Shown here one piece after another: positions 1-64,000 of a stretch of 64,000 nucleotides of DNA. Below the pieces are notes generated by a model. That model ran no database searches. It saw only the letters and a list, made by a program, of their open reading frames with translations, and was not told the DNA's origin. Every line of letters begins with the position of its first letter. Position 1 is the first letter of the stretch. Source of the stretch: Bacteroidota bacterium. GTDB taxonomy: Bacteria; Bacteroidota; Bacteroidia; 2-12-FULL-35-15. The stretch is taken from NCBI GenBank assembly GCA_947449315.1, contig CANFRC010000006.1:1-64000 (forward strand), read 5' to 3'. A program made the translations under genes and the position numbers.

Positions 1-40
1 ATAATAAAAAAAGGGGCTGAAAGCCCCTTTTTTTATTATT
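1..40 (-). terminator. Intrinsic terminator of the M43 protease gene
   Basis: A perfect inverted repeat pairs 1-18 with 22-39, with a GGGGCT/AGCCCC core, a three-base loop and flanking A and T runs. It begins 14 bases past the stop codon of the minus-strand protease gene. It is symmetric enough to work on both strands. Confidence 0.85.
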
Positions 41-53
41 AGAAGAAAATGGA

Positions 54-2171
54 TTATTCAGTAATGATCAATTTTTTTGTAATGGTATTGTTATCAACAG
101 AAATCTTCACAAAATAGATTCCATTGAATAAATGAAGCTCTTGTTTGGATAGTTGAATCGTGTAATCACCTTCAGTTTGATTCGCATTATTCACTTCCAT
201 TATTTTTTTACCAAGCACATCTATCATTTCAATCTTTGTATTTGCTTTAGCATTTAAATGATATGAAAGTGTCGTGGATTGACTAGAAGGATTTGGATAA
301 AGAGAAACACTTGTTTCATCAATAGCGTTGTTTTGAACTCCTAATGCACCAGAAATGTTTACATCATCAATATACAAGTCATTTCCTGCATTACCTGCTG
401 TATATTCAAATTTAAAGCGAGTGTTTCCAGTTACATAGGCAGTAGGAATAGTAGTACTGATCAATGCCCATTGAGATGCAGTATTTGGAACAAATTCTTC
501 TGGGTGGTATCCATTGTTAATTAAAGATACTCCAGTTAAAGATTTGATTGATAACCAAGTTGCACCGCAATCTTTAGAAACATATACTTTAAGTTTTTCA
601 TTTACATCAGCTGCTGTAGTGCCTTTTGTTGCTGCCGCACATCTAAAAGAAAGCGATGCACCGCTAACATATGAAAGGTCATACGAAGGACTATATAAAT
701 TATCTACGTCATTGTAGAATCCGTAGTATGCATTCATGACCATACTTTGGTTACTGCTATAAGATGCTGTATTTGTCAACCACCAGGTTCTAGAGTTGCC
801 ATCTAAGTCTTCAGAATGCCAACGTGAATAATATAAAGAAGAGTTGTCGAAGTTTTCGGTTGTTAATCCAGGAATAACCATTGCATAAGCATCCGAAACA
901 CTTATTTCCATATTTTTAGTAATGGTACCTGTTCCAGCTGTGTTTGTTCCGGTTAATGTAACATCATAAGATCCTGGTGTGTTATAGGTTACAACTGGAG
1001 CAGCAGCAGTTGAAGTAGCAGGAGATCCTCCTGGGAAACTCCACGACCAAGATGTGGCAGTACCATCTAAAATATTTTTAGTAAATGTGACAGTTCCACC
1101 AGGGCAAACGGAATATCTATTCGCATAGAAATCAGGTCGAGGTGTACAAACAGGGTGTGTTGCCAAGTAAATTGCATTCGTTGCACCATCTGTTCCTGTA
1201 GCTATTAGGTTTGAATTTAACCATAAATTGTTTCTTTGAGCTATAGGGCTGTTTAATGCAGCTTGCATCCTGTCTCTTTGTCCGTATGTAAACATACAAG
1301 GGCATGTTGCATATTCCATATAATTTTGAACATTCTCAATAACTGTTGGGTCACAAGTTGCATCGGTAAGAGGGCAAACATTTGGATGTCCTTTAGTGAT
1401 AGGGGTGTCATCAACTAAATCGTCAGCACATGTTACACCCGGAGTGTTTGTATCCCCAAATGTATGTTGCAAAGAAAAGCAATGTGCGATCTCATGGCTC
1501 AAAACTCTTGAACTACCATTACAAACAGAGTACAGCATTACAACTCCATCAAAAGGGTATCCGTATGTTGCAACAGAAGAAGGGTATAATGCGTATCCAG
1601 CAACTCCTGGAGTAGCCCCGATACTATTTACTACCCATACATTCATGTATTTGTCTCTTGGCCATTGGTTCAATTTACAGCTTTCATCTGCATTGAATGT
1701 TTTGTGAGAATAAATGCGGTCGATACCGTTTGTACAATTACCATTTGGATCTATTCTAGCTAAACGAAATTCAATGTGCACATCAGCCGCTAAAGCAACA
1801 AAAGAAGGTACAATAGAAGTTGTATCTGCATTTAGTTTTCGCCAGTCTTCATTCATTTTTGCCACTTGCTGCGTAATTTGCAAGTCGGAAATATTTTCTG
1901 CTCCATTCACATGAATAATATGAAAAACGATAGGAATAATATATACCTGTGAAGCACTAGCAGGCGACTTCATTCTTTCTTTCACCATAGCCGTTAACGA
2001 TTTGTCATAATCGATGCGTTGTTGGATCAATTCAGGATGCGCAACCTCCATTGCATGGGTAGCATCATAATTTCCACAAGTACCCTCAGACCACTGAGCA
2101 GTAGCAAGTTTTGTAGTTGCTACGCAAAAAAGCGCGCAAGCAAAAAAGTAATTTATGTATTTGTTTTTCAT
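54..2171 (-). CDS. Secreted M43 (pappalysin-like) metalloprotease with PKD domain and T9SS type A sorting domain
   Basis: This is a predicted extracellular zinc protease exported by the type IX secretion system. Residues 1-25 look like a Sec signal peptide. The zinc motif HEIAHCFSLQH lies at 226-236, and the Met-turn region with CMFTYGQRDRM at about 284-302 is typical of M43/pappalysin-like peptidases. A PKD domain spans roughly 346-425, then a beta-rich segment (about 435-610) resembling carbohydrate-binding or MAM-like jelly rolls. Residues 622-705 form a type A C-terminal domain: it opens with LYPNPS and ends in a GIYFVKI...TKKLIITE pattern. The conserved Gly of the metzincin motif HExxHxxGxxH is Ser here, while the three zinc His and the catalytic Glu are intact. 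The start is ATG with no clear Shine-Dalgarno sequence. The substrate is unknown. Confidence 0.88.
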   Translation of the reverse strand: MKNKYINYFFACALFCVATTKLATAQWSEGTCGNYDATHAMEVAHPELIQQRIDYDKSLTAMVKERMKSPASASQVYIIPIVFHIIHVNGAENISDLQITQQVAKMNEDWRKLNADTTSIVPSFVALAADVHIEFRLARIDPNGNCTNGIDRIYSHKTFNADESCKLNQWPRDKYMNVWVVNSIGATPGVAGYALYPSSVATYGYPFDGVVMLYSVCNGSSRVLSHEIAHCFSLQHTFGDTNTPGVTCADDLVDDTPITKGHPNVCPLTDATCDPTVIENVQNYMEYATCPCMFTYGQRDRMQAALNSPIAQRNNLWLNSNLIATGTDGATNAIYLATHPVCTPRPDFYANRYSVCPGGTVTFTKNILDGTATSWSWSFPGGSPATSTAAAPVVTYNTPGSYDVTLTGTNTAGTGTITKNMEISVSDAYAMVIPGLTTENFDNSSLYYSRWHSEDLDGNSRTWWLTNTASYSSNQSMVMNAYYGFYNDVDNLYSPSYDLSYVSGASLSFRCAAATKGTTAADVNEKLKVYVSKDCGATWLSIKSLTGVSLINNGYHPEEFVPNTASQWALISTTIPTAYVTGNTRFKFEYTAGNAGNDLYIDDVNISGALGVQNNAIDETSVSLYPNPSSQSTTLSYHLNAKANTKIEMIDVLGKKIMEVNNANQTEGDYTIQLSKQELHLFNGIYFVKISVDNNTITKKLIITE

Positions 2172-2465
2172 GGTAAAAGATTAATTGTAATTTCTATATG
2201 ACAATAATAATCATTATTATGATATTATCCAAAATATTTAATAAAACGATATTTTATTTTATTAATTCATTGATTTTTTAGATGTTATGAATCTTTTAAA
2301 ATTTACAATCGTAGAGGCGCAAGGCAGGGAATAAAGTAATTCATTAAACAACTTAATAATTTGGTATATTTTATCTCGGATTTATTGAGAAACAGCCTTT
2401 ATGTCACTTTAAAATTGTGGTATAAACATTGACTGTTTTTTTTAACCTTCTAATTTATAACCTTT

Positions 2466-3170
2466 ATGCGCAACACTTCTTCGAAACTGTTTTTTAGTGT
2501 TTTCTTTCCCCTCTTGTTTTTTCTTATTTTATGGGGGGTAAAATTGTATGAAGTTGTAAATAATACAAACTTATATATGTATGGCTTGTATCCGAGAAAG
2601 GTTAGTGGATTAATTGGTATTGTTACAGGTCCTTTATTGCATGCCGACTTTCCTCATTTGATTTCTAATACACTTCCCTTGTTGGTGCTCGGCCCGATCA
2701 TTTTCTATTCTTATCGGACCATTGCTTTTCAAGTGTTTTTTTGGGTATATCTCATGACAGGCGTTTGGGTGTGGGCAGCAGGTAGAGACTCCTACCATAT
2801 CGGCGCGAGTGGGATCATTTATGGATTTATCACTTTTTTATTTTTTAGCGGAATATTCAGAAAAGATACCCGATTAATGGCATTGTCATTATTTGTAACA
2901 TTCCTTTATGGTGGAGCTGTTTGGGGGATACTTCCTTTTCAACAGGGTATATCCTGGGAATCTCATCTGCTTGGTTCTTTGGCTGGAATAATCACCGCAT
3001 ACAACTTCCGGAAGGAAGGGCCACCTCCCAGAACATACGACCTGGGTAATGACGAAGAAAATGAAAAAATAGATGTAAGTGGCGATGATCAATATACTCC
3101 CGAGATGGACAATCCGAAATCAATTGATATCCATTACAATTTTATTGAGAAGGAAAAGGATAAAGAATAG
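2466..3170 (+). CDS. Rhomboid family intramembrane serine protease
   Basis: This is an integral membrane protein of 234 residues with about six hydrophobic segments. The rhomboid hallmarks are present: HADFPHLISN with His64 and Asn68 in the second segment, the nucleophile motif GASG with Ser115, and the catalytic His167 in WESHLLGSLAG. The catalytic dyad therefore looks intact. A charged cytosolic tail rich in Asp, Glu and Lys follows the last segment from about residue 182. It stands alone between a divergent protease gene and a downstream ABC-F gene. The family cleaves transmembrane segments of membrane proteins; the substrate cannot be inferred here. Confidence 0.9.
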   Translation: MRNTSSKLFFSVFFPLLFFLILWGVKLYEVVNNTNLYMYGLYPRKVSGLIGIVTGPLLHADFPHLISNTLPLLVLGPIIFYSYRTIAFQVFFWVYLMTGVWVWAAGRDSYHIGASGIIYGFITFLFFSGIFRKDTRLMALSLFVTFLYGGAVWGILPFQQGISWESHLLGSLAGIITAYNFRKEGPPPRTYDLGNDEENEKIDVSGDDQYTPEMDNPKSIDIHYNFIEKEKDKE

Positions 3171-3255
3171 CATGTAAACCGCATTTTTTCTTTTCTGAAG
3201 ACACCTATTTAAAGGCTTTCGGCTTTAATATCCCCTTTTTACAACAAAATTTACC

Positions 3256-3263
3256 TACCTTTG
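3256..3263 (+). promoter_or_regulatory. -7 promoter box (TACCTTTG) for the ABC-F gene
   Basis: The sequence matches the Bacteroidota -7 consensus TAnnTTTG and lies about 50 bases upstream of the GTG start. No convincing TTG -33 element is seen at the expected spacing. Confidence 0.6.
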
Positions 3264-3313
3264 CGCCCTTAAAAAAAGTAGCAATTGTGCATTAAATCAA
3301 CAATTTTTATACA

Positions 3314-5230
3314 GTGAATTATCTATCAGTAGAAAATGTTTCAAAATCTTACGGAACGAAAGTATTATTTAATAAGATTAGTTTCGGCTTAAATCAAGGT
3401 GATCGTATTGCTTTAATTGCAAAAAATGGCGCCGGGAAATCCACGCTTCTTAAAGTGCTTATGGGTAAAGAGATTGCTGATGAAGGATCCGTTACTTTTC
3501 GGAAAGATATTGTAGTGACTTACTTGGATCAAAATCCGGCATTTGACGAAAGCAGTACGGTCCTTGAAGCCATTTATAAAACCGACAATGCCATGTTGAA
3601 TGCGGTACGTGATTATGAAGAGGCATTGCATGCGTTTGAAAAAGATTATAATGACAAAACTTCTGACCGATTGGAATTATGCAGTGCTCAGATGGATAAG
3701 TTGGAAGCGTGGGGATTTGAAGCAAAGGTGCAGGAAATTTTGCAGCGATTAAAAATTGCTTTTTTGGATAAACAAATTTCTACTCTTTCCGGTGGACAAA
3801 AAAAACGGGTTGCTTTAGCGAAAGTTTTAATAGATGAGCCACATTTATTGATCCTAGATGAGCCTACCAATCATTTGGATGTTGAAATGATTGAATGGTT
3901 GGAGAATTATCTTGTTTCAAAAGACATGACACTTCTGCTTGTAACGCATGATAGATATTTTTTGGACAGTGTTTGCACTGAAATAATCGAGATCGATAAT
4001 GGTAAATTACATCATTATATAGGGAACTTTCAATATTATGTCGAAAAAAAGGCAGAACGCGAATCAATGGAGAACAGCGAAATTGATAAAGCCAAAAATC
4101 TTTTTCGAAGAGAATTGGAGTGGGTTCGTAAAATGCCGAAAGCCAGAGGAACAAAGGCTAAGTACAGAGTTGATCAGTTTGAGGTAACAAAAGATAAAGC
4201 ATTCAGTAAACAAACAGAAGAAAAGCTGGCACTTGGTGTTAAAATGTCTCGAATTGGTGGAAAAATACTCGAGTTTGTGAAGATCAAAAAAGCGTTTGGA
4301 CCTACTAAAATTGTGAATGACTTTTCATACATCTTTAAAAAAGGTGAAAAAATTGGTGTGATCGGGAAGAATGGAGTAGGGAAATCTACCTTCTTAAATA
4401 TGATCATGGGCTTGGAGCAAGCAGATGCAGGGACGATTACTTCTGGCGAAACAATCGTATTTGGCTATTATTCGCAGGAAGGATTAAAGTTAGTAGAAGA
4501 TAAACGTGTGATCGAAGTGGTGAAAGACATAGCTGAGTTTATTCCTTTAGCTGACGGATCAAAACTTTCAGCATCCGGTTTGTTAACTAAATTTTTATTT
4601 CCTCCAGATGTGCAATATGGTTATGTTTCAAAACTTAGCGGCGGTGAAAGACGAAGACTTTATTTGATGACCATCTTAATCAAGAATCCGAATTTTTTAA
4701 TACTTGATGAGCCAACCAATGATTTGGATATTGTGACATTAAGTGTTTTGGAAGATTTTTTAACAAATTTCCAAGGTTGCGTTTTGATTGTTACCCATGA
4801 TCGTTATTTTATGGATAAAATGGTGGATCATTTGTTTGTATTTGAAGGAGAAGGTGTAGTCAGAGATTTTCCAGGGAATTATACCGAATACAGAGATAAA
4901 AAGGATCAAGAAGAAAAAAATCAACGAAAAGAAGATAGTGTTAGTTCAAAAGTTGAAAGTTTTGAAGTGCCCGTTATTGTTGAAACTCCAAAAGAGATAG
5001 ATGTTCTTCCAAATAAAAAAAAATTGAGCTATAAAGAAAAGCAAGAGTTTGATCAATTGGAAAAAGAAATTGCGAAATTGGAAGAGGAGAAATCGAAAAT
5101 TTCTGACTTGTTAAATGCAGGTAGTGATAATCATGAAGATGCAGTGAAGTGGAGTTCGGAGATAGGAAGCATCATTTCTAAACTAGATGAAAAATCGTTG
5201 AGGTGGTTAGAGTTAAGTGAAGGCATGTAG
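3314..5230 (+). CDS. ABC-F family ATP-binding cassette ATPase (Uup-like)
   Basis: This is a soluble protein with two ABC domains and no membrane segments, as in ABC-F proteins that act on ribosomes or nucleic acids. The first domain has Walker A at about 36-44, signature LSGGQ at 158-162 and Walker B with the EPTNHLD motif at about 178-189. The second has Walker A at 351-359, LSGGE at 441-445 and Walker B with EPTNDLD at about 462-472. A linker of about 90 residues joins the domains. The C-terminal region from about 530 is rich in Lys and Glu, ending in a predicted coiled coil (560-636) as in Uup. The start is GTG, since no nearby ATG gives the conserved beginning MNYLSVENVSKSYG. It appears monocistronic. 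Confidence 0.92.
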   Translation: MNYLSVENVSKSYGTKVLFNKISFGLNQGDRIALIAKNGAGKSTLLKVLMGKEIADEGSVTFRKDIVVTYLDQNPAFDESSTVLEAIYKTDNAMLNAVRDYEEALHAFEKDYNDKTSDRLELCSAQMDKLEAWGFEAKVQEILQRLKIAFLDKQISTLSGGQKKRVALAKVLIDEPHLLILDEPTNHLDVEMIEWLENYLVSKDMTLLLVTHDRYFLDSVCTEIIEIDNGKLHHYIGNFQYYVEKKAERESMENSEIDKAKNLFRRELEWVRKMPKARGTKAKYRVDQFEVTKDKAFSKQTEEKLALGVKMSRIGGKILEFVKIKKAFGPTKIVNDFSYIFKKGEKIGVIGKNGVGKSTFLNMIMGLEQADAGTITSGETIVFGYYSQEGLKLVEDKRVIEVVKDIAEFIPLADGSKLSASGLLTKFLFPPDVQYGYVSKLSGGERRRLYLMTILIKNPNFLILDEPTNDLDIVTLSVLEDFLTNFQGCVLIVTHDRYFMDKMVDHLFVFEGEGVVRDFPGNYTEYRDKKDQEEKNQRKEDSVSSKVESFEVPVIVETPKEIDVLPNKKKLSYKEKQEFDQLEKEIAKLEEEKSKISDLLNAGSDNHEDAVKWSSEIGSIISKLDEKSLRWLELSEGM

Positions 5231-5253
5231 TTTCATAAAAAAACGTAAATCGT

Positions 5254-5287
5254 AAAAAGAAGTCAATCTAATTGACTTCTTTTTTTT
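5254..5287 (+). terminator. Bidirectional intrinsic terminator
   Basis: A 14-base arm (5254-5267) pairs perfectly with 5271-5284 around a three-base loop, giving AAGAAGTCAAT/ATTGACTTCTT flanked by A and T runs. It lies between the convergent ABC-F and Nramp genes and can serve both. Confidence 0.88.
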
Positions 5288-5312
5288 GCATCAATTTTGT
5301 CTTGATACTTTA

Positions 5313-6581
5313 TTAGGCAAAGAATTGAAGGTAAAGAAGGGCTGCTGCGGATGCTGTCATAAGCATTAAAGCAGTGACACCAAGAATATTTGACATTTTT
5401 CCGTTAGTAAATTCTCCCATCACTTTTTTATTATTACTAATGTGCAAAATAATAGCAATAAGAACTGGAGCTGTTATTCCATAAAGGATAGCAGAATATA
5501 TCAGCGCTTTTATTGGACTGATGCCAATATAATTGAGTGATAAACCTAAAATAAGTGAAATTGCAATAATGATATAAAAAGGTTTTGCCTCCTGAAATTT
5601 ATTGTCAAGCCCTTCTTTCCATCCAAATGTTTCGCAAAAAATGTATGATAGCGAACCACTCAAAACAGGAATCGCTAAAAATCCAGTTCCTATTACTCCC
5701 AATGCAAACAGAAGATACGCTGATTTTCCAGCTAAGGGTTCTAAAGCTTTTGCAGCTTGTTCAACTGTATCGATCTGATGAACCCCTCCATTGAAAAGGA
5801 CAGTGCCTGTTGCTAGTATAATAAAAAACATCACGATATTAGAAAAAAGCATCCCGAAATCAACATCTTGTTTCATTTCGGTCATGATTTTTTTGTTGAC
5901 CATAATGCCTTTTTTCTTATGCCTCATTTCTTCTACTTCCATTGTAGCCTGCCAGAAAAAGAGATACGGAGAAATTGTTGTGCCCAGAATAGCTACAAGA
6001 ATGCTGATAAAGTTTTTGTCGAATTTGATCGTAGGAATAACCGTTGCTTTTAAAATGGCAAACCAATCTTGCTTGTATAAAAAAGGAACAATCAGATAAA
6101 CAAGCAAGACGATACATAGGTACTTTAACACGGAAGAAATTTTTTTATAAGGCAGAAATACAATCACTATCAATAATATAATTGTAAAACTGATGCTGAA
6201 AAAAAATGGATGGATGGATGGAAACAATAAATTCCCAACAGCTCCCATTCCGGCAATATCAGCCCCAATGTTCATCACAATAGCGGGGAAGCTAAATAAT
6301 ACCATTAAGTATAAAACAATTTTAGGGTAATTTGTTTTTAATGTACCTGTTAAACCTTGCGAAGTTACCAGTCCAATTCTTGCACACATCTCTTGAATAG
6401 ATGCCATTAAGGGGAAAGTGAAAAAGGCTGTCCATAGTGTTGCTAAGCCATATGATGCACCCGCCTGCGAATAGGTAGCGATGCCTGAAGGGTCATCGTC
6501 ACTTGATCCTGTTATTAGCCCTGGGCCAAGTTTTTTCCAAAAGCGAATTAATTTGTTGGCGCTTTTTCTTTGCCGCTTCAT
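5313..6581 (-). CDS. Nramp family divalent metal transporter
   Basis: This is a multi-pass inner-membrane protein of about 422 residues and about 11 hydrophobic segments. The first segment carries the Nramp metal-site signature DPSG (SSDDDPSGIATYSQAG), and MASIQEMCARIGLVT in the second segment matches the family. Members import Mn(II), Fe(II) or related ions with protons. I place the start at ATG 6581: a longer reading from TTG 6611 begins inside a promoter box (6609-6616) and adds residues absent from the family. It lies next to a TonB-dependent receptor and two lipoproteins on the same strand, but a terminator and its own promoter separate it from them. The metal cannot be told from sequence. 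Confidence 0.88.
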   Translation of the reverse strand: MKRQRKSANKLIRFWKKLGPGLITGSSDDDPSGIATYSQAGASYGLATLWTAFFTFPLMASIQEMCARIGLVTSQGLTGTLKTNYPKIVLYLMVLFSFPAIVMNIGADIAGMGAVGNLLFPSIHPFFFSISFTIILLIVIVFLPYKKISSVLKYLCIVLLVYLIVPFLYKQDWFAILKATVIPTIKFDKNFISILVAILGTTISPYLFFWQATMEVEEMRHKKKGIMVNKKIMTEMKQDVDFGMLFSNIVMFFIILATGTVLFNGGVHQIDTVEQAAKALEPLAGKSAYLLFALGVIGTGFLAIPVLSGSLSYIFCETFGWKEGLDNKFQEAKPFYIIIAISLILGLSLNYIGISPIKALIYSAILYGITAPVLIAIILHISNNKKVMGEFTNGKMSNILGVTALMLMTASAAALLYLQFFA

Positions 6582-6608
6582 GATTGATGGTGTCAAAATG
6601 TTGATATA

Positions 6609-6639
6609 CAAAAGTACTATTAAAATAATGTAAGGTCAA
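6609..6639 (-). promoter_or_regulatory. Promoter of the Nramp gene (TTG-N20-TACTTTTG)
   Basis: On the minus strand a TTG (6637-6639) precedes TACTTTTG (6609-6616) by 20 bases, a full match to the Bacteroidota -33/-7 arrangement. The ATG at 6581 lies about 28 bases downstream of the box. Confidence 0.75.
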
Positions 6640-6656
6640 CCACTTGATTAAAAAAC

Positions 6657-6694
6657 AAAAAGCAGCCACACTTTTTAACGTGTGGCTGCTTTTT
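6657..6694 (-). terminator. Intrinsic terminator downstream of the small lipoprotein gene
   Basis: Arms 6657-6671 and 6680-6694 pair over 15 bases (core GCAGCCACAC) around an eight-base loop. A T-run follows on the minus strand. It ends the TonB receptor/lipoprotein unit before the Nramp promoter. Confidence 0.88.
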
Positions 6695-6741
6695 AACAGC
6701 ATTATAAACTAACCATTTAATGCTGTGGAATTCTTGTTTTG

Positions 6742-6981
6742 TTAATTAAGCTTGCAGTCTTCTGTGTGGACACCTGCAGCAGCATCCGTGTACGTCATGC
6801 TGATACAGTTGTTTTTTGCTTGTCTTTTTGTTACGTCTTTGTATGTGTATACTTGTGTTGTTGTTATTGCTGTGCCACCTGCAGGAGTGTATGATGAGGT
6901 GCAAGTACAGTCACGCTCTTTTACGCATGAAGTGAAAGAAATGGCAGATGCAACAATTGCGAATAAAATAACTTTTTTCAT
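6742..6981 (-). CDS. Small Cys-rich lipoprotein, function unknown
   Basis: The 79-residue product begins with a signal peptide ending in a lipobox-like SFTSC, so Cys19 is probably lipidated. The mature part has four further cysteines (25, 27, 59, 76), including a C-x-C pair close to the membrane anchor. These could form disulfides or bind a metal, but this is inference. It lies 64 bases after the preceding lipoprotein gene and just before a strong terminator, so it is probably the last gene of the TonB receptor unit. I do not recognise a named family. Confidence 0.7.
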   Translation of the reverse strand: MKKVILFAIVASAISFTSCVKERDCTCTSSYTPAGGTAITTTQVYTYKDVTKRQAKNNCISMTYTDAAAGVHTEDCKLN

Positions 6982-7045
6982 TTTTTTTGTTTTTTTGTTA
7001 ATACTAATTGAATTGATTTTTTTTGGTTAGTGTCTTTTTAATTTT

Positions 7046-7465
7046 TTACAAAACTGTAAAGTTCAATACTTTGGTTGTAACGATTCCATCTCTGTTAATG
7101 ATTGTGAACGTGTACTTCTCTGTTCCTGCCACATTTCGAGTAATAATGGTCATGTCTTTCGCATAAGAATCAAGGTTAAACGATTCGTTTAATAAGGTAG
7201 TAGATGCTCCACCATCATATGATTGTGTTTCAACAAATCTGGTAAGCAGATCTTTTTCCTCTGATTTTTGAGCCGTGATCCCAACCATGATAGTGTCATT
7301 CATTGGAAGTGTTGCATCCGCTGAGGTGTATCCTGCTCCACTCTTGAAATTGAGTACAGGAGGTATTTGTTTATCTTTTTGTTTTTTACAAGAAGAAGAA
7401 ACAAGCAAAGCAAAAAGCAGCATAAAGGAGAGAACTTGTGTTGTGATTTTTGTTTTACTCATCAT
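7046..7465 (-). CDS. Putative lipoprotein with an Ig-like beta domain
   Basis: The product is an exported protein of about 139 residues with a lipobox-like LLVSSSC followed by Lys residues. The mature domain is beta-strand-rich and ends with a KYTFTIINRDGIVTTKVLNFTVL-like strand pair, as in small Ig-like Bacteroidota lipoproteins; no function is assigned. I place the start at ATG 7465 (or 7462). The longer reading from 7507 would put 14 polar residues ahead of the signal peptide. It follows the TonB receptor gene by a few dozen bases and is probably co-transcribed with it, suggesting a surface accessory lipoprotein for the receptor. Confidence 0.62.
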   Translation of the reverse strand: MMSKTKITTQVLSFMLLFALLVSSSCKKQKDKQIPPVLNFKSGAGYTSADATLPMNDTIMVGITAQKSEEKDLLTRFVETQSYDGGASTTLLNESFNLDSYAKDMTIITRNVAGTEKYTFTIINRDGIVTTKVLNFTVL

Positions 7466-7528
7466 TCTTTTTTTAGAATTTAAGCATTTGTGATTCGATG
7501 TTTTCATTCGTATTTAGTTTAGATTTTA

Positions 7529-9565
7529 CTATTTTATGTTAAGAGGGATCTGAATATTCAAAACAATGTTTCTCCCAATATTATGTATCTCATATGATTT
7601 GAAGCGTGAAAGATGATCGTAATAATTCTCATTTAATAAATTATTACAAGCGATACTTACATTCATTGTTTCTTTTTTCATTGAGATATGTGTTCCTATT
7701 CCTGCATTGAAAAGCGAGTATTCTTTTGTTTTTGTTTCATTTTTAGCGGGATGTTCTTGTGCAAAAACGTAGTCGCTGCCAACTAAAATATAGAAGTCTT
7801 TATACTTCTCTTTTATATTAAAAGTGTATTTTATTTCGCTATGTATTTTGTTAGCAGGTATAAAAGGTAAATAAGATCCATCAAACAATGTTCCTGTTAC
7901 AGTTGAAAAGTTGCTATTTAATTCAAGACCAATAAAAGGTTTAATGATCAATGCTGCTTCACCGCCGTATAATGTTGCATTGTTTTGTTTGTAGCGGAAT
8001 ACCTGTATTCCGTTAAATAGATCTGTTGTTGGCGATAAATAAATGTAGTTGTTGAAATAGTTATTGAAGGCAGCTACAGATAATCCAAAATAGTTTGAAG
8101 AGAAATTGATTGCTAACTCAGCATTTAAGTTTTGTTCTGCCTTTAAATTCGGGTCACCAATTTCGTATTGATATATTCCTTCATGCAATCCGTTGGAAGA
8201 AAATTCGGCAAGGTTAGCCGCTCTGAATCCGGTGCTTCCGCAAAGTTTTATATTCAATAATTTGCTTGGATTGACTGTGATGCCCAACATTCCATTTAAC
8301 GATGACAGTGATCTGCTAAATGGACGGATTGTTGTATCTGCAGCGCTTAAATTATTAGGTGTGTTTACATTCTCTGTTTCAAGTGCACTGATTTGCCTGT
8401 AATTCCCTCCGATGCCTCCTTCTACAATAAATTTACCGATTTGTTGATTAAGAAAAAAAGACAACCCGGATTCCAAAATGTTAGCATCTGGAACAATTTT
8501 ACGTTTTCCAAAATTTGTATTTTTTTGTAAAATACTTTGGTTGCCTATGATTAATTCAGTTTTTGTTTTAAATACTTTGATCCATTGTAAATTATAGATA
8601 AGTGAGTTTAAGTGCATATTTAAACTTATTTCTCCGCCACCTTCATCCTCCATTCTGATATTAGATTGTGCCCCTAGATTAAATTTTAACAAGGATTGTT
8701 TTAGAATGATTTTGTTTTCAGAAGATAAAATATTTAATACAACAGTATGATGAGGCCCATCCATTGTTCTGCTGAATCTGTCATCTACAGCTTTTGATTC
8801 ACGATTATCAGCCATGATAAAGCCAAAATTGTTTAATGATCCATTATAGTTGTTTTGGCAGATCCAGTTCTTTTTTCTGAATCCAAATGATCCCTTTAAA
8901 TAATAACCACCAAACCGGGTATTTAATATACGATTTCCATTTTCTTTACTACCATCGGAATAATCCGCATCAGATTCATAACCTGCTCGTACTCTCCAGT
9001 TTTTGTTGTTTTGGTTTCCTTTAAAGCCAATGTCTGTTGCATTACCAAGTGTGTTGCTCAGAAATCGGGTATTTAGATCTCCTATTATTTTTCCATCTTC
9101 AGCTGGTTTCTCTTCAATTATATTTATGACACCGCCAACGGCTTCTGATCCATACAAAAGAGATGCAGGGCCTTTGATTATTTCTACCCGATCTATCCCT
9201 ATGTCTGTGATCCCTAATCCATGTTCATCTTGCCATTGCTGATTATCGAATCGTAAACCGGAAAAAACGGTTTGCACACGATTGCCATATAATCCTCTAA
9301 TCACAGGTTTAGAAATGGCTACGCCTGTATTTATTTGGCTGATGCCAGGAATAATGCTGAGGCCATCCGAAATATTGAACGACCCATTTTGACGCATTTG
9401 CGATACGGAAATATTACTCAAGTTCAATGCACTTTCGTTACTATATGTATTAATGGTGCTAGACACTTCTACCTCATTCAATTGTTGAAGCGGTGTTGTA
9501 TCGTTTTGCGACCGAACACTAAAAAAACTAAATAGGAATGATATGGTAATTATAACTAGTTTCAA
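7529..9565 (-). CDS. TonB-dependent outer-membrane receptor
   Basis: This is an outer-membrane gated transporter of 678 residues. A signal peptide (about 1-19) is followed directly by a TonB-box-like NEVEVSS (30-36), so the carboxypeptidase-like N-terminal domain common in SusC proteins is absent. The plug domain (about 45-155) has the motifs IPGISQ, RGLYGNRVQ and VEIIKGPASLLYGSEAVGGVINI. The rest is barrel, ending in NIQIPLNIK. The start reads as TTG, as no ATG precedes the signal peptide. Two lipoprotein genes follow, and an Nramp transporter lies beyond, so a role in metal or metal-chelate uptake is plausible but unproven. A stable hairpin lies in the leader (9592-9637). Confidence 0.88.
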   Translation of the reverse strand: MKLVIITISFLFSFFSVRSQNDTTPLQQLNEVEVSSTINTYSNESALNLSNISVSQMRQNGSFNISDGLSIIPGISQINTGVAISKPVIRGLYGNRVQTVFSGLRFDNQQWQDEHGLGITDIGIDRVEIIKGPASLLYGSEAVGGVINIIEEKPAEDGKIIGDLNTRFLSNTLGNATDIGFKGNQNNKNWRVRAGYESDADYSDGSKENGNRILNTRFGGYYLKGSFGFRKKNWICQNNYNGSLNNFGFIMADNRESKAVDDRFSRTMDGPHHTVVLNILSSENKIILKQSLLKFNLGAQSNIRMEDEGGGEISLNMHLNSLIYNLQWIKVFKTKTELIIGNQSILQKNTNFGKRKIVPDANILESGLSFFLNQQIGKFIVEGGIGGNYRQISALETENVNTPNNLSAADTTIRPFSRSLSSLNGMLGITVNPSKLLNIKLCGSTGFRAANLAEFSSNGLHEGIYQYEIGDPNLKAEQNLNAELAINFSSNYFGLSVAAFNNYFNNYIYLSPTTDLFNGIQVFRYKQNNATLYGGEAALIIKPFIGLELNSNFSTVTGTLFDGSYLPFIPANKIHSEIKYTFNIKEKYKDFYILVGSDYVFAQEHPAKNETKTKEYSLFNAGIGTHISMKKETMNVSIACNNLLNENYYDHLSRFKSYEIHNIGRNIVLNIQIPLNIK

Positions 9566-9591
9566 TATAATTTTTTTAAAAATGAATTGAT

Positions 9592-9637
9592 AGGCACTTA
9601 ATCTGCGTTCAGCCCCCCAGCTGAACGCAGGGTGCCT
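9592..9637 (-). promoter_or_regulatory. Hairpin in the leader of the TonB receptor gene
   Basis: An 11-base perfect stem (9603-9613 with 9620-9630) sits inside a second six-base stem (9592-9597 with 9632-9637), giving a two-tier hairpin ending about 27 bases before the start codon. No T-run follows on the minus strand, so it is not a typical terminator. It matches no riboswitch class I could recall. Confidence 0.5.
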
Positions 9638-9733
9638 CCATCCTAGTAAAAACAGTAGGAGTATAAAATAGTTCCGACCATCTCTTCAGGATAGCGATGA
9701 ATCTGTTACTTAATCAATAAGGATTCAAAGTGA

Positions 9734-10261
9734 TTAAACGAACTCCGGAGGTGGAGTGTTTATTTCTAAAAATGTGGAAGTGAAAATTAAATGATAAGGA
9801 ATATAATTATGAGAAAATGTGGTTGAAACATTTCCTAGATTTTGTTTTGTTGAAAAGTATAATTTGGTAATGTTGTCGGTTGATTTTTTAGAGTTTTTTT
9901 CTGTTTTGTTATTAGCGATCACATGCGTATTGATATGGTTATCTAAGTCAGCAATAAGAGAATCTTCTTTTGAGTCGTTGATACAATAAAAGGTTATTGT
10001 CGTTGAGGTTTCATCTGATTTTACCACATCATATAATGCATTGTTGTATCGCATTTCCTTGTTACCTTCTGTCCATTCAATACTTGCAAGGTCGGTTTTA
10101 CTGAAGGTTATTTTTGTAAGGTCTGCTGTATTTAAACCCGATTTAATTTCGGATTCTATTTCTTCCTTTATCTGAGTTTGCTGTATTTTGAAAGCAATAT
10201 AATAACCTGCCACATTGAAGAGGAAAATAGTTAATAGGATTATGGGCAGTGTTTTTTTCAA
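9734..10261 (-). CDS. Hypothetical single-pass membrane protein
   Basis: The product is about 175 residues: one N-terminal membrane segment (TLPIILLTIFLFNVAGYYIAF) followed by a polar, probably extracytoplasmic part. The start is probably TTG 10261, giving MKKTLPIILL. A longer reading from TTG 10288 begins inside the promoter box at 10286-10293. The mature region is rich in Asn, Thr and Lys, and the C-terminus is PPPEFV. I recognise no family. It has its own promoter and lies ahead of the TonB receptor on the same strand, separated by about 170 bases holding the hairpin leader. A link to metal uptake is only positional. Confidence 0.6.
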   Translation of the reverse strand: MKKTLPIILLTIFLFNVAGYYIAFKIQQTQIKEEIESEIKSGLNTADLTKITFSKTDLASIEWTEGNKEMRYNNALYDVVKSDETSTTITFYCINDSKEDSLIADLDNHINTHVIANNKTEKNSKKSTDNITKLYFSTKQNLGNVSTTFSHNYIPYHLIFTSTFLEINTPPPEFV

Positions 10262-10285
10262 ATCTTCAAATTCAATTATAAAAAG

Positions 10286-10316
10286 CAAATGTAAGGTGTA
10301 ATTTTTTCAATTCAAA
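10286..10316 (-). promoter_or_regulatory. Promoter (TTTG-N19-TACATTTG) of the hypothetical membrane protein gene
   Basis: On the minus strand TTTG (10313-10316) precedes TACATTTG (10286-10293) by 19 bases, an excellent Bacteroidota promoter match. It places the start of translation downstream, at TTG 10261. Confidence 0.72.
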
Positions 10317-10323
10317 GTCCTTT

Positions 10324-10617
10324 TTATAAAAGTATGTTTTGATTTAAGCTCCAAGCCTCAGCTTTAGATGAAAATAAGTTTTTTGTTTTTATCCAAACAT
10401 TTTTAAATAGTTCAGAATTGCGATAATTATTTAAATCGTTCTCTGAATTCCAGTAGCTGTAGGTGAAATAGATATTCGGGGAATTGATATCATTTAATAA
10501 TTCAAGGTGTGAACATCCTTCCATATCACGGATACGTTGTTTCGATTCATTAAAAATGATCAGAAAGTCATTCACCTTTCCTGGCTCAAAGGTCATTTTT
10601 ACGATGCGTATGATCAT
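10324..10617 (-). CDS. Antibiotic biosynthesis monooxygenase (ABM) fold protein
   Basis: This 97-residue protein has the dimeric ferredoxin-like ABM fold signature: MIIRIVKMTFEPGKVNDF at the start, GCSHLELLND in the second strand region and YSYWNSENDLNNYRNSELF near the C-terminus. Family members include haem-degrading or quinone monooxygenases and many small proteins of unknown role, so the substrate is not predicted. The ATG overlaps the stop of the upstream SAM hydrolase-like gene (ATGA), which indicates translational coupling and a shared transcript. Confidence 0.82.
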   Translation of the reverse strand: MIIRIVKMTFEPGKVNDFLIIFNESKQRIRDMEGCSHLELLNDINSPNIYFTYSYWNSENDLNNYRNSELFKNVWIKTKNLFSSKAEAWSLNQNILL

Positions 10618-11375
10618 TGAAAGTGGATGGTGATTGAGTCGTTTAATTTTAAACCCAGCATACTATTCGCTTTATCTCTATTCATTGCTATTTCTAACTG
10701 TTTTGTAGAATTAAACAGGGCTAAAATCTCTCCTTCCGGAACATCGCTGTATGTTTTACTGATTTTGTTTATGTCGTAACGAGCAAATTCAATTTTAAAT
10801 TCCCGTCCTTTTCCTACTTGATTAAACAATGCTTCACTAATGTTGCTCATCATGTTGCCGTATGAATCAATGTATTCAATTGTTCCACGGATTATGTCAC
10901 CCATCGATGCAGCGCGGAAAGGCATCCGTTCTAATAGGTTGTCTTTTGTTTTTCCCAGGTTTTCGAGAGCAGTTCCAGAAGCAATTTCTACAGCGGCAAT
11001 TGCAAAAACGTCTCTCGTCGGAAAGGTGGATACCAACGCTGGTAATTCTATTATTTTTTCAATAGGTGTTTCAAGCAATAATGAGAACACCCCGTTGTCG
11101 GAACTGATAAAATAATGTCCATCTGAATAGACAACTATATGAGACGATTGGTTGTTCTGTTCAGTTTTAACACCGATAATATGTATAGTACCTTTTGGGA
11201 AATTTGGGTACGCATTCTTTAAAATGTAAGCGGCATCCTGAATATTATACGTTGGAATCTGATGTGAAATATCAACAATGTTTACATCGGGCAAACGGCT
11301 TAGTATAGCTCCTTTAATGGAACTAACATAATGATCTTTCAATCCTAAGTCAGAAGTAATTGTGATGATCGCCAT
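10614..11375 (-). CDS. SAM hydroxide adenosyltransferase / SAM hydrolase-like protein (DUF62)
   Basis: This 253-residue protein belongs to the fluorinase-like DUF62 family, whose studied members hydrolyse S-adenosylmethionine to adenosine and methionine. Evidence is the N-terminal ITITSDLGLKDHYVSSIKG with its SAM-binding Asp, the VDISHQIPTYNIQDAAYILKNA segment, DVFAIAAVEIASG, and the YIDSYGNMMSNI motif before the C-terminal barrel. The length is usual for the family. The stop overlaps the start of the ABM gene. A TATTTTTG box (11426-11433) lies upstream. It is divergent from phoH. The cellular role of this family is not settled. Confidence 0.87.
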   Translation of the reverse strand: MAIITITSDLGLKDHYVSSIKGAILSRLPDVNIVDISHQIPTYNIQDAAYILKNAYPNFPKGTIHIIGVKTEQNNQSSHIVVYSDGHYFISSDNGVFSLLLETPIEKIIELPALVSTFPTRDVFAIAAVEIASGTALENLGKTKDNLLERMPFRAASMGDIIRGTIEYIDSYGNMMSNISEALFNQVGKGREFKIEFARYDINKISKTYSDVPEGEILALFNSTKQLEIAMNRDKANSMLGLKLNDSITIHFQ

Positions 11376-11425
11376 TTGTTAGTAAATTGTGATTTTTTCC
11401 GTTTCTCCTTTGCCTTAATAATAGG

Positions 11426-11433
11426 CAAAAATA
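11426..11433 (-). promoter_or_regulatory. -7 promoter box (TATTTTTG) for the SAM hydrolase-like gene
   Basis: Consensus -7 box 50 bases upstream of the ATG at 11375, in the region shared with the divergent phoH gene. No clear -33 element. Confidence 0.5.
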
Positions 11434-11541
11434 TGTTATTTTCGTGCTTTCAGAATAAAAAACAGACTAAAAATTGAAAGTTTAAAATTTATGTTGCTGT
11501 TGCAATATAAATTTTTGAAATAAAATTTCAGGAATTTACAC

Positions 11542-12489
11542 GTGAGGGAAAAGAAAATTATTCTTGAAGATATTAAGCCTATTGATTTGTATGGCATTAA
11601 TGATTCAAAGCTAGAGCTGATCAAAAAGAGGTTCCCGAAATTAAAAGTTGTCGCTCGGGGCGAAACAATTAAGATTTCAGGGGAAGAAGAAGACCTCAAT
11701 CAGTTTGAGATGGTCATACATATTTTAACGGCCTATTATAACCGTTATGGTAACTTGACTGAAAATGCGGTGGAGCAAATACTGGGTGGTGCCGTAAAAA
11801 GAGACCAATCATCTGAAAATGTGGAAGGCGACGATGTTCTGGTATTTGGTAATGGCGGGCTTGTTGTAAAAGCCAGAACAGCCAACCAGCGTAAGATTGT
11901 TGATGGCATTTCTAAAAATGATATGGTATTTGCTATTGGGCCCGCAGGTACTGGAAAAACCTATACCGCTGTGGCATTGGCTGTACGCGCTTTAAAAAAC
12001 AAAGAAGTAAAAAAAATAATTTTAACACGTCCTGCTGTCGAAGCAGGTGAAAATTTGGGTTTTTTACCTGGTGACCTGAAAGAAAAATTAGATCCATATT
12101 TACAGCCTTTGTATGATGCCTTAGGCGATATGATTGCCCCTGAAAAATTATCCTATTATCTTGAGAACAGGGTAATTCAAATTGCACCGCTTGCCTTTAT
12201 GCGTGGTCGCACATTGGATAACGCATTTGTTATTTTGGATGAAGCGCAAAATGCAACGGAAGGCCAATTGAAAATGTTTCTGACAAGAATGGGGTCTTCC
12301 GCGAAGTTTGTGATTACCGGAGATATTACCCAAGTGGATCTTCCTAAACACCAGCCATCGGGATTGCCTCAGGCGCTAAGATTGTTAAACAAAGTGGAGG
12401 GAATTGTGTTTGTACAATTGGACGGCACCGATGTGATCCGGCACAAATTGGTGAAGAAGATAGTGGAGTTGTATGATAGTAAACAATAG
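11542..12489 (+). CDS. PhoH family ATPase
   Basis: This is a cytoplasmic P-loop ATPase of 315 residues. Walker A GPAGTGKT lies at 133-140, the RPAVEAGENLGFLPGDL motif of the family at about 163-179, and Walker B VILDEAQN at 230-237. The N-terminal 85 residues contain a small KH-like region (PKLKVVARGETIKISG). PhoH proteins are associated with RNA metabolism and phosphate stress. The start is GTG: no ATG gives the conserved N-terminus. It is followed 52 bases later by purC on the same strand. Confidence 0.92.
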   Translation: MREKKIILEDIKPIDLYGINDSKLELIKKRFPKLKVVARGETIKISGEEEDLNQFEMVIHILTAYYNRYGNLTENAVEQILGGAVKRDQSSENVEGDDVLVFGNGGLVVKARTANQRKIVDGISKNDMVFAIGPAGTGKTYTAVALAVRALKNKEVKKIILTRPAVEAGENLGFLPGDLKEKLDPYLQPLYDALGDMIAPEKLSYYLENRVIQIAPLAFMRGRTLDNAFVILDEAQNATEGQLKMFLTRMGSSAKFVITGDITQVDLPKHQPSGLPQALRLLNKVEGIVFVQLDGTDVIRHKLVKKIVELYDSKQ

Positions 12490-12541
12490 ATAATAAATAG
12501 TAATTAATAATATATCAATTTTAAAATCAACAATTTAAAAC

Positions 12542-13483
12542 ATGAATGCAATAACAGAAACTAAATTTAATTTTCCGAAACAAAAAAGTTTTTACAAAGG
12601 AAAAGTACGTGATGTGTATAATATTGATGATAAGCAGTTGGTGATGATCGTAAGCGATCGCATCTCAGCGTTCGATGTGGTTTTACCGGAAGGCATTCCT
12701 TATAAGGGGCAAGTCTTAAATCAAATTGCTGCTAAATTTTTAGAAGCAACAAAGGACATTGTTCCAAATTGGGTGATGGCTGTTCCCGATCCAATGGTAA
12801 CAGTTGGATTGTTCTGCGAACCTTTTAAGGTAGAAATGGTTAATCGTGGTTACCTTTCTGGACATGCTTGGAGAGAATACAAAGCTGGTAAAAGAATGTT
12901 GTGTGGAGTTGCAATGCCTGAAGGGATGAAAGAGAATGATAAATTTCCGGAGCCAATTATCACTCCTACAACAAAAGCATCTGTTGGTCACGATGAAGAT
13001 ATTTCTAAAGAGGAGATCTTAAAACAAGGTATTGTGTCGAAAGAAGATTATGAGCAACTGGAAAAATATACACGAGCTGTTTTTCAAAGAGGAACTGAAA
13101 TAGCAGCAAAAATGGGTTTGATCCTAGTTGATACAAAATATGAATTTGGAAAAAAAGACGGTGTTATTTATTTGATTGATGAAATCCATACCCCTGATTC
13201 GTCACGTTATTTTTATAAAGAAGGATATTCAGAAAGACAATCAAAAGGTGAAGCACAGAAACAATTATCAAAAGAGTTTGTTCGTGAATGGTTGATGGAA
13301 AATGGTTTTCAAGGCAAAGAGGGGCAAAAGATACCAGAGATGACTCCTGAAATTATCGCTTCCATATCAGAACGCTACATTGAATTGTATGAAAATATTG
13401 TAGGTGAAAAATTTGTGAAAGCAGATGCTACAAATGTTGTCAATAGAGTAGAAAGCAATATCAGCAATTTTTTAAAACAATAA
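12542..13483 (+). CDS. purC: Phosphoribosylaminoimidazole-succinocarboxamide synthase
   Basis: SAICAR synthetase joins aspartate to CAIR with ATP, a late step of purine synthesis. Diagnostic segments are the N-terminal [32 protein letters not shown], the [13 protein letters not shown] motif and [16 protein letters not shown]. The 313-residue length matches the longer bacterial and eukaryotic-like form rather than the 237-residue E. coli type. A strong terminator follows. PurE lies about 40 kb away in the window, so the purine genes are scattered. Confidence 0.95.
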
Positions 13484-13504
13484 TAGATTTTAACTTTTTA
13501 TTGA

Positions 13505-13542
13505 TTCTCCATACATTAGCAATGTTTGGAGAATTTTTTTTT
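13505..13542 (+). terminator. Intrinsic terminator of purC
   Basis: ATTCTCCA (13505-13512) pairs with TGGAGAAT (13527-13534), followed by a run of nine T. It lies 22 bases past the purC stop. Confidence 0.85.
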
Positions 13543-13617
13543 ATTTTGAGAATAGGTCCATCATATATTGGTGATTGATATCAGACTGTAATTTTTATTT
13601 TTCTTCATCCTAGATCT

Positions 13618-13980
13618 ATGCTTTTCAAAAAAAAGATCATCTGGCTCAAACTTTTCGAATCGATTACTGCTGCGAATAATCAGCTTGCAGTCGGAAAAGT
13701 TACATCCATTCAGGTAGGTAAAAAAAAAGTATGTGTTGCACATACGGATTCAGGTTTTTTTGCTGTGAATGATAAATGTCCGCACAACGGAGCTTCTCTT
13801 GGAAATGGCTTTTGTACAAATGAAGGAAGTGTTGTTTGTCCTGTGCATCGTTATCACTTTGATCTAAAAACAGGACGAGCAAAAAGTGGGGGAGGGTATT
13901 TTGTACAAAATTATCCGATAGAAGTGCGTGATGATGGCGTATTTATTGGTTTTGAAGAGACTGTTTGGAATCTTTTTTGA
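13618..13980 (+). CDS. Small Rieske [2Fe-2S] protein (NirD-like)
   Basis: This 120-residue soluble protein holds a single Rieske domain. Cluster ligands are visible as Cys54-x-His56 (CPHNG) and Cys74-x-x-His77 (CPVHRYHFD), the second followed by the usual F-D-L-K-T-G-R-A segment. No oxygenase catalytic domain or membrane anchor is present, so it is probably an electron-transfer ferredoxin like NirD or BphF. No partner reductase or oxygenase lies nearby. Confidence 0.88.
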   Translation: MLFKKKIIWLKLFESITAANNQLAVGKVTSIQVGKKKVCVAHTDSGFFAVNDKCPHNGASLGNGFCTNEGSVVCPVHRYHFDLKTGRAKSGGGYFVQNYPIEVRDDGVFIGFEETVWNLF

Positions 13981-14080
13981 CCCCCTTCGTTCCTCTTAAT
14001 TCAAACATTTCGAAAATAATTTTTACAGCGACATGTATCTTCATGTAATTTCTCCGTTATAAGATAAACGTTCTTAAAAA

Positions 14081-14087
14081 AAGGAGG
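14081..14087 (+). promoter_or_regulatory. Strong Shine-Dalgarno sequence (AAGGAGG)
   Basis: A near-perfect anti-SD complement lies four bases before the ATG at 14092. I saw no comparable site before the other starts I inspected, which fits the weak SD use of Bacteroidota and makes this gene stand out. Confidence 0.7.
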
Positions 14088-14091
14088 CCAC

Positions 14092-14952
14092 ATGAAATCG
14101 TTCCATTCATTTAATTTTATTTTATTGGCATTAAGCATGACTGAGATCCCTGTTATAGCCTGCACGAGCTATTCCATTGAAGAAGCCGCTAAGAAAGGAA
14201 TAATAAAACTTTCTATAAAAGGAAAAGGAGGATACACGGGTGATGTTATTACTATGAAAATTCAAAATCTGACGAATAAAAAAATTGATCTTAATCTAGA
14301 AGCGGGTAGAAGATTGGATTCGAAAAATAATGGAGAGCAAGATATTCTTGTTACACAACAACAGGAGATTTTTGTGAATGCGAATCAGTTGAAAACAATC
14401 AATGTTCTTGGCATGTGTTGCCAGGCGCATAACAGCGCCCCGAAACTAAGTTCAGAATATAGCGTTGGTAAGCTCGCTGATACAAATCTGATTAAATTGG
14501 CGAAGTATATTGATCAGAATAAATATTACTCTAATTATTCCGCTCAACAATCCGTTTGGGTGATCTCAGACAATAATTCTTTGGCTAGCATCACCGAAGG
14601 CGAAAAGGAGGTAGTCACCAATTTGAGGAAATTTGTTTCAACAGTAACGGGAAAAATAATTCCTCCCTATGATATCACCTATAGAAGTGGTAGTGATGGA
14701 AGTGCTATGGGCAGAGCATTTAAGATTGATGGCGTGTTTGAGTATACATTGCCAATGCCCTGTCATTCTTCAATGGGTATTTATGACGAACATGGAAAAC
14801 TCGTTCAAATAATTTTTCAGAATCTTCAAAGTGATAGGGGAGATTATAAATTACTTTATTCATTCCGAACAAAAGATCTTCCCGAAGGAACGTATTATGC
14901 CAGGGTTGAGGCAGATGGATTGCTCCAGAAGCAGATTAAGATAGAGTTTTAA
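14092..14952 (+). CDS. Secreted protein with Cys/Gln motif resembling thioester domains and a C-terminal FlgD-like Ig domain
   Basis: The 286-residue product has a signal-peptide-like start and a Cys at position 24. Residues 38-108 look like an Ig-type strand set (GYTGDVITMKIQNLTNKK). This is followed by GMCCQAHNSAP (Cys109/Cys110) and a short helical stretch ending in AQQSVWVIS (Gln152/Gln153, Trp156). A Cys with a Pro some residues later, then Q-x-[AS]-V-W, recalls secreted proteins with thioester-type domains in which Cys and Gln are linked; that reading is inference. Residues about 215-286 resemble an FlgD-like or degenerate T9SS type A sorting domain (GIYDEHGKLVQII, LPEGTYYARVEADG). The upstream Shine-Dalgarno site is unusually strong. 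No named family is assigned. Confidence 0.68.
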   Translation: MKSFHSFNFILLALSMTEIPVIACTSYSIEEAAKKGIIKLSIKGKGGYTGDVITMKIQNLTNKKIDLNLEAGRRLDSKNNGEQDILVTQQQEIFVNANQLKTINVLGMCCQAHNSAPKLSSEYSVGKLADTNLIKLAKYIDQNKYYSNYSAQQSVWVISDNNSLASITEGEKEVVTNLRKFVSTVTGKIIPPYDITYRSGSDGSAMGRAFKIDGVFEYTLPMPCHSSMGIYDEHGKLVQIIFQNLQSDRGDYKLLYSFRTKDLPEGTYYARVEADGLLQKQIKIEF

Positions 14953-15064
14953 TGACGTAAAGTTTTATCAGATGCGTTTTTTCGATGCAAGGCATCAAAG
15001 TTCAACACGCTAACAGATTACCCTCGTATTAAAAAAAATAAAAAGTATGCAGATGGCTATTGGT

Positions 15065-15919
15065 TTATTTCCCGAAATATTCTTCGAGTGAAAATGTTTC
15101 TTTTAATCGGACACCTTTTTCTGTATGTTGAACGGTACAGCATTCATTTACAGAATCGTGTTCAAGAAATAAAATAAACTCCTCATCAGCTGCTCGCTTT
15201 AGAAACTTTTCTTTTTCTGACATGGTAAGCAGTGGACGCGTATCATAGCCCATTACATACGGCAATGGAATATGTCCTGTTGAAGGAAGCAGGTCAGCCA
15301 TAAACACAACTGTTTTTCCTTTGTATTTTATTTGAGGTAGCATCATAGCATCTGTATGTCCTCGCATATATGTCAATGAAATACCTGCTCCAAGTTGGTT
15401 AGTGTTTTCACCATCAATCATTTTTAATTGTCCGCTTTCCTGAATTGGAAGTATGTTTTCTTTTATGAAACTGGCTTTTTCTCTTGGATTAGGTTTAGTA
15501 GCCCATTCCCAATGTTCTGCATTGCTCCAGTAGGTTGCATTTTTAAAAGTAGTTTCGAATCCTGTTTTGTCTTTATTGTATTGGATGCTTCCGCCACAGT
15601 GATCAAAATGTAAATGTGTTAAAAACATATCTGTAATCTCATCATTGCTGAATCCGGCTTCTTTTATGGAGTTCTCTAGCGTGTCGTTTCCATTTAAAAA
15701 ATAATGGCTGAAAAATTTAGCGTCTTGTTTTTTACCAATTCCGTTGTCAATTAATATCAATCTGTTGTTGTCTTCAATAAGTAAACAGCGCATCGCCCAG
15801 TTGCACATATTGTTTTCATCAGCAGGGTTTGTTTTATTCCATAGCGATTTTGGTACTACACCAAACATAGCACCTCCATCCAGTTTAAAATTTCCTGTAT
15901 TTATGACATGTAATTTCAT
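15065..15919 (-). CDS. MBL-fold metallo-hydrolase
   Basis: This 284-residue protein has the metallo-beta-lactamase fold. The dinuclear metal motif THLHFDH has His102, His104, Asp106 and His107. Further ligand candidates are the His in YMRGHTDAM and the Asp in VFMADLLPSTGHI. It has no signal peptide. The layout resembles the subgroup that includes AHL lactonases and related esterases, but the substrate cannot be predicted. It appears monocistronic. Confidence 0.85.
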   Translation of the reverse strand: MKLHVINTGNFKLDGGAMFGVVPKSLWNKTNPADENNMCNWAMRCLLIEDNNRLILIDNGIGKKQDAKFFSHYFLNGNDTLENSIKEAGFSNDEITDMFLTHLHFDHCGGSIQYNKDKTGFETTFKNATYWSNAEHWEWATKPNPREKASFIKENILPIQESGQLKMIDGENTNQLGAGISLTYMRGHTDAMMLPQIKYKGKTVVFMADLLPSTGHIPLPYVMGYDTRPLLTMSEKEKFLKRAADEEFILFLEHDSVNECCTVQHTEKGVRLKETFSLEEYFGK

Positions 15920-16011
15920 TGTGTATATCAGATTTTTAGGATTATGAATTTATTTTATAAAGTTAGCAATAATCTTAATGCTCAATTTTTTTTAAAGTGC
16001 ACATTCAGGTA

Positions 16012-16060
16012 AATAAAAATCCCTTTACAGTATCAGCTGTAAAGGGATTTTTATTTTTTA
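16012..16060 (-). terminator. Intrinsic terminator of the OmpA/TSP3 gene
   Basis: CCCTTTACAG (16021-16030) pairs with CTGTAAAGGG (16037-16046). The stem extends through flanking A/T runs to about 16012 and 16055. It lies just past the minus-strand stop at 16071. Confidence 0.88.
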
Positions 16061-16070
16061 AAACTATTAA

Positions 16071-18503
16071 TTATTCAATGATTAACATTTCAACACGTCT
16101 GTTTTTTTGACGACCAATTTCTGTTTTATTATCAGCAATTGGTTTTGTTGATCCGAACCATTCCACTTTAAATCGGTCCGCTGAAATACCTTTGCTTACT
16201 AAATAGTTTTGTACTGCTTTAGCACGTTTTTCAGATAGTTTCATATTTTTTGCTTTGTCACCTTGGTTGTCGGTGTGTCCAGAAATTTTTAGACGCCACA
16301 GTGGTTTTTTGGTCATTAAGCCAAACAACTCATCCAATGAAGCAAATGATTCATCTTTGATAATATCTTTAGCTGTTGCAAATTCTAAGTTGTTGAATGC
16401 TTTTTTCAAAACTTCAGCTTCCTCTTTATTTAGTTTAACAGCAAAATCTTTGTTTTCATCCGCAAATCTGAAATAATGATCTTTAGTATCTCTGATCGCT
16501 TTTTTAGCAATACCGTTAACAATCACTTTCACTTCTTCAACTCCTTCGGTATTTTCTCCTTCGAGTTTAAAAATAACAGTATTGTCGGCAGGAAGATTAT
16601 CAAATGTGAAGCTAGCATCTTTCGCTTGAGTAGCCGATTTTAAACTATTACCTAAAGAATTAATTAAGTTCAGTTTTACTTCAGGACAACCATTATTGGA
16701 TGCAGGGCCCGGTTTGTCTGGGCAGTTATCAATCTTATCCATGACACCATCGCCATCTCTGTCTGGACATCCTTTAAATTGAGGCAATCCAGCTACATCT
16801 GGGCAATCATCATCTTTGTCAATGATCTTGTCACCATCTTTATCAGGACAACCATTGAATTCAGGTAATCCAGCAACATCCGGACAAGCATCTTTTTTGT
16901 CAATGATACCATCACCATCTTTATCAGGACAACCATTAAATTTAGGCAATCCTGGTTCATCTGGACATGTATCATCTTTATCTTGAATTTTGTCACCATC
17001 TTTATCAGGACAACCCATTAATTCCCAAGTTCCCGGTATATCCTTACACTTATCTTTTCGGTCAGAAACTTTGTCTTTGTCCTTATCACGCGGTCTGTTA
17101 TACATGATTGGTATTTTTAACAACACAAAGGCATCCGCTCCGTAGATGTCTCCTTTATTAACCCATGGGCCTAGACTATTGGTACCAATAATAATCGGTC
17201 CCATACGCAAAGCAACTCCCGCTTTAAAGTTTCCGGTGTTGTCATATGAAAATGGTAAAAAGACACCAAACCATTTGTGGTCCCAACGCGGTGTTAAGCT
17301 GAAAGTAGTTAGGTCGTGTACTTTTTCCATATCATTTTTCATTCTAGGCGACCAGTATGGAGTAAAGTTGATATAAAGATCCTTATAGATGTTGTAATCG
17401 ATTTGGGCAGTGATTGCCATTGGTAAATTCATTTTGTAATACTGGTCACCATCTTGCATTACAAAATTAGACTTAAGTGTTTTGTCGAAATCAGCTATTG
17501 TTTTTACTGTATCGAATTGATGAAGATTCCAATTATCAATATTTGCGCTGAAATTGTGGCTGTATTCTCCTTTTTTGAATTTAATCGCCCCGATATCTAC
17601 AATTGAAACTCCAACCTTTAATTTATACTTATTCTTGTCTTTTCTTGTCAGCCCTGTTTTGCCGTCCATGTCATATTTGTATTTTTCAAAGTCAGGACGC
17701 CATTCATACACAAATCCAAGATCTAATCCGAAAGAAGCGTTTGCAATTTGTTTGAATTTAATGTTGTTCTTGTCTGCTTCAAAATTTGTAGAGTGACCAT
17801 AGCTTACATCAGTATGATATAAAGAAAGGGTTGTGTCATTTGAAAATTTGTAATCAAGATTTTTCACATTCATATATGCGGATTGCATCCCCTGAAGGTA
17901 ATTAACAGTTACACCCGCTTTAAAAAAGTGTTTTCCTTCGTCCTTAAAAACGTGCCCGAATGAAGCACCGTATTCCGCCCATGTCATTGTTTGAATGCTA
18001 AGATTCTGATTGCTTAGTTTCGTCCAAAGTGTTGGGTAATTAACGCTTTTGTAAAGAAGTTTGGCTAATTCAGGTTCTATTCCGTCAACGTTTAAAAGAG
18101 TACGCACCTTTGTTTTGATTGCAAATGCATTTTTTTTATTGATGGAGATTAGAAATGATGGTGTATATATTTGGTTAGAGAAATAAACAGATTTGTTCAT
18201 CTTATTTCCTCTTTCACTGATGTATTTATCTTGAAAAAGATTGTCGAAAGCATACAAATGCCCATAAGAATCTTTCATTTTAAAAACATCGCGATGAATA
18301 CCTAGGTAATTGTTATAAGCTGAAACGCTTATGCCAATAAGGTTAATATCCACTTTGTAACGCGTATCAACTACGTTAGCTGGATTAATGTCTATGCCGG
18401 TAACACCGGAATAATTACTGTTGATATATCCAAGAACATCCTGAGACTTTGCATTGGAAATAAGTGATAGTGCGAAAACGACAAGTAAAAATATTTTTTT
18501 CAT
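16071..18503 (-). CDS. OmpA family outer-membrane protein with N-terminal barrel-like domain and thrombospondin type 3 repeats
   Basis: The 810-residue product starts with a signal peptide (about 1-20). Residues about 22-480 form a beta-rich region beginning DVLGYINSNYSGVTGIDINPA, the pattern of DUF5723-like putative barrels. Residues about 480-610 hold Ca-binding TSP3 repeats (CPDKDGDGIIDKKDACPD and relatives). Residues 705-810 are an OmpA-like peptidoglycan-binding domain (ISGHTDNQGD, LSEKRAKAVQNYL, NRRVEM). It probably links the outer membrane to the cell wall. It is single, with a strong terminator. Confidence 0.9.
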   Translation of the reverse strand: MKKIFLLVVFALSLISNAKSQDVLGYINSNYSGVTGIDINPANVVDTRYKVDINLIGISVSAYNNYLGIHRDVFKMKDSYGHLYAFDNLFQDKYISERGNKMNKSVYFSNQIYTPSFLISINKKNAFAIKTKVRTLLNVDGIEPELAKLLYKSVNYPTLWTKLSNQNLSIQTMTWAEYGASFGHVFKDEGKHFFKAGVTVNYLQGMQSAYMNVKNLDYKFSNDTTLSLYHTDVSYGHSTNFEADKNNIKFKQIANASFGLDLGFVYEWRPDFEKYKYDMDGKTGLTRKDKNKYKLKVGVSIVDIGAIKFKKGEYSHNFSANIDNWNLHQFDTVKTIADFDKTLKSNFVMQDGDQYYKMNLPMAITAQIDYNIYKDLYINFTPYWSPRMKNDMEKVHDLTTFSLTPRWDHKWFGVFLPFSYDNTGNFKAGVALRMGPIIIGTNSLGPWVNKGDIYGADAFVLLKIPIMYNRPRDKDKDKVSDRKDKCKDIPGTWELMGCPDKDGDKIQDKDDTCPDEPGLPKFNGCPDKDGDGIIDKKDACPDVAGLPEFNGCPDKDGDKIIDKDDDCPDVAGLPQFKGCPDRDGDGVMDKIDNCPDKPGPASNNGCPEVKLNLINSLGNSLKSATQAKDASFTFDNLPADNTVIFKLEGENTEGVEEVKVIVNGIAKKAIRDTKDHYFRFADENKDFAVKLNKEEAEVLKKAFNNLEFATAKDIIKDESFASLDELFGLMTKKPLWRLKISGHTDNQGDKAKNMKLSEKRAKAVQNYLVSKGISADRFKVEWFGSTKPIADNKTEIGRQKNRRVEMLIIE
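16684..17015 (-). repeat. 81-base tandem repeat encoding TSP3 units
   Basis: The sequence GGACAACC (one copy GGACATCC) recurs at 16684, 16765, 16846, 16927 and 17008, exactly 81 bases apart. The four full units each encode 27 residues of Asp-rich thrombospondin type 3 sequence inside the OmpA family gene. It is a coding repeat, not a CRISPR array. Confidence 0.9.
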
Positions 18504-18642
18504 GTATATGATTTTTGAACGATAAAAGTACTATTTTTTTCAAATGAATTAATAATTAGTGCTAAAAAAATAGAGGAAGGGAGCCTTTCGGTAAGTGTGT
18601 TGCGTGATTACTTACGAGCAAGTAGCTGCAAATAGAGGTATT

Positions 18643-19227
18643 TTATTGTTCAGGAAGCAGTCGGAAACTAACTCTGTGATGCTCACAAATGCCATATTTT
18701 AGTATAGCATCACGGTGTTTAACTGTTCCATATGCTTTGTTTTGAATCCAACTGTATTGTGGGAATTGTTCATGCAGCGCATCCATATGATCATCGCGAT
18801 AGGTTTTTGCAAGAATAGATGCAGCTGCGATGCTTAAATATTTTCCATCCCCTTGAATGATACAGGTATGAGGAATATTTTTGTATTTCTTAAAACGGTT
18901 TCCATCAATCAGTAAACTTTCTGGTTGGGTTTTTAATTGGTCGATAGCTCTGTGCATGGCTAAAAAAGATGCGTTAAGAATATTTATCTCATCAATTTCT
19001 TGAGCGCTGACTATCCCGACAGCCCATGCAATTGCTTCTTTTTCAATGATGGGTCGCAACAGTTTACGTTGTTTGTCTGTTAGTTTTTTAGAATCATCAA
19101 GTAATTTATTTTTGAAGTTTTTTGGTAAGATAACGGCTGCGGCATACACAGGTCCAGCTAGACAGCCTCTACCTGCTTCATCACAACCAGCTTCAATCAA
19201 AGTTTTATTGAAATATTTTTTAAGCAT
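18643..19227 (-). CDS. rnhB: Ribonuclease HII
   Basis: RNase HII cuts RNA in RNA-DNA hybrids and removes single ribonucleotides. The signature [14 protein letters not shown] supplies catalytic Asp16 and Glu17; LLIDGN (Asp108) and AKTYRDD (Asp145) give the remaining acidic residues. The length of 194 is normal. Its start overlaps the end of the upstream glycosyltransferase gene by eight bases, so the two are co-transcribed. Confidence 0.95.
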
Positions 19228-20347
19228 TTATCGTTTTCTCTATGCTTTTCCAAAGCTCGTTTGCCGTTTTATTCCAGCTGAAATCAAGTTTTCGTTTTCG
19301 GCCTTTTTCGATTAGGTTGTTTCTCAAATTTTTATCTTGATAAATAAGGACCATCGCACTTGATATGGAATCAACTGAAAAAGGATCGACCAGCAGTGCA
19401 GCTTCTTTTGCTACTTCAGGCATGGAGGTGAGGTTGCTGGTGATTACAGGCGTATCGCAATTCATGGCTTCCAGGATTGGAATTCCGAATCCTTCAAAGT
19501 AAGGAACGTATGTCATTGCCATGGCCGAACCCAACACATTTTTTAGTTTATCGGTAGATAAACGTCCGGTGAAGAGAACATCCTGTTTGAATTTCATGTT
19601 CAGGTATGTTTTTTTTATTTCAGTTGTCCAGCGGTATTTTTCACCCACAATAACAAGTTTGATGTCATTCGACGCTTTGTCTTTGAATTTGTCGAAAGCT
19701 TCGAATAAGCGGGAAATATTTTTTCTCGGATGCAAAGAGCCCACAAACAAAAAGTAATCGCAATTTTTTGAAAATGTTTTTTTTGTTTTCAGTTTTATCT
19801 CTTCATTCACTGGCATGTATGATTCATTACAGCCATTGTAGACAACATCAATTTTTGAAGCGTCAATCTTATAATGCGTTGCAATATCATTTTTTGAAAA
19901 TTCTGAAACAGTTGCTATCCTATTTGCTTTGCGGGCAAATTTTGGAAAAAAATGAGTGTAATATTTTCTGACTAGCCACGAAACGTCTTTCGGATAATGT
20001 TCGAAGCTGATGTCGTGGATGACTGCAAGCTGCTTACAATTAGACTTTAGCGACATGTATCCATCTGGAGAAAGAAACAGATCAGGCTTGAATTTATTTA
20101 AAAAATCAGCAACAGAAAACTCGAACCACCAATAAAATAAAAAAGGATGACGTGCAGGCGGTGAAAGAATTAAAGGCGTAATGTTGTCTGCAAATATAAA
20201 ATCTTCATCATACGCTCGGTCAAATAGAAATACAAAGTGGTGCTCAGGATGATCGTTGGTAATGCGTTTGAGTGTTTCATAACTGAACCAACCAATCCCT
20301 TCGAGCTTGTCTTTTAAAAGTAAACGAGTGTTAACGACTATTTCCAT
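19220..20347 (-). CDS. Glycosyltransferase family 4 (GT-B fold)
   Basis: This 375-residue GT-B enzyme has the C-terminal nucleotide-sugar motifs of family 4: [17 protein letters not shown] at about 200-215 and [23 protein letters not shown] with the E-x7-E pair. The N-terminal domain has [10 protein letters not shown] near the start, the acceptor side. It is divergent from the fkbM gene that opens the polysaccharide group, so it probably acts on the same glycan. A TATTTTCG box (20359-20366), one mismatch from consensus, lies just upstream. It overlaps rnhB. Confidence 0.88.
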
Positions 20348-20399
20348 GTGATTAAGAGCGAAAATAATGATTTATTCCTTAAAATTCCCATAAAAATTA

Positions 20400-20407
20400 T
20401 ACTTTTG
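20400..20407 (+). promoter_or_regulatory. -7 promoter box (TACTTTTG) directly before fkbM
   Basis: Consensus box ending only eight bases before the ATG at 20416, implying a leader of a few bases at most. No clear -33 element. Confidence 0.6.
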
Positions 20408-20415
20408 CAATCCGA

Positions 20416-21156
20416 ATGAAAAGCGCGATTAAATTCATATTACACAATTTATTAGGGTTTAAAAATTACTTGTATTTTTTCTCATTGTATAAGATCAAAA
20501 CTCTTAAACGTGATAAAAACGAAAAGGATTTTTTTGCTTTTCTGAAATTGATCCCTGAAAATACGGCTGTTCTTGATATTGGTGCTAATATCGGTATCAT
20601 GACAGTTCATTTGGCGCGCTCCATAAAAGGTGTAATGGTGTATAGTTTTGAGCCTATGCCTAACAATATCAATGCGTTTAAGAGGATCGTAGCACATTTC
20701 AATCTTCAGAATGTAAAATTATTTGAAATTGCCCTTGGTAATAGTGAAGGAGAAGTTGAAATGGTCATGCCCATTATTTCGAATGTGAAAATGCAGGGTT
20801 TGAGCCATGTGATTCATGATTCTATTCCTGAAAATAATGTTGGTGAACGTTTTAGGGTGCCATTGAAAATGCTCGATAAAATGGTCGAATTAACAGATGC
20901 ATCTCCACGTATCAGTGCCATAAAAATAGATGTAGAAAATTTCGAGTTTTTTGTTTTGGATGGTGCAAAAGAATTGATCGCGAAAAATAAGCCTATGATA
21001 TATGCTGAGCTGTGGGAGAATGAAAATCGTGATAAGTGTTTCCAGTTGTTCAAAGAGTTGAATTACAAAACTGTTGTTGTTATTGATAAAAAAGCGGTTG
21101 AGTTTAATGTGGGTGTTCACAAAACACAAAATTTTATTTTCATGCCGAAGAATTGA
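20416..21156 (+). CDS. FkbM family methyltransferase
   Basis: This 246-residue SAM-dependent methyltransferase has motif I VLDIGANIGIMTVHLA (about 53-68), the acidic-loop motif VYSFEPMPNNINAF and IKIDVENFEFFVLDGAKELI, typical of the FkbM family. In this setting (glycosyltransferase, flippase, Wzz and Wzy genes) it probably O-methylates a sugar of the surface polysaccharide. The sugar position cannot be predicted. The promoter box lies almost against the start codon. Confidence 0.87.
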   Translation: MKSAIKFILHNLLGFKNYLYFFSLYKIKTLKRDKNEKDFFAFLKLIPENTAVLDIGANIGIMTVHLARSIKGVMVYSFEPMPNNINAFKRIVAHFNLQNVKLFEIALGNSEGEVEMVMPIISNVKMQGLSHVIHDSIPENNVGERFRVPLKMLDKMVELTDASPRISAIKIDVENFEFFVLDGAKELIAKNKPMIYAELWENENRDKCFQLFKELNYKTVVVIDKKAVEFNVGVHKTQNFIFMPKN

Positions 21157-21210
21157 TTTTTTTTTACAAAAAATAGGTTGTTCAGACTTAAAATTACTTA
21201 ATTTTTAAAA

Positions 21211-22653
21211 ATGCAAAAAAAGTTTCTTTCTAATTTAGCTTTGATTTTATTTTTGAATCTGCTGATTAAACCCATCTATATTTTAGGGATTGATACAGCC
21301 GTTCAAAATGCTGTTGGAGCTGCTAGCTATGGAATCTACTACGCTGTTTTTAACTTATCTTTTATTCTTACCATCATCCTTGATTTTGGGATTACCAATT
21401 TCAATAACAAGAACATTGCCCAAAACAATCATTTACTCACCAAGCATTTTTCCAGTTTAGTAGGATTGAAGATTGCTCTTGCTATTGTTTACATTTTTGT
21501 TTTGATTGTGGTAGGTTTTACAATCGGTTATGATACCCGATTGATGAAGCTTTTGTTGGTTCAGGGATTTAATATGTTCTTGATATTTTTCATTTTGTAT
21601 TTGCGTTCGAATCTGGCCGGTTTACATCTTTTTAAAACAGACAGTGTCGTTTCTGTGATCGATCGTATTTTGTTGATCGGACTTTGTGTATTTATGCTGA
21701 AGGCAGGTGTTTTTAAAGGTGAGAATGGGATCATGTATTTTGTTTATGCCCAAACCTTTTGCTATTTCGTTACTGCAGTAACCGCCTTTGTGATCATTTT
21801 GAAAAAAACGCACACCTTCAAATTAACATTTAATTGGACATTTTCTTTAATGATCCTGAAAAAAAGTTTGCCTTTTGCAACTTTAATCTTATTAATGTCA
21901 TTCTCAAGAATAGATACGGTTATGATCGAGCGCATGCTACCAATCGGCATAGGCGATGTTCAATCAGGTATATATGCCCAGGCCTTCCGATTATTGGACG
22001 CTACAAGTATGATTGCGTTCTTAGTTGCCGGTATGCTTTTGCCCATCTTTTCAAGGATGCTGAAATTTAAGGAGTCGGTGGAGCCGTTAATAATTTTGAT
22101 TTCCCGACTTCTATTAATGCCCGCAATTATTATTGGTGTTGGCTGTGTTTTTTATAGCGAAGAATTAATGGGAATGCTCTATCACGAGCATGTTGTGGCT
22201 TCGGCTCAATTGTTTAGCTTATTAATGTTAAGCTTTATCGGTATATCCATAAACTACATTTTCGGAACTCTTTTAACCGCAAATGGCAGCATGAAACAAC
22301 TAAATATGATGTATGGGTTAAGCATGGTCTTTTATATTATTTCGAATTACATTTTAATTAAAAAATACGGTGCTTTAGGGGCTGCAATAACAAGTATGGC
22401 AACTCAGTTTCTGACTGCTTTTCTTCAATTAGTGATCGCACAAGGTATTTTTAAGTTTAAGGTTAATTATAGGTTAATAAACACCTTTATTATTTATGCG
22501 ATTGGTGTAATTGCTATCAATTATGGAACAAAAACGCTTCATTTATACTGGATGTTCAGTTTTGCTATCATGGTTGTCTCTTGCGGGTTATGGGCATTTG
22601 TTACTGGTCTAATCAGCATAAAATCAATATTGCGCCTCCTTAAATACGGATAA
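21211..22653 (+). CDS. Polysaccharide flippase (Wzx-like, MOP superfamily)
   Basis: This 480-residue inner-membrane protein has about 12-14 hydrophobic segments. The N-terminal region (IYILGIDTAVQNAVGAASYGIYYAVFNLSFI) and the ILDFGITNFNNK segment match O-antigen/polysaccharide flippases. Such proteins move lipid-linked sugar units across the inner membrane. It lies 54 bases after fkbM on the same strand, ahead of the Wzz and Wzy genes, which completes a Wzy-type assembly set. Confidence 0.88.
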   Translation: MQKKFLSNLALILFLNLLIKPIYILGIDTAVQNAVGAASYGIYYAVFNLSFILTIILDFGITNFNNKNIAQNNHLLTKHFSSLVGLKIALAIVYIFVLIVVGFTIGYDTRLMKLLLVQGFNMFLIFFILYLRSNLAGLHLFKTDSVVSVIDRILLIGLCVFMLKAGVFKGENGIMYFVYAQTFCYFVTAVTAFVIILKKTHTFKLTFNWTFSLMILKKSLPFATLILLMSFSRIDTVMIERMLPIGIGDVQSGIYAQAFRLLDATSMIAFLVAGMLLPIFSRMLKFKESVEPLIILISRLLLMPAIIIGVGCVFYSEELMGMLYHEHVVASAQLFSLLMLSFIGISINYIFGTLLTANGSMKQLNMMYGLSMVFYIISNYILIKKYGALGAAITSMATQFLTAFLQLVIAQGIFKFKVNYRLINTFIIYAIGVIAINYGTKTLHLYWMFSFAIMVVSCGLWAFVTGLISIKSILRLLKYG

Positions 22654-22665
22654 CTGTCTGATAAA

Positions 22666-22696
22666 TTGGGACATTAGCCATTTTTTTTTACTTTTG
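22666..22696 (+). promoter_or_regulatory. Promoter (TTG-N20-TACTTTTG) of the wzz genes
   Basis: TTG (22666-22668) and TACTTTTG (22689-22696) are separated by 20 bases, 32 bases ahead of the first wzz ATG. It gives the chain-length and polymerase genes their own promoter. Confidence 0.72.
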
Positions 22697-22728
22697 TCCT
22701 CCCTATTAAACCTTTATATATACTCAAA

Positions 22729-23772
22729 ATGGATAATAAAGCTCAAGCAGCGAATGATTTTAATTCTATAAATGTGCTATTTTTTATTTATAAATGGCGC
22801 AAACCTCTAATTGTAATTGCTATAGCCGCTTTTATTATTTCAAGCATCGTAGCGCTTACTATCAAAGAAAAATACAAATCCACTGTAATTCTGTTTCCTG
22901 CAACAACCAACTCCATTTCTAAAGCCCTTTTGGCTGAAAATGTGGTTAAACAAGAAGACGTGCTTCAATTCGGGGAAGAGGAAGAGGCAGAACAAATGTT
23001 ACAGATACTTAATTCAGATGAGATCAGAACGAAGATCTGTGAAAAATATCACTTGATGGAGCATTATGGTATTGATTCTACTGATAAATTCAAAAGAACA
23101 AAATTATATGACGAGTTCCAGAGTAACATTACTTTCAAACGTACAGAATATATGTCTGTTAAGATTGAAGTAATGGACAGAAATCCAGATACAGCTTCAA
23201 TCATTGCAAACGATATTGCCGCGCTGCACGATTCAACAAAGATTCGAATGCAACACGAAAGAGCTTCACAAGCCTTGAAAATTGTAGAGAAAGAATATAA
23301 CGACAAACTTAATGATGTGAAGTTGATGCTTGACTCTATTAAGGTGATTAACAGTTATGGAATTTATGATTATGAATCTCAATCAGAAAGAACAAATGAG
23401 CAGTATGTGATTGCCCTTTCAAAAGGTGACCAACGAGCTGCTAATTTATTGAAGGATAAATTAGATGTCATCGCTAAGTATGGTGCTACTTACGTTTCTT
23501 ATCGTGAGAATTTATACATGCAAAGGAAACAGTTGAATTTGTTAAAAACAAAATATGAAGAATCCAGAGTGGATGCAACAGAGATCCTTCCTCAGAAATT
23601 CGTTGTAAGTAGTGCATTTCCTGCAGAAAAGAAATCGTACCCTGTTCGTTGGATAATTGTAGTTGTGTCAACTTTCGCTTCTTTGTTGGTAGCAATAATT
23701 GCTATTTTATTAATAGAAAATATTCGTCAGTTTAATACGACTAACGTTGTATCATCAGATACTTCTAAATGA
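22729..23772 (+). CDS. Wzz-like polysaccharide chain-length regulator (first copy)
   Basis: The 347-residue product has the Wzz topology: an N-terminal membrane segment (about 26-48), a long periplasmic part with coiled-coil character, and a second membrane segment near the C-terminus (about 305-328) preceded by the Pro-containing motif AEKKSYPVRW. No Walker motifs are present, so the BY-kinase half of Wzc-type proteins is missing. It is clearly homologous to the next gene: AEQMLQILNSDEIRTKICEK here against TEQMLQLFRSADVRNDVIKK there. It probably controls polymer length together with the Wzy-like protein downstream. Confidence 0.85.
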   Translation: MDNKAQAANDFNSINVLFFIYKWRKPLIVIAIAAFIISSIVALTIKEKYKSTVILFPATTNSISKALLAENVVKQEDVLQFGEEEEAEQMLQILNSDEIRTKICEKYHLMEHYGIDSTDKFKRTKLYDEFQSNITFKRTEYMSVKIEVMDRNPDTASIIANDIAALHDSTKIRMQHERASQALKIVEKEYNDKLNDVKLMLDSIKVINSYGIYDYESQSERTNEQYVIALSKGDQRAANLLKDKLDVIAKYGATYVSYRENLYMQRKQLNLLKTKYEESRVDATEILPQKFVVSSAFPAEKKSYPVRWIIVVVSTFASLLVAIIAILLIENIRQFNTTNVVSSDTSK

Positions 23773-23868
23773 ATAAGGAAACCTGCTGCTAAAATTGATT
23801 TGTCAAAAGCAGGGAAAGTATTTACACGAAATACAAGCATTATAGTATCGAAAATAAAATCTAGATCA

Positions 23869-24813
23869 ATGCAAGAATATACTGATAGCAGTAAAAGTTT
23901 CATCAAAATGATCGTAAAATGGAAGTTTCATTTTGCAGTTATTACTATTGCAGCTCTTGTTTTCGCATCCTTATTTTCAAGTCCCTGGTTTATCAAACCA
24001 AAATATAAATCGTTTGCTGTTGTTTATCCTGCCAATATAAAGCCTTACAGTACAGAGAGTGAAACAGAGCAGATGTTACAGTTGTTCCGTTCAGCAGATG
24101 TTAGAAATGATGTGATTAAAAAATTCCATTTATCAGAACACTATTCTATTGATACAACAGAAAAGACCGGCTTAGGCAATTTGATAGCTACGTATGAAAA
24201 TAATGTGGAAATCAACAGAACTCAATTCGAATCGATTGAGATAGATGTTTTGGATACCGATCCTGTTTTAGCTTCTAATATGGTGAATGCGATTATTCAT
24301 GCAATGAATTTGAAAGCGCGCCAACTTCAGCGCTCAAAAGACCATGAAGTGGAAGTGGTCATCAAAGATCAATTGGATTTGAAAAAGCACAATGTGGATT
24401 CTATAAAAGGGATCATGGATGAGATAAGAGTGAAATATCAGATATTTGATTATCAGATGCAGGTAAAAGAAGTGACAAAAAGTTATCTGAAGGCATTGAG
24501 TGGTGGGCATAAAGACAAATTGAAAGAGATAGAGGTGATGATGCATAATTTGGAAGAGAAGGGTGGAGAGTATTATGAGATGAAAAAGACCTTGGATGCT
24601 TTATTAAAAAGCTACAATTTAACGCAGCTGGAGTACGATAACGTATTGAAGGAGCTTAATAAAGAGCTCACCTATGCGAATGTGGTTACATCTCCGACTC
24701 CTTCTTATAAAAAAGCTTACCCGATTCGTTGGTTGATTGTTTTAACTTCTGTCTTATCTGCTAATTTATTCTTTTTTCTAATATTAATTATCGTTGAGAA
24801 TAGAAATAAATAA
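23869..24813 (+). CDS. Wzz-like polysaccharide chain-length regulator (second, tandem copy)
   Basis: This diverged duplicate of the preceding gene has the same topology: membrane segment near the N-terminus, coiled-coil periplasmic part, PSYKKAYPIRW and a C-terminal membrane segment. It lacks about 20 residues that the first copy carries between its first strand and the EQMLQ region. The start is uncertain. A reading from TTG 23800 is possible, but ATG 23869 gives an N-terminus of length similar to the first copy. Both copies lie in the same frame, separated by one TGA; an ATG overlapping that stop leads to a TAA after seven codons, which may reflect a one-base indel. No kinase domain. Confidence 0.8.
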   Translation: MQEYTDSSKSFIKMIVKWKFHFAVITIAALVFASLFSSPWFIKPKYKSFAVVYPANIKPYSTESETEQMLQLFRSADVRNDVIKKFHLSEHYSIDTTEKTGLGNLIATYENNVEINRTQFESIEIDVLDTDPVLASNMVNAIIHAMNLKARQLQRSKDHEVEVVIKDQLDLKKHNVDSIKGIMDEIRVKYQIFDYQMQVKEVTKSYLKALSGGHKDKLKEIEVMMHNLEEKGGEYYEMKKTLDALLKSYNLTQLEYDNVLKELNKELTYANVVTSPTPSYKKAYPIRWLIVLTSVLSANLFFFLILIIVENRNK

Positions 24814-24826
24814 CTCGAAATAAAAT

Positions 24827-26263
24827 TTGTTGAATATAAAAAACATAAAGCTGGTATATTCCTTAAGTATAGCGTTTATACTTGTTAATGCTGTATGTAC
24901 CTATTTCGAGTTTTATTATTTTAATCTCATCCCAGCAGCCATCTTAGTTGTATTGCTTGCTTTGTTTTCTTTGGATAAACTTATTTTGTTGGTTGTTTTT
25001 TTAACACCATTTGCAATCAATCTCCAAAATATTGAAGGTGGTTTGGGATTAAGTCTTCCAACCGAACCCATTATTTTCGGGATTATGCTTATTTTCATAT
25101 TTAAACAACTGCATCAGAATACAATGGATGCAAAATTGTTAAAACATCCTATCACCATTGCTATCCTAATAAATTTGGTTTGGATACTTTTAACATGTAT
25201 CACCAGTGATCTTCCGGTAGTATCCTTTAAATTTTTAGTATCGCGTCTTTGGTTTGTGATTGCCTTTTACTTTTTAGGTACTCAACTTTTTAAAACGTAT
25301 TCTAACATTAAAATTTTTAACTGGCTGTACATTATTTCCTTTACGGTCATCATTATCTACACGCTGTATTGCCATGCTTTAGTTAACTTTGATGAGCACA
25401 TTGCGAATTATATTATGTCTCCTTTTTATAATGACCATACTATATATGGGGCGATGTTAGCCATGTTTATTCCTGCTATTATTTTTTATATGATGAATAA
25501 AAAATATTCATCCAGTATAAAATTTGTTGCAGCACTATTCTTTATCATTTTTATTATTGCGCTTATCTTTTCGTATACCCGCGCAGCATGGGTAAGCTTG
25601 GCCGTAGCTTTAATTGTTTATATTTTATTATTATTTAGAATAAAATTCCGAACCATTATGATTGTATTTCTAGCAGCAATCGGAATTGCATTGTTTTATC
25701 AGACCGAGATTGTGATGAGTTTGGAAAGAAACAGGCAAGATGCTTCTCAGGATTTCGATAAGCATATTCAATCCATTTCTAATATCTCTACCGATGCATC
25801 GAATCTTGAGCGCATCAACCGATGGAATGCAGCTTTTAGGATGTTTGCAGAGCGACCTGTTTTTGGTTGGGGACCTGGAACCTATAGTTTTGAATATGCT
25901 CCTTTTCAACATGCACATGAAAAAACGATTATCAGTACCAATATGGGTGATAAAGGAAATGCGCATAGCGAGTACATCGGACCATTATGTGAATCAGGAG
26001 TTCTTGGCGTGCTCACATTTGTTGCAATCATTTTGTGTGTCCTTTCAACAGGATTCAGATTGTATTTCACGGTTAAGGATAATGAAACAAAAAAAATAGT
26101 GCTGGTCACTTTATTAGGTTTTATCACCTACATTGTTCATGGAGGATTAAACGATTTCTTGGATACGGATAAAGCTTCAGTTCCTTTTTGGGGCTTTATT
26201 GCTATGTTGGTTGCAATAGATCTGTATCATAAGCATAGAGGGGAAGAGACTTCAGCGAACTAA
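24827..26263 (+). CDS. O-antigen polymerase/ligase family protein (Wzy/WaaL-like)
   Basis: This 478-residue inner-membrane protein has about 11-12 hydrophobic segments. The Wzy_C signature is present in the large periplasmic loop and the segment after it: RINRWNAAFRMFAERPVFGWGPGTY followed by NAHSEYIGPLCESGVLG. Members polymerise O-units or ligate them to lipid A-core; sequence alone does not separate these roles. The start is TTG, as no ATG lies near. It ends the polysaccharide run and faces the convergent SpoIIE gene. Confidence 0.86.
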   Translation: MLNIKNIKLVYSLSIAFILVNAVCTYFEFYYFNLIPAAILVVLLALFSLDKLILLVVFLTPFAINLQNIEGGLGLSLPTEPIIFGIMLIFIFKQLHQNTMDAKLLKHPITIAILINLVWILLTCITSDLPVVSFKFLVSRLWFVIAFYFLGTQLFKTYSNIKIFNWLYIISFTVIIIYTLYCHALVNFDEHIANYIMSPFYNDHTIYGAMLAMFIPAIIFYMMNKKYSSSIKFVAALFFIIFIIALIFSYTRAAWVSLAVALIVYILLLFRIKFRTIMIVFLAAIGIALFYQTEIVMSLERNRQDASQDFDKHIQSISNISTDASNLERINRWNAAFRMFAERPVFGWGPGTYSFEYAPFQHAHEKTIISTNMGDKGNAHSEYIGPLCESGVLGVLTFVAIILCVLSTGFRLYFTVKDNETKKIVLVTLLGFITYIVHGGLNDFLDTDKASVPFWGFIAMLVAIDLYHKHRGEETSAN

Positions 26264-26287
26264 TATTTTCTCTTCAATAGAAAATCA

Positions 26288-27511
26288 TTAGAATGCTTTT
26301 AAGCTAAACAAAGCGATATCATCAATATAAGGTCTACGTTGTTTATACTTCTCAAGGGTTTTCATGATAAGCGCATTCAGTTCCATCATATTCAAATGTT
26401 CATTCTTTTTGATGATTTCTTTTAAGGCATCTATCCCGAAATCTTCTCCTTTTTCATTTTCCAGTTCTGTTAAACCATCGGTATAGCAAATGATTCTTGT
26501 GCCGGGTGTGATGTTCACGATGCCTTCTTTTATTTTTTCAATTTCATCAAACATACCTAGTCCGGTACATCCTATCTTTAAGGCGCTCACAGAGTTTCCT
26601 ATGGCAAGAAGTGGCGGGTTGTGTGCTGCATTTACATAGGTCAATGTGCGGGTTACCATATTGTATTTTGCAATGAAAAGGGTGATGAATTTTTCTCCTT
26701 TTGCATTTGCCATTACTTTTGCATTTAATTCGCGAACAAGATCCGTAAGAGAAGTGGTGTGATTAAAAAGGATACGAAGGTTTGCTTGGAAATTCGACAT
26801 TAATAAAGCGGCTGCAACACCTTTGCCTGATACATCAGCCACACAAAAAGCACACTCGTTTTCGTTTAACCATATAAAATCGTAGTAGTCGCCGCCCACT
26901 TGCTGATGCGGCAGATACAATGCCGCACAATCTAGTTTACTATCGTGAGGTAAAGTACTAGGGAAAAGCATGGATTGCATTTCAGAAGCAAGTTCCAGCT
27001 CTTTTTGCATAGTAGCTTGACGAACAGCATCTTTAGCCAATTTTTTATTCTCAATGGCAACCACAATTATACTTGTCAGTGTTTGTACAAATGGTAAATG
27101 TTTGATAGCCGGACTAACGTCTACTTTATCTTCTAAATCTCCGATAAGGACATAGGCCAATGGATGTGTTTTATGAAATACAGGAATAACAATTTCAAAT
27201 GCTTTACTAAGCCGTTTTTGAGAAAAATGAATCGCACCAATTTCCGTTATCGATAAAAGATCGCGCTCTACATGGATGTCGTTGTATTCATCACCAATAC
27301 CATATTTCAAGATGCATTTCCAGCCGTTTTCATTACTGAACAATACGAGCTTACCGATGTACAATTGCTTTTCAAGAACCTCTTGGAAAATTTCAAGAAG
27401 CTGAGGCGTTGAAAAATTATTATTGATAGCCTTGGTTATTCCCAACAACGAATTAAGTTTAATATCCTTAACTCTTTTTGAAAGACTTTTATGGGTTGGG
27501 TTTGATGACAT
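26288..27511 (-). CDS. GAF-SpoIIE serine phosphatase (RsbU-like)
   Basis: The 407-residue cytoplasmic protein has a GAF-like sensor region (about 35-175) followed by a PP2C-type SpoIIE phosphatase domain (about 205-405). Metal-binding motifs include GGDYYDF, VADVSGKGVAAALLMS, TRIICYTDGLTELEN and YIDDIALF. Such phosphatases usually act on anti-sigma-factor antagonists. No STAS or kinase partner lies in the window, so the target is unknown. Confidence 0.88.
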   Translation of the reverse strand: MSSNPTHKSLSKRVKDIKLNSLLGITKAINNNFSTPQLLEIFQEVLEKQLYIGKLVLFSNENGWKCILKYGIGDEYNDIHVERDLLSITEIGAIHFSQKRLSKAFEIVIPVFHKTHPLAYVLIGDLEDKVDVSPAIKHLPFVQTLTSIIVVAIENKKLAKDAVRQATMQKELELASEMQSMLFPSTLPHDSKLDCAALYLPHQQVGGDYYDFIWLNENECAFCVADVSGKGVAAALLMSNFQANLRILFNHTTSLTDLVRELNAKVMANAKGEKFITLFIAKYNMVTRTLTYVNAAHNPPLLAIGNSVSALKIGCTGLGMFDEIEKIKEGIVNITPGTRIICYTDGLTELENEKGEDFGIDALKEIIKKNEHLNMMELNALIMKTLEKYKQRRPYIDDIALFSLKAF

Positions 27512-27625
27512 TATTCATTTTCAGATTTATACACATTTAGTCTATTCAATTTTTTTAAACGAGTTAGTCCAAAAAAGTATATCAAACAGTAAAAATCAAA
27601 AAGTTAATTGTGATAGCAGATTTTT

Positions 27626-28561
27626 TTATTTTTCATTCAACTTTTTGATCAAATCAGGTAGCATTTTTAACGCTGCTACTTCTTTCATTTTTGCTCTTGC
27701 TTCTCCAGCTGGTGAACCAAAATATGTTTTCCCTGCCGGAATATCTTCTGCTAATCCTGCTTGCGCTAGCAATACAGCTCCTTTGCCAATTCTTACATCA
27801 CTTCGTATTCCTGCTTGTCCCCATAAAGCAACACCATCTTCTATCACTACCACACCAGCAACTCCAACTTGAGAGGCCATCAAACACATTTTTCCAACTT
27901 GCGTATCATGTCCGATCTGAACATGGTTATCGATCTTTGTTCCTGCTCCTATTATTGTATCTCCCGAAACGCCCTTGTCGATGGTGCTCATAGCACCTAT
28001 TTCAACATTGTCTTCAATGATCACTCTTCCGCAAGAGATCATTTTGTCGAAAAAATCGGCTCGTTTTTTATAATAGAATGCATCTGCACCAATCACACAA
28101 TTGGAGTGGATAATAACGTTATTTCCTAAATGGCAATTGTCATAAATAACAACATTCGGATGGATGACACAATTCTCACCAATACTGACATTGTTGCCTA
28201 AATACACTCCAGGCATTATCACACTGTTTTTACCAACTTTTGCTGTATCACTAATTTGTTTCAGTGAATAAACCTCGGGTTGAAAATGACGGACAAGTTT
28301 ATTGTAATCTCTGAACGGATCATCAGAAATAAGTAGGGCTTTTCCTTGTGGACATTCAACCTTTTTATTGATAAGAATAGTTGTCGCGTTAGATGTTAAT
28401 GCCTTATCGTAATATTTGGGATGATCGACAAATACAATATCCCCGGCCTCCACCATATGAATTTCATTGAGACCAGTTATCAGATGATCCGGGTTGCCTT
28501 CAAATTCGCAAGGAATTAATGCTGCAATATCTTTTAATGTATGTGCCGATGGTAATTTCAT
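27626..28561 (-). CDS. LpxD-type UDP-3-O-acylglucosamine N-acyltransferase
   Basis: This 311-residue protein has an N-terminal uridine-binding-like region (about 1-105), then left-handed beta-helix hexapeptide repeats (about 105-285) and a C-terminal helix. The active-site-like segment KIDNHVQIGHDTQVG and the following ASQVGVAG match LpxD, which adds the N-linked acyl chain in lipid A synthesis. It is slightly shorter than most LpxD proteins (330-350). It lies apart from lpxC-fabZ, downstream of EF-P, so it may be the second, LpxD-like paralogue found in some Bacteroidota rather than the enzyme itself. It has its own TACATTTG box. Confidence 0.8.
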   Translation of the reverse strand: MKLPSAHTLKDIAALIPCEFEGNPDHLITGLNEIHMVEAGDIVFVDHPKYYDKALTSNATTILINKKVECPQGKALLISDDPFRDYNKLVRHFQPEVYSLKQISDTAKVGKNSVIMPGVYLGNNVSIGENCVIHPNVVIYDNCHLGNNVIIHSNCVIGADAFYYKKRADFFDKMISCGRVIIEDNVEIGAMSTIDKGVSGDTIIGAGTKIDNHVQIGHDTQVGKMCLMASQVGVAGVVVIEDGVALWGQAGIRSDVRIGKGAVLLAQAGLAEDIPAGKTYFGSPAGEARAKMKEVAALKMLPDLIKKLNEK

Positions 28562-28586
28562 AGGTGTTGACTAATTGTTATAGTTT

Positions 28587-28594
28587 CAAATGTA
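28587..28594 (-). promoter_or_regulatory. -7 promoter box (TACATTTG) of the lpxD-type gene
   Basis: Consensus box 25 bases ahead of the ATG at 28561, downstream of the EF-P terminator. Confidence 0.58.
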
Positions 28595-28632
28595 AGAATT
28601 ATTTGGATGTAAAAAAGAATAGCTATAAAAGC

Positions 28633-28667
28633 AAAAAAAAGTCCTGCTGTAGGGCAGGACTTTTTTT
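28633..28667 (-). terminator. Intrinsic terminator of efp
   Basis: GTCCTGC (28641-28647) pairs with GCAGGAC (28654-28660), flanked by A and T runs that extend the stem. It lies 17 bases past the efp stop. Confidence 0.9.
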
Positions 28668-28683
28668 ACTGAAAATAGGATTA

Positions 28684-29244
28684 TTATTTTACACGTTCAA
28701 CGTAAGAGTTGGTGCGTGTATCGATTCGTATTTTTTCTCCTTCGTTAACAAATAAAGGAACATTTACTACAGCACCTGTTTCCATAGTTGCAGGTTTTAA
28801 TGTGTTTGTAGCTGTATCGCCTTTTACTCCTGGTTCTGCATAGGTGATCACTAATTCAACAAATACAGGCGCTTCCGCTAAAATTGGTTCATCACCTTCA
28901 AAGGAAACTTTCACTTCCATTCCTTCTTTCAGGAATTTTAATGAATCACCTAATAGAAAAGAAGGGATATATACTTGTTCGTAGTTATCATTATCCATTA
29001 CTACAATAAATTCGCCCTCAGGATAAATAAATTGCATGTTTTTATATTCTACACGAACCACTTCAACTGCTTCACCAGCACGGAATCGATTCTCTACAAT
29101 TTTACCGTTTTTTAAGTTACGCATACGTGCTTGATAAAATGCACGAAGGTTTCCTGGAGTACGGTGTTGATATTCTTCTATTCTGCATAGTTCTCCATTG
29201 AAACGGATCACTGAACCTACGTTGATGTCGCCTGAATTTGCCAT
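28684..29244 (-). CDS. efp: Translation elongation factor P with Asn at the tip-loop position
   Basis: EF-P relieves ribosome stalling at polyproline stretches. The 186-residue protein has all three domains, with a typical KGDTATNTLKPATMETGAVVNVPLFV region and a C-terminal TRTNSYVERVK. At the tip loop, where E. coli has PGKGQ with modified Lys34, this protein reads RTPGNLRAF, so Asn32 takes the Lys position. The enzymes that lysylate or rhamnosylate EF-P therefore have no canonical target residue. Non-Lys tips are known in some EF-P subfamilies. It has its own promoter (29287-29317) and terminator. Confidence 0.95.
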   Translation of the reverse strand: MANSGDINVGSVIRFNGELCRIEEYQHRTPGNLRAFYQARMRNLKNGKIVENRFRAGEAVEVVRVEYKNMQFIYPEGEFIVVMDNDNYEQVYIPSFLLGDSLKFLKEGMEVKVSFEGDEPILAEAPVFVELVITYAEPGVKGDTATNTLKPATMETGAVVNVPLFVNEGEKIRIDTRTNSYVERVK

Positions 29245-29286
29245 TTGATACTAGTATTAATAATTGAAATTACTTATTTTGGATTG

Positions 29287-29317
29287 CAAAGATAAGATTT
29301 ATGGTCTTAAATGCAAA
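29287..29317 (-). promoter_or_regulatory. Promoter of efp (TTTG-N19-TATCTTTG)
   Basis: TTTG (29314-29317) and TATCTTTG (29287-29294) lie 19 bases apart on the minus strand, 42 bases ahead of the ATG. This is among the best promoter matches in the window. Confidence 0.78.
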
Positions 29318-29337
29318 TATTGTATGCTACAGCCTGG

Positions 29338-29958
29338 TCACTTGTAATCTTCAATGCTCAGTTGTTTGTTACAAAAAGGATATTCGTATTCCTGTTGATT
29401 GGAAGCCACAATGATCAGTCTGTCTTTGGAAAAATCAGTGACTAATTTTTGATACCAGTCGATCGCTTTTTTATCCAAATTGGAGGTCGGCTCATCTAGA
29501 AGGAGAAGAGGGGTGTCGGCTAAAATTGCTAATGCCAATCGCACTCTCTGTTTCATCCCAGAAGAATAATATTTTATCTGTTTATCGGTTGATTTTTCTA
29601 ATTGTGTGAGTTCAATGATTTCTTTTGTAGTAAGTTGGGATGTAAAAGGTTTGAACTGTGCCTGAAAACGGATAGATTCAGTGAAGGTAAACTCTTCAAA
29701 TAATTCTAAATAGGGAGCGGCAAAACTCAATGATTTAAATATGTTTTCAACTTCAACAAAATTATCTGATATCAAATACTTGATCTCTCCTTCAGAAGAA
29801 ATGATGTTGCCAGCAATCGTCTGAAGTAAAGTTGATTTTCCTGAACCATTGGAACCAAGGATCACATAATTATTATCGGAAGTAAATTCATAATTCAATT
29901 TACGGAATATCCATTCGAAGTTGTAACGCTTGCCGGTGTTGGTTAAGGAGATGTTCAT
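29338..29958 (-). CDS. ABC transporter ATP-binding protein (orphan)
   Basis: This single 206-residue ABC domain has Walker A GSNGSGKST, a Q-loop region, the degenerate signature YSSGMKQR and Walker B LLLLDEPTSNLD. No membrane partner is encoded next to it. It follows lpxA by 132 bases on the same strand, so it may share a transcript with the lipid A genes; the subfamily resembles exporters with separately encoded permeases. Substrate unknown. Confidence 0.86.
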   Translation of the reverse strand: MNISLTNTGKRYNFEWIFRKLNYEFTSDNNYVILGSNGSGKSTLLQTIAGNIISSEGEIKYLISDNFVEVENIFKSLSFAAPYLELFEEFTFTESIRFQAQFKPFTSQLTTKEIIELTQLEKSTDKQIKYYSSGMKQRVRLALAILADTPLLLLDEPTSNLDKKAIDWYQKLVTDFSKDRLIIVASNQQEYEYPFCNKQLSIEDYK

Positions 29959-30090
29959 TTAGAGATGAATGATGTTTTTTCCGCAAAGAAGCGAAGTCGC
30001 AACGTTGTTCTTATTCGTTTCTTTTTGTCTGCTGTCAATTGTCTACTTGTAATTGCGATAGCTAAATGAGTTGACTTTTTTACTGCCCTA

Positions 30091-30864
30091 CTAACTAATC
30101 CCACGCATAATCCCATCTTTCGATTCACGAATGAAAGTGAGAATCTGTTGTTTTTCTTTAGAGTTAGGAGCTTCTTGCTCAATGATGGCTAAAGCGTTTG
30201 TAACATTATGTCCTTTAACATAAAGCGTACGGTAAATATCTTCTATCTCCAAAACACTTTCATTGCTAAAACCTCTTCTGCGCAAACCAACCGAGTTGAT
30301 TCCCACATATTGTAATGGTTCTCTAGCGGCTTTTGTAAAGGGCGGAACATTTTTACGAACCAACGATCCACCCGTAATAAATGCATGAGCGCCAATGGTT
30401 ACGAATTGCTGAACGGCTGCCAATCCTTCTAATATTACCCAATCTTCAACGGTAACGTGTCCAGCAAGATTCACACTATTTGCAATGATTATGTTGTTAC
30501 CTAAAATACAATCGTGAGCAACATGAACATAAGCCATCAACAAACAATTACTTCCAACTGCCGTTTTCATTTTATCTGTGGTACCTCTGTTAATAGTAAC
30601 GCATTCACGAATAGTAGTGTTATCACCTATTTCAGTAGTGGTATCTTCCCCATTGAATTTAAGATCCTGAGGTATAGCTGATATAACAGCACCAGGGAAA
30701 ATACGGCAGTTCTTTCCGATTCGGGCACCTGAAAAGATAGTTACATTCGGACCTATCCATGTACCATCACCTATTTCAACATTCTTATCAATAAAAGAAA
30801 AAGGAGAGACGATCACATCTTTTCCAATTTTTGCTTCCGAATCTATGTGGCTTAAATTGCTCAT
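30091..30864 (-). CDS. lpxA: UDP-N-acetylglucosamine O-acyltransferase
   Basis: LpxA transfers a 3-hydroxyacyl chain to UDP-GlcNAc, the first step of lipid A synthesis. The 257-residue protein shows left-handed beta-helix hexapeptides from the start (SHIDSEAKIGKDVIVSPFSFI) and the LpxA pattern with HVAHDCILGNN (catalytic His) and NSVNLAGHVTVEDW. The C-terminal helices are present. Its start overlaps the stop of lpxC-fabZ by four bases. Confidence 0.94.
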   Translation of the reverse strand: MSNLSHIDSEAKIGKDVIVSPFSFIDKNVEIGDGTWIGPNVTIFSGARIGKNCRIFPGAVISAIPQDLKFNGEDTTTEIGDNTTIRECVTINRGTTDKMKTAVGSNCLLMAYVHVAHDCILGNNIIIANSVNLAGHVTVEDWVILEGLAAVQQFVTIGAHAFITGGSLVRKNVPPFTKAAREPLQYVGINSVGLRRRGFSNESVLEIEDIYRTLYVKGHNVTNALAIIEQEAPNSKEKQQILTFIRESKDGIMRGIS

Positions 30865-32282
30865 GCTTTGATTGCCGTAGTGGCATCTTTAGGTTGTTTG
30901 TCTTTAATTACTTGCGCTAACATCGTTGCTTCTACAACTTCTTTTCCATTCACATAACCAACTCCACGCATATTTACTAATCCTCTTCTGATAGGACTTT
31001 CTAGCATAAGCTGGAAAACGATGGTGTCACCTGGAATTACTTTTTGCTTGAATTTTACGCCATCAATTTTCATGAAATAAGTGCTGTAATATTCCGGATC
31101 AGGAACTTGCGACAAAGCAAATATTCCTCCAACCTGCGCCATTGCTTCTATTTGCATTACCCCCGGGAAAATAGGATTGTCCGGAAAATGTCCTTGAAAG
31201 AAAGGTTCATTGAGTGTTACATTTTTTACACCAATAATGCTGTTGCTGTTTATTTCCATGATCTTATCGACCATTAAAAAAGGGTAGCGGTGAGGCAGCA
31301 TTCTTGAAATATCATTGATGTTATATAATGGTTCTTTTTCTAGATTGAATTTTTTAGGTTCCTTCTTTTTTGATTTGATTAGATCCTTTATTTTTTTTGC
31401 AAAGGCAATGTTTCCTGCATGTCCGGGACGTGCTGCTAAAACGTGCATTTTTAAAGGCACACCCACTAATGCAAGATCTCCAACAATATCAAGTAGCTTA
31501 TGTCGGGCAGGTTCGTTGAAGAAATGAAGTGTTGTATTATTCAAAACACCTTTTCCTTTTATTTCTACATCTTCTCTGTGAAATACTTTTTGAAGATGGT
31601 TAATCTGCTCTTGTGAAATTTCTTTATCTACCAATACGATAGCATTGTTCAGATCTCCTCCTTTGATAAGGTCATGAGCAAGTAATGCTTCTAGTTCATG
31701 CAAAAATACAAATGTGCGGCAAGGAGCAATTTCGGTTTTGAATTCACCAACATGATACATGGAAGCATGCTGGGTTCCTAAAACTTCAGAATTGTAATCA
31801 ACCATAACAGTTGCTCTGTATGCATCTTGAGGTACGGCAAGCATTTCTACTTTTTTAATCGGATCTTCGTATGATAGATTTTCGGTAAGTTCAAAATAAA
31901 TACGTTCGGCATTTTGTTCAACGGTTCCAACTTGTTCCAGTATTTTTACAAAAGGCATTGAACTTCCATCCATGATTGGCATTTCTGGACCATCCATTTC
32001 CATTAATACATTATCGATCTCTAAACCTACAAGTGCCGCTAATACATGCTCAGTGGTATGAATGCGTGCTCCGTTTTGTTCTAATGTGGTGCCGCGAGAT
32101 GTATCTACCACATTATCCACATCTGCATCAATGATAGGATTCCCTGTTAAATCAACACGTTGAAATTTGTAACCATGATTTTCAGGAGCTGGACGAAATG
32201 TAAGATTGGTTTGTTTTCCAGTATGTAAACCAACACCTGAAATTGTTATGGTATTTTTTATAGTTCTTTGTTTTACGCTCAT
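30861..32282 (-). CDS. lpxC-fabZ: Bifunctional UDP-3-O-acyl-GlcNAc deacetylase / 3-hydroxyacyl-ACP dehydratase
   Basis: This 473-residue fusion is characteristic of Bacteroidota. The LpxC part (about 1-300) removes the acetyl group in lipid A synthesis; HTTEHV supplies zinc ligand His79, and HKLLDIVGDLALVG holds the C-terminal ligands. The FabZ part (about 325-460) dehydrates 3-hydroxyacyl-ACP; LPHRYPFLMVDKI and HFPDNPIFPGVMQIEAMAQ carry the catalytic His and Glu. The fusion links fatty-acid and lipid A flux. It is coupled to lpxA by an ATGA overlap. A TAAATTTG box lies at 32318-32325. Confidence 0.96.
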   Translation of the reverse strand: MSVKQRTIKNTITISGVGLHTGKQTNLTFRPAPENHGYKFQRVDLTGNPIIDADVDNVVDTSRGTTLEQNGARIHTTEHVLAALVGLEIDNVLMEMDGPEMPIMDGSSMPFVKILEQVGTVEQNAERIYFELTENLSYEDPIKKVEMLAVPQDAYRATVMVDYNSEVLGTQHASMYHVGEFKTEIAPCRTFVFLHELEALLAHDLIKGGDLNNAIVLVDKEISQEQINHLQKVFHREDVEIKGKGVLNNTTLHFFNEPARHKLLDIVGDLALVGVPLKMHVLAARPGHAGNIAFAKKIKDLIKSKKKEPKKFNLEKEPLYNINDISRMLPHRYPFLMVDKIMEINSNSIIGVKNVTLNEPFFQGHFPDNPIFPGVMQIEAMAQVGGIFALSQVPDPEYYSTYFMKIDGVKFKQKVIPGDTIVFQLMLESPIRRGLVNMRGVGYVNGKEVVEATMLAQVIKDKQPKDATTAIKA

Positions 32283-32317
32283 AATCTAAGATAGTTAAAA
32301 TGCTAAAATTGATATCT

Positions 32318-32325
32318 CAAATTTA
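32318..32325 (-). promoter_or_regulatory. -7 promoter box (TAAATTTG) of lpxC-fabZ
   Basis: Consensus box 35 bases ahead of the ATG at 32282, in the 175-base gap after the HD-domain gene. Confidence 0.55.
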
Positions 32326-32457
32326 TACATTTTATCGATTAAGTGGTATTTTGAAAGGTATTTTCTTTGAACGTGAATAATAGCAGATAAATTCGCATTT
32401 TCAATAATCTGCTAGAATATCTCTTGAGTAAAATGGAAGGATAGGCTTAGTGTTAAA

Positions 32458-33708
32458 TTATTTAGGGTAGCACAAATAATATTTTTTAACGGTCTTTGCC
32501 AAAACATCAATACTTAATTGGTCGGATGCATCAGCAATATCGGAAACGTTTCCATCTTTCGTTAAAATGTTAATCCTTATTTTGTCTGCACGGTAGGCAT
32601 CATTTGTTACATTCCCAGTAAAAACAAAATAATTCACTTCCTTGTCGTTGAGCTTGTAACGTTTCTTGATGTTGTTTTTTATGGTGTTGATTTTATCTTC
32701 TTTAAATGCTTGATTTTGCAATTCAACCTTGAATAATTTACGATTTACAAGTTGCTTGCAAAGCATAGAAAGAACAGGGTCTGCATGGGAAGTCCATACT
32801 TTTATGGAGGTCATGATATCATTGTCATCTAGTTGAGAGAAGATATCGAGCAATTCAGGTTTTGTCTGAAAGTCCTTTTCGCTGTATTTTTTATATAAAA
32901 ATGTATGTAGAGCAGGCGTACAAAATAAGTCAACTTTCCCGCCTGTTCGGCTGGCAGGTATTTCTGCTAGCTCTTTTGCACGCCTTAAAATGTTTACCAG
33001 TAAGCTTTCTGCACTTAATACAGTTTTGTGTAAATAAACTTGCCAATACATCAATCTACGTGCGATGATAAATTTTTCGATGGAGTAAATTCCTTTTGCT
33101 TCCACAGCCAGCTGATCATTTACAACATTCAACATTTTAATGATCCTGTCAGAACTGATTACTCCTTCTGAAACCCCAGTAAAGAAACTATCACGTTTTA
33201 GGTAATCCAATCGATCCATGTCCAACTGGCTCGATACTAATTGATGTAGAAATTTTTTTGAATATTTATTTTGAAATATTTTAATGGCTAAGCTGAGTTG
33301 CCCATTAAACTCTGTATTCAGCCGACTCATGAATAATTCAGAAATTTCTTCATGAGTAATATCACTAACGATACTATGTTCTAAAGCATGTGAAAATGGG
33401 CCGTGTCCAATGTCATGCAATAAGATGGCGATGGTCACACCTTTCGCTTCTTCCTCCGTTATTTCATGACCTTTAGAGCGTATCACATCAATGGCTTGTC
33501 CCATTAGATGCATAGCGCCCATGGCATGATGGAAACGGGTGTGCAAAGCGCCAGGGTATACCAGGTTGGTCAATCCTAATTGTTTGATCCTTCGCAAACG
33601 TTGAAAATACGGGTGGTCTATCAGGTCGTAAATTATTTCGTAAGGCAGAGATACGAAACCGTAGATTGGGTCGTTAAATATTTTCAGTTTGTTGGAAAAT
33701 GAATTCAT
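32458..33708 (-). CDS. HD-domain phosphohydrolase (dNTPase-like)
   Basis: This 416-residue cytoplasmic protein has the HD metal motif set of dGTPase/SAMHD1-like enzymes: an upstream RLRRIKQLGLTNLVYPGALHTRFHHAMG region, the HD pair in ILLHDIGHGPFSHALEH, and a downstream SSQLDMDRLDYLKRD motif. Such genes often lie before the lpx genes in Bacteroidota. The substrate is presumed to be a nucleotide, but is not shown. A -7 box ends only four bases before its ATG. Confidence 0.87.
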   Translation of the reverse strand: MNSFSNKLKIFNDPIYGFVSLPYEIIYDLIDHPYFQRLRRIKQLGLTNLVYPGALHTRFHHAMGAMHLMGQAIDVIRSKGHEITEEEAKGVTIAILLHDIGHGPFSHALEHSIVSDITHEEISELFMSRLNTEFNGQLSLAIKIFQNKYSKKFLHQLVSSQLDMDRLDYLKRDSFFTGVSEGVISSDRIIKMLNVVNDQLAVEAKGIYSIEKFIIARRLMYWQVYLHKTVLSAESLLVNILRRAKELAEIPASRTGGKVDLFCTPALHTFLYKKYSEKDFQTKPELLDIFSQLDDNDIMTSIKVWTSHADPVLSMLCKQLVNRKLFKVELQNQAFKEDKINTIKNNIKKRYKLNDKEVNYFVFTGNVTNDAYRADKIRINILTKDGNVSDIADASDQLSIDVLAKTVKKYYLCYPK

Positions 33709-33712
33709 GCAA

Positions 33713-33720
33713 CAAATATA
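33713..33720 (-). promoter_or_regulatory. -7 promoter box (TATATTTG) abutting the HD-domain gene start
   Basis: The box ends four bases ahead of the ATG at 33708. Transcription would begin at or next to the A of the start codon, giving a leaderless mRNA. No -33 element stands out. Confidence 0.55.
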
Positions 33721-33792
33721 AATTATCTTTTTTTAACAGGCTAAGCGGATTATATTTAATAACTTTATTGACTAATACTATTTATGACATTT

Positions 33793-35346
33793 ATGGAAAA
33801 AATCAGTGTATTGTGGGCAGATGACGAAATAGATCTTTTGAAGCCACATATCTTATTTTTAAAGGATAAAGGATATGATGTTCATACCGCTACCAGTGGT
33901 GATGAAGCATTAGAATTAGTTGAAAAAAATAATTTTGCTGTTGTTTTGCTCGATGAGAATATGCCTGGACTTTCCGGTCTGGAAACATTAAACCTATTGA
34001 AAGCAGCGCATTCCGATTTGCCCGTTATTATGATCACCAAAAGTGAAGAAGAGCATTTGATGGAAGATGCGATTGGATCGAAAATTTCTGATTACCTCAT
34101 AAAGCCTGTAAACCCGAATCAAATTTTACTCTCATTGAAAAAGACGCTTGACAACAAACGTTTGATCAGTGAAAAAACAACATCTAATTATCAACAAGAA
34201 TTTCGTCAGATAGGAATGACAATGGGAGATAAGCTTAGTTGGAGTGAATGGGCTGAAGTGTATAAAAAGCTAGTTTATTGGGAACTGGAGCTTGATAATA
34301 GCAAGGATGAAAGCATGATCGAGATTTTGAAAATGCAGAAATCGGAAGCAAACAAGTTGTACGGGAAATTTATAGAAAATAATTACATCGGCTGGTTAAA
34401 TGGAAAAACACCTGATGGGCCTATGTTTTCTCATACTGCCTTTAAAGCTAAAGTGGCACCATTATTAGATAAAAATGAAACAACTTTTGTGGTATTAATA
34501 GATAACCTGAGGTATGACCAATGGAAGATTATTCAACCAATTGTTTCAGAATATTTTAAAATTGATCAGGAAGATTTGTATAGTGCAATTTTACCTACCG
34601 CTACACAATATGCACGTAACGCTTTTTTTGCTGGATTAATGCCTTCTGAAATAGAGAAACGTTTTCCCAAATTATGGTTAAATGATGAAGATGAAGGTGG
34701 TAAAAATATGCATGAAGAAGAGTTGTTGGCAGAACAATTGAAACGTTTAGGGAAAGATGTTAAGATGAGCTACAACAAGATTACGAATCATGCAGCAGGA
34801 AAAAGACTGGCTGAGAATATGAGCAATCTAATGCAAAATAAATTGAATGTGATTGTCTACAATTTTGTTGATATGTTATCTCATGCGCGCACAGAAATGG
34901 AAGTGATTCGTGAGTTGGCAGATGATGAAAAAGCGTATCGTTCCATTACATTGTCGTGGTTCGAGCATTCGCCTTTGCATGATATTTTAAAACAGATTGC
35001 TTCGAAAAAATGTAAACTTGTTATTACCACAGATCATGGAACCATCAAGGTCACAGAGCCTTCTAAAGTGGTAGGGGATAAGAATATAAACACCAATTTA
35101 CGTTATAAGCAAGGTAAGAGTTTGGATTATGTAAAGAAGGATGTGTTTGAAATTCGTAATCCTTCTGATGCATTTTTGCCAAAACAAAATTTAAGTTCTG
35201 CTTATGTTTTTGTTAAAGAGGATAAGTTTTTTGCCTATCCCAATAATTTCAATCATTATGTAGGTTATTATCGTAATACCTTTCAACACGGAGGATTATC
35301 TTTGGAAGAAATGATAATTCCATTTATTACATTAAGTGCAAAATAA
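33793..35346 (+). CDS. porX: PorX: response regulator with PglZ domain controlling the type IX secretion system
   Basis: PorX regulates T9SS gene expression in Bacteroidota, with PorY and a sigma factor in Porphyromonas. The receiver domain (1-118) carries the acidic pair Asp10/Asp11 region (WADDE), phospho-acceptor Asp54 (VLLDENMPG) and Lys in YLIKPVNP. A helical linker follows, then a PglZ domain (about 210-515) of the alkaline phosphatase superfamily, with VLIDNLRYDQW, LPTATQYARN (candidate nucleophile Thr) and TTDHGT. The start is set at ATG 33793, which gives the conserved MEKISVLWADDE; an ATG nine bases earlier is in frame. Two likely T9SS cargo proteins lie in the same window. Confidence 0.93.
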   Translation: MEKISVLWADDEIDLLKPHILFLKDKGYDVHTATSGDEALELVEKNNFAVVLLDENMPGLSGLETLNLLKAAHSDLPVIMITKSEEEHLMEDAIGSKISDYLIKPVNPNQILLSLKKTLDNKRLISEKTTSNYQQEFRQIGMTMGDKLSWSEWAEVYKKLVYWELELDNSKDESMIEILKMQKSEANKLYGKFIENNYIGWLNGKTPDGPMFSHTAFKAKVAPLLDKNETTFVVLIDNLRYDQWKIIQPIVSEYFKIDQEDLYSAILPTATQYARNAFFAGLMPSEIEKRFPKLWLNDEDEGGKNMHEEELLAEQLKRLGKDVKMSYNKITNHAAGKRLAENMSNLMQNKLNVIVYNFVDMLSHARTEMEVIRELADDEKAYRSITLSWFEHSPLHDILKQIASKKCKLVITTDHGTIKVTEPSKVVGDKNINTNLRYKQGKSLDYVKKDVFEIRNPSDAFLPKQNLSSAYVFVKEDKFFAYPNNFNHYVGYYRNTFQHGGLSLEEMIIPFITLSAK

Positions 35347-35377
35347 AAAATCAGCATTGCTTTAAGATCTATCATTT

Positions 35378-35794
35378 ATGCCAGAAATTAGTGTAAATTC
35401 ATTATCGGAATTACCGGCTGTTGCTCATCAAATCATTCAAGCATTTGGAGAAAGAAATGTAATTGCATTTCAAGGACAAATGGGAGCGGGAAAAACCACC
35501 CTCATCAAAGCAATTTGTGTTGCATTAGGAGTTACAGACACCATTAGCAGTCCTACCTTTTCACTGGTAAATGAATACCAGTCAGCACAAAAAGAAAAAA
35601 TGTATCACTTTGATTTTTATAGGATCAACACCATTGAAGAGGCCTATGATATGGGGTTCGAAGATTATATCTATTCGAATGCTATATGCTTTATCGAATG
35701 GCCCGAAAGAGTTGAAGAACTCCTTCCTATGAATTGTGTGTATGTGAATATTAGGTTGGATGGTGAGACGCGAGTTATTTCTGTAACCTTCTGA
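35378..35794 (+). CDS. tsaE: tRNA N6-threonylcarbamoyladenosine biosynthesis ATPase TsaE
   Basis: TsaE is the ATPase partner of TsaB-TsaD in making t6A at position 37 of ANN-decoding tRNAs. The 138-residue protein has Walker A GQMGAGKT (33-40), the SSPTFSLVNEY motif and the FIEWPERVEELLP segment. It lies 31 bases after porX on the same strand and is probably co-transcribed, a common neighbourhood in Bacteroidota. Confidence 0.94.
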   Translation: MPEISVNSLSELPAVAHQIIQAFGERNVIAFQGQMGAGKTTLIKAICVALGVTDTISSPTFSLVNEYQSAQKEKMYHFDFYRINTIEEAYDMGFEDYIYSNAICFIEWPERVEELLPMNCVYVNIRLDGETRVISVTF

Positions 35795-35883
35795 TAGTAG
35801 CTTGTTTCATTGCAAACCTTTCCCATTAACAGTCCTTCTTTAATAACTCCTCATTAATAACTCAAAAGTTGCTTAAGATTTCT

Positions 35884-35891
35884 TAAATTTG
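35884..35891 (+). promoter_or_regulatory. -7 promoter box (TAAATTTG) of the alanine dehydrogenase gene
   Basis: Consensus box 23 bases ahead of the ATG at 35915. Confidence 0.58.
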
Positions 35892-35914
35892 TTTGCTCTC
35901 TATTATGCCAGAAA

Positions 35915-37132
35915 ATGAAAACATCTAAAGAATTATTAGCATCGCTTAGTCAAACTGCTCTGATGCCTCAAGAAGAAATGCTTGAAGTGGGCCGAAAAAA
36001 AGGTCGCTTATTCATAGGCATTCCCAAAGAAATATCATTTCAGGAAAATCGTGTTGCTTTAGTACCTGATGCTGTTGCATTGTTAGTTAATAATGGTCAC
36101 AGGATTATTGTAGAAACAAATGCCGGTAAAATGGCCAATTTTCAGGATCATGACTACAGTGAAGCAGGAGCTCAAATTGTTTATACTCCTGAAGAAGTAT
36201 ATAAAGCAGATATTATTTTAAAAGTGGCACCTCCTTCACCTCAGGAAATCGAGATGATGCAACAACGTCAAACACTTATTTCTGCTTTGCAGTTGACAGT
36301 GCAGCCGGAAGATTTTTTAAAACAATTGATATCTAAACGGATAACTGCCATTGCATTTGATTGGATAAAAGATATTGATGGGATTTATACTGTGATTCGT
36401 TCGATGGGCGAAATTGCAGGTGGAACATCCATCCTGATTGCGGCAGAATATTTAAGTAATGTAAATAATGGGCAAGGTGCAATTTTAGGTGGAATCTCAG
36501 GAATCTCGCCAACTGAAGTCGTAATCTTAGGAGCAGGAACAGTAGGGGAGTTTGCAACACGTGCGGCATTGGGCTTAGGCGCTTCTGTAAAAGTATTCGA
36601 TAATAATATTTATAGATTAAGACGTTTGCAAAGTGATATTGGTACACGTGTATTCACCTCTGTTATTCAACCACGTGTATTGGCAAAACATTTAAAAACG
36701 GCCGATGTTGTGATTGGTGCTATCCGAGCACAACATGGACGAACTCCACTTGTTGTCTCTGAGGAGATGGTAAGTGAAATGAAAGTAGGCTCTGTCATCA
36801 TTGATGTAAGTATTGACCAGGGAGGTTGTTTTGAAACGTCTGAAGTAACAAATCATACCAAACCTGTATTCAGAAAACATGGCGTAATTCATTATTGTGT
36901 TCCTAATATTGCCTCTCGTGTTTCGCGAACTGCATCCTATGCATTGAGTACCATTTTTGCCCCTATCCTTTTAAATATAGGTGAAGAAGGTGGTGTTGAA
37001 AATATGCTGCGAAGAGATGCCGGTGTTCGCAATGGGGTTTATATTTATAATGGAACACTTACCAATGAAGTGTTAGGGAAAATGTTTGAGCTCCCATACA
37101 AAGACATTAATTTGTTGATGGCTGCTATGTAA
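35915..37132 (+). CDS. ald: Alanine dehydrogenase
   Basis: The enzyme interconverts L-alanine and pyruvate plus ammonia with NAD. The substrate-binding start IGIPKEISFQENRVALVPDAV (about 30-50) and the NAD-binding VVILGAGTVGEFATRAALGLGASVKVFD are clear, as is the DVSIDQGGCFETS motif. At 405 residues it is about 30 longer than typical Ald because of an N-terminal extension, and resembles the alanine dehydrogenase/transhydrogenase-like form seen in Bacteroidota. It is followed 56 bases later by a DUF4258-like gene. Confidence 0.92.
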   Translation: MKTSKELLASLSQTALMPQEEMLEVGRKKGRLFIGIPKEISFQENRVALVPDAVALLVNNGHRIIVETNAGKMANFQDHDYSEAGAQIVYTPEEVYKADIILKVAPPSPQEIEMMQQRQTLISALQLTVQPEDFLKQLISKRITAIAFDWIKDIDGIYTVIRSMGEIAGGTSILIAAEYLSNVNNGQGAILGGISGISPTEVVILGAGTVGEFATRAALGLGASVKVFDNNIYRLRRLQSDIGTRVFTSVIQPRVLAKHLKTADVVIGAIRAQHGRTPLVVSEEMVSEMKVGSVIIDVSIDQGGCFETSEVTNHTKPVFRKHGVIHYCVPNIASRVSRTASYALSTIFAPILLNIGEEGGVENMLRRDAGVRNGVYIYNGTLTNEVLGKMFELPYKDINLLMAAM

Positions 37133-37188
37133 TGATTAAATTTCCTTTTTTAATATTAAAATTTTAACATCCAATATTAACTTTCCCT

Positions 37189-37623
37189 ATGGCAATTCCT
37201 GGAAAAAATTCAGACCTCATCAGACGTTTTAAATTATACGGTTTTGGTTTTGTCTTGGGAATTCTTGTTGTCAGTCTTGTCTATAAAGGTAAAGGATGTC
37301 AGCTACCTAATTCTGCTAAGATGGAAGAGTTGGGCTGGCAGAAATTAGAATATAGCAAGCATGCTGCTTGCCGCATGGAATGCAGACACATTACGGAAGG
37401 GGAGATCAGAGAGATTTTAGGAACAGGAAAAACAATCGGAACAGGGAAAGTGAATTACGATAAAAGTGATGTTCATGACAAACCTTATCCTACTTATGCA
37501 ATAGAAGGATTTACAGCAAATGGAAAAAATCTACGCATTGTTATTGCTGATTGTGATACCATTTCAAAAGTAGTAACCACCATCGATCTGAAGATGGAAA
37601 ATGATTCGTGTGTTTGCAATTGA
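37189..37623 (+). CDS. DUF4258-like membrane-anchored protein
   Basis: The 144-residue product has one N-terminal membrane segment (about 15-32) and a domain with the DUF4258 pattern: YSKHAACRMECRHITEGEIREIL, then a glycine-rich strand region and LRIVIADCDTISKVVTTID. DUF4258 resembles small toxin or RelE-like folds, but its role here is unknown. Several Cys residues (HAAC, MEC, DSCVC) could bind metal or form disulfides outside the membrane. It follows ald and ends two bases before the convergent efflux operon. Confidence 0.75.
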   Translation: MAIPGKNSDLIRRFKLYGFGFVLGILVVSLVYKGKGCQLPNSAKMEELGWQKLEYSKHAACRMECRHITEGEIREILGTGKTIGTGKVNYDKSDVHDKPYPTYAIEGFTANGKNLRIVIADCDTISKVVTTIDLKMENDSCVCN

Positions 37624-37624
37624 T

Positions 37625-39208
37625 CTAATGGTCAGCAATAGGTTTAGCTGGTGCTACTGTTTTTTTATAACGAATTAAAAATACGATGGGGATGCAAATG
37701 ACAATAGACATTCCTACCATAAAAAATCCTTGATCATAACTTACCAGTGCTTGTTGCTTGTATACAATTCCTTCCATCATTTTGTAAGCTAACGCTTTCG
37801 CAGTTTCAGCATCATATCCTTTCGAAACAAAATTCTGTGTTATTGCTGCTATTCGGTCGGTACTCGCAGAGCTGTAATCAGTAACATATCCCAACATGCT
37901 TCCTCTTACTTCTGCATTTTTATGCGTTAAGAAAACATTGATCAAAGCAATTCCTACAGCACCTCCCAATTGGCGGATCATATTTGCTAATCCGATTGCC
38001 TGAGCCATCTCTTTCCCTCTTAAACCTGTCACTGCTAATGATAAAATTGGCGACATCATAAAAGCTAGTCCTACACCTCGCAACACAAATGGAAAATAAA
38101 AATCATTCTGACTGGAGTCTGGTGAAGCAAAAGACATGATCATTAGGAAAGCGAAGGTGATAATAATTCCTATTAAAATAATTGTCTTAGGATTTTTTCC
38201 GGAGCCTAACAGTTTGCCAACAATTGGCATGGATATTCCGGTACATAATGCACTTGGAATCATAAAAGCGCCTGTTTGCGTGGCGGTCCAGCCCAATGAA
38301 ATTTGGGCAAATAAAGGGAAGATAAATACGGTTCCAAAGAGTAATACGCCCAGCATAAAATTCATGAAACTTCCCATCGCCAGATTATAGTTTTTATAGA
38401 GACGAATATTTACAGCCGGATAGTCAATGCTTAACTCACGGTAAATAAATGCAATTAAACTTGTGATAGCCACAATGGAACAAATAGTAATCTCCGAGCT
38501 TTCGAACCAATCTTTAGAAGTACCTTCTTCCAAAACAAATTGGATACATCCAACAGAAAGCACTAAAAATAGTATTCCCCACCAATCTATCTTTCTTGGT
38601 TTTTCAGCCCCCTCTCTGTCGGTAACATATGTCCAAGCAAGAATAGTCGCAACAATTCCTATCGGAATATTCACAAAAAAGATCCAGTGCCATGAAAAAT
38701 TATCAGTGATAAAACCTCCTAGTGCGGGGCCAAATGTGGGTCCTAATATTATTCCCATTCCAAAAATTGCATTTGCAGTAGAAATTTTTTCTGGAGGAAA
38801 TGCACCCACAATGATCGATTGAGCTGTTGATAATAATCCTCCGCCACCAATACCTTGAACAAATCTCCAGAAAACCAGCATCCATAAGTTTGTAGACAAT
38901 CCGCACATGAGTGATGAAAAAGTGAAGATGATAACAGACGCGGTGAAGTATGTTTTTCGTCCGAACAGATCCGACAACATACTTGTTAATGGAATGATGA
39001 TCACATTGGATATCGCATAAGCTGTGACAACCCATGCGATCTCTGTAGTAGTTGCGCCAATACTTCCGCTGATTTCACGCAAGGAGACATTCACAACTGT
39101 GGTGTCGATCAATTCTAAAATCGCACAAGAGATGGCTGTCAGGATTAAAATCCATTTTGTAGCTCCAGTAGGATAAGTTATTTTGTGATGTTCTAGTGTA
39201 GCTTCCAA
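37625..39208 (-). CDS. MFS drug efflux transporter, EmrB/DHA2 type
   Basis: This 527-residue inner-membrane protein has about 14 hydrophobic segments, typical of DHA2 drug:proton antiporters. The family motifs are seen in segments 1 and 4-5: TAISCAILELIDTTVVNVSL, LSDLFGRK and WRFVQGIGGGGLLSTAQ. The start reads as TTG, one base past the stop of the HlyD gene. It forms a tripartite pump with the adjacent HlyD and TolC proteins, exporting substrate across both membranes. Substrate unknown. Confidence 0.93.
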   Translation of the reverse strand: MEATLEHHKITYPTGATKWILILTAISCAILELIDTTVVNVSLREISGSIGATTTEIAWVVTAYAISNVIIIPLTSMLSDLFGRKTYFTASVIIFTFSSLMCGLSTNLWMLVFWRFVQGIGGGGLLSTAQSIIVGAFPPEKISTANAIFGMGIILGPTFGPALGGFITDNFSWHWIFFVNIPIGIVATILAWTYVTDREGAEKPRKIDWWGILFLVLSVGCIQFVLEEGTSKDWFESSEITICSIVAITSLIAFIYRELSIDYPAVNIRLYKNYNLAMGSFMNFMLGVLLFGTVFIFPLFAQISLGWTATQTGAFMIPSALCTGISMPIVGKLLGSGKNPKTIILIGIIITFAFLMIMSFASPDSSQNDFYFPFVLRGVGLAFMMSPILSLAVTGLRGKEMAQAIGLANMIRQLGGAVGIALINVFLTHKNAEVRGSMLGYVTDYSSASTDRIAAITQNFVSKGYDAETAKALAYKMMEGIVYKQQALVSYDQGFFMVGMSIVICIPIVFLIRYKKTVAPAKPIADH

Positions 39209-39209
39209 T

Positions 39210-40328
39210 TTATTTTACTTTTACTTCAACAATAACACTAAGTCCTGGAAATAGAATATCGCGCGCTTCAGCCGGATAATCTGTTATTTCAATACGCATA
39301 GGGACACGTTGAATTATTTTTACAAAATTTCCTGTTGAATTATCAGGTGGTAGTAATGAAAATTTTGCTCCTGTTGCTCCGATAAAGGAGCCTATAGTTC
39401 CTTTAATTTTAATAGAAGGAAATGCATCTACTTTAATATCCACTTCTTGTCCTACTTTTATTTTTTTTACTTGTGTCTCTTTGAAATTAGCAGTTACCCA
39501 TAAGTGTATGTTGTCAATCACTGAGCATAATGGAGCAGCTATGCTAATGTATTGTCCTTCATCAACAGCACGTTTTGTCACAATACCATCACAAGGAGCT
39601 TCAATAGTTGCATTTTCCAATTGCGTCTGCGATAACGCTAATTCTGCTTCACGCTGTTTTACCATCGCTTCCGCCAAAGTGATTTGTGCTTTTTGTGCTT
39701 CCGCTTGTGAGCGAACTCCTTGCGATTGCGCTGTTGCTGATTTGAACTGGCTTACAGCGCCATCGTATTGCGCTTGTGAAATATCTAGGTCGGCTTTTGC
39801 AGCATCAAATTGTGACTGTGTGGCAGCTTTTGAATGAAACATACTTTCAATTCGTTTAAAATCTGCTTGTGATTTTGTCAGTTTTGCTTTTGTTGAATTT
39901 ATATTTTGCTGCACAGATGAGGAACTTAAAGCAGATGCATCAGCATTTTCGCTTACTGCGTTAGCATTGCTTTTAACGGATAATAGATTTGCTTTCGCAC
40001 TTTCTAATGCCGCTTCTGATTGTGCAACTCTTGTTTTAAGGTCAGTATCATCAATCGTGATCAGTAATTGTCCTTTTTTAACATGTTCGTTGTCCTTAAA
40101 ATGGATTGTCTTAATATACCCTGAAACACTTGATTTTATTGGTATGATGTCTGCATCTAATTGCGCATTGTCAGAGTTTTCATAGTTGGCTCCTATAATA
40201 AAATAAATAATTCCAATGATTAATATTGTACTTAATACACCTCCAATGATGAAAGGCTTTTTGTTTTTCTTCTTTTCAGGTGCTGTATTTTCCATGGTTT
40301 GATTTTCTGATTGATTCGTATGTTTCAT
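39210..40328 (-). CDS. HlyD/EmrA family membrane fusion protein
   Basis: This 372-residue periplasmic adaptor has one N-terminal membrane segment (about 25-46), a lipoyl-like region (about 62-100), a long alpha-helical hairpin rich in Ala, Ser and Gln (about 100-230), and a beta-barrel end (LFPGLSVIVEVKVK). It joins the EmrB-type transporter to the TolC-like channel. It lies directly between those two genes. Confidence 0.93.
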   Translation of the reverse strand: MKHTNQSENQTMENTAPEKKKNKKPFIIGGVLSTILIIGIIYFIIGANYENSDNAQLDADIIPIKSSVSGYIKTIHFKDNEHVKKGQLLITIDDTDLKTRVAQSEAALESAKANLLSVKSNANAVSENADASALSSSSVQQNINSTKAKLTKSQADFKRIESMFHSKAATQSQFDAAKADLDISQAQYDGAVSQFKSATAQSQGVRSQAEAQKAQITLAEAMVKQREAELALSQTQLENATIEAPCDGIVTKRAVDEGQYISIAAPLCSVIDNIHLWVTANFKETQVKKIKVGQEVDIKVDAFPSIKIKGTIGSFIGATGAKFSLLPPDNSTGNFVKIIQRVPMRIEITDYPAEARDILFPGLSVIVEVKVK

Positions 40329-40342
40329 TTTTTTATTGTTCT

Positions 40343-41584
40343 TTAAAAGTTCGTGATCCCTTTGCTTGAATTGTAATTGCTAATAGCATTCATTAGTTTG
40401 ATCTCATGTATTTTTTGATTTAATATAGCTTGCATCTCAGCATTGGATTCTATTAAATAATCTGTTGAAGTGATCGATCCATTTGCCAATTGTGATGAAG
40501 CGGTTTCCTTTATGCTCTTCCGTTTCTCAATTATAAGTTTGTCTTTTTCAAGTATTGCTTTTAACGAATTGATCTGTGCAGTTTGTGAAAGCATTGTTGA
40601 TTTTAAGTTGAATACAAAAACTTCTTTTTGTACGTCTACCATTTTTGAGTTGATAAGGAAGTTTTGTTTTTCGTTGTTGTAACTATACAAAGTACCTATA
40701 TTCCATTTTAATGTAATACCCGCTTGTCCGAAAAAACGTAAGTCCTGATTTAAGAAATTTGGACCTGGCCTTCCGTATGCCCCTTCGCCGCTGATAGATA
40801 TTTTTGGTAATGAAGTTTTATTGGTAAGCTTATGGCGGGCTTCCAACATGGCTTTCTGAGAATCAAATAGTTTTAATTCAGGTCGATTGATCTCTTCACC
40901 TTTTGAACTGTTGAGAATCGGTTCAGAGGAAAGTTCGCTGTTGTCATCAATAGTTTTATTGATGAACATCCCAAGTGATTGATACAATGCCTTTATATTC
41001 TCTGTTGCTTCTATTAAGGATTGTTCTGTTTTTAATTCTTCAGCTTCCATTGCATCCAAATTACTTTGTAAGGTCATTCCATTTTTTACAGAGGCAGAAA
41101 GTATTGTTTTTTTATTATTAATATCATCTTTATATACATTCAACGTTTTGATACTCTCGCGAGTGAGCAAAATTGAACTATACAGCTGATTCACTCTGTC
41201 AATGAGTTTATACATTTCAACTTCATTCTTCCGTAAATCGGTTTCGCTGTTCAGTTTGTCTAGTTGTTTTTGTTGATGAATTTGCCCGCCATCAAAAAGA
41301 TTTTGTTCTAGATTAACTGCGGCAAGGTAGTTGTCGTGAGGAAATGATTTCCCTAAAAATTCTACTACTTCCGATTGATAGCTTGCTTTTGATATGAAAG
41401 TTAATTTTGGAAGCCAATTTTTAGAATCAGCATTCGCGATATTTTTTTCACTTTGCTCGATTAAATTATTTTGTTTGATAAGCGGGTAATTTCTTTTTGC
41501 CATTTGTATGCATGAGTCGAGTGATAATGTCTGCCCAAAACTTACGCTGATAATGGTTAAAAATAGAATGGTTAATTTTTTCAT
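40343..41584 (-). CDS. TolC family outer-membrane efflux channel
   Basis: The 413-residue exported protein has a signal peptide (about 1-18) and two TolC-type repeat halves rich in long helices with coiled-coil periodicity. It begins TLSLDSCIQMAKRNYPLI, as in outer-membrane efflux proteins, and has no lipobox, unlike NodT types. It forms the exit duct of the adjacent EmrAB-like pump. Confidence 0.91.
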   Translation of the reverse strand: MKKLTILFLTIISVSFGQTLSLDSCIQMAKRNYPLIKQNNLIEQSEKNIANADSKNWLPKLTFISKASYQSEVVEFLGKSFPHDNYLAAVNLEQNLFDGGQIHQQKQLDKLNSETDLRKNEVEMYKLIDRVNQLYSSILLTRESIKTLNVYKDDINNKKTILSASVKNGMTLQSNLDAMEAEELKTEQSLIEATENIKALYQSLGMFINKTIDDNSELSSEPILNSSKGEEINRPELKLFDSQKAMLEARHKLTNKTSLPKISISGEGAYGRPGPNFLNQDLRFFGQAGITLKWNIGTLYSYNNEKQNFLINSKMVDVQKEVFVFNLKSTMLSQTAQINSLKAILEKDKLIIEKRKSIKETASSQLANGSITSTDYLIESNAEMQAILNQKIHEIKLMNAISNYNSSKGITNF

Positions 41585-41591
41585 ATGTATA

Positions 41592-42209
41592 TTATTTGCC
41601 TAGTGTGAATTCAACAAAATTTTTGACAGATTGTTTTAATTTTTCCGAATTAAAATCTTTTTCCCAATCTTTCCCCTGCGCCTTCAATGAATATTTGAAC
41701 ATAGGTGAAGCAAGAAAAGGAAAGGAGCACAGCGATTGTAAATTAATCATGAACATGGCAGAATCTATCTTTTTTATTTCTCCATTTTTCATCCCATCCT
41801 CCAGCACATGTATAAGTCTTAATGTTTTATTTTTTTTTGCTACATGAACTTTCTCTTTGAATATTTCAGGATTGTTACCTATTTCCTTTATGATAAACAT
41901 TGACATTTGAGGGTATTCGGCATAAAACTCAATGATGTTGTCAATGTATATGAATAATCGTTTTTTTACAGATAGTTCATTGTTTGAAAAAACATCTAGT
42001 TGTTCAAAGAATTTGGCTAAAGCACCATCAAATACTTTGTCAAACATTTTTTCTTTGTTTCTGAAATAGTAATGAAGCAACGCTTTGTTAATTCCAGCTG
42101 TATCTGCTATGTCTTGCATTCGCGCACCATATAAACCATGCTTCATGAACACCTCTTTGGCGGCATCAAGAATCTTTTCTTCAGTGGAATTGTCTCCTAA
42201 CTGTTTCAT
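41592..42209 (-). CDS. TetR/AcrR family transcriptional regulator
   Basis: The first gene of the efflux operon encodes a TetR-like repressor. The helix-turn-helix lies near the N-terminus (STEEKILDAAKEVF, IADTAGINKALLHYYFRNKEKMF), followed by an all-helical ligand domain. I place the start at ATG 42209, giving MKQLGDNSTEEKIL; ATG 42230 would also fit, while a TTG at 42290 lies upstream of the promoter box and is not credible. Its place ahead of the pump genes suggests autoregulation and control of the pump. Confidence 0.9.
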   Translation of the reverse strand: MKQLGDNSTEEKILDAAKEVFMKHGLYGARMQDIADTAGINKALLHYYFRNKEKMFDKVFDGALAKFFEQLDVFSNNELSVKKRLFIYIDNIIEFYAEYPQMSMFIIKEIGNNPEIFKEKVHVAKKNKTLRLIHVLEDGMKNGEIKKIDSAMFMINLQSLCSFPFLASPMFKYSLKAQGKDWEKDFNSEKLKQSVKNFVEFTLGK

Positions 42210-42241
42210 TTGATTATATGGTTTAACCATTTTGTTAATTG

Positions 42242-42249
42242 CAAAACTA
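42242..42249 (-). promoter_or_regulatory. -7 promoter box (TAGTTTTG) of the efflux operon
   Basis: Consensus box 32 bases ahead of ATG 42209. It probably drives the regulator and the three pump genes. Confidence 0.58.
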
Positions 42250-42346
42250 GCTATTATTTTAATATGATTTTGAAAATTGGACAAATTCAAATTTTGGAAA
42301 GATGAAATGGAGTTCCCTTTTGGTATAGCGCGACTATTTGCAAATA

Positions 42347-42382
42347 ATAAAAAATCCTGCTTAGGATATCTAAACAGGATTT
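42347..42382 (-). terminator. Intrinsic terminator of the proline dehydrogenase gene
   Basis: AAATCCTG (42352-42359) pairs with CAGGATTT (42375-42382), with a T-rich run following on the minus strand. It lies 24 bases past the stop. Confidence 0.78.
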
Positions 42383-42406
42383 AATAAGTAAAAAGTAGAA
42401 AATACA

Positions 42407-43573
42407 TTATCCCAATTTTCTTCTTTCTTTTTCTTTCATGATCAAACTTAGTTCACGTCCTGTTTGACCTTTTACAGATGTGTTTTCTTGAGCTCTTCGT
42501 ATCAAATAGGGCAATACTTCATTAACTGGACCATAAGGAACATATTTAGCAACATTGTATCCTGCATTAGCCAAATTGAAGCTGATGTGGTCACTCATAC
42601 CCAATAATTGCGAAAAATAAATATTAGGATGATCCGAATTGATATTTTTTTCTTTCATTAATTCGGCCAATTTCATGGAGCTGTTTTCATTATGTGTTCC
42701 AGCACAAATTGCTATTTTTGAAATATTTTCAGAGCAAAATAATAGCGCAGCATCGTAATCTTTGTCCGTATGCTCTTTTGTATCTTGTATCGGAGAAGGA
42801 TAGTTTTTTTCAATAGCTCTGGCTCTTTCTTTTTCCATATAGGCTCCGCGCACTAGCTTTGCTCCAAGAAAATAATTGCCGGTATTCGCCAGTTCAAGTG
42901 ATTTTTTTAGGAATGCAAGTCGATCCTGACGGTACAATTGAAAAGTATTGTATACGATAGGTTTTTGAATGTTGTAAAGCCGCATCATTTCATTTGCTAA
43001 ATCATCAATTGCGGTTTGGATCCAACTTTCTTCAGCATCAATAAAAATTGGTATTCCTGCATCGTGTGCAGCTTTACAAATTGAATTTACGCGATGTTGT
43101 ATTCGCTCAAATTCTTTTTGTTCTTCAGTAGTTAGTGCTTGTTTGCTTGTTACTTTTTCAAGAATCTCAAATCGAGCAAGACCAGTAACTTTAAAGACAC
43201 AAAATGGAATGTGTGTATCGTTCTTTGCTTTCGCCACCGTGGCGATTGTTTCGGTTGCACACGCGTCAAAATCTTTTTCTGTTTCTTTACCTTCTACTGA
43301 ATAGTCGAGGATTGTACCGATGTTAAATTTACCCAATTCTTGGATTGCTTTGTCGCATTCTTCTATATTTTCACCCCCGCAAAATTGTTTGAATATGGTT
43401 GCTTTGATCATTCCTTTAATTGGTAAATGCATGTTTATTGCAAAGGTGGTCAACGATTTGCCAATGGAAACAAACGCAGGGTTAGAAACCATTTTAAAAA
43501 GCCAATAGGAACGGTTTAGGTCTTTTTTAGTTTTACCCGAGAAGGCAATCTCTGTATTGTTGAATGATAGCAT
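42407..43573 (-). CDS. Proline dehydrogenase (monofunctional)
   Basis: This FAD enzyme oxidises proline to pyrroline-5-carboxylate. The 388-residue protein has the PRODH barrel with VFKVTGLARFEILEKV, IDAEESWIQ, FLGAKLVRGAYMEKER and the C-terminal YVPYGPVNEVLPYLIRRAQEN. It lacks the aldehyde dehydrogenase half of PutA. I set the start at ATG 43573 (MLSFNNTEIAFSGK), since a GTG at 43594 lies inside the promoter box. Confidence 0.93.
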   Translation of the reverse strand: MLSFNNTEIAFSGKTKKDLNRSYWLFKMVSNPAFVSIGKSLTTFAINMHLPIKGMIKATIFKQFCGGENIEECDKAIQELGKFNIGTILDYSVEGKETEKDFDACATETIATVAKAKNDTHIPFCVFKVTGLARFEILEKVTSKQALTTEEQKEFERIQHRVNSICKAAHDAGIPIFIDAEESWIQTAIDDLANEMMRLYNIQKPIVYNTFQLYRQDRLAFLKKSLELANTGNYFLGAKLVRGAYMEKERARAIEKNYPSPIQDTKEHTDKDYDAALLFCSENISKIAICAGTHNENSSMKLAELMKEKNINSDHPNIYFSQLLGMSDHISFNLANAGYNVAKYVPYGPVNEVLPYLIRRAQENTSVKGQTGRELSLIMKEKERRKLG

Positions 43574-43593
43574 TGTTATGGTTTTAATAGCCA

Positions 43594-43601
43594 CAAATAT
43601 A
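43594..43601 (-). promoter_or_regulatory. -7 promoter box (TATATTTG) of the proline dehydrogenase gene
   Basis: Consensus box 20 bases ahead of ATG 43573. Confidence 0.58.
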
Positions 43602-43626
43602 TCAAAATTCCTTTGTTAAAACCGTA

Positions 43627-43655
43627 TTGAATCGCCTGAGTTTTTCTTATATTTG
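43627..43655 (+). promoter_or_regulatory. Promoter of aroB-aroA (TTG-N18-TATATTTG)
   Basis: TTG (43627-43629) and TATATTTG (43648-43655) are 18 bases apart, 17 bases ahead of the aroB ATG. Confidence 0.74.
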
Positions 43656-43672
43656 CTCTTCTATGCTAATAT

Positions 43673-44764
43673 ATGACAGAAATCATCTCAAATAATTATT
43701 CTGTTTTTGTAACGAAAGATATCACGAAAGAAATTAATCGTTTTCTTAAAGCAAACAAAAAAAAATATTCGAAAATTTTCATTTTCGTGGATGACAATAC
43801 TCTGAAATTTTGTTATCCACAGTTGGTCGAAAAAATTCCATTTTTTGAACATGCTGAAATCATTGAGATCGATAATGGTGAAGAAAATAAAACAATTGAA
43901 GTTTGTGTGCAAATCTGGAGTGCTTTAAGTGAATACGGCGCAGACAGAAAATCGTTATTTGTAAATTTGGGTGGTGGTGTTATCGGGGATATGGGCGGTT
44001 TCATTGCTTCAACATTTAAGCGTGGGATGGATTTTATTAATATTCCTACCACCTTATTGTCACAGGTTGATGCTTCGGTTGGAGGGAAAGTAGGGGTTGA
44101 TATGAATCATCTGAAAAATGAGATCGGAGTATTTAATAACCCTGTGGCTGTTTTTGTAAATCCAAATTTCTTAACTACGCTTGACAAACGGCAGATATTA
44201 TCGGGCTTTGCCGAAATAATAAAACATGCATTGATCGCTGATCGGCATTATTGGGAAAAAGTAAAGTCTTTAGATTTCGCTAATTTTGATTTCTTCGATG
44301 AGTTGATAAAAACATCGATTTATATCAAGAATACAATAGTCCTGGAGGATCCTAAAGAGATAGGTATTCGGAAAGTATTGAATTTCGGTCATACAATAGG
44401 TCATGCAATTGAAACCTTTTCATTAGAACAGGAAAATAAAAAACAGCTGCTTCATGGAGAAGCAATTGCTATTGGAATGATTTGCGAAGCCTACTTGTCT
44501 CACCAGATCTGTAAGTTAAGTCTTGCTGAATTGCAGGAGATCACGCAATTTATTTTTAATAAATACAAAGCAGTAAAGTTCGATATGGAGGATTCACACC
44601 GTTTAATTGAACTGATGAAGCACGATAAGAAAAATGAAAACGGAGAAATAATTTTTTCTCTACTTTCATCCATTGGTAAATGCGAAATAAATAAAAAGGT
44701 AAAACCTGATATTATTATAGAATCCCTGAAGTACTATATTGATCAGGTAAAATCATTTATGTAA
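43673..44764 (+). CDS. aroB: 3-dehydroquinate synthase
   Basis: AroB cyclises DAHP to 3-dehydroquinate in the shikimate pathway, using NAD and a divalent metal. The 363-residue protein has the family motifs GGGVIGDMGGFIASTFKRG, the PTTLLSQVDASVGGKVGVD substrate loop, and the metal-site region RKVLNFGHTIGHAIE and LLHGEAIAIGM. Its stop overlaps the aroA start by one base (TAATG), so the two genes are translationally coupled. Confidence 0.95.
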   Translation: MTEIISNNYSVFVTKDITKEINRFLKANKKKYSKIFIFVDDNTLKFCYPQLVEKIPFFEHAEIIEIDNGEENKTIEVCVQIWSALSEYGADRKSLFVNLGGGVIGDMGGFIASTFKRGMDFINIPTTLLSQVDASVGGKVGVDMNHLKNEIGVFNNPVAVFVNPNFLTTLDKRQILSGFAEIIKHALIADRHYWEKVKSLDFANFDFFDELIKTSIYIKNTIVLEDPKEIGIRKVLNFGHTIGHAIETFSLEQENKKQLLHGEAIAIGMICEAYLSHQICKLSLAELQEITQFIFNKYKAVKFDMEDSHRLIELMKHDKKNENGEIIFSLLSSIGKCEINKKVKPDIIIESLKYYIDQVKSFM

Positions 44765-46023
44765 TGAATTATCGTATTTCACATCCAACAAAAAAAATAC
44801 AAGCGGAAATTAATTTAACTTCCTCTAAGAGTGAAAGTAATCGGGCTTTAATAATTCAGGCCTTGTGTCAGGAAAAATTTGAAATCGACAATTTATCTGC
44901 TGCATTCGATACAACCACCCTTGATACGATATTGAAATTGTCTGCTACTCAACATGATTTTGCATTCGCACATGATGTTGGAGGAGCAGGTACAGCGATG
45001 CGTTTTTTAACGGCCTTTTTTGCAACTAAAATTGGAACTCATATTTTAACAGGTTCTGATAGAATGAAAAAACGACCCATCGGAATTTTGGTTAATGCAT
45101 TACGTGATCTTGGTGCTTCCATTGAATACATGGAAGAGGATGGTTTTCCACCATTGAAAATATACGGCAGAACATTAAAGGGGGGCCAAATTGAAATGGA
45201 TGGAAATGTAAGTAGTCAATTTATTTCTGCCTTATTACTCATTGCTCCCGAACTTCAAAATGGATTATTCATCAAATTTAAGGGCGAAGTAACTTCTCGT
45301 CCATACATTAATATGACCTTAAAAATGATGGAGGAGTTTGGGGTGTATGGGCAATGGCATGACAATTCTATCTCCGTGAGTCAACAAAACTATCATATAA
45401 AAAGAGATGTGGGGTATACGTATAAAGTAGAAGGCGACTGGAGTTCCGCTTCTTACTGGTATGCAATAGCGGCATTGTCAGACACCGCCGAGCTTACTAT
45501 AAAAGGCTTAAAGCATCCTAGTTTACAAGGCGACGCAATAGTTGCTGCCATTTTTACTTTTTTTGGTGTGAAAACGGAATATATTTCTGATGGAATTAGA
45601 ATTACAAAACAAAATGTCAAAGATGAACATTTCGGTTTTGACTTTTCAGATTGTCCTGATTTGGCTCAAACGATTGCAATTGTTGTTGCAGCCCTAGAGA
45701 TTCCTGCCTTGTTCAACGGGTTGCATACGTTAAGAATAAAAGAAACGGATCGAATTGAAGCACTTAAAATTGAATTAAAAAAAATAGGAGTTGATGTTGA
45801 AATAGTCAATGATAATAGCATTAAAATAAATAATGGTTCTCTCACTAAGCATCCAGTTTCTATTGAAACGTATGAAGATCATCGTATGGCAATGGCTTTT
45901 GCCGCTTTGTCTTTGAAACTCGATTCTGTTTTGATTAAAGAGGCCGCAGTCGTTAAAAAATCCTATCCTGATTTTTGGAAAGATTTGATGCGCGCTGGTT
46001 TTAGCGTGAATCAAACTGTCTAG
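44764..46023 (+). CDS. aroA: 3-phosphoshikimate 1-carboxyvinyltransferase (EPSP synthase)
   Basis: AroA joins PEP to shikimate-3-phosphate. The 419-residue protein has SSKSESNRALI near the start, GGAGTAMRFLTAFF in place of the usual GNAGTAMRPL, GDWSSASYW and the C-terminal LRIKETDRIEAL and YEDHRMAMAFA motifs. The Pro at the position equal to E. coli Pro101 is Phe, a change I believe is common in this phylum and located near the glyphosate/PEP site. It is coupled to aroB. Confidence 0.94.
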   Translation: MNYRISHPTKKIQAEINLTSSKSESNRALIIQALCQEKFEIDNLSAAFDTTTLDTILKLSATQHDFAFAHDVGGAGTAMRFLTAFFATKIGTHILTGSDRMKKRPIGILVNALRDLGASIEYMEEDGFPPLKIYGRTLKGGQIEMDGNVSSQFISALLLIAPELQNGLFIKFKGEVTSRPYINMTLKMMEEFGVYGQWHDNSISVSQQNYHIKRDVGYTYKVEGDWSSASYWYAIAALSDTAELTIKGLKHPSLQGDAIVAAIFTFFGVKTEYISDGIRITKQNVKDEHFGFDFSDCPDLAQTIAIVVAALEIPALFNGLHTLRIKETDRIEALKIELKKIGVDVEIVNDNSIKINNGSLTKHPVSIETYEDHRMAMAFAALSLKLDSVLIKEAAVVKKSYPDFWKDLMRAGFSVNQTV

Positions 46024-46095
46024 TTATTTAGAAAAAAATACTCTTGTTAATTTTTTTGAATGCTCAGGCCAATAAAATTTTTGCTCTTTCATTTT

Positions 46096-47439
46096 CTAGA
46101 GCTTTTTGCTTACATGATTAAATCTTAAAAATAAAAGTATTGCAGCAAAAGTCAATCCTATTGATAAGCCATACCAGATTCCCTGAACGCCCATATTTAA
46201 TTTAAATCCGAATACATAACTCATTGGTAAGCCAATGACCCAGTAGGCAATAAGCGTAATAACGGTTGGGATTTTAACATCTTTAACTCCTCTCAATGCT
46301 CCCAAACCAACAACTTGAATGCCATCACTCAATTGGAAAAATGCAGCAATTACCAGCAGCGAGGAAGCTATGTTGATCACATCGGCATCTTTGGTAAATA
46401 GGGAAGGCAAATAATTCCGCAATAGTATAAAGCTGGTCGCCATGAGCCCCATAAAGACCATAACAATTACAAATGCACTGAATCCCGCTGTCCGAACTCC
46501 TTCTTTGTTTTTCAATCCGGATTGATTTCCAACACGAACAGAAGCAGCAGCAGATAAACCGCTCGCCATCATATACGTTGTAGCTGCCAAACTTAGTGCT
46601 ATTTGGTGCGCTGCTTGTGCTTTTGGACTTATCCATCCAATCATAATAACGGCAAATGCAAAAGCTCCTACTTCAAAAAACCATTGTAATCCCGATGGAA
46701 TTCCGATTGCTAAAATCTTTTTTGTTAGTTCCTTAGAAATGTTTTTAAACCGAAACCCTTCTCTGTAAACTCTAAAAGGCTTGTTATAATAAACATATGA
46801 GAACATAGCAATTGCCATGGCGACTCTTGAAATAAAACTAGCCCAGCAAGAACCCATGAGCCCCATCTTTGGAAATCCCCAATGACCGAATATCATCAGA
46901 TAGTTCAATAATATGTTTAATAGATTCGATCCCACAGTGATCAACATTGCTATTTTTGTGAACGAGAGGCCCTCTGTAAATTGTTTGAATCCAGAAAAGA
47001 TGCAAAGAGGGATCATTCCTAACATCATCACATTTAAGAAAGGAATAGCCAGGTCAACTACCTCTTGCTTTTGCTGAAATAAATTTAAAACGGGAGAAAG
47101 GCTAAATAAAAGGAGAAAGAGTAAAATGCCTAAAATGGTATTGATGACAACCCCATGTTTTAATAATTCCGCACTTTCTGAATAATTTTTGGAGCTATCT
47201 GCAGCTGCGACCAGGGGGGTGATTCCGTATGAAACACCTAGTCCAAAAACTAAAACAAGGGTATAAAGACTATTAGATAACGCTACGGCCGCTTGCTGAA
47301 CCGTACCAATTTGTCCCACCATCGCAGTATCAACAACTCCAACCATTATATGCCCTAATTGGCTTAATACAACTGGGTAGGCAAGAAAAAGTGTGGCTTT
47401 GTATCCTTTCAGATAATTGGCAGATAATAGAGACTTCAT
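46096..47439 (-). CDS. MATE family multidrug efflux transporter
   Basis: This inner-membrane protein of about 447 residues has 12 hydrophobic segments in two similar halves. It opens LFLAYPVVLSQLGHIMVGVVDTAMVGQIG, the MATE signature, and the second half has AAHQIALSLAATTYMMASGLSAAASVRVGNQ. Members export cationic drugs using Na+ or H+. The start is ATG 47439: a TTG at 47505 lies upstream of the promoter box. The -7 box ends only seven bases before this ATG. Confidence 0.92.
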   Translation of the reverse strand: MKSLLSANYLKGYKATLFLAYPVVLSQLGHIMVGVVDTAMVGQIGTVQQAAVALSNSLYTLVLVFGLGVSYGITPLVAAADSSKNYSESAELLKHGVVINTILGILLFLLLFSLSPVLNLFQQKQEVVDLAIPFLNVMMLGMIPLCIFSGFKQFTEGLSFTKIAMLITVGSNLLNILLNYLMIFGHWGFPKMGLMGSCWASFISRVAMAIAMFSYVYYNKPFRVYREGFRFKNISKELTKKILAIGIPSGLQWFFEVGAFAFAVIMIGWISPKAQAAHQIALSLAATTYMMASGLSAAASVRVGNQSGLKNKEGVRTAGFSAFVIVMVFMGLMATSFILLRNYLPSLFTKDADVINIASSLLVIAAFFQLSDGIQVVGLGALRGVKDVKIPTVITLIAYWVIGLPMSYVFGFKLNMGVQGIWYGLSIGLTFAAILLFLRFNHVSKKL

Positions 47440-47446
47440 AAGGCGA

Positions 47447-47454
47447 CAAAGATA
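47447..47454 (-). promoter_or_regulatory. -7 promoter box (TATCTTTG) of the MATE gene
   Basis: Consensus box ending seven bases before ATG 47439, implying a very short leader. Confidence 0.55.
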
Positions 47455-47633
47455 GGTTTTATCTTTAAAACATTCAGTTGGAATTCTTAATGGACAAGTT
47501 GTCAAGGCTTTTTTTATGAATCAGATGCAACCTCGAAACATAAAAAAGCATCAAGTTATGCGTAAGAAAAGGAGAAGATTTTTTTATATTTACCGCTTAT
47601 AGTATTAAAGTATTAATAATCATATATTTAAGA

Positions 47634-49991
47634 ATGAAAAAACACCTGCTTTCCCTGATTTTACTTGGCGCTTTTGCGTTTCAAGGATTCTCCCAAACAA
47701 CAAAACCTCCGACTACAGATAGCAAGGAATATGAACAAATGAAATTGCATGGTAAAATCCCAGAGGGAATGAACATTACAAATGCAAAATCGTTTGCTCC
47801 AACATTAGAGGATTTGAAACGCCTCGGTGTTACACATAAAATTGCTTCATCCGGTTGTGGTTGTTATCAGGCACCGGATGCTACCTACACGTTGGCAATG
47901 GCTCCGAATGATGATGGAAGTACTGCTTCTATCACTATTCCGTTTTCATTTTGTTTATACGGTACTACTTTCACAAGTTTATTTATCAATAACAATGGAA
48001 ATGTTTCCTTTGGTACTTCTTTCTCTACCTTTTCTGCATCGGGATTCCCTTCTAGTTCATTTCAGATGGTAGCACCATTTTGGGGAGATGTGGATACCCG
48101 CGGTACAGGTACTGTTCAATATAAAATTACCCCAACAGCAATGTATGTTAACTGGCAAGCCGTAGGTTATTTCAACACAATGACTGATAAAGTAAATACA
48201 TTCCAGTTGATCATTACGGATGGAACTGATCCTATTTTACCTGCTGGAAATAATATTGCTTTTTGTTATGGTGACATGCAATGGACAACAGGTTCTGCCT
48301 CTTCAGGTGTTGGTGGATTTGGTGGTGTGCCTGCAACAGTTGGTGTTAATAAAGGGGATGGGGTAAACTTTATTCAAATGGGTCGTTTTGATCAACCGGG
48401 AGCAGCATATGATGGACCATACGGCGCAAATGATGGTGTTAGTTGGTTAGATAATCAATCCTTTTATTTTAATTCCTGTACCGGAAATAATATCGCTCCT
48501 ATTGCTAGTATTAATCCTCCGTTATTAGGCGGTGGTGGTGCTTGTGATACGCTAAAGGTGTGTGGTGTGAATGATACGTTGGTTGTAAGTGCCCTTTTCT
48601 TATCTCCTGAGCTAGGACAAACAACAAATATTGCTGTAAATTTATATGGCACACCTGGTTTTAGTGTTATCAATAATATTCCGGGTAATTCAGCAACTGC
48701 TGATGTTCAGATCATTGCTTCAGCTGCAAATGCCGGATTAAATGTAATCACTTTTACAGCTACAGATGATGGGACACCTGCAGGTGTTACAGTTGTTAAT
48801 GTTAATATTTTTGTTGATACAACAGGTTTCGCGGCATTTAATCCTTTAATTAATGGAGTGTTAGATTTTTGTCAAGGGGGTAGCACAACATTGAATGTGA
48901 CTCCGACTACTTATGATGCTTACTTTTGGAATTCTGGTTCAACAGGATTCTCAATTGTTGCGGATTCTTCCGGACAATATTATTGTACGGCTCGAAAAAA
49001 TGGTTGCTTTAAAACAGTATTGGTAGATGTGGTTGAACATCCATTACCAACACCTGTTATTATTGGAGACTTGTTCACTTGCTTCAGTAATCCAACGACA
49101 CTGTATGTTGATTCAGCTAGTTTGTATTCTCCTTTCCTTTGGTCGAATGCAAGTACCAATAGTTCAATAAATGTTCTGAATGGTACCTATACCGTTACCG
49201 TTACCGATTCTTTTGGTTGTGTTGGAACTTCTCCTCCTGTGAATGTTGTAAATGCAAATCCTGCTGTTACCATTTCAGGTGTTGCACCATTTTGTCCTGG
49301 TGATGGAATTACCTTAACTGCTGTTCCTACTATTCCTGTCGGAGCAAGTTATTCGTGGTCAACCTCCGATACAACAAATACAACAACTGTGAATAGCACA
49401 GGTGATGTAATTGTAACGATTAATTATACGAATGGTTGTTCTACGGCCGATACGGTTTCAATAATTCAGTTTTCATCTCCAACTGCAGAATTTACAAGTT
49501 CTCCTCTTGGTGTTTCTAACCCTTCTACAACGGTTAATTTTTCAGATCTTTCGTCTGTCCCATCTCCTGCTACTATTACAACGTGGGTATGGAATTTTGG
49601 TGACTCAATCGGCGTTTTTTATACGACTCAAAATCCTACACACGTTTATAATTTGAATGGAACCTATGTTGTAACATTGGCTGTTCAAAGCTCTAATGGC
49701 TGCTGGGATACGATTCGACATGAATATACTATTGTTTCAAACATAGAAGCGCCAAATGTTTTTACTCCTAATAACGATGGAAAAAATGATTTATTAATTT
49801 TTAAAAACCTTGAGTTTTTCCCTAATTCAAGCTTAACAGTATTCAACAGATGGGGTAATAAGGTGTTCGAGAAAACAGATTACCAAAATAACTGGAATGG
49901 TGGCGGTCAGAAAGATGGTGTTTACTACTATATTTTGAGTGCTCCGAAATTAGAAAAACCTTTGACAGGGTACGTCCAGATTCTGCATTAA
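47634..49991 (+). CDS. Secreted NIDO/PKD protein with gliding-motility-associated (type B, CHU_C) C-terminal domain
   Basis: This 785-residue exported protein is a probable T9SS cargo. The signal peptide covers about 1-20. A nidogen-like (NIDO) domain spans about 95-280 (FINNNGNVSFGTSFSTF, FWGDVDTRGTGTVQY, NTFQLIITDG). A run of Ig-like beta domains follows, with repeated C..G..T motifs (about 300-605), then a PKD domain (about 615-700, WVWNFGDS). Residues about 705-785 are the CHU_C domain (APNVFTPNNDGKNDLL, VFNRWGNKVFE, DGVYYYIL), the type B sorting signal. It probably acts as a surface adhesin. A strong terminator follows. Confidence 0.9.
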   Translation: MKKHLLSLILLGAFAFQGFSQTTKPPTTDSKEYEQMKLHGKIPEGMNITNAKSFAPTLEDLKRLGVTHKIASSGCGCYQAPDATYTLAMAPNDDGSTASITIPFSFCLYGTTFTSLFINNNGNVSFGTSFSTFSASGFPSSSFQMVAPFWGDVDTRGTGTVQYKITPTAMYVNWQAVGYFNTMTDKVNTFQLIITDGTDPILPAGNNIAFCYGDMQWTTGSASSGVGGFGGVPATVGVNKGDGVNFIQMGRFDQPGAAYDGPYGANDGVSWLDNQSFYFNSCTGNNIAPIASINPPLLGGGGACDTLKVCGVNDTLVVSALFLSPELGQTTNIAVNLYGTPGFSVINNIPGNSATADVQIIASAANAGLNVITFTATDDGTPAGVTVVNVNIFVDTTGFAAFNPLINGVLDFCQGGSTTLNVTPTTYDAYFWNSGSTGFSIVADSSGQYYCTARKNGCFKTVLVDVVEHPLPTPVIIGDLFTCFSNPTTLYVDSASLYSPFLWSNASTNSSINVLNGTYTVTVTDSFGCVGTSPPVNVVNANPAVTISGVAPFCPGDGITLTAVPTIPVGASYSWSTSDTTNTTTVNSTGDVIVTINYTNGCSTADTVSIIQFSSPTAEFTSSPLGVSNPSTTVNFSDLSSVPSPATITTWVWNFGDSIGVFYTTQNPTHVYNLNGTYVVTLAVQSSNGCWDTIRHEYTIVSNIEAPNVFTPNNDGKNDLLIFKNLEFFPNSSLTVFNRWGNKVFEKTDYQNNWNGGGQKDGVYYYILSAPKLEKPLTGYVQILH

Positions 49992-50008
49992 TAATCCTAT
50001 ACCATCTT

Positions 50009-50047
50009 AAACGCGTTTTGTGTTCATCGCAAGACGCGTTTTTTTTA
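50009..50047 (+). terminator. Intrinsic terminator of the NIDO/PKD gene
   Basis: AAACGCGT (50009-50016) pairs with ACGCGTTT (50034-50041), with inner TTG/CAA pairing and a run of T after the stem. Confidence 0.82.
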
Positions 50048-50075
50048 TTATTCATAAGCATTAAAATAGTATTGA

Positions 50076-50690
50076 ATGAAAAAAATATCCATTTTAATTT
50101 TTGTATTACTGTTTTTCATAACATCATTCAAGCCTTCAGTTGATTGCGGATGTGATTATTTAGGGAAAGCAGCGCATAAACGTCAGCAAATAAAAAACAG
50201 ATTACCTGTTAATTCTGTTGAACCAACACATTTATTGATTTCAGATATTTTGAAAATGCAGATCAGTAAATCAGAAAAAGATGAAATAAAAGCAGATCCT
50301 AATAAAGCAATTATAAAAGAAAATGAAATTGTTTCCATTACAGGATATGCTTGGGTCATAAAATTGTCGGCGGAAGATTGTGATATACATATAGAATTAT
50401 CGGAGACGAATGATAGAGCAGCAAGCCGCGTGATAGCGGAGGTACCAAATACGAAAGAATATTGTAACCTACATGCAAAAATATTGAGTGACTTGGTAAC
50501 CAAATACCATCTTCATAAAAAGAAAGAATATCATTTTGATAAAACAGATAATGGTGGCGAGCCAATTAAAATTAAAGTAACGGGTTTTTTATTTTGGGAT
50601 AGCGGTCATCCAACAAATAAAAGTCATGGCTCCGATAAGGTTGGCTCCGTTTGGGAAGTTCATCCTGTTTTTAAATTGAATTGGAAGTAA
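50076..50690 (+). CDS. Hypothetical exported protein
   Basis: The 204-residue product begins with a signal-peptide-like segment (MKKISILIFVLLFFITSF) followed by CGCDY. The mature part contains the pattern FLFWDSGHPTNKSHG and GSVWEVHPVFKLNW, a Trp-rich end that recurs in small uncharacterised bacterial proteins and recalls OB-fold-like or nuclease-associated domains; the match is only to my memory of such proteins. I assign no function. It is flanked by a terminator upstream and a convergent gene downstream. Confidence 0.6.
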   Translation: MKKISILIFVLLFFITSFKPSVDCGCDYLGKAAHKRQQIKNRLPVNSVEPTHLLISDILKMQISKSEKDEIKADPNKAIIKENEIVSITGYAWVIKLSAEDCDIHIELSETNDRAASRVIAEVPNTKEYCNLHAKILSDLVTKYHLHKKKEYHFDKTDNGGEPIKIKVTGFLFWDSGHPTNKSHGSDKVGSVWEVHPVFKLNWK

Positions 50691-50723
50691 AAAATTAGTT
50701 TAGAAGTAAAAAATAAAAAAGAA

Positions 50724-52910
50724 TCAGAATTTAAATTTCACTTGCGCTCTGATCTCCGATTTTGTATTCCCTTGTATTTCATTGATAGAGCCGGGACTAA
50801 TCACAGTAACATTGTCGTAATAGGTTTCAGAATAACGCAGCCATATTTCGATTTTTTTTGTTAAATTATAATCAAACATTATATAAAATCTGGAACCTCT
50901 TCCGTAATAGGCCGGAATAGAATAGGAGCCGGGAACATCATTTTCGTATGCATATATTCTTGCATCATAGCTGTCGGTTTGAAACAGCGCATAACGTAAG
51001 GTTACGGAAAGTGGTTTTCCTAATTTGTTATAGGTAATATCTTGATATACAACATAGCCTTTTGAAGTTTTATTTTCGTCCAGTTTGTAGTCAATCAGTT
51101 CAATCCTGTTCTTTAATTTCACTTCTGGTAAAATAGTATAAGAAATATTAAATCGATAATTGTTTTGTTTTAATGGAACCAAATAATCTATCGTTGCATT
51201 GGTATTCGTTGTGTTTTTTTGTTTATCTCGTTGTCGGATCCTGAAATACATATCCACCTTTTTTGATGGCGTGTAATTAAATTGAGCAACATAATCATTT
51301 CCATATGATGGTGCGTTTACTTGATATTTTAGCCAGTCGAACTGAAACCTATCATAGTAAGTTGTAATGGTTGTGGTGTTGGTAGGTTTTGCAACGATTC
51401 CTATGTATGTTCCTTTTTCATTCGATGCTGTAGAGTTTTCAGCAAAACCATTGCTCATTAAGTTTTGGAAATTACGTTCATAATATCTATTTAAAATGGT
51501 CAATGATAATCTCGGATCTAAACTTATCAACGCACCATTCAGAAAGGCTTTTCCGCCATTTTTACTAGTCGACTCTTCACCAAAGAAATTGAAATTATGA
51601 AAAATGAAATTGTAGTCAATACCTATATTGACATTTTGTTTGCTGGAAAATTCAAACTGGTTGTAATAGTCGAATGCTCTGTTGAAATCAACATTCAAAT
51701 TATAACTTAATGCGGTTAAACCAACATTCAAATTTTTTCCTTTATAGGAAATATTTCCTCCGAAAATAGTTTGCAATATGGAATGCTTATCAGCGATTTC
51801 ACTTGGTGTTGTATGATAACCTGTGGATTGTAACGCTGATATTGCTGCAATTTCACCATCGGCTAGGGTGTCACTCACGTTGGCGTCAATATGCTTTCTA
51901 GAATAAAAGGCCGTGGCTTCAAATCGTTTAAATCCAATGGTTGTTGCGGCACCTCTCATAAATTTGTTTTCATCAACTGATGCATACGGTCGAATCCCTT
52001 GACCTGATTTTTTTGCTGACATTGCATCAGGTGATTTTCCAAATGCTTGTCCGCTGAACAATGTTAATCCTTGTCCGAAGTTCGCCTGGTAATCGCCAAT
52101 AGCAAGAGATCTAATAAATCTTATATTATGTAAGAAGAAGTGAGCAGAATAAAAATCGAAGCCAGATCTTTGATTTTTATTTAATGAATTTTCATACCAA
52201 TCGTATTTGAATTTTTGATTGTTCTTTAAAAATAATTCACCCTGATCTTTCTCTGCAGTAATTCCCCAGCTCACATTGGTACCATAGGTAAAACGGTAGC
52301 GTGTATATATTTTATCCGGGCTGCCTATATATCTGGAGTTTCTGCTATTATATAATGAAATGCTATCTATAGGAGTAAATCCTTTTTGTTCCTCTATCAC
52401 CCTTCCATAGCGGACGATTACATTTGTTTGTCCATTTTTAAACATTTCTTTCCTGTTAAAATGAGCGGAAGTAAAGTTGTCAGAAACTTTTATGTAAGGT
52501 AATATTCGTTGTATTGTTTGAAGGTCAAATCCATTAATACTTTGTAATTCGTATATGGTGATCAATTTTCCGACTGATTCTATATGTGAAAGTAAATTGT
52601 TTATTTGAATATCGTTTAACAATTGAAGTGCTTGCAACTCCTCTTTGTTAGTTTTGTTAAGATTAACAGGGTGCTCTTTGTAATAGATCAAACCTTCAAG
52701 CAAACTTGAATAATCAGCATCTTCCGTTTGCGTTTCTTCTGCAAGATTCTCTAATCGTTGTTGAATATCATTATCGTCTGTTTTTGATGGAATCGTATCT
52801 TGAGAAAAAGAAGAGGAGGAAAAACAAAAGGTAAATGACAACAAAAGAACACCATATTTTAAATGAGATATGAGATAATGAAAGTATTCGATGGTATGAA
52901 TTTTATTCAT
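50724..52910 (-). CDS. Outer-membrane protein with N-terminal ComEA-like helix-hairpin-helix module
   Basis: The 728-residue exported protein has a signal peptide at about 18-37. Residues about 73-137 read like a ComEA helix-hairpin-helix module: NLNKTNKEELQALQLL, then YELQSINGFDLQTIQRILPYIKV. HhH units normally bind DNA without sequence specificity, though the GIG turn of the first hairpin is not kept. Residues about 150-728 are a large beta-rich part with alternating hydrophobic residues, ending in EIRAQVKFKF, an outer-membrane barrel C-terminus. It lies 10 bases after the PorV/FadL-like gene on the same strand. The role is unknown. Confidence 0.76.
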   Translation of the reverse strand: MNKIHTIEYFHYLISHLKYGVLLLSFTFCFSSSSFSQDTIPSKTDDNDIQQRLENLAEETQTEDADYSSLLEGLIYYKEHPVNLNKTNKEELQALQLLNDIQINNLLSHIESVGKLITIYELQSINGFDLQTIQRILPYIKVSDNFTSAHFNRKEMFKNGQTNVIVRYGRVIEEQKGFTPIDSISLYNSRNSRYIGSPDKIYTRYRFTYGTNVSWGITAEKDQGELFLKNNQKFKYDWYENSLNKNQRSGFDFYSAHFFLHNIRFIRSLAIGDYQANFGQGLTLFSGQAFGKSPDAMSAKKSGQGIRPYASVDENKFMRGAATTIGFKRFEATAFYSRKHIDANVSDTLADGEIAAISALQSTGYHTTPSEIADKHSILQTIFGGNISYKGKNLNVGLTALSYNLNVDFNRAFDYYNQFEFSSKQNVNIGIDYNFIFHNFNFFGEESTSKNGGKAFLNGALISLDPRLSLTILNRYYERNFQNLMSNGFAENSTASNEKGTYIGIVAKPTNTTTITTYYDRFQFDWLKYQVNAPSYGNDYVAQFNYTPSKKVDMYFRIRQRDKQKNTTNTNATIDYLVPLKQNNYRFNISYTILPEVKLKNRIELIDYKLDENKTSKGYVVYQDITYNKLGKPLSVTLRYALFQTDSYDARIYAYENDVPGSYSIPAYYGRGSRFYIMFDYNLTKKIEIWLRYSETYYDNVTVISPGSINEIQGNTKSEIRAQVKFKF

Positions 52911-52920
52911 TATGATTCAT

Positions 52921-53763
52921 TTAAATCTTTGCGTTTTTTTTCTCAAACTTGAAAAAAGTATAGGTCAAGCTTAATTGTGGGCTAAGGCCAAGTGTTTGGT
53001 GATAGTTAGCGCTGAAGTCGATCTTGAGATTTTTCATGTTGATGCCAAAACCAAAAGATCCCAAATTAGGATTTGTAGCTATTCCGGCTCGCAAATAGAA
53101 CTCTTTTTCCACTTTGTACTCGAGACCACCTTTAAAGATTGCCTTTTTAGACATGTCTTTTTCTGTTTCAATGGCAAGGATCACCTTATCAGAAAAGGAA
53201 TAATCTGCACCTAAACGGATAATTGTAGGAATGCGTTCGTTGTTGTAAGCGGCTAGTTTGGACCGTGTGGGATTAAACACGTGCATTCCGATAGATAAGC
53301 CTTTCAATGGTCTTGCCTGAATACCGAATTCGGAAGCCAGAACACCTTTGTTTCCATAGCCTTCTGCAATTTTAGTTGTCAGATAGTCCATGGATATTCC
53401 TGCAGAAAGTTTATTTCCAAACGCTTTTGCGAAGGAAAGGCTGTATTTGTTTTCGCTGTAAAGCGAGTAGCCAAAATTAGTGATACACAATCCAAATGTT
53501 CCTGCTTTTACAGGAATGGCAACAACACCACCTTTTATACTTAATTCCTTCAATAAAAATCGATTTTCATAATAGGCCCCTGCCGAAAGATCTTTTACAA
53601 AGCCTAATCCAGCTTGATTGTGCTGAGCACTCCAGACATCGCTTAAAGAAACGGAAGCGTTACCCATAGCTGCTGATCTGGCACCAATAGGGAAATCCTC
53701 GTTTCCAGCAGTTGCGCTATAAAAAAAACAGGAAACAATGATGAAGGAAAGGCTTTTTTTCAT
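52921..53763 (-). CDS. PorV/FadL-like outer-membrane barrel protein
   Basis: The 280-residue exported protein has a signal peptide (about 1-19) followed by FPIGARSAAMGNASVSLSDVWSAQHNQAGLGF, a pattern of PorV, PorQ and FadL-like barrel proteins of Bacteroidota. The rest is strand-rich, ending in a terminal aromatic strand (LSLTYTFFKFEKK). It is the first gene of a two-gene unit with the HhH outer-membrane protein. T9SS barrel accessories such as PorQ have this layout, but which member it is cannot be settled. Confidence 0.78.
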   Translation of the reverse strand: MKKSLSFIIVSCFFYSATAGNEDFPIGARSAAMGNASVSLSDVWSAQHNQAGLGFVKDLSAGAYYENRFLLKELSIKGGVVAIPVKAGTFGLCITNFGYSLYSENKYSLSFAKAFGNKLSAGISMDYLTTKIAEGYGNKGVLASEFGIQARPLKGLSIGMHVFNPTRSKLAAYNNERIPTIIRLGADYSFSDKVILAIETEKDMSKKAIFKGGLEYKVEKEFYLRAGIATNPNLGSFGFGINMKNLKIDFSANYHQTLGLSPQLSLTYTFFKFEKKNAKI

Positions 53764-53854
53764 TTAATATAGTTTGCAGTCAAAAATCGTAATAGAATAT
53801 GAAGCAAATGTGACCAAAATATCATTTAATCTGTTTTAAAACAAATGGAATGTT

Positions 53855-54367
53855 TTAGTTGGTTTTGTATTCAAATTTGATTTCAGAGAGCTCTTTATTG
53901 GCTTTCAGGATCTTATTTTTGAGATTTTCTTTGAAATCGATCACTTTTTTCAGAATCGTATCATCTCCAGCCGCAAGGATTTGTACAGCAAGTATTCCAG
54001 CGTTTTGCCCCCCGTCCAAGGCAACAGTAGCAACAGGTATTCCCGGAGGCATTTGTAAGATGGAAAGAACAGAGTCCCATCCGTCAATGGAGATAGAAGA
54101 ACGGCAAGGAACACCAATTACTGGAATAGGAGTAAAAGCAGCAACTACACCAGGCAGATGTGCGGCTCCACCCGCTCCTGCAATAATTACACGGATGCCT
54201 TTTGTATGAGCAGTTTTAGCAAATTCGGCTACTTGCTCAGGAACGCGATGAGCGCTTAATGCATTTATTTCAAAAGGAATCTGAAATTCGTTTAAAATTT
54301 TAGCTGCTTCTTGCATTATTGGCATGTCTGAAGTGCTCCCCATGATAATACTCACTTTAGGTTTCAT
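53855..54367 (-). CDS. purE: N5-carboxyaminoimidazole ribonucleotide mutase
   Basis: PurE class I interconverts N5-CAIR and CAIR in purine synthesis. The 170-residue protein has IIMGSTSDMPIMQEAAKIL at the start, ALSAHRVPEQV with the catalytic His, and GVPCRSSISIDGWDSVLSILQMPPGIPVATVALD. PurK is not beside it. It is divergent from the purine salvage gene hpt. Confidence 0.95.
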   Translation of the reverse strand: MKPKVSIIMGSTSDMPIMQEAAKILNEFQIPFEINALSAHRVPEQVAEFAKTAHTKGIRVIIAGAGGAAHLPGVVAAFTPIPVIGVPCRSSISIDGWDSVLSILQMPPGIPVATVALDGGQNAGILAVQILAAGDDTILKKVIDFKENLKNKILKANKELSEIKFEYKTN

Positions 54368-54460
54368 ATTGTAACTGTTTTGTTGTTTTGAGGCGTAAAA
54401 ATAGTTTATTTGGACCTAATAAAAAATTAATTGTGACGTTTTTCGTTGCTGTATTTTGCG

Positions 54461-54468
54461 TATTTTTG
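54461..54468 (+). promoter_or_regulatory. -7 promoter box (TATTTTTG) of hpt
   Basis: Consensus box 20 bases ahead of ATG 54489. It overlaps a longer TTG-initiated reading from 54456, which I reject. Confidence 0.58.
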
Positions 54469-54488
54469 AGGCTTTAAAAACCTATATT

Positions 54489-55040
54489 ATGAGTAGTGTA
54501 GTAATTCACGGACGAACATTTAAAACCAAGATAACCTCTTCAGAAATATTAAAAGCGATAGGAGAAGTTGCTGATCAGATCAATGTGGATCTGAAAGGTA
54601 AAAAGCCATTGTTTCTTGCCGTGCTCAATGGCTCATTTATGTTTGCTGCAGATTTGATGAAAAAGGTGAATATCGAATGTGAGATTTCTTTTGTAAAACT
54701 GGCTTCCTATGAAGGTACATCATCTACGGGTACTGTAAAGCAGCTAATAGGTCTTAATGAAGATATTAAAGGTCGAACCGTTGTGATTGTTGAAGATATC
54801 GTAGATACCGGAGTTACAATTGAACATGTTTGGGAACAGTTGAAAGCACTTGGTGTTTCAGAAATAAAAATTGCCACCTTGCTATTTAAGCCGGCTGCCT
54901 ATACTAAAACAGTGCCCATTGAATATGCTGCTATTGTTATCCCTAACGATTTTATAGTAGGATATGGACTAGATTATAAAGGATTAGGAAGAAATTTGGA
55001 AGATATCTATGTTTTGGATTATGAAAATGATGGAAAATAA
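54489..55040 (+). CDS. hpt: Hypoxanthine phosphoribosyltransferase
   Basis: The enzyme salvages hypoxanthine (and often guanine) to IMP/GMP with PRPP. The PRPP-binding motif VVIVEDIVDTGVTI and the C-terminal DFIVGYGLDYKGLGRNLEDIYVLD are typical. I set the start at ATG 54489 (MSSVVIHGRTF) because the longer reading begins inside the promoter. It is followed by adenylate kinase, so two purine salvage/nucleotide genes lie together. Confidence 0.94.
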   Translation: MSSVVIHGRTFKTKITSSEILKAIGEVADQINVDLKGKKPLFLAVLNGSFMFAADLMKKVNIECEISFVKLASYEGTSSTGTVKQLIGLNEDIKGRTVVIVEDIVDTGVTIEHVWEQLKALGVSEIKIATLLFKPAAYTKTVPIEYAAIVIPNDFIVGYGLDYKGLGRNLEDIYVLDYENDGK

Positions 55041-55178
55041 ATTGATGAATTAAAGCGGTGTTTGAGTGAGGCAGAAAGTGTTTATGAATTAAATTAATAA
55101 AAATCAAAAAATATAAAACTAAAATCCGCTCAATAAAAAATTATACTCTTTAATTCTAACCCTTAAAAACTGTCAATC

Positions 55179-56192
55179 ATGTTAAATATCGTGCTATTTG
55201 GCCCTCCGGGAGCCGGCAAAGGAACTCAATCCGAAAATTTAATTAAAAAATATCAATTGGTGCACTTGTCAACAGGAGATATTTTGCGCAGTGAAATTGC
55301 TGCAGGAACCCAATTGGGCATTGAAGCTAAAATGCTTATGGATGCAGGAGTTTTAGTGCCTGATGAAGTGGTGATTGCAATGATTAGTTCAAAGTTGGAT
55401 CATAATAAAGATGCAAAAGGTTTTATATTCGATGGCTTTCCCCGTACAACTGCTCAGGCGGAAGCATTAGATAAATTATTGTATCAGAAACATACCTCTA
55501 TTACCATGATGTTGGCATTGGAAGTAAATGATGAAGAGTTAATAAAACGATTGTTAAGCCGTGGAAAAGAAAGTGGCCGTCCTGATGATCAAAATGAAAG
55601 AATAATTCGTAACAGAATCGATGAATACAATAACAAAACGGCTCCATTAAAAGAGTATTATTCTTCACAGAATAAATTTAGGATTGTGAATGGTATTGGT
55701 TCTGTTGATGATATTTTCAATTCATTATGTTCGGCTATTGAACCAACGCAGCGTAAGGTGATTATCTCTACTTCAGGATCTGATAAAAAAGTGATTAAAA
55801 AGGAAGCGCCTAAGGCAGTTAAAACGGTTGTAAAACCTGCTGCCAATAATGTTGTTAAGGTTGAGGTGAAGAAAACCCTTAAGGCACCAGCTAAAAAAGC
55901 GGCAGTAAAAGCTTCCCGTCCGGTGAGTGGAAAAGCAGCTAAAACTTCAGCAAAGAAGGTGGTGTCGAAAAAAGTAGTAAAGAAAATTGCAAAGAAAGTG
56001 GTTCCTAAAAAGGTGAAGGTGGTAAAAAAGAAATTGGTTAAGAAAGTTGCTGCTAAGAAACCAGTTGCAAAAAATAAAGTGATTAAAAAAGCAGTAAAAA
56101 AAATCATTAAAAAAGTTACTAAGACTGCCAAAAAAATTGTTGCTAAGAAAGTCGTAAAACCAAGCAAAAAAAGTTCTAAAAAAAGAAAGTAA
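55179..56192 (+). CDS. adk: Adenylate kinase with a Lys-rich histone H1-like C-terminal tail
   Basis: Residues 1-188 are a complete short-type adenylate kinase: P-loop GPPGAGKGT (8-16), DGFPRT (85-90), LSRGKESGRPDD and RNRIDEYNNKT. The zinc-LID insertion is absent. From about residue 200 the chain runs into a low-complexity tail to residue 337 made mostly of Lys, Val, Ala, Pro and Ile, with 53 Lys in the last 137 residues and almost no acidic residues. The pattern (KKVV, KKIAKKVVPKK, PAKKAA) is that of bacterial histone H1-like and AlgP-like proteins. Normal adenylate kinases of this type stop at about 190. The tail stays open in frame to a single stop, so it looks genuine. Obg starts 27 bases later. 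Confidence 0.92.
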   Translation: MLNIVLFGPPGAGKGTQSENLIKKYQLVHLSTGDILRSEIAAGTQLGIEAKMLMDAGVLVPDEVVIAMISSKLDHNKDAKGFIFDGFPRTTAQAEALDKLLYQKHTSITMMLALEVNDEELIKRLLSRGKESGRPDDQNERIIRNRIDEYNNKTAPLKEYYSSQNKFRIVNGIGSVDDIFNSLCSAIEPTQRKVIISTSGSDKKVIKKEAPKAVKTVVKPAANNVVKVEVKKTLKAPAKKAAVKASRPVSGKAAKTSAKKVVSKKVVKKIAKKVVPKKVKVVKKKLVKKVAAKKPVAKNKVIKKAVKKIIKKVTKTAKKIVAKKVVKPSKKSSKKRK

Positions 56193-56219
56193 GAGTAAAT
56201 ACAGTTTGTTCTAAAAATT

Positions 56220-57251
56220 ATGTCGGATTCGAATTTTGTTGATTATGTGAAAGTGTGTTGCCGTTCCGGAAAAGGTGGAGCAGGCTCTATTCATTTACAT
56301 CGGAGTAAGCTAACTGCCAAAGGAGGCCCAGATGGAGGAGATGGTGGTCGTGGAGGACATATTATTGTTAGAGGAAACAAACAATTTTGGACGCTTATCC
56401 ATTTGAAATACCGTAAACACATTATTGCTGAACCGGGTGGTAGTGGTGGAAGTGCGCGTATGACAGGTGCAGAAGGAAAGGATGAAATATTGGATGTTCC
56501 TTTGGGTACTATTATCAGAGACGCAGAATCGGGTGAAGTTGAAGGAGAGATTACGGAAGACGGACAAGAGATTATTGTTGTTCCTGGTGGCCGAGGTGGT
56601 TTAGGGAATGATCATTTTAAGTCATCCACAAATCAAACTCCGCGTTATGCTCAGCCCGGTGGTGATGGAAGAGATGAATGGAAGATTCTGGAGTTAAAAG
56701 TGTTAGCTGATGTTGGTTTAGTTGGTTTCCCGAATGCAGGTAAGTCAACTCTTTTATCCGTTGTTTCAGCTGCGAAACCTGAAATTGCGAATTATCCTTT
56801 TACTACTTTGGTTCCTAATTTAGGGATTGTTGAATACCGCGACTATAAATCTTTTGTAATGGCAGATATCCCTGGGATCATTGAGGGCGCCAGTGAAGGA
56901 AAAGGGATCGGACTCCGTTTCTTAAGACACATTGAACGTAATTCTTCTTTGTTATTTTTGGTTCCTGCCGATTCCGATGACATCATCAAAGAATATAAAA
57001 TATTGTTGAACGAGTTGGATAAATTCAATCCTGAGTTACTTCATAAAAAAAGAATTTTAGCGATTTCGAAATGTGATATGCTCGATGAAGAATTGTTGGC
57101 CGAAATGAAAAAGGATATCAATAAACGTTTCAAAGAAAAAGCAACCGTTCCTGTTATGTTTTTTTCATCTCAATCTGGAATGGGATTGGTGCAGCTGAAA
57201 GACGAGTTGTGGAAGCAGCTGAATAGCAATGATAATGGCTTTGATTACTAA
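56220..57251 (+). CDS. obg: Obg family GTPase
   Basis: Obg is a ribosome-associated GTPase needed for growth. The N-terminal glycine-rich Obg fold (1-158) is clear ([29 protein letters not shown]). The G domain follows with G1 [10 protein letters not shown]3 [16 protein letters not shown], and G4-like SKCD. It is 343 residues, without the C-terminal OCT domain. It lies 27 bases after adk. Confidence 0.95.
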
Positions 57252-57285
57252 TCAAAATTCATACTTCGATTTCCAAAATAATTAA

Positions 57286-57852
57286 ATGGATTTTATCAAT
57301 TCTATAAAATCAATAGATACGCAACTCTTTCTGTTTCTCAATGGAAAGCACAATGCATTTTTTGATTTTATTATGCATTGGGCAAGTAGCAAATTTATTT
57401 GGATTCCCCTTTATATGTTTTTTGGATATCTTGTTTATAAGCACGTTGGAAAACGTTTATGGATGGTTGTTCTAGCGGTCTTGATGTTGATCGTTTTAAG
57501 TGATCAGATATCCAACAGAGGATTCAAAAATAATTTTAAACGATACCGTCCTTGTCAAAATTTAGTTATTCAGTCGCAGGTGCATGTGAATGGAAATTGC
57601 GGCGGAACCTATGGTTTTGTATCCTCTCATGCTGCAAATACTTTTGCACTAGCTACTTTCTTGGGGTTGTTATTTTATAAAAAAATAAACTATTTCAAAC
57701 TGTGTATTTTTGCTTGGGCATCATTTGTTTCATACAGCAGAATTTATAATGGTGTTCATTATCCCGCAGATGTTGCTGTAGGAGCTTTGCTCGGAGTTGT
57801 CATCGGTTTTCTTGTCTATAAGTTATATGCTAAAATAAATTTAACTTTTTGA
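57286..57852 (+). CDS. PAP2 family phosphatase (first of two)
   Basis: The 188-residue membrane protein has about five hydrophobic segments and the lipid phosphatase motifs KRYRP (about 86-90), GFVSSHAANTFA with the catalytic His, and SRIYNGVHYPADVAVGALLG. The usual PSGH reads VSSH here. Such enzymes dephosphorylate isoprenyl or phosphatidyl phosphates, for example undecaprenyl pyrophosphate or lipid A. It lies 34 bases after obg and directly before a second PAP2 gene. Confidence 0.88.
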   Translation: MDFINSIKSIDTQLFLFLNGKHNAFFDFIMHWASSKFIWIPLYMFFGYLVYKHVGKRLWMVVLAVLMLIVLSDQISNRGFKNNFKRYRPCQNLVIQSQVHVNGNCGGTYGFVSSHAANTFALATFLGLLFYKKINYFKLCIFAWASFVSYSRIYNGVHYPADVAVGALLGVVIGFLVYKLYAKINLTF

Positions 57853-57860
57853 AAATTCTA

Positions 57861-58457
57861 ATGAAACAACTTTCTATTGTTTTTCTATTTATTTTAATGC
57901 ATTTCTCTGTATTTGCTCAAAATACAGATATTGAGATGTTACGGAAAATAAATTTAGGTCGTGATAGAAATTTGGATAATACATTTGTATTTATTTCTAA
58001 TTCAGTAACGCCAATAAGTGTTCTTGTTCCGATCTCGATTTTTTTTGAAGGATATAGCAGCCGTGATTCTGTGTTAAAAAATAAGGGTTTATTTATTGGA
58101 ACGACTCTTTTTGTCTCAGCCGCTGCAACTGTTGCTTTGAAATATGGTGTCAATAGGAAAAGACCATTTGTCACCTATCCTGATATTCAAAAGGTTGCTG
58201 ATGCAGGTAGTTATTCATTTCCTTCCGGACATACTTCAGACGCTTTTGCAACTGCTACATCCTTGAGTTTGGCTTTTCCAAAATGGTATGTAATCACACC
58301 ATCTTTTTTGTGGGCTTGTTCTGTTGGATATTCAAGGATGGATCTGGGAGTTCATTACCCGAGTGATGTTTTGGCAGGAGCTATTGTTGGTGCAGGTTCA
58401 GCATTTGTATGTTACAAAGCGAACCAGTGGATTCATAAAAATAAGTCAAATAAATAA
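57861..58457 (+). CDS. PAP2 family phosphatase (second, exported type)
   Basis: The 198-residue product starts at ATG 57861 with a cleavable signal (MKQLSIVFLFILMHFSVFAQ), unlike the first copy. The motifs are NRKRP, FPSGHTSDAFA with a complete PSGH, and SRMDLGVHYPSDVLAGA, so all catalytic residues are present. It is probably a periplasmic or envelope lipid phosphatase. A reading from TTG 57849 that overlaps the previous stop is less likely. Confidence 0.88.
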   Translation: MKQLSIVFLFILMHFSVFAQNTDIEMLRKINLGRDRNLDNTFVFISNSVTPISVLVPISIFFEGYSSRDSVLKNKGLFIGTTLFVSAAATVALKYGVNRKRPFVTYPDIQKVADAGSYSFPSGHTSDAFATATSLSLAFPKWYVITPSFLWACSVGYSRMDLGVHYPSDVLAGAIVGAGSAFVCYKANQWIHKNKSNK

Positions 58458-58461
58458 GTTA

Positions 58462-58469
58462 TAAATTTG
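58462..58469 (+). promoter_or_regulatory. -7 promoter box (TAAATTTG) of crcB
   Basis: Consensus box 18 bases ahead of the crcB ATG. No fluoride riboswitch is seen in the short leader. Confidence 0.52.
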
Positions 58470-58487
58470 TTGTTGCACAGTTAACAT

Positions 58488-58853
58488 ATGAACAATCTAT
58501 TTTTAGTTTTTTTGGGAGGTGGAATAGGAAGCATATCCCGTTATGGGATCTCTGAGTTGGTGAAATCAAATTTTAGATCTTCCTTTCCAATTGCAACATT
58601 GGTATCTAATATAGTAAGCTGTTTGGTATTGGCACTAGCAATTGGGATGTTTAGTGAAAAATTGGGTGCAAATCCTACTTTGAAATTATTAATTGTTGTT
58701 GGCTTTTGTGGAGGATTTAGTACATTTTCAACTTTTAGTTTTGAGACAGTCGAATTGATCCGTTCAGGTAATATATTCATCGCAATCACAAATATTTTAT
58801 TAAGTGTTACGGTATGTGTAACACTCCTCTATTTTTTAACAAAACAGATTTAA
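58488..58853 (+). CDS. crcB: Fluoride channel CrcB/Fluc
   Basis: This 121-residue protein with four membrane segments is the dimeric Fluc fluoride exporter. Diagnostic are GGGIGSISRYGIS near the start, FPIATLVSNIVS (the N-terminal Asn motif) and GFCGGFSTFSTFSFE with the phenylalanine-box residues. It protects against environmental fluoride. The length is normal. Confidence 0.94.
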   Translation: MNNLFLVFLGGGIGSISRYGISELVKSNFRSSFPIATLVSNIVSCLVLALAIGMFSEKLGANPTLKLLIVVGFCGGFSTFSTFSFETVELIRSGNIFIAITNILLSVTVCVTLLYFLTKQI

Positions 58854-58859
58854 ATAAAA

Positions 58860-59846
58860 ATGAAAAAACTACTCTTAATCTTCAGCATTTCAGTATCCTC
58901 GTTTCTCCTTATTTCTTGGGGAACATTTGGTCACGAACATATTGATAGAGCCGCTGTGTTCGCTTTGCCTGAACCCTTACAACTCTTTTTTTATAATCAC
59001 ATTGATTTTATTACCCAAGAGTCTACCGTTCCAGATCTTCGAAAATATACATTGAATGATAAAGCAGAGAATCCTCGCCATTTTATTGATTTAGAAAATT
59101 TTGGTTCTCTGGATAGTTTGCCAAAAACAATGGAGGAAGCAAAGAAAAGATATGACGATAAATTTTTATCTTCCAATGGTATATTGCCTTGGTATGTTCA
59201 AGATCTTATGGATAAACTTACAAAGGCATTTAAAGAAAAAAAGAAAACGGAGATCCTTTTTATTGCAGCAGATCTGGGCCACTATCTTGCCGATGCTCAC
59301 ATGCCTTTGCATACCTCTGCAAATTATGATGGGCAGCAAACAAATCAAAAGGGGATTCATGCAATTTGGGAATCGCGTTTACCGGAGATGTTTGGGAATA
59401 CCTATAATTATAATACAAAGGATGCAAAATTTATCGATGATATTCAGAAGGAAACGTGGAGAATTATTTTCAATTCTCATCAGCTGATTGATACATTGTT
59501 GGAGGCTGACAGAGTATTGAAAAAGAAATTAACAGAAGATAAAATATACAAAACAGATGCAAACGGTAAAGTCATAAAAAGCAAATACGGTCAAGCCGTT
59601 TTTACGGATGAATATGCAACACAATTGCATATTTCCTTAAAGGGCATGGTAGAGCGACAAATGAATTTATCTTGTATCGATGTTGCAAATTTTTGGTACA
59701 CAGCATGGGTAAATGCAGGGAAGCCTGATTTGAGCAGTTTAGATCCGTCTGAGTTAACAAAACGAAATAGCAAACAATTGAAACAAGAATTAATACTTTG
59801 GAAAAAAGGAAAATTATTTGGTGTTGAAAGTGAAAAAGAATTTTAG
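58860..59846 (+). CDS. Zinc-dependent phospholipase C / S1-P1-like protein
   Basis: The 328-residue exported protein has a signal peptide ahead of SWGTFGHEHID, where the mature Trp and the first His begin the zinc site as in the ZnPLC/S1-P1 fold. Further ligands lie in RHFIDL, ADLGHYLADAHMPLHTSANYDG and the following HAIWES. These make a trinuclear zinc site. Whether it cuts phospholipids or nucleic acids cannot be told. It starts six bases after crcB ends. Confidence 0.82.
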   Translation: MKKLLLIFSISVSSFLLISWGTFGHEHIDRAAVFALPEPLQLFFYNHIDFITQESTVPDLRKYTLNDKAENPRHFIDLENFGSLDSLPKTMEEAKKRYDDKFLSSNGILPWYVQDLMDKLTKAFKEKKKTEILFIAADLGHYLADAHMPLHTSANYDGQQTNQKGIHAIWESRLPEMFGNTYNYNTKDAKFIDDIQKETWRIIFNSHQLIDTLLEADRVLKKKLTEDKIYKTDANGKVIKSKYGQAVFTDEYATQLHISLKGMVERQMNLSCIDVANFWYTAWVNAGKPDLSSLDPSELTKRNSKQLKQELILWKKGKLFGVESEKEF

Positions 59847-59923
59847 TCGAATACCATTCCTATCCTCATTAAAATCAAATCGTCAAGGCGAATCAATCTA
59901 AATAAGAATATAATTTAACCGAA

Positions 59924-61555
59924 ATGAAAAAAATAATTCCAGTATTCTTTTTATCCCTCTTTTTAATTTCCTCTTTCGCACAAACTTCTAAAACGGTATC
60001 AAAACCTAAATTAGTCGTAGGTATTGTTGTTGATCAGATGCGTTACGATTACATATATCGCTTTTGGGATAAATTCGGAAATGATGGATTTAAAAAACTA
60101 GTGAATGAAGGATTTTTTTGTAAGAATACAAATTATAATTATGTACCCACTTATACAGGCCCGGGCCATGCTTCTATATATACAGGTACTACACCAGCCG
60201 TTCATGGCATTATTGCAAATGATTGGTACGATAAATCTTCTGGTAAAAACATGTATTGTGTGCAAGACGACAAAGTAGCATCTGTAGGTACAACAGCTGC
60301 CGAAGGGAAACGGTCGCCTGTAAATTTATTGACCACTACTATTACAGATGAATTACGTATTTCATCCAACATGAAATCAAAGGTTATCGGTATTGCATTG
60401 AAAGACAGAAGCGCAATTCTTCCTGCCGGACATACAGCAAATGCAGCCTATTGGTACGATGGTAGTATTGGCAGTTTTATAACGAGTACTTATTATATGA
60501 AGGAATTGCCACTATGGGTTCAAGAATTTAATAAAAAAGAATTGGCAAAAAAATATTTGAGCGAACCTTGGACTACAGTTTTACCCCTTGAACAATATAC
60601 CGAGAGTTTGCCGGATGATAATAAATATGAAACGATTGGAAAAGGGGAGATGAAACCTGTTTTTCCGCACAATTTACCTGAGTTGATGAAATTAAATGGT
60701 GGATTGAATATCATTCGTGCTACACCATTTGGTAATACGTTAACAAAAGATTTTGCTATTCAAACCATGAAATCAGAAAATATGGGAAAGTCTGCAGCCA
60801 CCGATTTTCTGACAGTTTCTTTTTCTTCTCCTGATTATATTGGTCATGCTTACGGCCCTAATTCTGTTGAACAAGAAGATGATTATATCCGTTTGGATAA
60901 AGAACTCGCAGAGCTATTAAAAGCAATTGAATTGCAAGTAGGGAAAGGAAATGCATTGGTGTTCTTAACGGCAGATCATGCAGCACCAGAGGTGCCCGCT
61001 TATTTAACAGATCTTAAAATACCTTCGGGATATGTGAAAGAAAATAAAATGGTGGATTCGTTAAAAAAATATTTAACAAAAACATATGGTGATTCCTTGG
61101 TTCTGTCATTTTCCAATCAACAATTATTTTTAGATCACAAAGCAATCGATTCAAAGAAATATATTTTGCAGCAGATCCAGGAAGATGTTGCCTTGTTTTT
61201 GCAAAGGTTTCCTGAAGTATCGGAAGTGTTAACGGCAACAACATTAAACAATAATCAATTTACGGAAGGTTCACGTTACCTTATGCAAAAGGGCTATAAT
61301 GCAAAACGTTCCGGAGATGTGCTTGTTAATTATTTACCTGCGTATATAGATTATATGCCAACAGGCACTACACATGGTTCACCTTATAGTTATGATACAC
61401 ATGTTCCACTATTGTTTTATGGATGGAATATTAAACAAGGTAATTCAACAGAACAAATTTATATTACTGATCTGGCTGCTACCTTAGCTATGATGCTGAA
61501 TATTCAGTTTCCGAATGGCTGCACAGGAAAACCAATTTCATTTTTGGTGAAATAA
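59924..61555 (+). CDS. pafA: Alkaline phosphatase, PafA type
   Basis: This 543-residue exported phosphomonoesterase has a signal peptide (1-20). The active-site residues can be read by comparison with PafA: nucleophile Thr78 (PTYTGPGHAS), Asn99 (IIANDWYD), and Lys160 with Arg162 (ALKDRSAILPAGH). Metal ligands include VVDQMRYD near the start, SSPDYIGHAYGP, TADHAAPEVP and the C-terminal THGSPYSYDTHVPLLF. PafA is expressed regardless of phosphate supply. It probably frees phosphate in the periplasm. Confidence 0.92.
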   Translation: MKKIIPVFFLSLFLISSFAQTSKTVSKPKLVVGIVVDQMRYDYIYRFWDKFGNDGFKKLVNEGFFCKNTNYNYVPTYTGPGHASIYTGTTPAVHGIIANDWYDKSSGKNMYCVQDDKVASVGTTAAEGKRSPVNLLTTTITDELRISSNMKSKVIGIALKDRSAILPAGHTANAAYWYDGSIGSFITSTYYMKELPLWVQEFNKKELAKKYLSEPWTTVLPLEQYTESLPDDNKYETIGKGEMKPVFPHNLPELMKLNGGLNIIRATPFGNTLTKDFAIQTMKSENMGKSAATDFLTVSFSSPDYIGHAYGPNSVEQEDDYIRLDKELAELLKAIELQVGKGNALVFLTADHAAPEVPAYLTDLKIPSGYVKENKMVDSLKKYLTKTYGDSLVLSFSNQQLFLDHKAIDSKKYILQQIQEDVALFLQRFPEVSEVLTATTLNNNQFTEGSRYLMQKGYNAKRSGDVLVNYLPAYIDYMPTGTTHGSPYSYDTHVPLLFYGWNIKQGNSTEQIYITDLAATLAMMLNIQFPNGCTGKPISFLVK

Positions 61556-61568
61556 TACGTTTTATTAG

Positions 61569-61600
61569 TTGCTTGGATAAACGACCATATTGTAAATTTG
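61569..61600 (+). promoter_or_regulatory. Promoter of the GNAT gene (TTG-N21-TAAATTTG)
   Basis: TTG (61569-61571) precedes TAAATTTG (61593-61600) by 21 bases; a second TTG at 61573 gives a 17-base spacer. The ATG follows the box after only eight bases. Confidence 0.65.
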
Positions 61601-61608
61601 AAACACAA

Positions 61609-62082
61609 ATGGAAATAGCGCAATACACAAAAGATGAATATTTAATCAGTACAGATAAATCGAAGCTGGATATTTCTGTGATACATGATTTTCTGAGTTC
61701 ATCTTATTGGGCTGAAGAGATTCCTTTGGAGCTTGTAAAAAAGTCAATTGAAAATTCTTTATGCTTCGGGATTTATAAAGAAGATAGTTCAGCCCTGCAT
61801 AGCGTTGCACAGGTTGGCTTCGCTCGAGTCATTTCAGATTATACAACTTTCGGATACATAGCAGATGTATTTGTTATTAAAGAAAAACGAGGAATAGGAT
61901 TGTCAAAATGGTTAATGCAATGTATTTTGAAACACCCGCAATTACAAGGGTTACGTAACCTTTGTTTGATGACAAGTGATGCGCATACTTTATATGAACC
62001 ATTTGGTTTCAAAAAAATTCCAATTCCTGAAAATTTTATGGCGAAGAAGATTGATGGCATCTATAAAAAAAACAATAAATAG
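61609..62082 (+). CDS. GNAT family N-acetyltransferase
   Basis: This cytoplasmic GNAT protein of about 157 residues has the acetyl-CoA-binding pattern ADVFVIKEKRGIGLSKWLMQ, with the R-G-x-G-L-S variant of the pyrophosphate loop. AHTLYEPFGFKKIP near the C-terminus is common to acetyltransferases of small molecules. Substrate unknown. I set the start at ATG 61609, just after the promoter; a TTG at 61573 lies inside it. Confidence 0.87.
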   Translation: MEIAQYTKDEYLISTDKSKLDISVIHDFLSSSYWAEEIPLELVKKSIENSLCFGIYKEDSSALHSVAQVGFARVISDYTTFGYIADVFVIKEKRGIGLSKWLMQCILKHPQLQGLRNLCLMTSDAHTLYEPFGFKKIPIPENFMAKKIDGIYKKNNK

Positions 62083-62111
62083 TATTTCCTCTATTATCCG
62101 TTTATTATGAG

Positions 62112-62119
62112 TACCTTTG
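62112..62119 (+). promoter_or_regulatory. -7 promoter box (TACCTTTG) far upstream of the DEAD-box gene
   Basis: Consensus box about 190 bases ahead of the ATG at 62312, implying a long 5' leader. Confidence 0.6.
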
Positions 62120-62253
62120 TATCACATTACATGAATTAAACTACTCATTGTTACATTCTTCTTCGAAGAATACCATTTCTCTCTCAATGCTTTCGGAGTA
62201 TCATCATCCCAAAAATTAGAAGTTTAACCAGTAAATAAGAGTTCATTTTCATC

Positions 62254-62292
62254 AGACCGATGAATACGAATGTCTTTAATTTTATTCGGTCT
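62254..62292 (+). promoter_or_regulatory. Hairpin in the leader of the DEAD-box gene
   Basis: AGACCG (62254-62259) pairs with CGGTCT (62287-62292), extended after a three-base bulge by AATA (62263-62266) with TATT (62283-62286). It ends about 20 bases before the ATG, where it could affect translation. A short palindromic TTCTTCGAAGAA lies earlier in the leader. Confidence 0.45.
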
Positions 62293-62311
62293 ATAACTAA
62301 ATACAACTATA

Positions 62312-63685
62312 ATGTCATTTGAAAATTTAAATTTAATTGAGCCCATCCTTCAGGCTTTAAAAACAGAAGGATACACAAAGCCTACACCAATTCAATCGCA
62401 AACAATCCCATTGGCTCTTAACCGAAAAGATGTTTTAGGGTGTGCGCAAACAGGAACAGGGAAAACGGCAGCATTTGCTATACCCATCATTCAATTGCTT
62501 ACTCAGGATAAAAATTTAGCTCCAGGAAAACGGTTGATCAGAAGTCTGATCTTAACTCCTACCAGAGAACTAGCTATTCAGATTGGTGAGAGTTTTGCTA
62601 ATTATGGAAAAAATACCAACCTAAAATATAAAGTTATTTTTGGTGGAGTAAGTCAGCATGGGCAAGTTGAATCATTGCGTTCAGGAGTGGATGTGTTGAT
62701 TGCTACACCGGGTCGGTTATTAGACCTAATGAACCAAAAACATGTTAATTTGAATAGCATCCAGTTTTTTGTTTTGGATGAAGCTGACAGAATGCTTGAC
62801 ATGGGCTTTGTACATGATGTAAAAAAGATCATTACAAAATTGCCATCAAAACGTCAATCATTATTCTTTTCGGCAACCATGCCTCCAGCAATCGTGCAAT
62901 TGGCTGATACTATTTTGGTGAATCCTTCTAAAGTAGAAGTAACTCCCGTTTCAAGTACTGCTAATACCATCAATCAGGTTGTTTATTTTGTAGATAAAGA
63001 AAATAAAAAACATTTATTGATAGATCTGCTTAAAGATAAAAAAATTGAAAGAGTTCTTGTGTTTACGCGAACAAAACATGGTGCGGATAAGGTTGCAAAG
63101 GAATTAACTAGAAATGGGATCAATTCACAGGCGATTCATGGAAATAAATCACAAAATGCTCGTCAGAATGCGTTAAATAATTTTAAATCGAAATTAACAC
63201 GTGTGCTGGTAGCAACCGATATTGCTGCTAGAGGTATTGATATTGATGAATTAACCCATGTGATCAATTATGAATTACCAAATGTTCCGGAGTCTTATGT
63301 TCATCGAATTGGAAGAACGGGTAGAGCAGGAGCTAGCGGTATTGCAATAGCGTTTTGTGATGCGGAAGAAAAAGAGTATTTGAGAGATATTCAGAAATTG
63401 ATTGGAAAGCAAATACCTGTTATGGATGACCATAAATATCCATTGATGAATCATCATGTTGTGAAAGCATCAAAACCACAGCGACCTCAACGTCCTCAGA
63501 GAAGTTATGGTAATAGAAATTCATCTGAAAGACCCGATATAACTCAAGGGCAAGTTGCGAGACCAGAGAAAAAAGCGCAACAAGCATCTGCTGCACCAGG
63601 CGATTTGTCAAAAAGAACGGGAGCTCCTAGTAAGTTCAAACCAAAGAAAAAATGGTTTGGTGAAAAAAGAGTTCAAAATGGATAA
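62312..63685 (+). CDS. DEAD-box RNA helicase (RhlE-like)
   Basis: The 457-residue helicase has the full motif set: Q motif ([11 protein letters not shown]), motif I AQTGTGKT, Ia PTRELA, motif II DEAD, III SAT, and [12 protein letters not shown]. It ends in a basic tail rich in Arg, Pro, Gln and Lys (about 385-457), which usually binds RNA. Such helicases act in ribosome assembly, RNA turnover and cold adaptation. The leader of about 190 bases suggests post-transcriptional control. Terminated by a strong hairpin. Confidence 0.93.
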
Positions 63686-63710
63686 ATGAAATTGAGTAGC
63701 TTATTCATAC

Positions 63711-63752
63711 TAACAAAAAAAAGAGAAGCTTTACGCTTCTCTTTTTTTGTTA
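63711..63752 (+). terminator. Bidirectional intrinsic terminator
   Basis: AAGAGAAGC (63721-63729) pairs with GCTTCTCTT (63735-63743), with flanking A and T runs extending the stem from 63711 to 63752. It lies between the convergent helicase and SPOR-like genes. Confidence 0.88.
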
Positions 63753-63766
63753 GTTGTTAGCTATCA

Positions 63767-64000
63767 TTATTTTTGTGGTGGAATCAGTCCAAGTTTTTCG
63801 AGATCTCCAAGGTAAACACGGTTTCCTTGATAGAATCCGGTAACAAAAGCGTCTTTCTGTCCAGCATCCTGAACTTTCTTTTTTAATGCGATAGCTTCTT
63901 CCAGGTTTTTAAATGAGCCTCCAATAGTAAATCGGGTAATTCCATCATTTAATACTAGCATTTCAACTTTTCCTAAGCCTTTCAATTTTTTATATTTGTA
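63767..64000 (-). CDS. SPOR-like domain protein (C-terminal part; cut by the window end)
   Basis: The frame stays open to base 64000, so this is the 3' end of a longer gene. The visible 78 residues show a SPOR-like repeat: ITRFTIGGSFKNLEEAIALKKKVQDAGQKDAFVTGFYQGNRVYLGDLEKLG, where strand-helix-strand units and the GGSF and AFV motifs match peptidoglycan-binding SPOR domains. A TTG-initiated reading from 63985 is probably only a caller's choice. The upstream domains cannot be seen. Confidence 0.72.
   Translation of the reverse strand, partial: YKYKKLKGLGKVEMLVLNDGITRFTIGGSFKNLEEAIALKKKVQDAGQKDAFVTGFYQGNRVYLGDLEKLGLIPPQK

Follow-up and report, generated by a model that had tools for sequence, protein, structure and literature searches.

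A probably exported Bacteroidota protein with a candidate circularly permuted thioester-like domain

Thioester domains (TEDs) are covalent "superglue" adhesion modules of Gram-positive bacteria. Does the protein encoded at positions 14092 to 14952 of the window (the whole 64,000-nucleotide stretch of DNA analyzed here) carry such a domain, and which residues would form the bond? An earlier note on this DNA had read it as a secreted protein with TED-like motifs, GMCCQAHNSAP and AQQSVWVIS, and had suggested a thioester-type pairing of a Cys in the first with a Gln in the second. The open reading frame (ORF) and both motifs are real, the motifs occupying residues 107-117 and 151-159, and the alignment adds a third invariant residue, Q83. 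The features discussed below are as follows.

14092..14952, + strand: ORF of 286 aa with an ATG start and exact coordinates; probably exported protein with a permuted thioester-domain-like domain
14092..14160, + strand: N-terminal hydrophobic segment, residues 1-23, likely signal peptide (sequence and alignment; pLDDT <50)
14197..14649, + strand: core domain, residues 36-186, with a beta region (38-128) followed by helices 131-143, 149-160 and 172-186 (AlphaFold2)
14338..14340, + strand: Q83, invariant Gln in Q-[DNT]-[ILM]-[LIV], just before strand 85-87; proposed thioester partner
14416..14418, + strand: C109, invariant Cys closing strand 100-109, aligned to the class II TED thioester Cys; proposed thioester Cys
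14440..14442, + strand: P117 (Cys+8) of C-x7-P-x5-[YF], a motif common to class II TEDs
14545..14559, + strand: Q152-x-x-V-W156 on the second helix (149-160), counterpart of the TED motif TQxx-phi-W
14662..14949, + strand: C-terminal all-beta Ig/FnIII-like domain, residues 191-286 (DSSP of the AlphaFold2 model)

The protein and its distribution

Pfam and NCBIfam searches with the window protein gave no match above cut-off. The protein is probably exported, as judged from its sequence. A lipoprotein reading was rejected: although VIAC24 is lipobox-like, its Cys is absent from aligned homologues. VIA-align matched the C-terminal domain (191-286), predicted to be all beta, with segments of beta-glucuronidase and Brr2 that we take to be Ig-like, at Z scores as high as 7.5. 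An all-beta C-terminal domain of ~95 residues is also a likeness to FlgD_ig and the T9SS type A sorting domain. The description of this region as a degenerate T9SS/FlgD-like domain was not borne out, as FlgD_ig matched at an E value of 0.04 and 14.3 of 27 bits, below the gathering cut-off. The genome contains the type IX secretion gene SprA, and the window protein is not among the 91 matches to the T9SS type A sorting domain TIGR04183 listed for that genome.

The window protein represents a real, widely distributed and unannotated family. Close homologues, with 46-70% identity to the window protein, are found at 19 named loci in Bacteroidetes MAGs. Within the window's taxonomic family, 29 of 36 genomes matched a profile built on residues 36-166. 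The same profile matched 101 of 395 Bacteroidia genomes; counted by genus, the figure is 50 of 196, and among good-quality genomes it is 92 of 339. With a more diverse profile, matches were obtained in nine of 296 genomes across the phylum, including the window's own, and in two of 98 genomes of another class, both already among those nine. A search of plasmids and phages found no relative of the window protein at an E value of 0.01, and none was found in viral contigs with the window protein as a single query, which detects close relatives only.

Among 78 rows, intact proteins are mostly 260-325 aa, with four of 450-470 aa. Other architectures were also observed. Two proteins (L023:1303-2097, + strand, and L100:3725-4516, - strand) end, after the domain, in a probable membrane helix in place of the Ig-like domain, and one genome (G006) carries both the membrane-helix type and the Ig-like type. 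At L156:1375-3348 (- strand), from a genome that belongs to the window's phylum but to another class, a single ORF places a TED-like domain after HEAT-like repeats that score below the Pfam cut-off.

Gene context is not conserved, with no neighbor cluster found in >12 of 76 loci. By sequence reading, the upstream same-strand ORF appears Rieske-like and the downstream opposite-strand ORF metallo-hydrolase-like; such neighbors occur in nine and six of the 76 loci, respectively.

Conserved residues and published thioester domains

Profile searches gave 151 matches and 108 distinct rows, of which one is a fragment and 107 span the motif columns. Q83 and C109 are each present in 107/107 rows, Q152 and W156 in 106/107, G72 in 106/107 and P117 in 100/107. 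The exceptions are L125, with Ser at position 152 and both C109 and Q83 retained, and L144, with His at position 156. In the 76 rows with <50% identity, C109 and Q83 are found in all 76, and Q152 and W156 in 75 each. These counts are partly conditioned and somewhat inflated, because the profiles that collected the rows contain the motifs. In the 71-member alignment, position 110 is Cys in 26 members and position 153 is Gln in nine. C109 and Q152 are therefore the conserved pair, rather than C110 and Q153, which the earlier note had taken as the key residues. It had also named homologues lacking either residue as evidence against its reading; C109 is retained in all 107 rows, and Q152 is lost in L125. 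Of seven distant matches from the 296-genome phylum sample, five (L154-L157 and L160) keep all three sites, L158 has lost the helix motif together with the Cys, and the N-terminal Gln is missing from L159.

The available text of the published TED studies (PMC4450167, PMC6194298) describes only two universal residues, a Cys in [YFL]C-phi-zeta on strand C and a Gln in phi-Q-zeta-phi-phi on strand Q, which are joined by the thioester. A third motif, TQxx-phi-W, lies on helix 2, and its Gln makes a hydrogen bond to the Cys backbone but takes no part in the thioester (PMC4450167, PMC6194298); as described in the accessible part of the first paper, this motif is neither essential for the bond nor fully conserved in TEDs (PMC4450167). 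The order along the chain is the Cys strand, three helices (the second bearing TQxx-phi-W) and the Gln strand (PMC4450167, PMC6194298). The 2015 survey, in its available portion, places putative TEDs exclusively in Gram-positive bacteria (PMC4450167).

All three motifs have counterparts in the window family, namely, Q83-[DNT]-phi-phi, [MFY]-C109-x-[QEN] and Q152-x-A-phi-W156, and their order is Q83, C109 and Q152xxVW156, not the TED order of Cys, helix motif and Gln. From sequence, this Gln-Cys-helix order may be a circular permutation of the TED order. In the 71 members, C109 is preceded by F/Y/L in 42 and by M in 26 and has Q/E/N/R/D at +2 in 71, and the +1 position is often nonhydrophobic. 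Q83 is followed by D/N/T in 66 and by hydrophobic residues or Tyr at +2 and +3 in 71, and only 33 have V/Y/F/L/I/M at -1. The Thr of TQxx-phi-W is not conserved in the window family. The Q152S and W156H exceptions fit a TED reading, because the helix motif is not fully conserved in TEDs in the published text available.

The closest motif likeness is to class II TEDs (BaTIE, SaTIE, EfmTIE86 and pLS20 Tie; Pfam TED_2, PF20610, and TED, PF08341), represented here by 12 sequences from pLS20-type plasmids. Both groups have [FY]C followed by Pro at position +8 and by Tyr/Phe at +14: in C-x7-P-x5-[YF], the window family has P in 65/71 and F/Y in 64/71, and the class II set has C in 12/12, P in 12/12 and Y in 10/12. 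In both, the Gln motif is often preceded by Pro at -6 and followed by hydrophobic residues, and the Gln/Trp helix is the second of three. Of 71 members, 21 have Pro at -6 from Q83; for the other Gln residues in these proteins, the count is 23 of 837. Pro precedes the class II Gln at -6 in eight and at -5 in two of 12 sequences; LPNTSSYQRL (pLS20) and IPSDSNVQNL (L118) are examples. Q245 of the pLS20 protein was equated with Gln256 of the published account, in the part available, because Cys68 of that account is C57 in the translation used here (PMC8092201). Unlike class II TEDs, which have the order Cys-helix-Gln and a long LPXTG-anchored stalk, the window family has the order Gln-Cys-helix, with 286 aa and one Ig-like domain in the window protein, and it belongs to a Gram-negative phylum and scores below both Pfam cut-offs.

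The conserved Cys and strand Gln, the TQxx-phi-W helix and a beta subdomain with three helices are likewise shared with class I TEDs (SfbI, Cpa and CpTIE) as these are described in the available published text; unlike them, the window family has a permuted order, and its sequence matches to 5a0l and 4c0z do not rise above background. Thioesters of the complement/alpha-2-macroglobulin type use a local GCGEQ-type Cys-x-x-Gln motif. The window protein contains no such motif: C109 is followed by C-Q-A, and C110 and C24 are without Gln at +3.

Profile and structure comparisons

No Pfam or NCBIfam TED model exceeded its cut-off with the window protein or the scanned relatives. Below cut-off, Pfam TED_2 matched three of 71 members (best E value, 0.041) and the NCBIfam model "thioester-forming surface-anchored protein" matched one of 71 (E value, 0.048). 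Among 20 members scanned singly, TED_2 matched L107 (E value, 0.041; 14.3 of 27 bits) and L081 (E value, 0.06), with the family Cys at or within one position of the pLS20 Cys column, assuming no gap; L107 also matched Pfam TED (E value, 0.67). L160, with the order Q-C-QAAIW, matched Pfam TED from the Cys through QAAIW (E value, 0.0032; 18.3 of 22 bits), and Pfam TED gave no match to L157, L158 or L159. The window's own genome has no PF20610 match. PF08341 matched none of 21 genomes, but it did not match the controls either, so that scan carries no information. A Bacteroides ihuae genome has a TED_2 match below cut-off (E value limit, 10), which may be chance or a Gram-negative TED-like protein.

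Direct comparison of the family with class II TEDs by hhalign gave a probability of 7.6% and a score of 24.0, and the best local match sets C109-P117-Y123 on the class II thioester Cys. None of 199 target or 200 query column shuffles reached this score (best shuffle, 23.3). In searches of the PDB, the A5 profile matched the class I TED chains 4c0z (E value, 0.026) and 5a0l (E value, 0.029); with the full-length profile, the E values were 1.1 and 0.35, respectively, and a profile of the Cys region alone matched no TED. These matches were rejected as proof of TED kinship, since designed armadillo repeats (best E value with the A5 profile, 7.9e-5) outscore both chains; several ubiquitin chains also matched equally well or better over short stretches.

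A permuted version of the window profile was also compared. In local hhalign comparisons, the permuted and unpermuted profiles scored 23.3 versus 23.2 and 23.9 versus 23.9 against class II TEDs, 39.4 versus 39.6 against the L159 set (described below) and 31.9 versus 30.7 against a wider L159 set; the near-equal scores indicate that the Cys block dominates and that little is gained by permutation. The permuted profile scored 13.9 versus 2.3 in global mode, but its alignment stopped short of the TED Gln. When a full alignment of the permuted profile is forced, the Cys, Trp and Q83 each fall on the equivalent TED residue, but the confidence is close to zero except in the Cys block. With the Q83 half alone, the best local alignment sets Q83 on the C-terminal Gln in all three target sets (L159-family sets and class II TEDs), weakly, and 0/120, 1/120 and 3/119 shuffles reached the score.

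AlphaFold2, run with 20 sequences, gave a full-length model with a pLDDT of 84.9 and a pTM of 0.77; for residues 23-192 alone, these values were 89.4 and 0.84. The model consists of the beta region, three helices and the all-beta domain; a TED combines a six-stranded beta-barrel with a three-helix bundle. C109 lies at the end of a strand and Q83 just before another, and the second of the three helices carries Q152xxVW156. Foldseek and VIA-align searches with the full model or the domain alone returned no TED among the matches listed, and neither 5a0l nor 4c0z is in either fold list. The listed VIA-align matches of the full model mostly cover the C-terminal domain, and the core domain alone has no clear fold match (best Z among the matches listed, 5.5, to ATP synthase chains). 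A permuted fold could escape Foldseek, because this program aligns structures in sequence order.

The distant match L159, found by the window-family profile in one genome among 296 (E value, 4.4e-5), belongs to a second family. It matches the window profile only from the Cys to the QxxVW helix and has no Pfam match. Within the taxonomic family of L159, relatives were found in 16 of 197 genomes; a wider scan matched eight of 394 genomes in all, five of them additional genomes (L193-L197) that match over most of the profile. C-x7-P-x5-Y and Qxx-phi-W are found in 15/15 rows that reach the Cys, and a C-terminal SQRL is found in 15/16, the exception being truncated before the SQRL site; the Cys, Qxx-phi-W and SQRL are all kept in L193-L197. 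With these elements in this sequence, the L159 family has the TED order. Its PAN-[TV]-[SG]-S-Q-R-L stretch resembles the class II Gln motif.

The two families share the Cys-to-Qxx-phi-W module. What sets the L159 family apart is its TED order, with SQRL at the C-terminal side, and the absence of the N-terminal Q83 region. The hhalign match between them is 81.9% probable (E value, 1.1e-5; 80 columns), and none of 150 shuffles reached its score. For the wider L159 set, the values were 28.4%, 6e-4 and a score of 29.7, and none of 145 shuffles reached this score, although the best came close at 28.0. The second-best alignment of the unpermuted window profile with the L159 sets pairs the Q83 stretch with the SQRL stretch (E value, ~0.09). 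The bridge from the window family to TEDs is one-sided: the L159 family barely matches class II TEDs by hhalign (2.0%; E value, 0.024), as does the wider set (0.6%). L177:1501-2436 (- strand), with its relatives L178-L197, is a Gram-negative candidate for a thioester protein of canonical order. No relative of L177 was found in plasmids at an E value of 0.1.

A candidate internal thioester and its alternatives

The proposed likeness to TEDs holds in several respects, namely, the invariant Cys, C-x7-P-x5-[YF], the Q-x-A-[VI]-W helix, subthreshold TED and TED_2 matches starting at the TED Cys and the bridge through the L159 family, but not in the Cys-Gln pair first proposed. That pairing is probably wrong, because the available text on solved TEDs has the helix Gln bound to the Cys backbone by a hydrogen bond and assigns the thioester to another Gln (PMC4450167, PMC6194298). 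A likelier bond partner than Q152 is Q83, which lies upstream of the Cys. The C109-to-Q152 spacing of 43 residues had been considered short and the mark of a separate small class; with Q83 as partner, the spacing does not define a class, and the permuted order does so instead. Classification of the window protein as a TED was rejected, given its residue order and scores below the Pfam cut-offs.

The preferred reading, to which roughly even confidence is attached, is a TED-like N-terminal domain, distantly related to bacterial TEDs and circularly permuted, that contains an internal C109-Q83 thioester. The Q83 strand, the last in classical TEDs, would now precede the C109 strand, and the C109 strand and the three-helix bundle with its Qxx-phi-W helix (Q152 and W156) would follow in the usual order. 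The internal thioester would form between C109 and Q83 with release of ammonia, and Q152 and W156 would hold the Cys backbone. Through this thioester, an exported protein may become covalently linked to an amine of an external partner, such as another cell, a matrix or an envelope component.

The strongest alternative, though an unlikely one, is that no thioester forms and that C109, Q83, Q152 and W156 are the structural or ligand-binding core of a beta/alpha domain whose TED likeness reflects ancestry or chance without the chemistry. TED models that stay below cut-off and fold lists without a TED are in line with this alternative, as is the tolerance of Cys loss in L158. A disulfide is also possible, because 63 of 71 members have a further Cys after residue 28. 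The no-thioester reading accounts poorly for a Cys and Gln that are invariant down to 16-50% identity, with the Cys in TED register, and for a related family in the TED order.

It is quite improbable that a real C109-Q83 thioester arose in an unrelated beta fold by convergence on the TED motifs. The fold lists, with middling beta matches only, and the weak direct hhalign likeness would suit such an origin, but the Cys, helix and Gln motifs have spacings common to TEDs, and the L159 family ties the Cys-to-helix half to the TED order. The pairing of C109 with Q152 of the helix Q-x-A-V-W, as a separate thioester class, is very unlikely: Q152 is nearly invariant and should adjoin C109 if, as in the published TED descriptions available, the equivalent Gln contacts the Cys backbone, but that Gln is neither bond partner nor essential in TEDs in the accessible text of PMC4450167, L125 retains C109 and Q83 with Ser at position 152, and the pairing leaves the invariant Q83 unexplained.

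Returning to the permuted C109-Q83 reading, thioester attachment in Gram-negative Bacteroidota may exist in two forms, a permuted form in the window family (distributed among good-quality Bacteroidia genomes as given above) and a classical-order form in the L159/L177-L197 family, a proposal put forward with slightly less than even confidence. The two forms would present the same reactive site in two circular chain orders. If true, a permuted version would extend covalent thioester attachment to a major Gram-negative phylum, give a large unannotated family a testable chemistry and serve as a natural test of how much of the TED fold bond formation requires; a compact protein-coupling tool is also possible. 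The literature searched, a coverage that leaves out most subscription papers, held no description of such a Bacteroidota or circularly permuted TED family.

Elsewhere in the window, two adjacent ORFs on the + strand (57286-57849 and 57861-58454) fall into one similarity cluster and are possibly a tandem duplication or a split gene.
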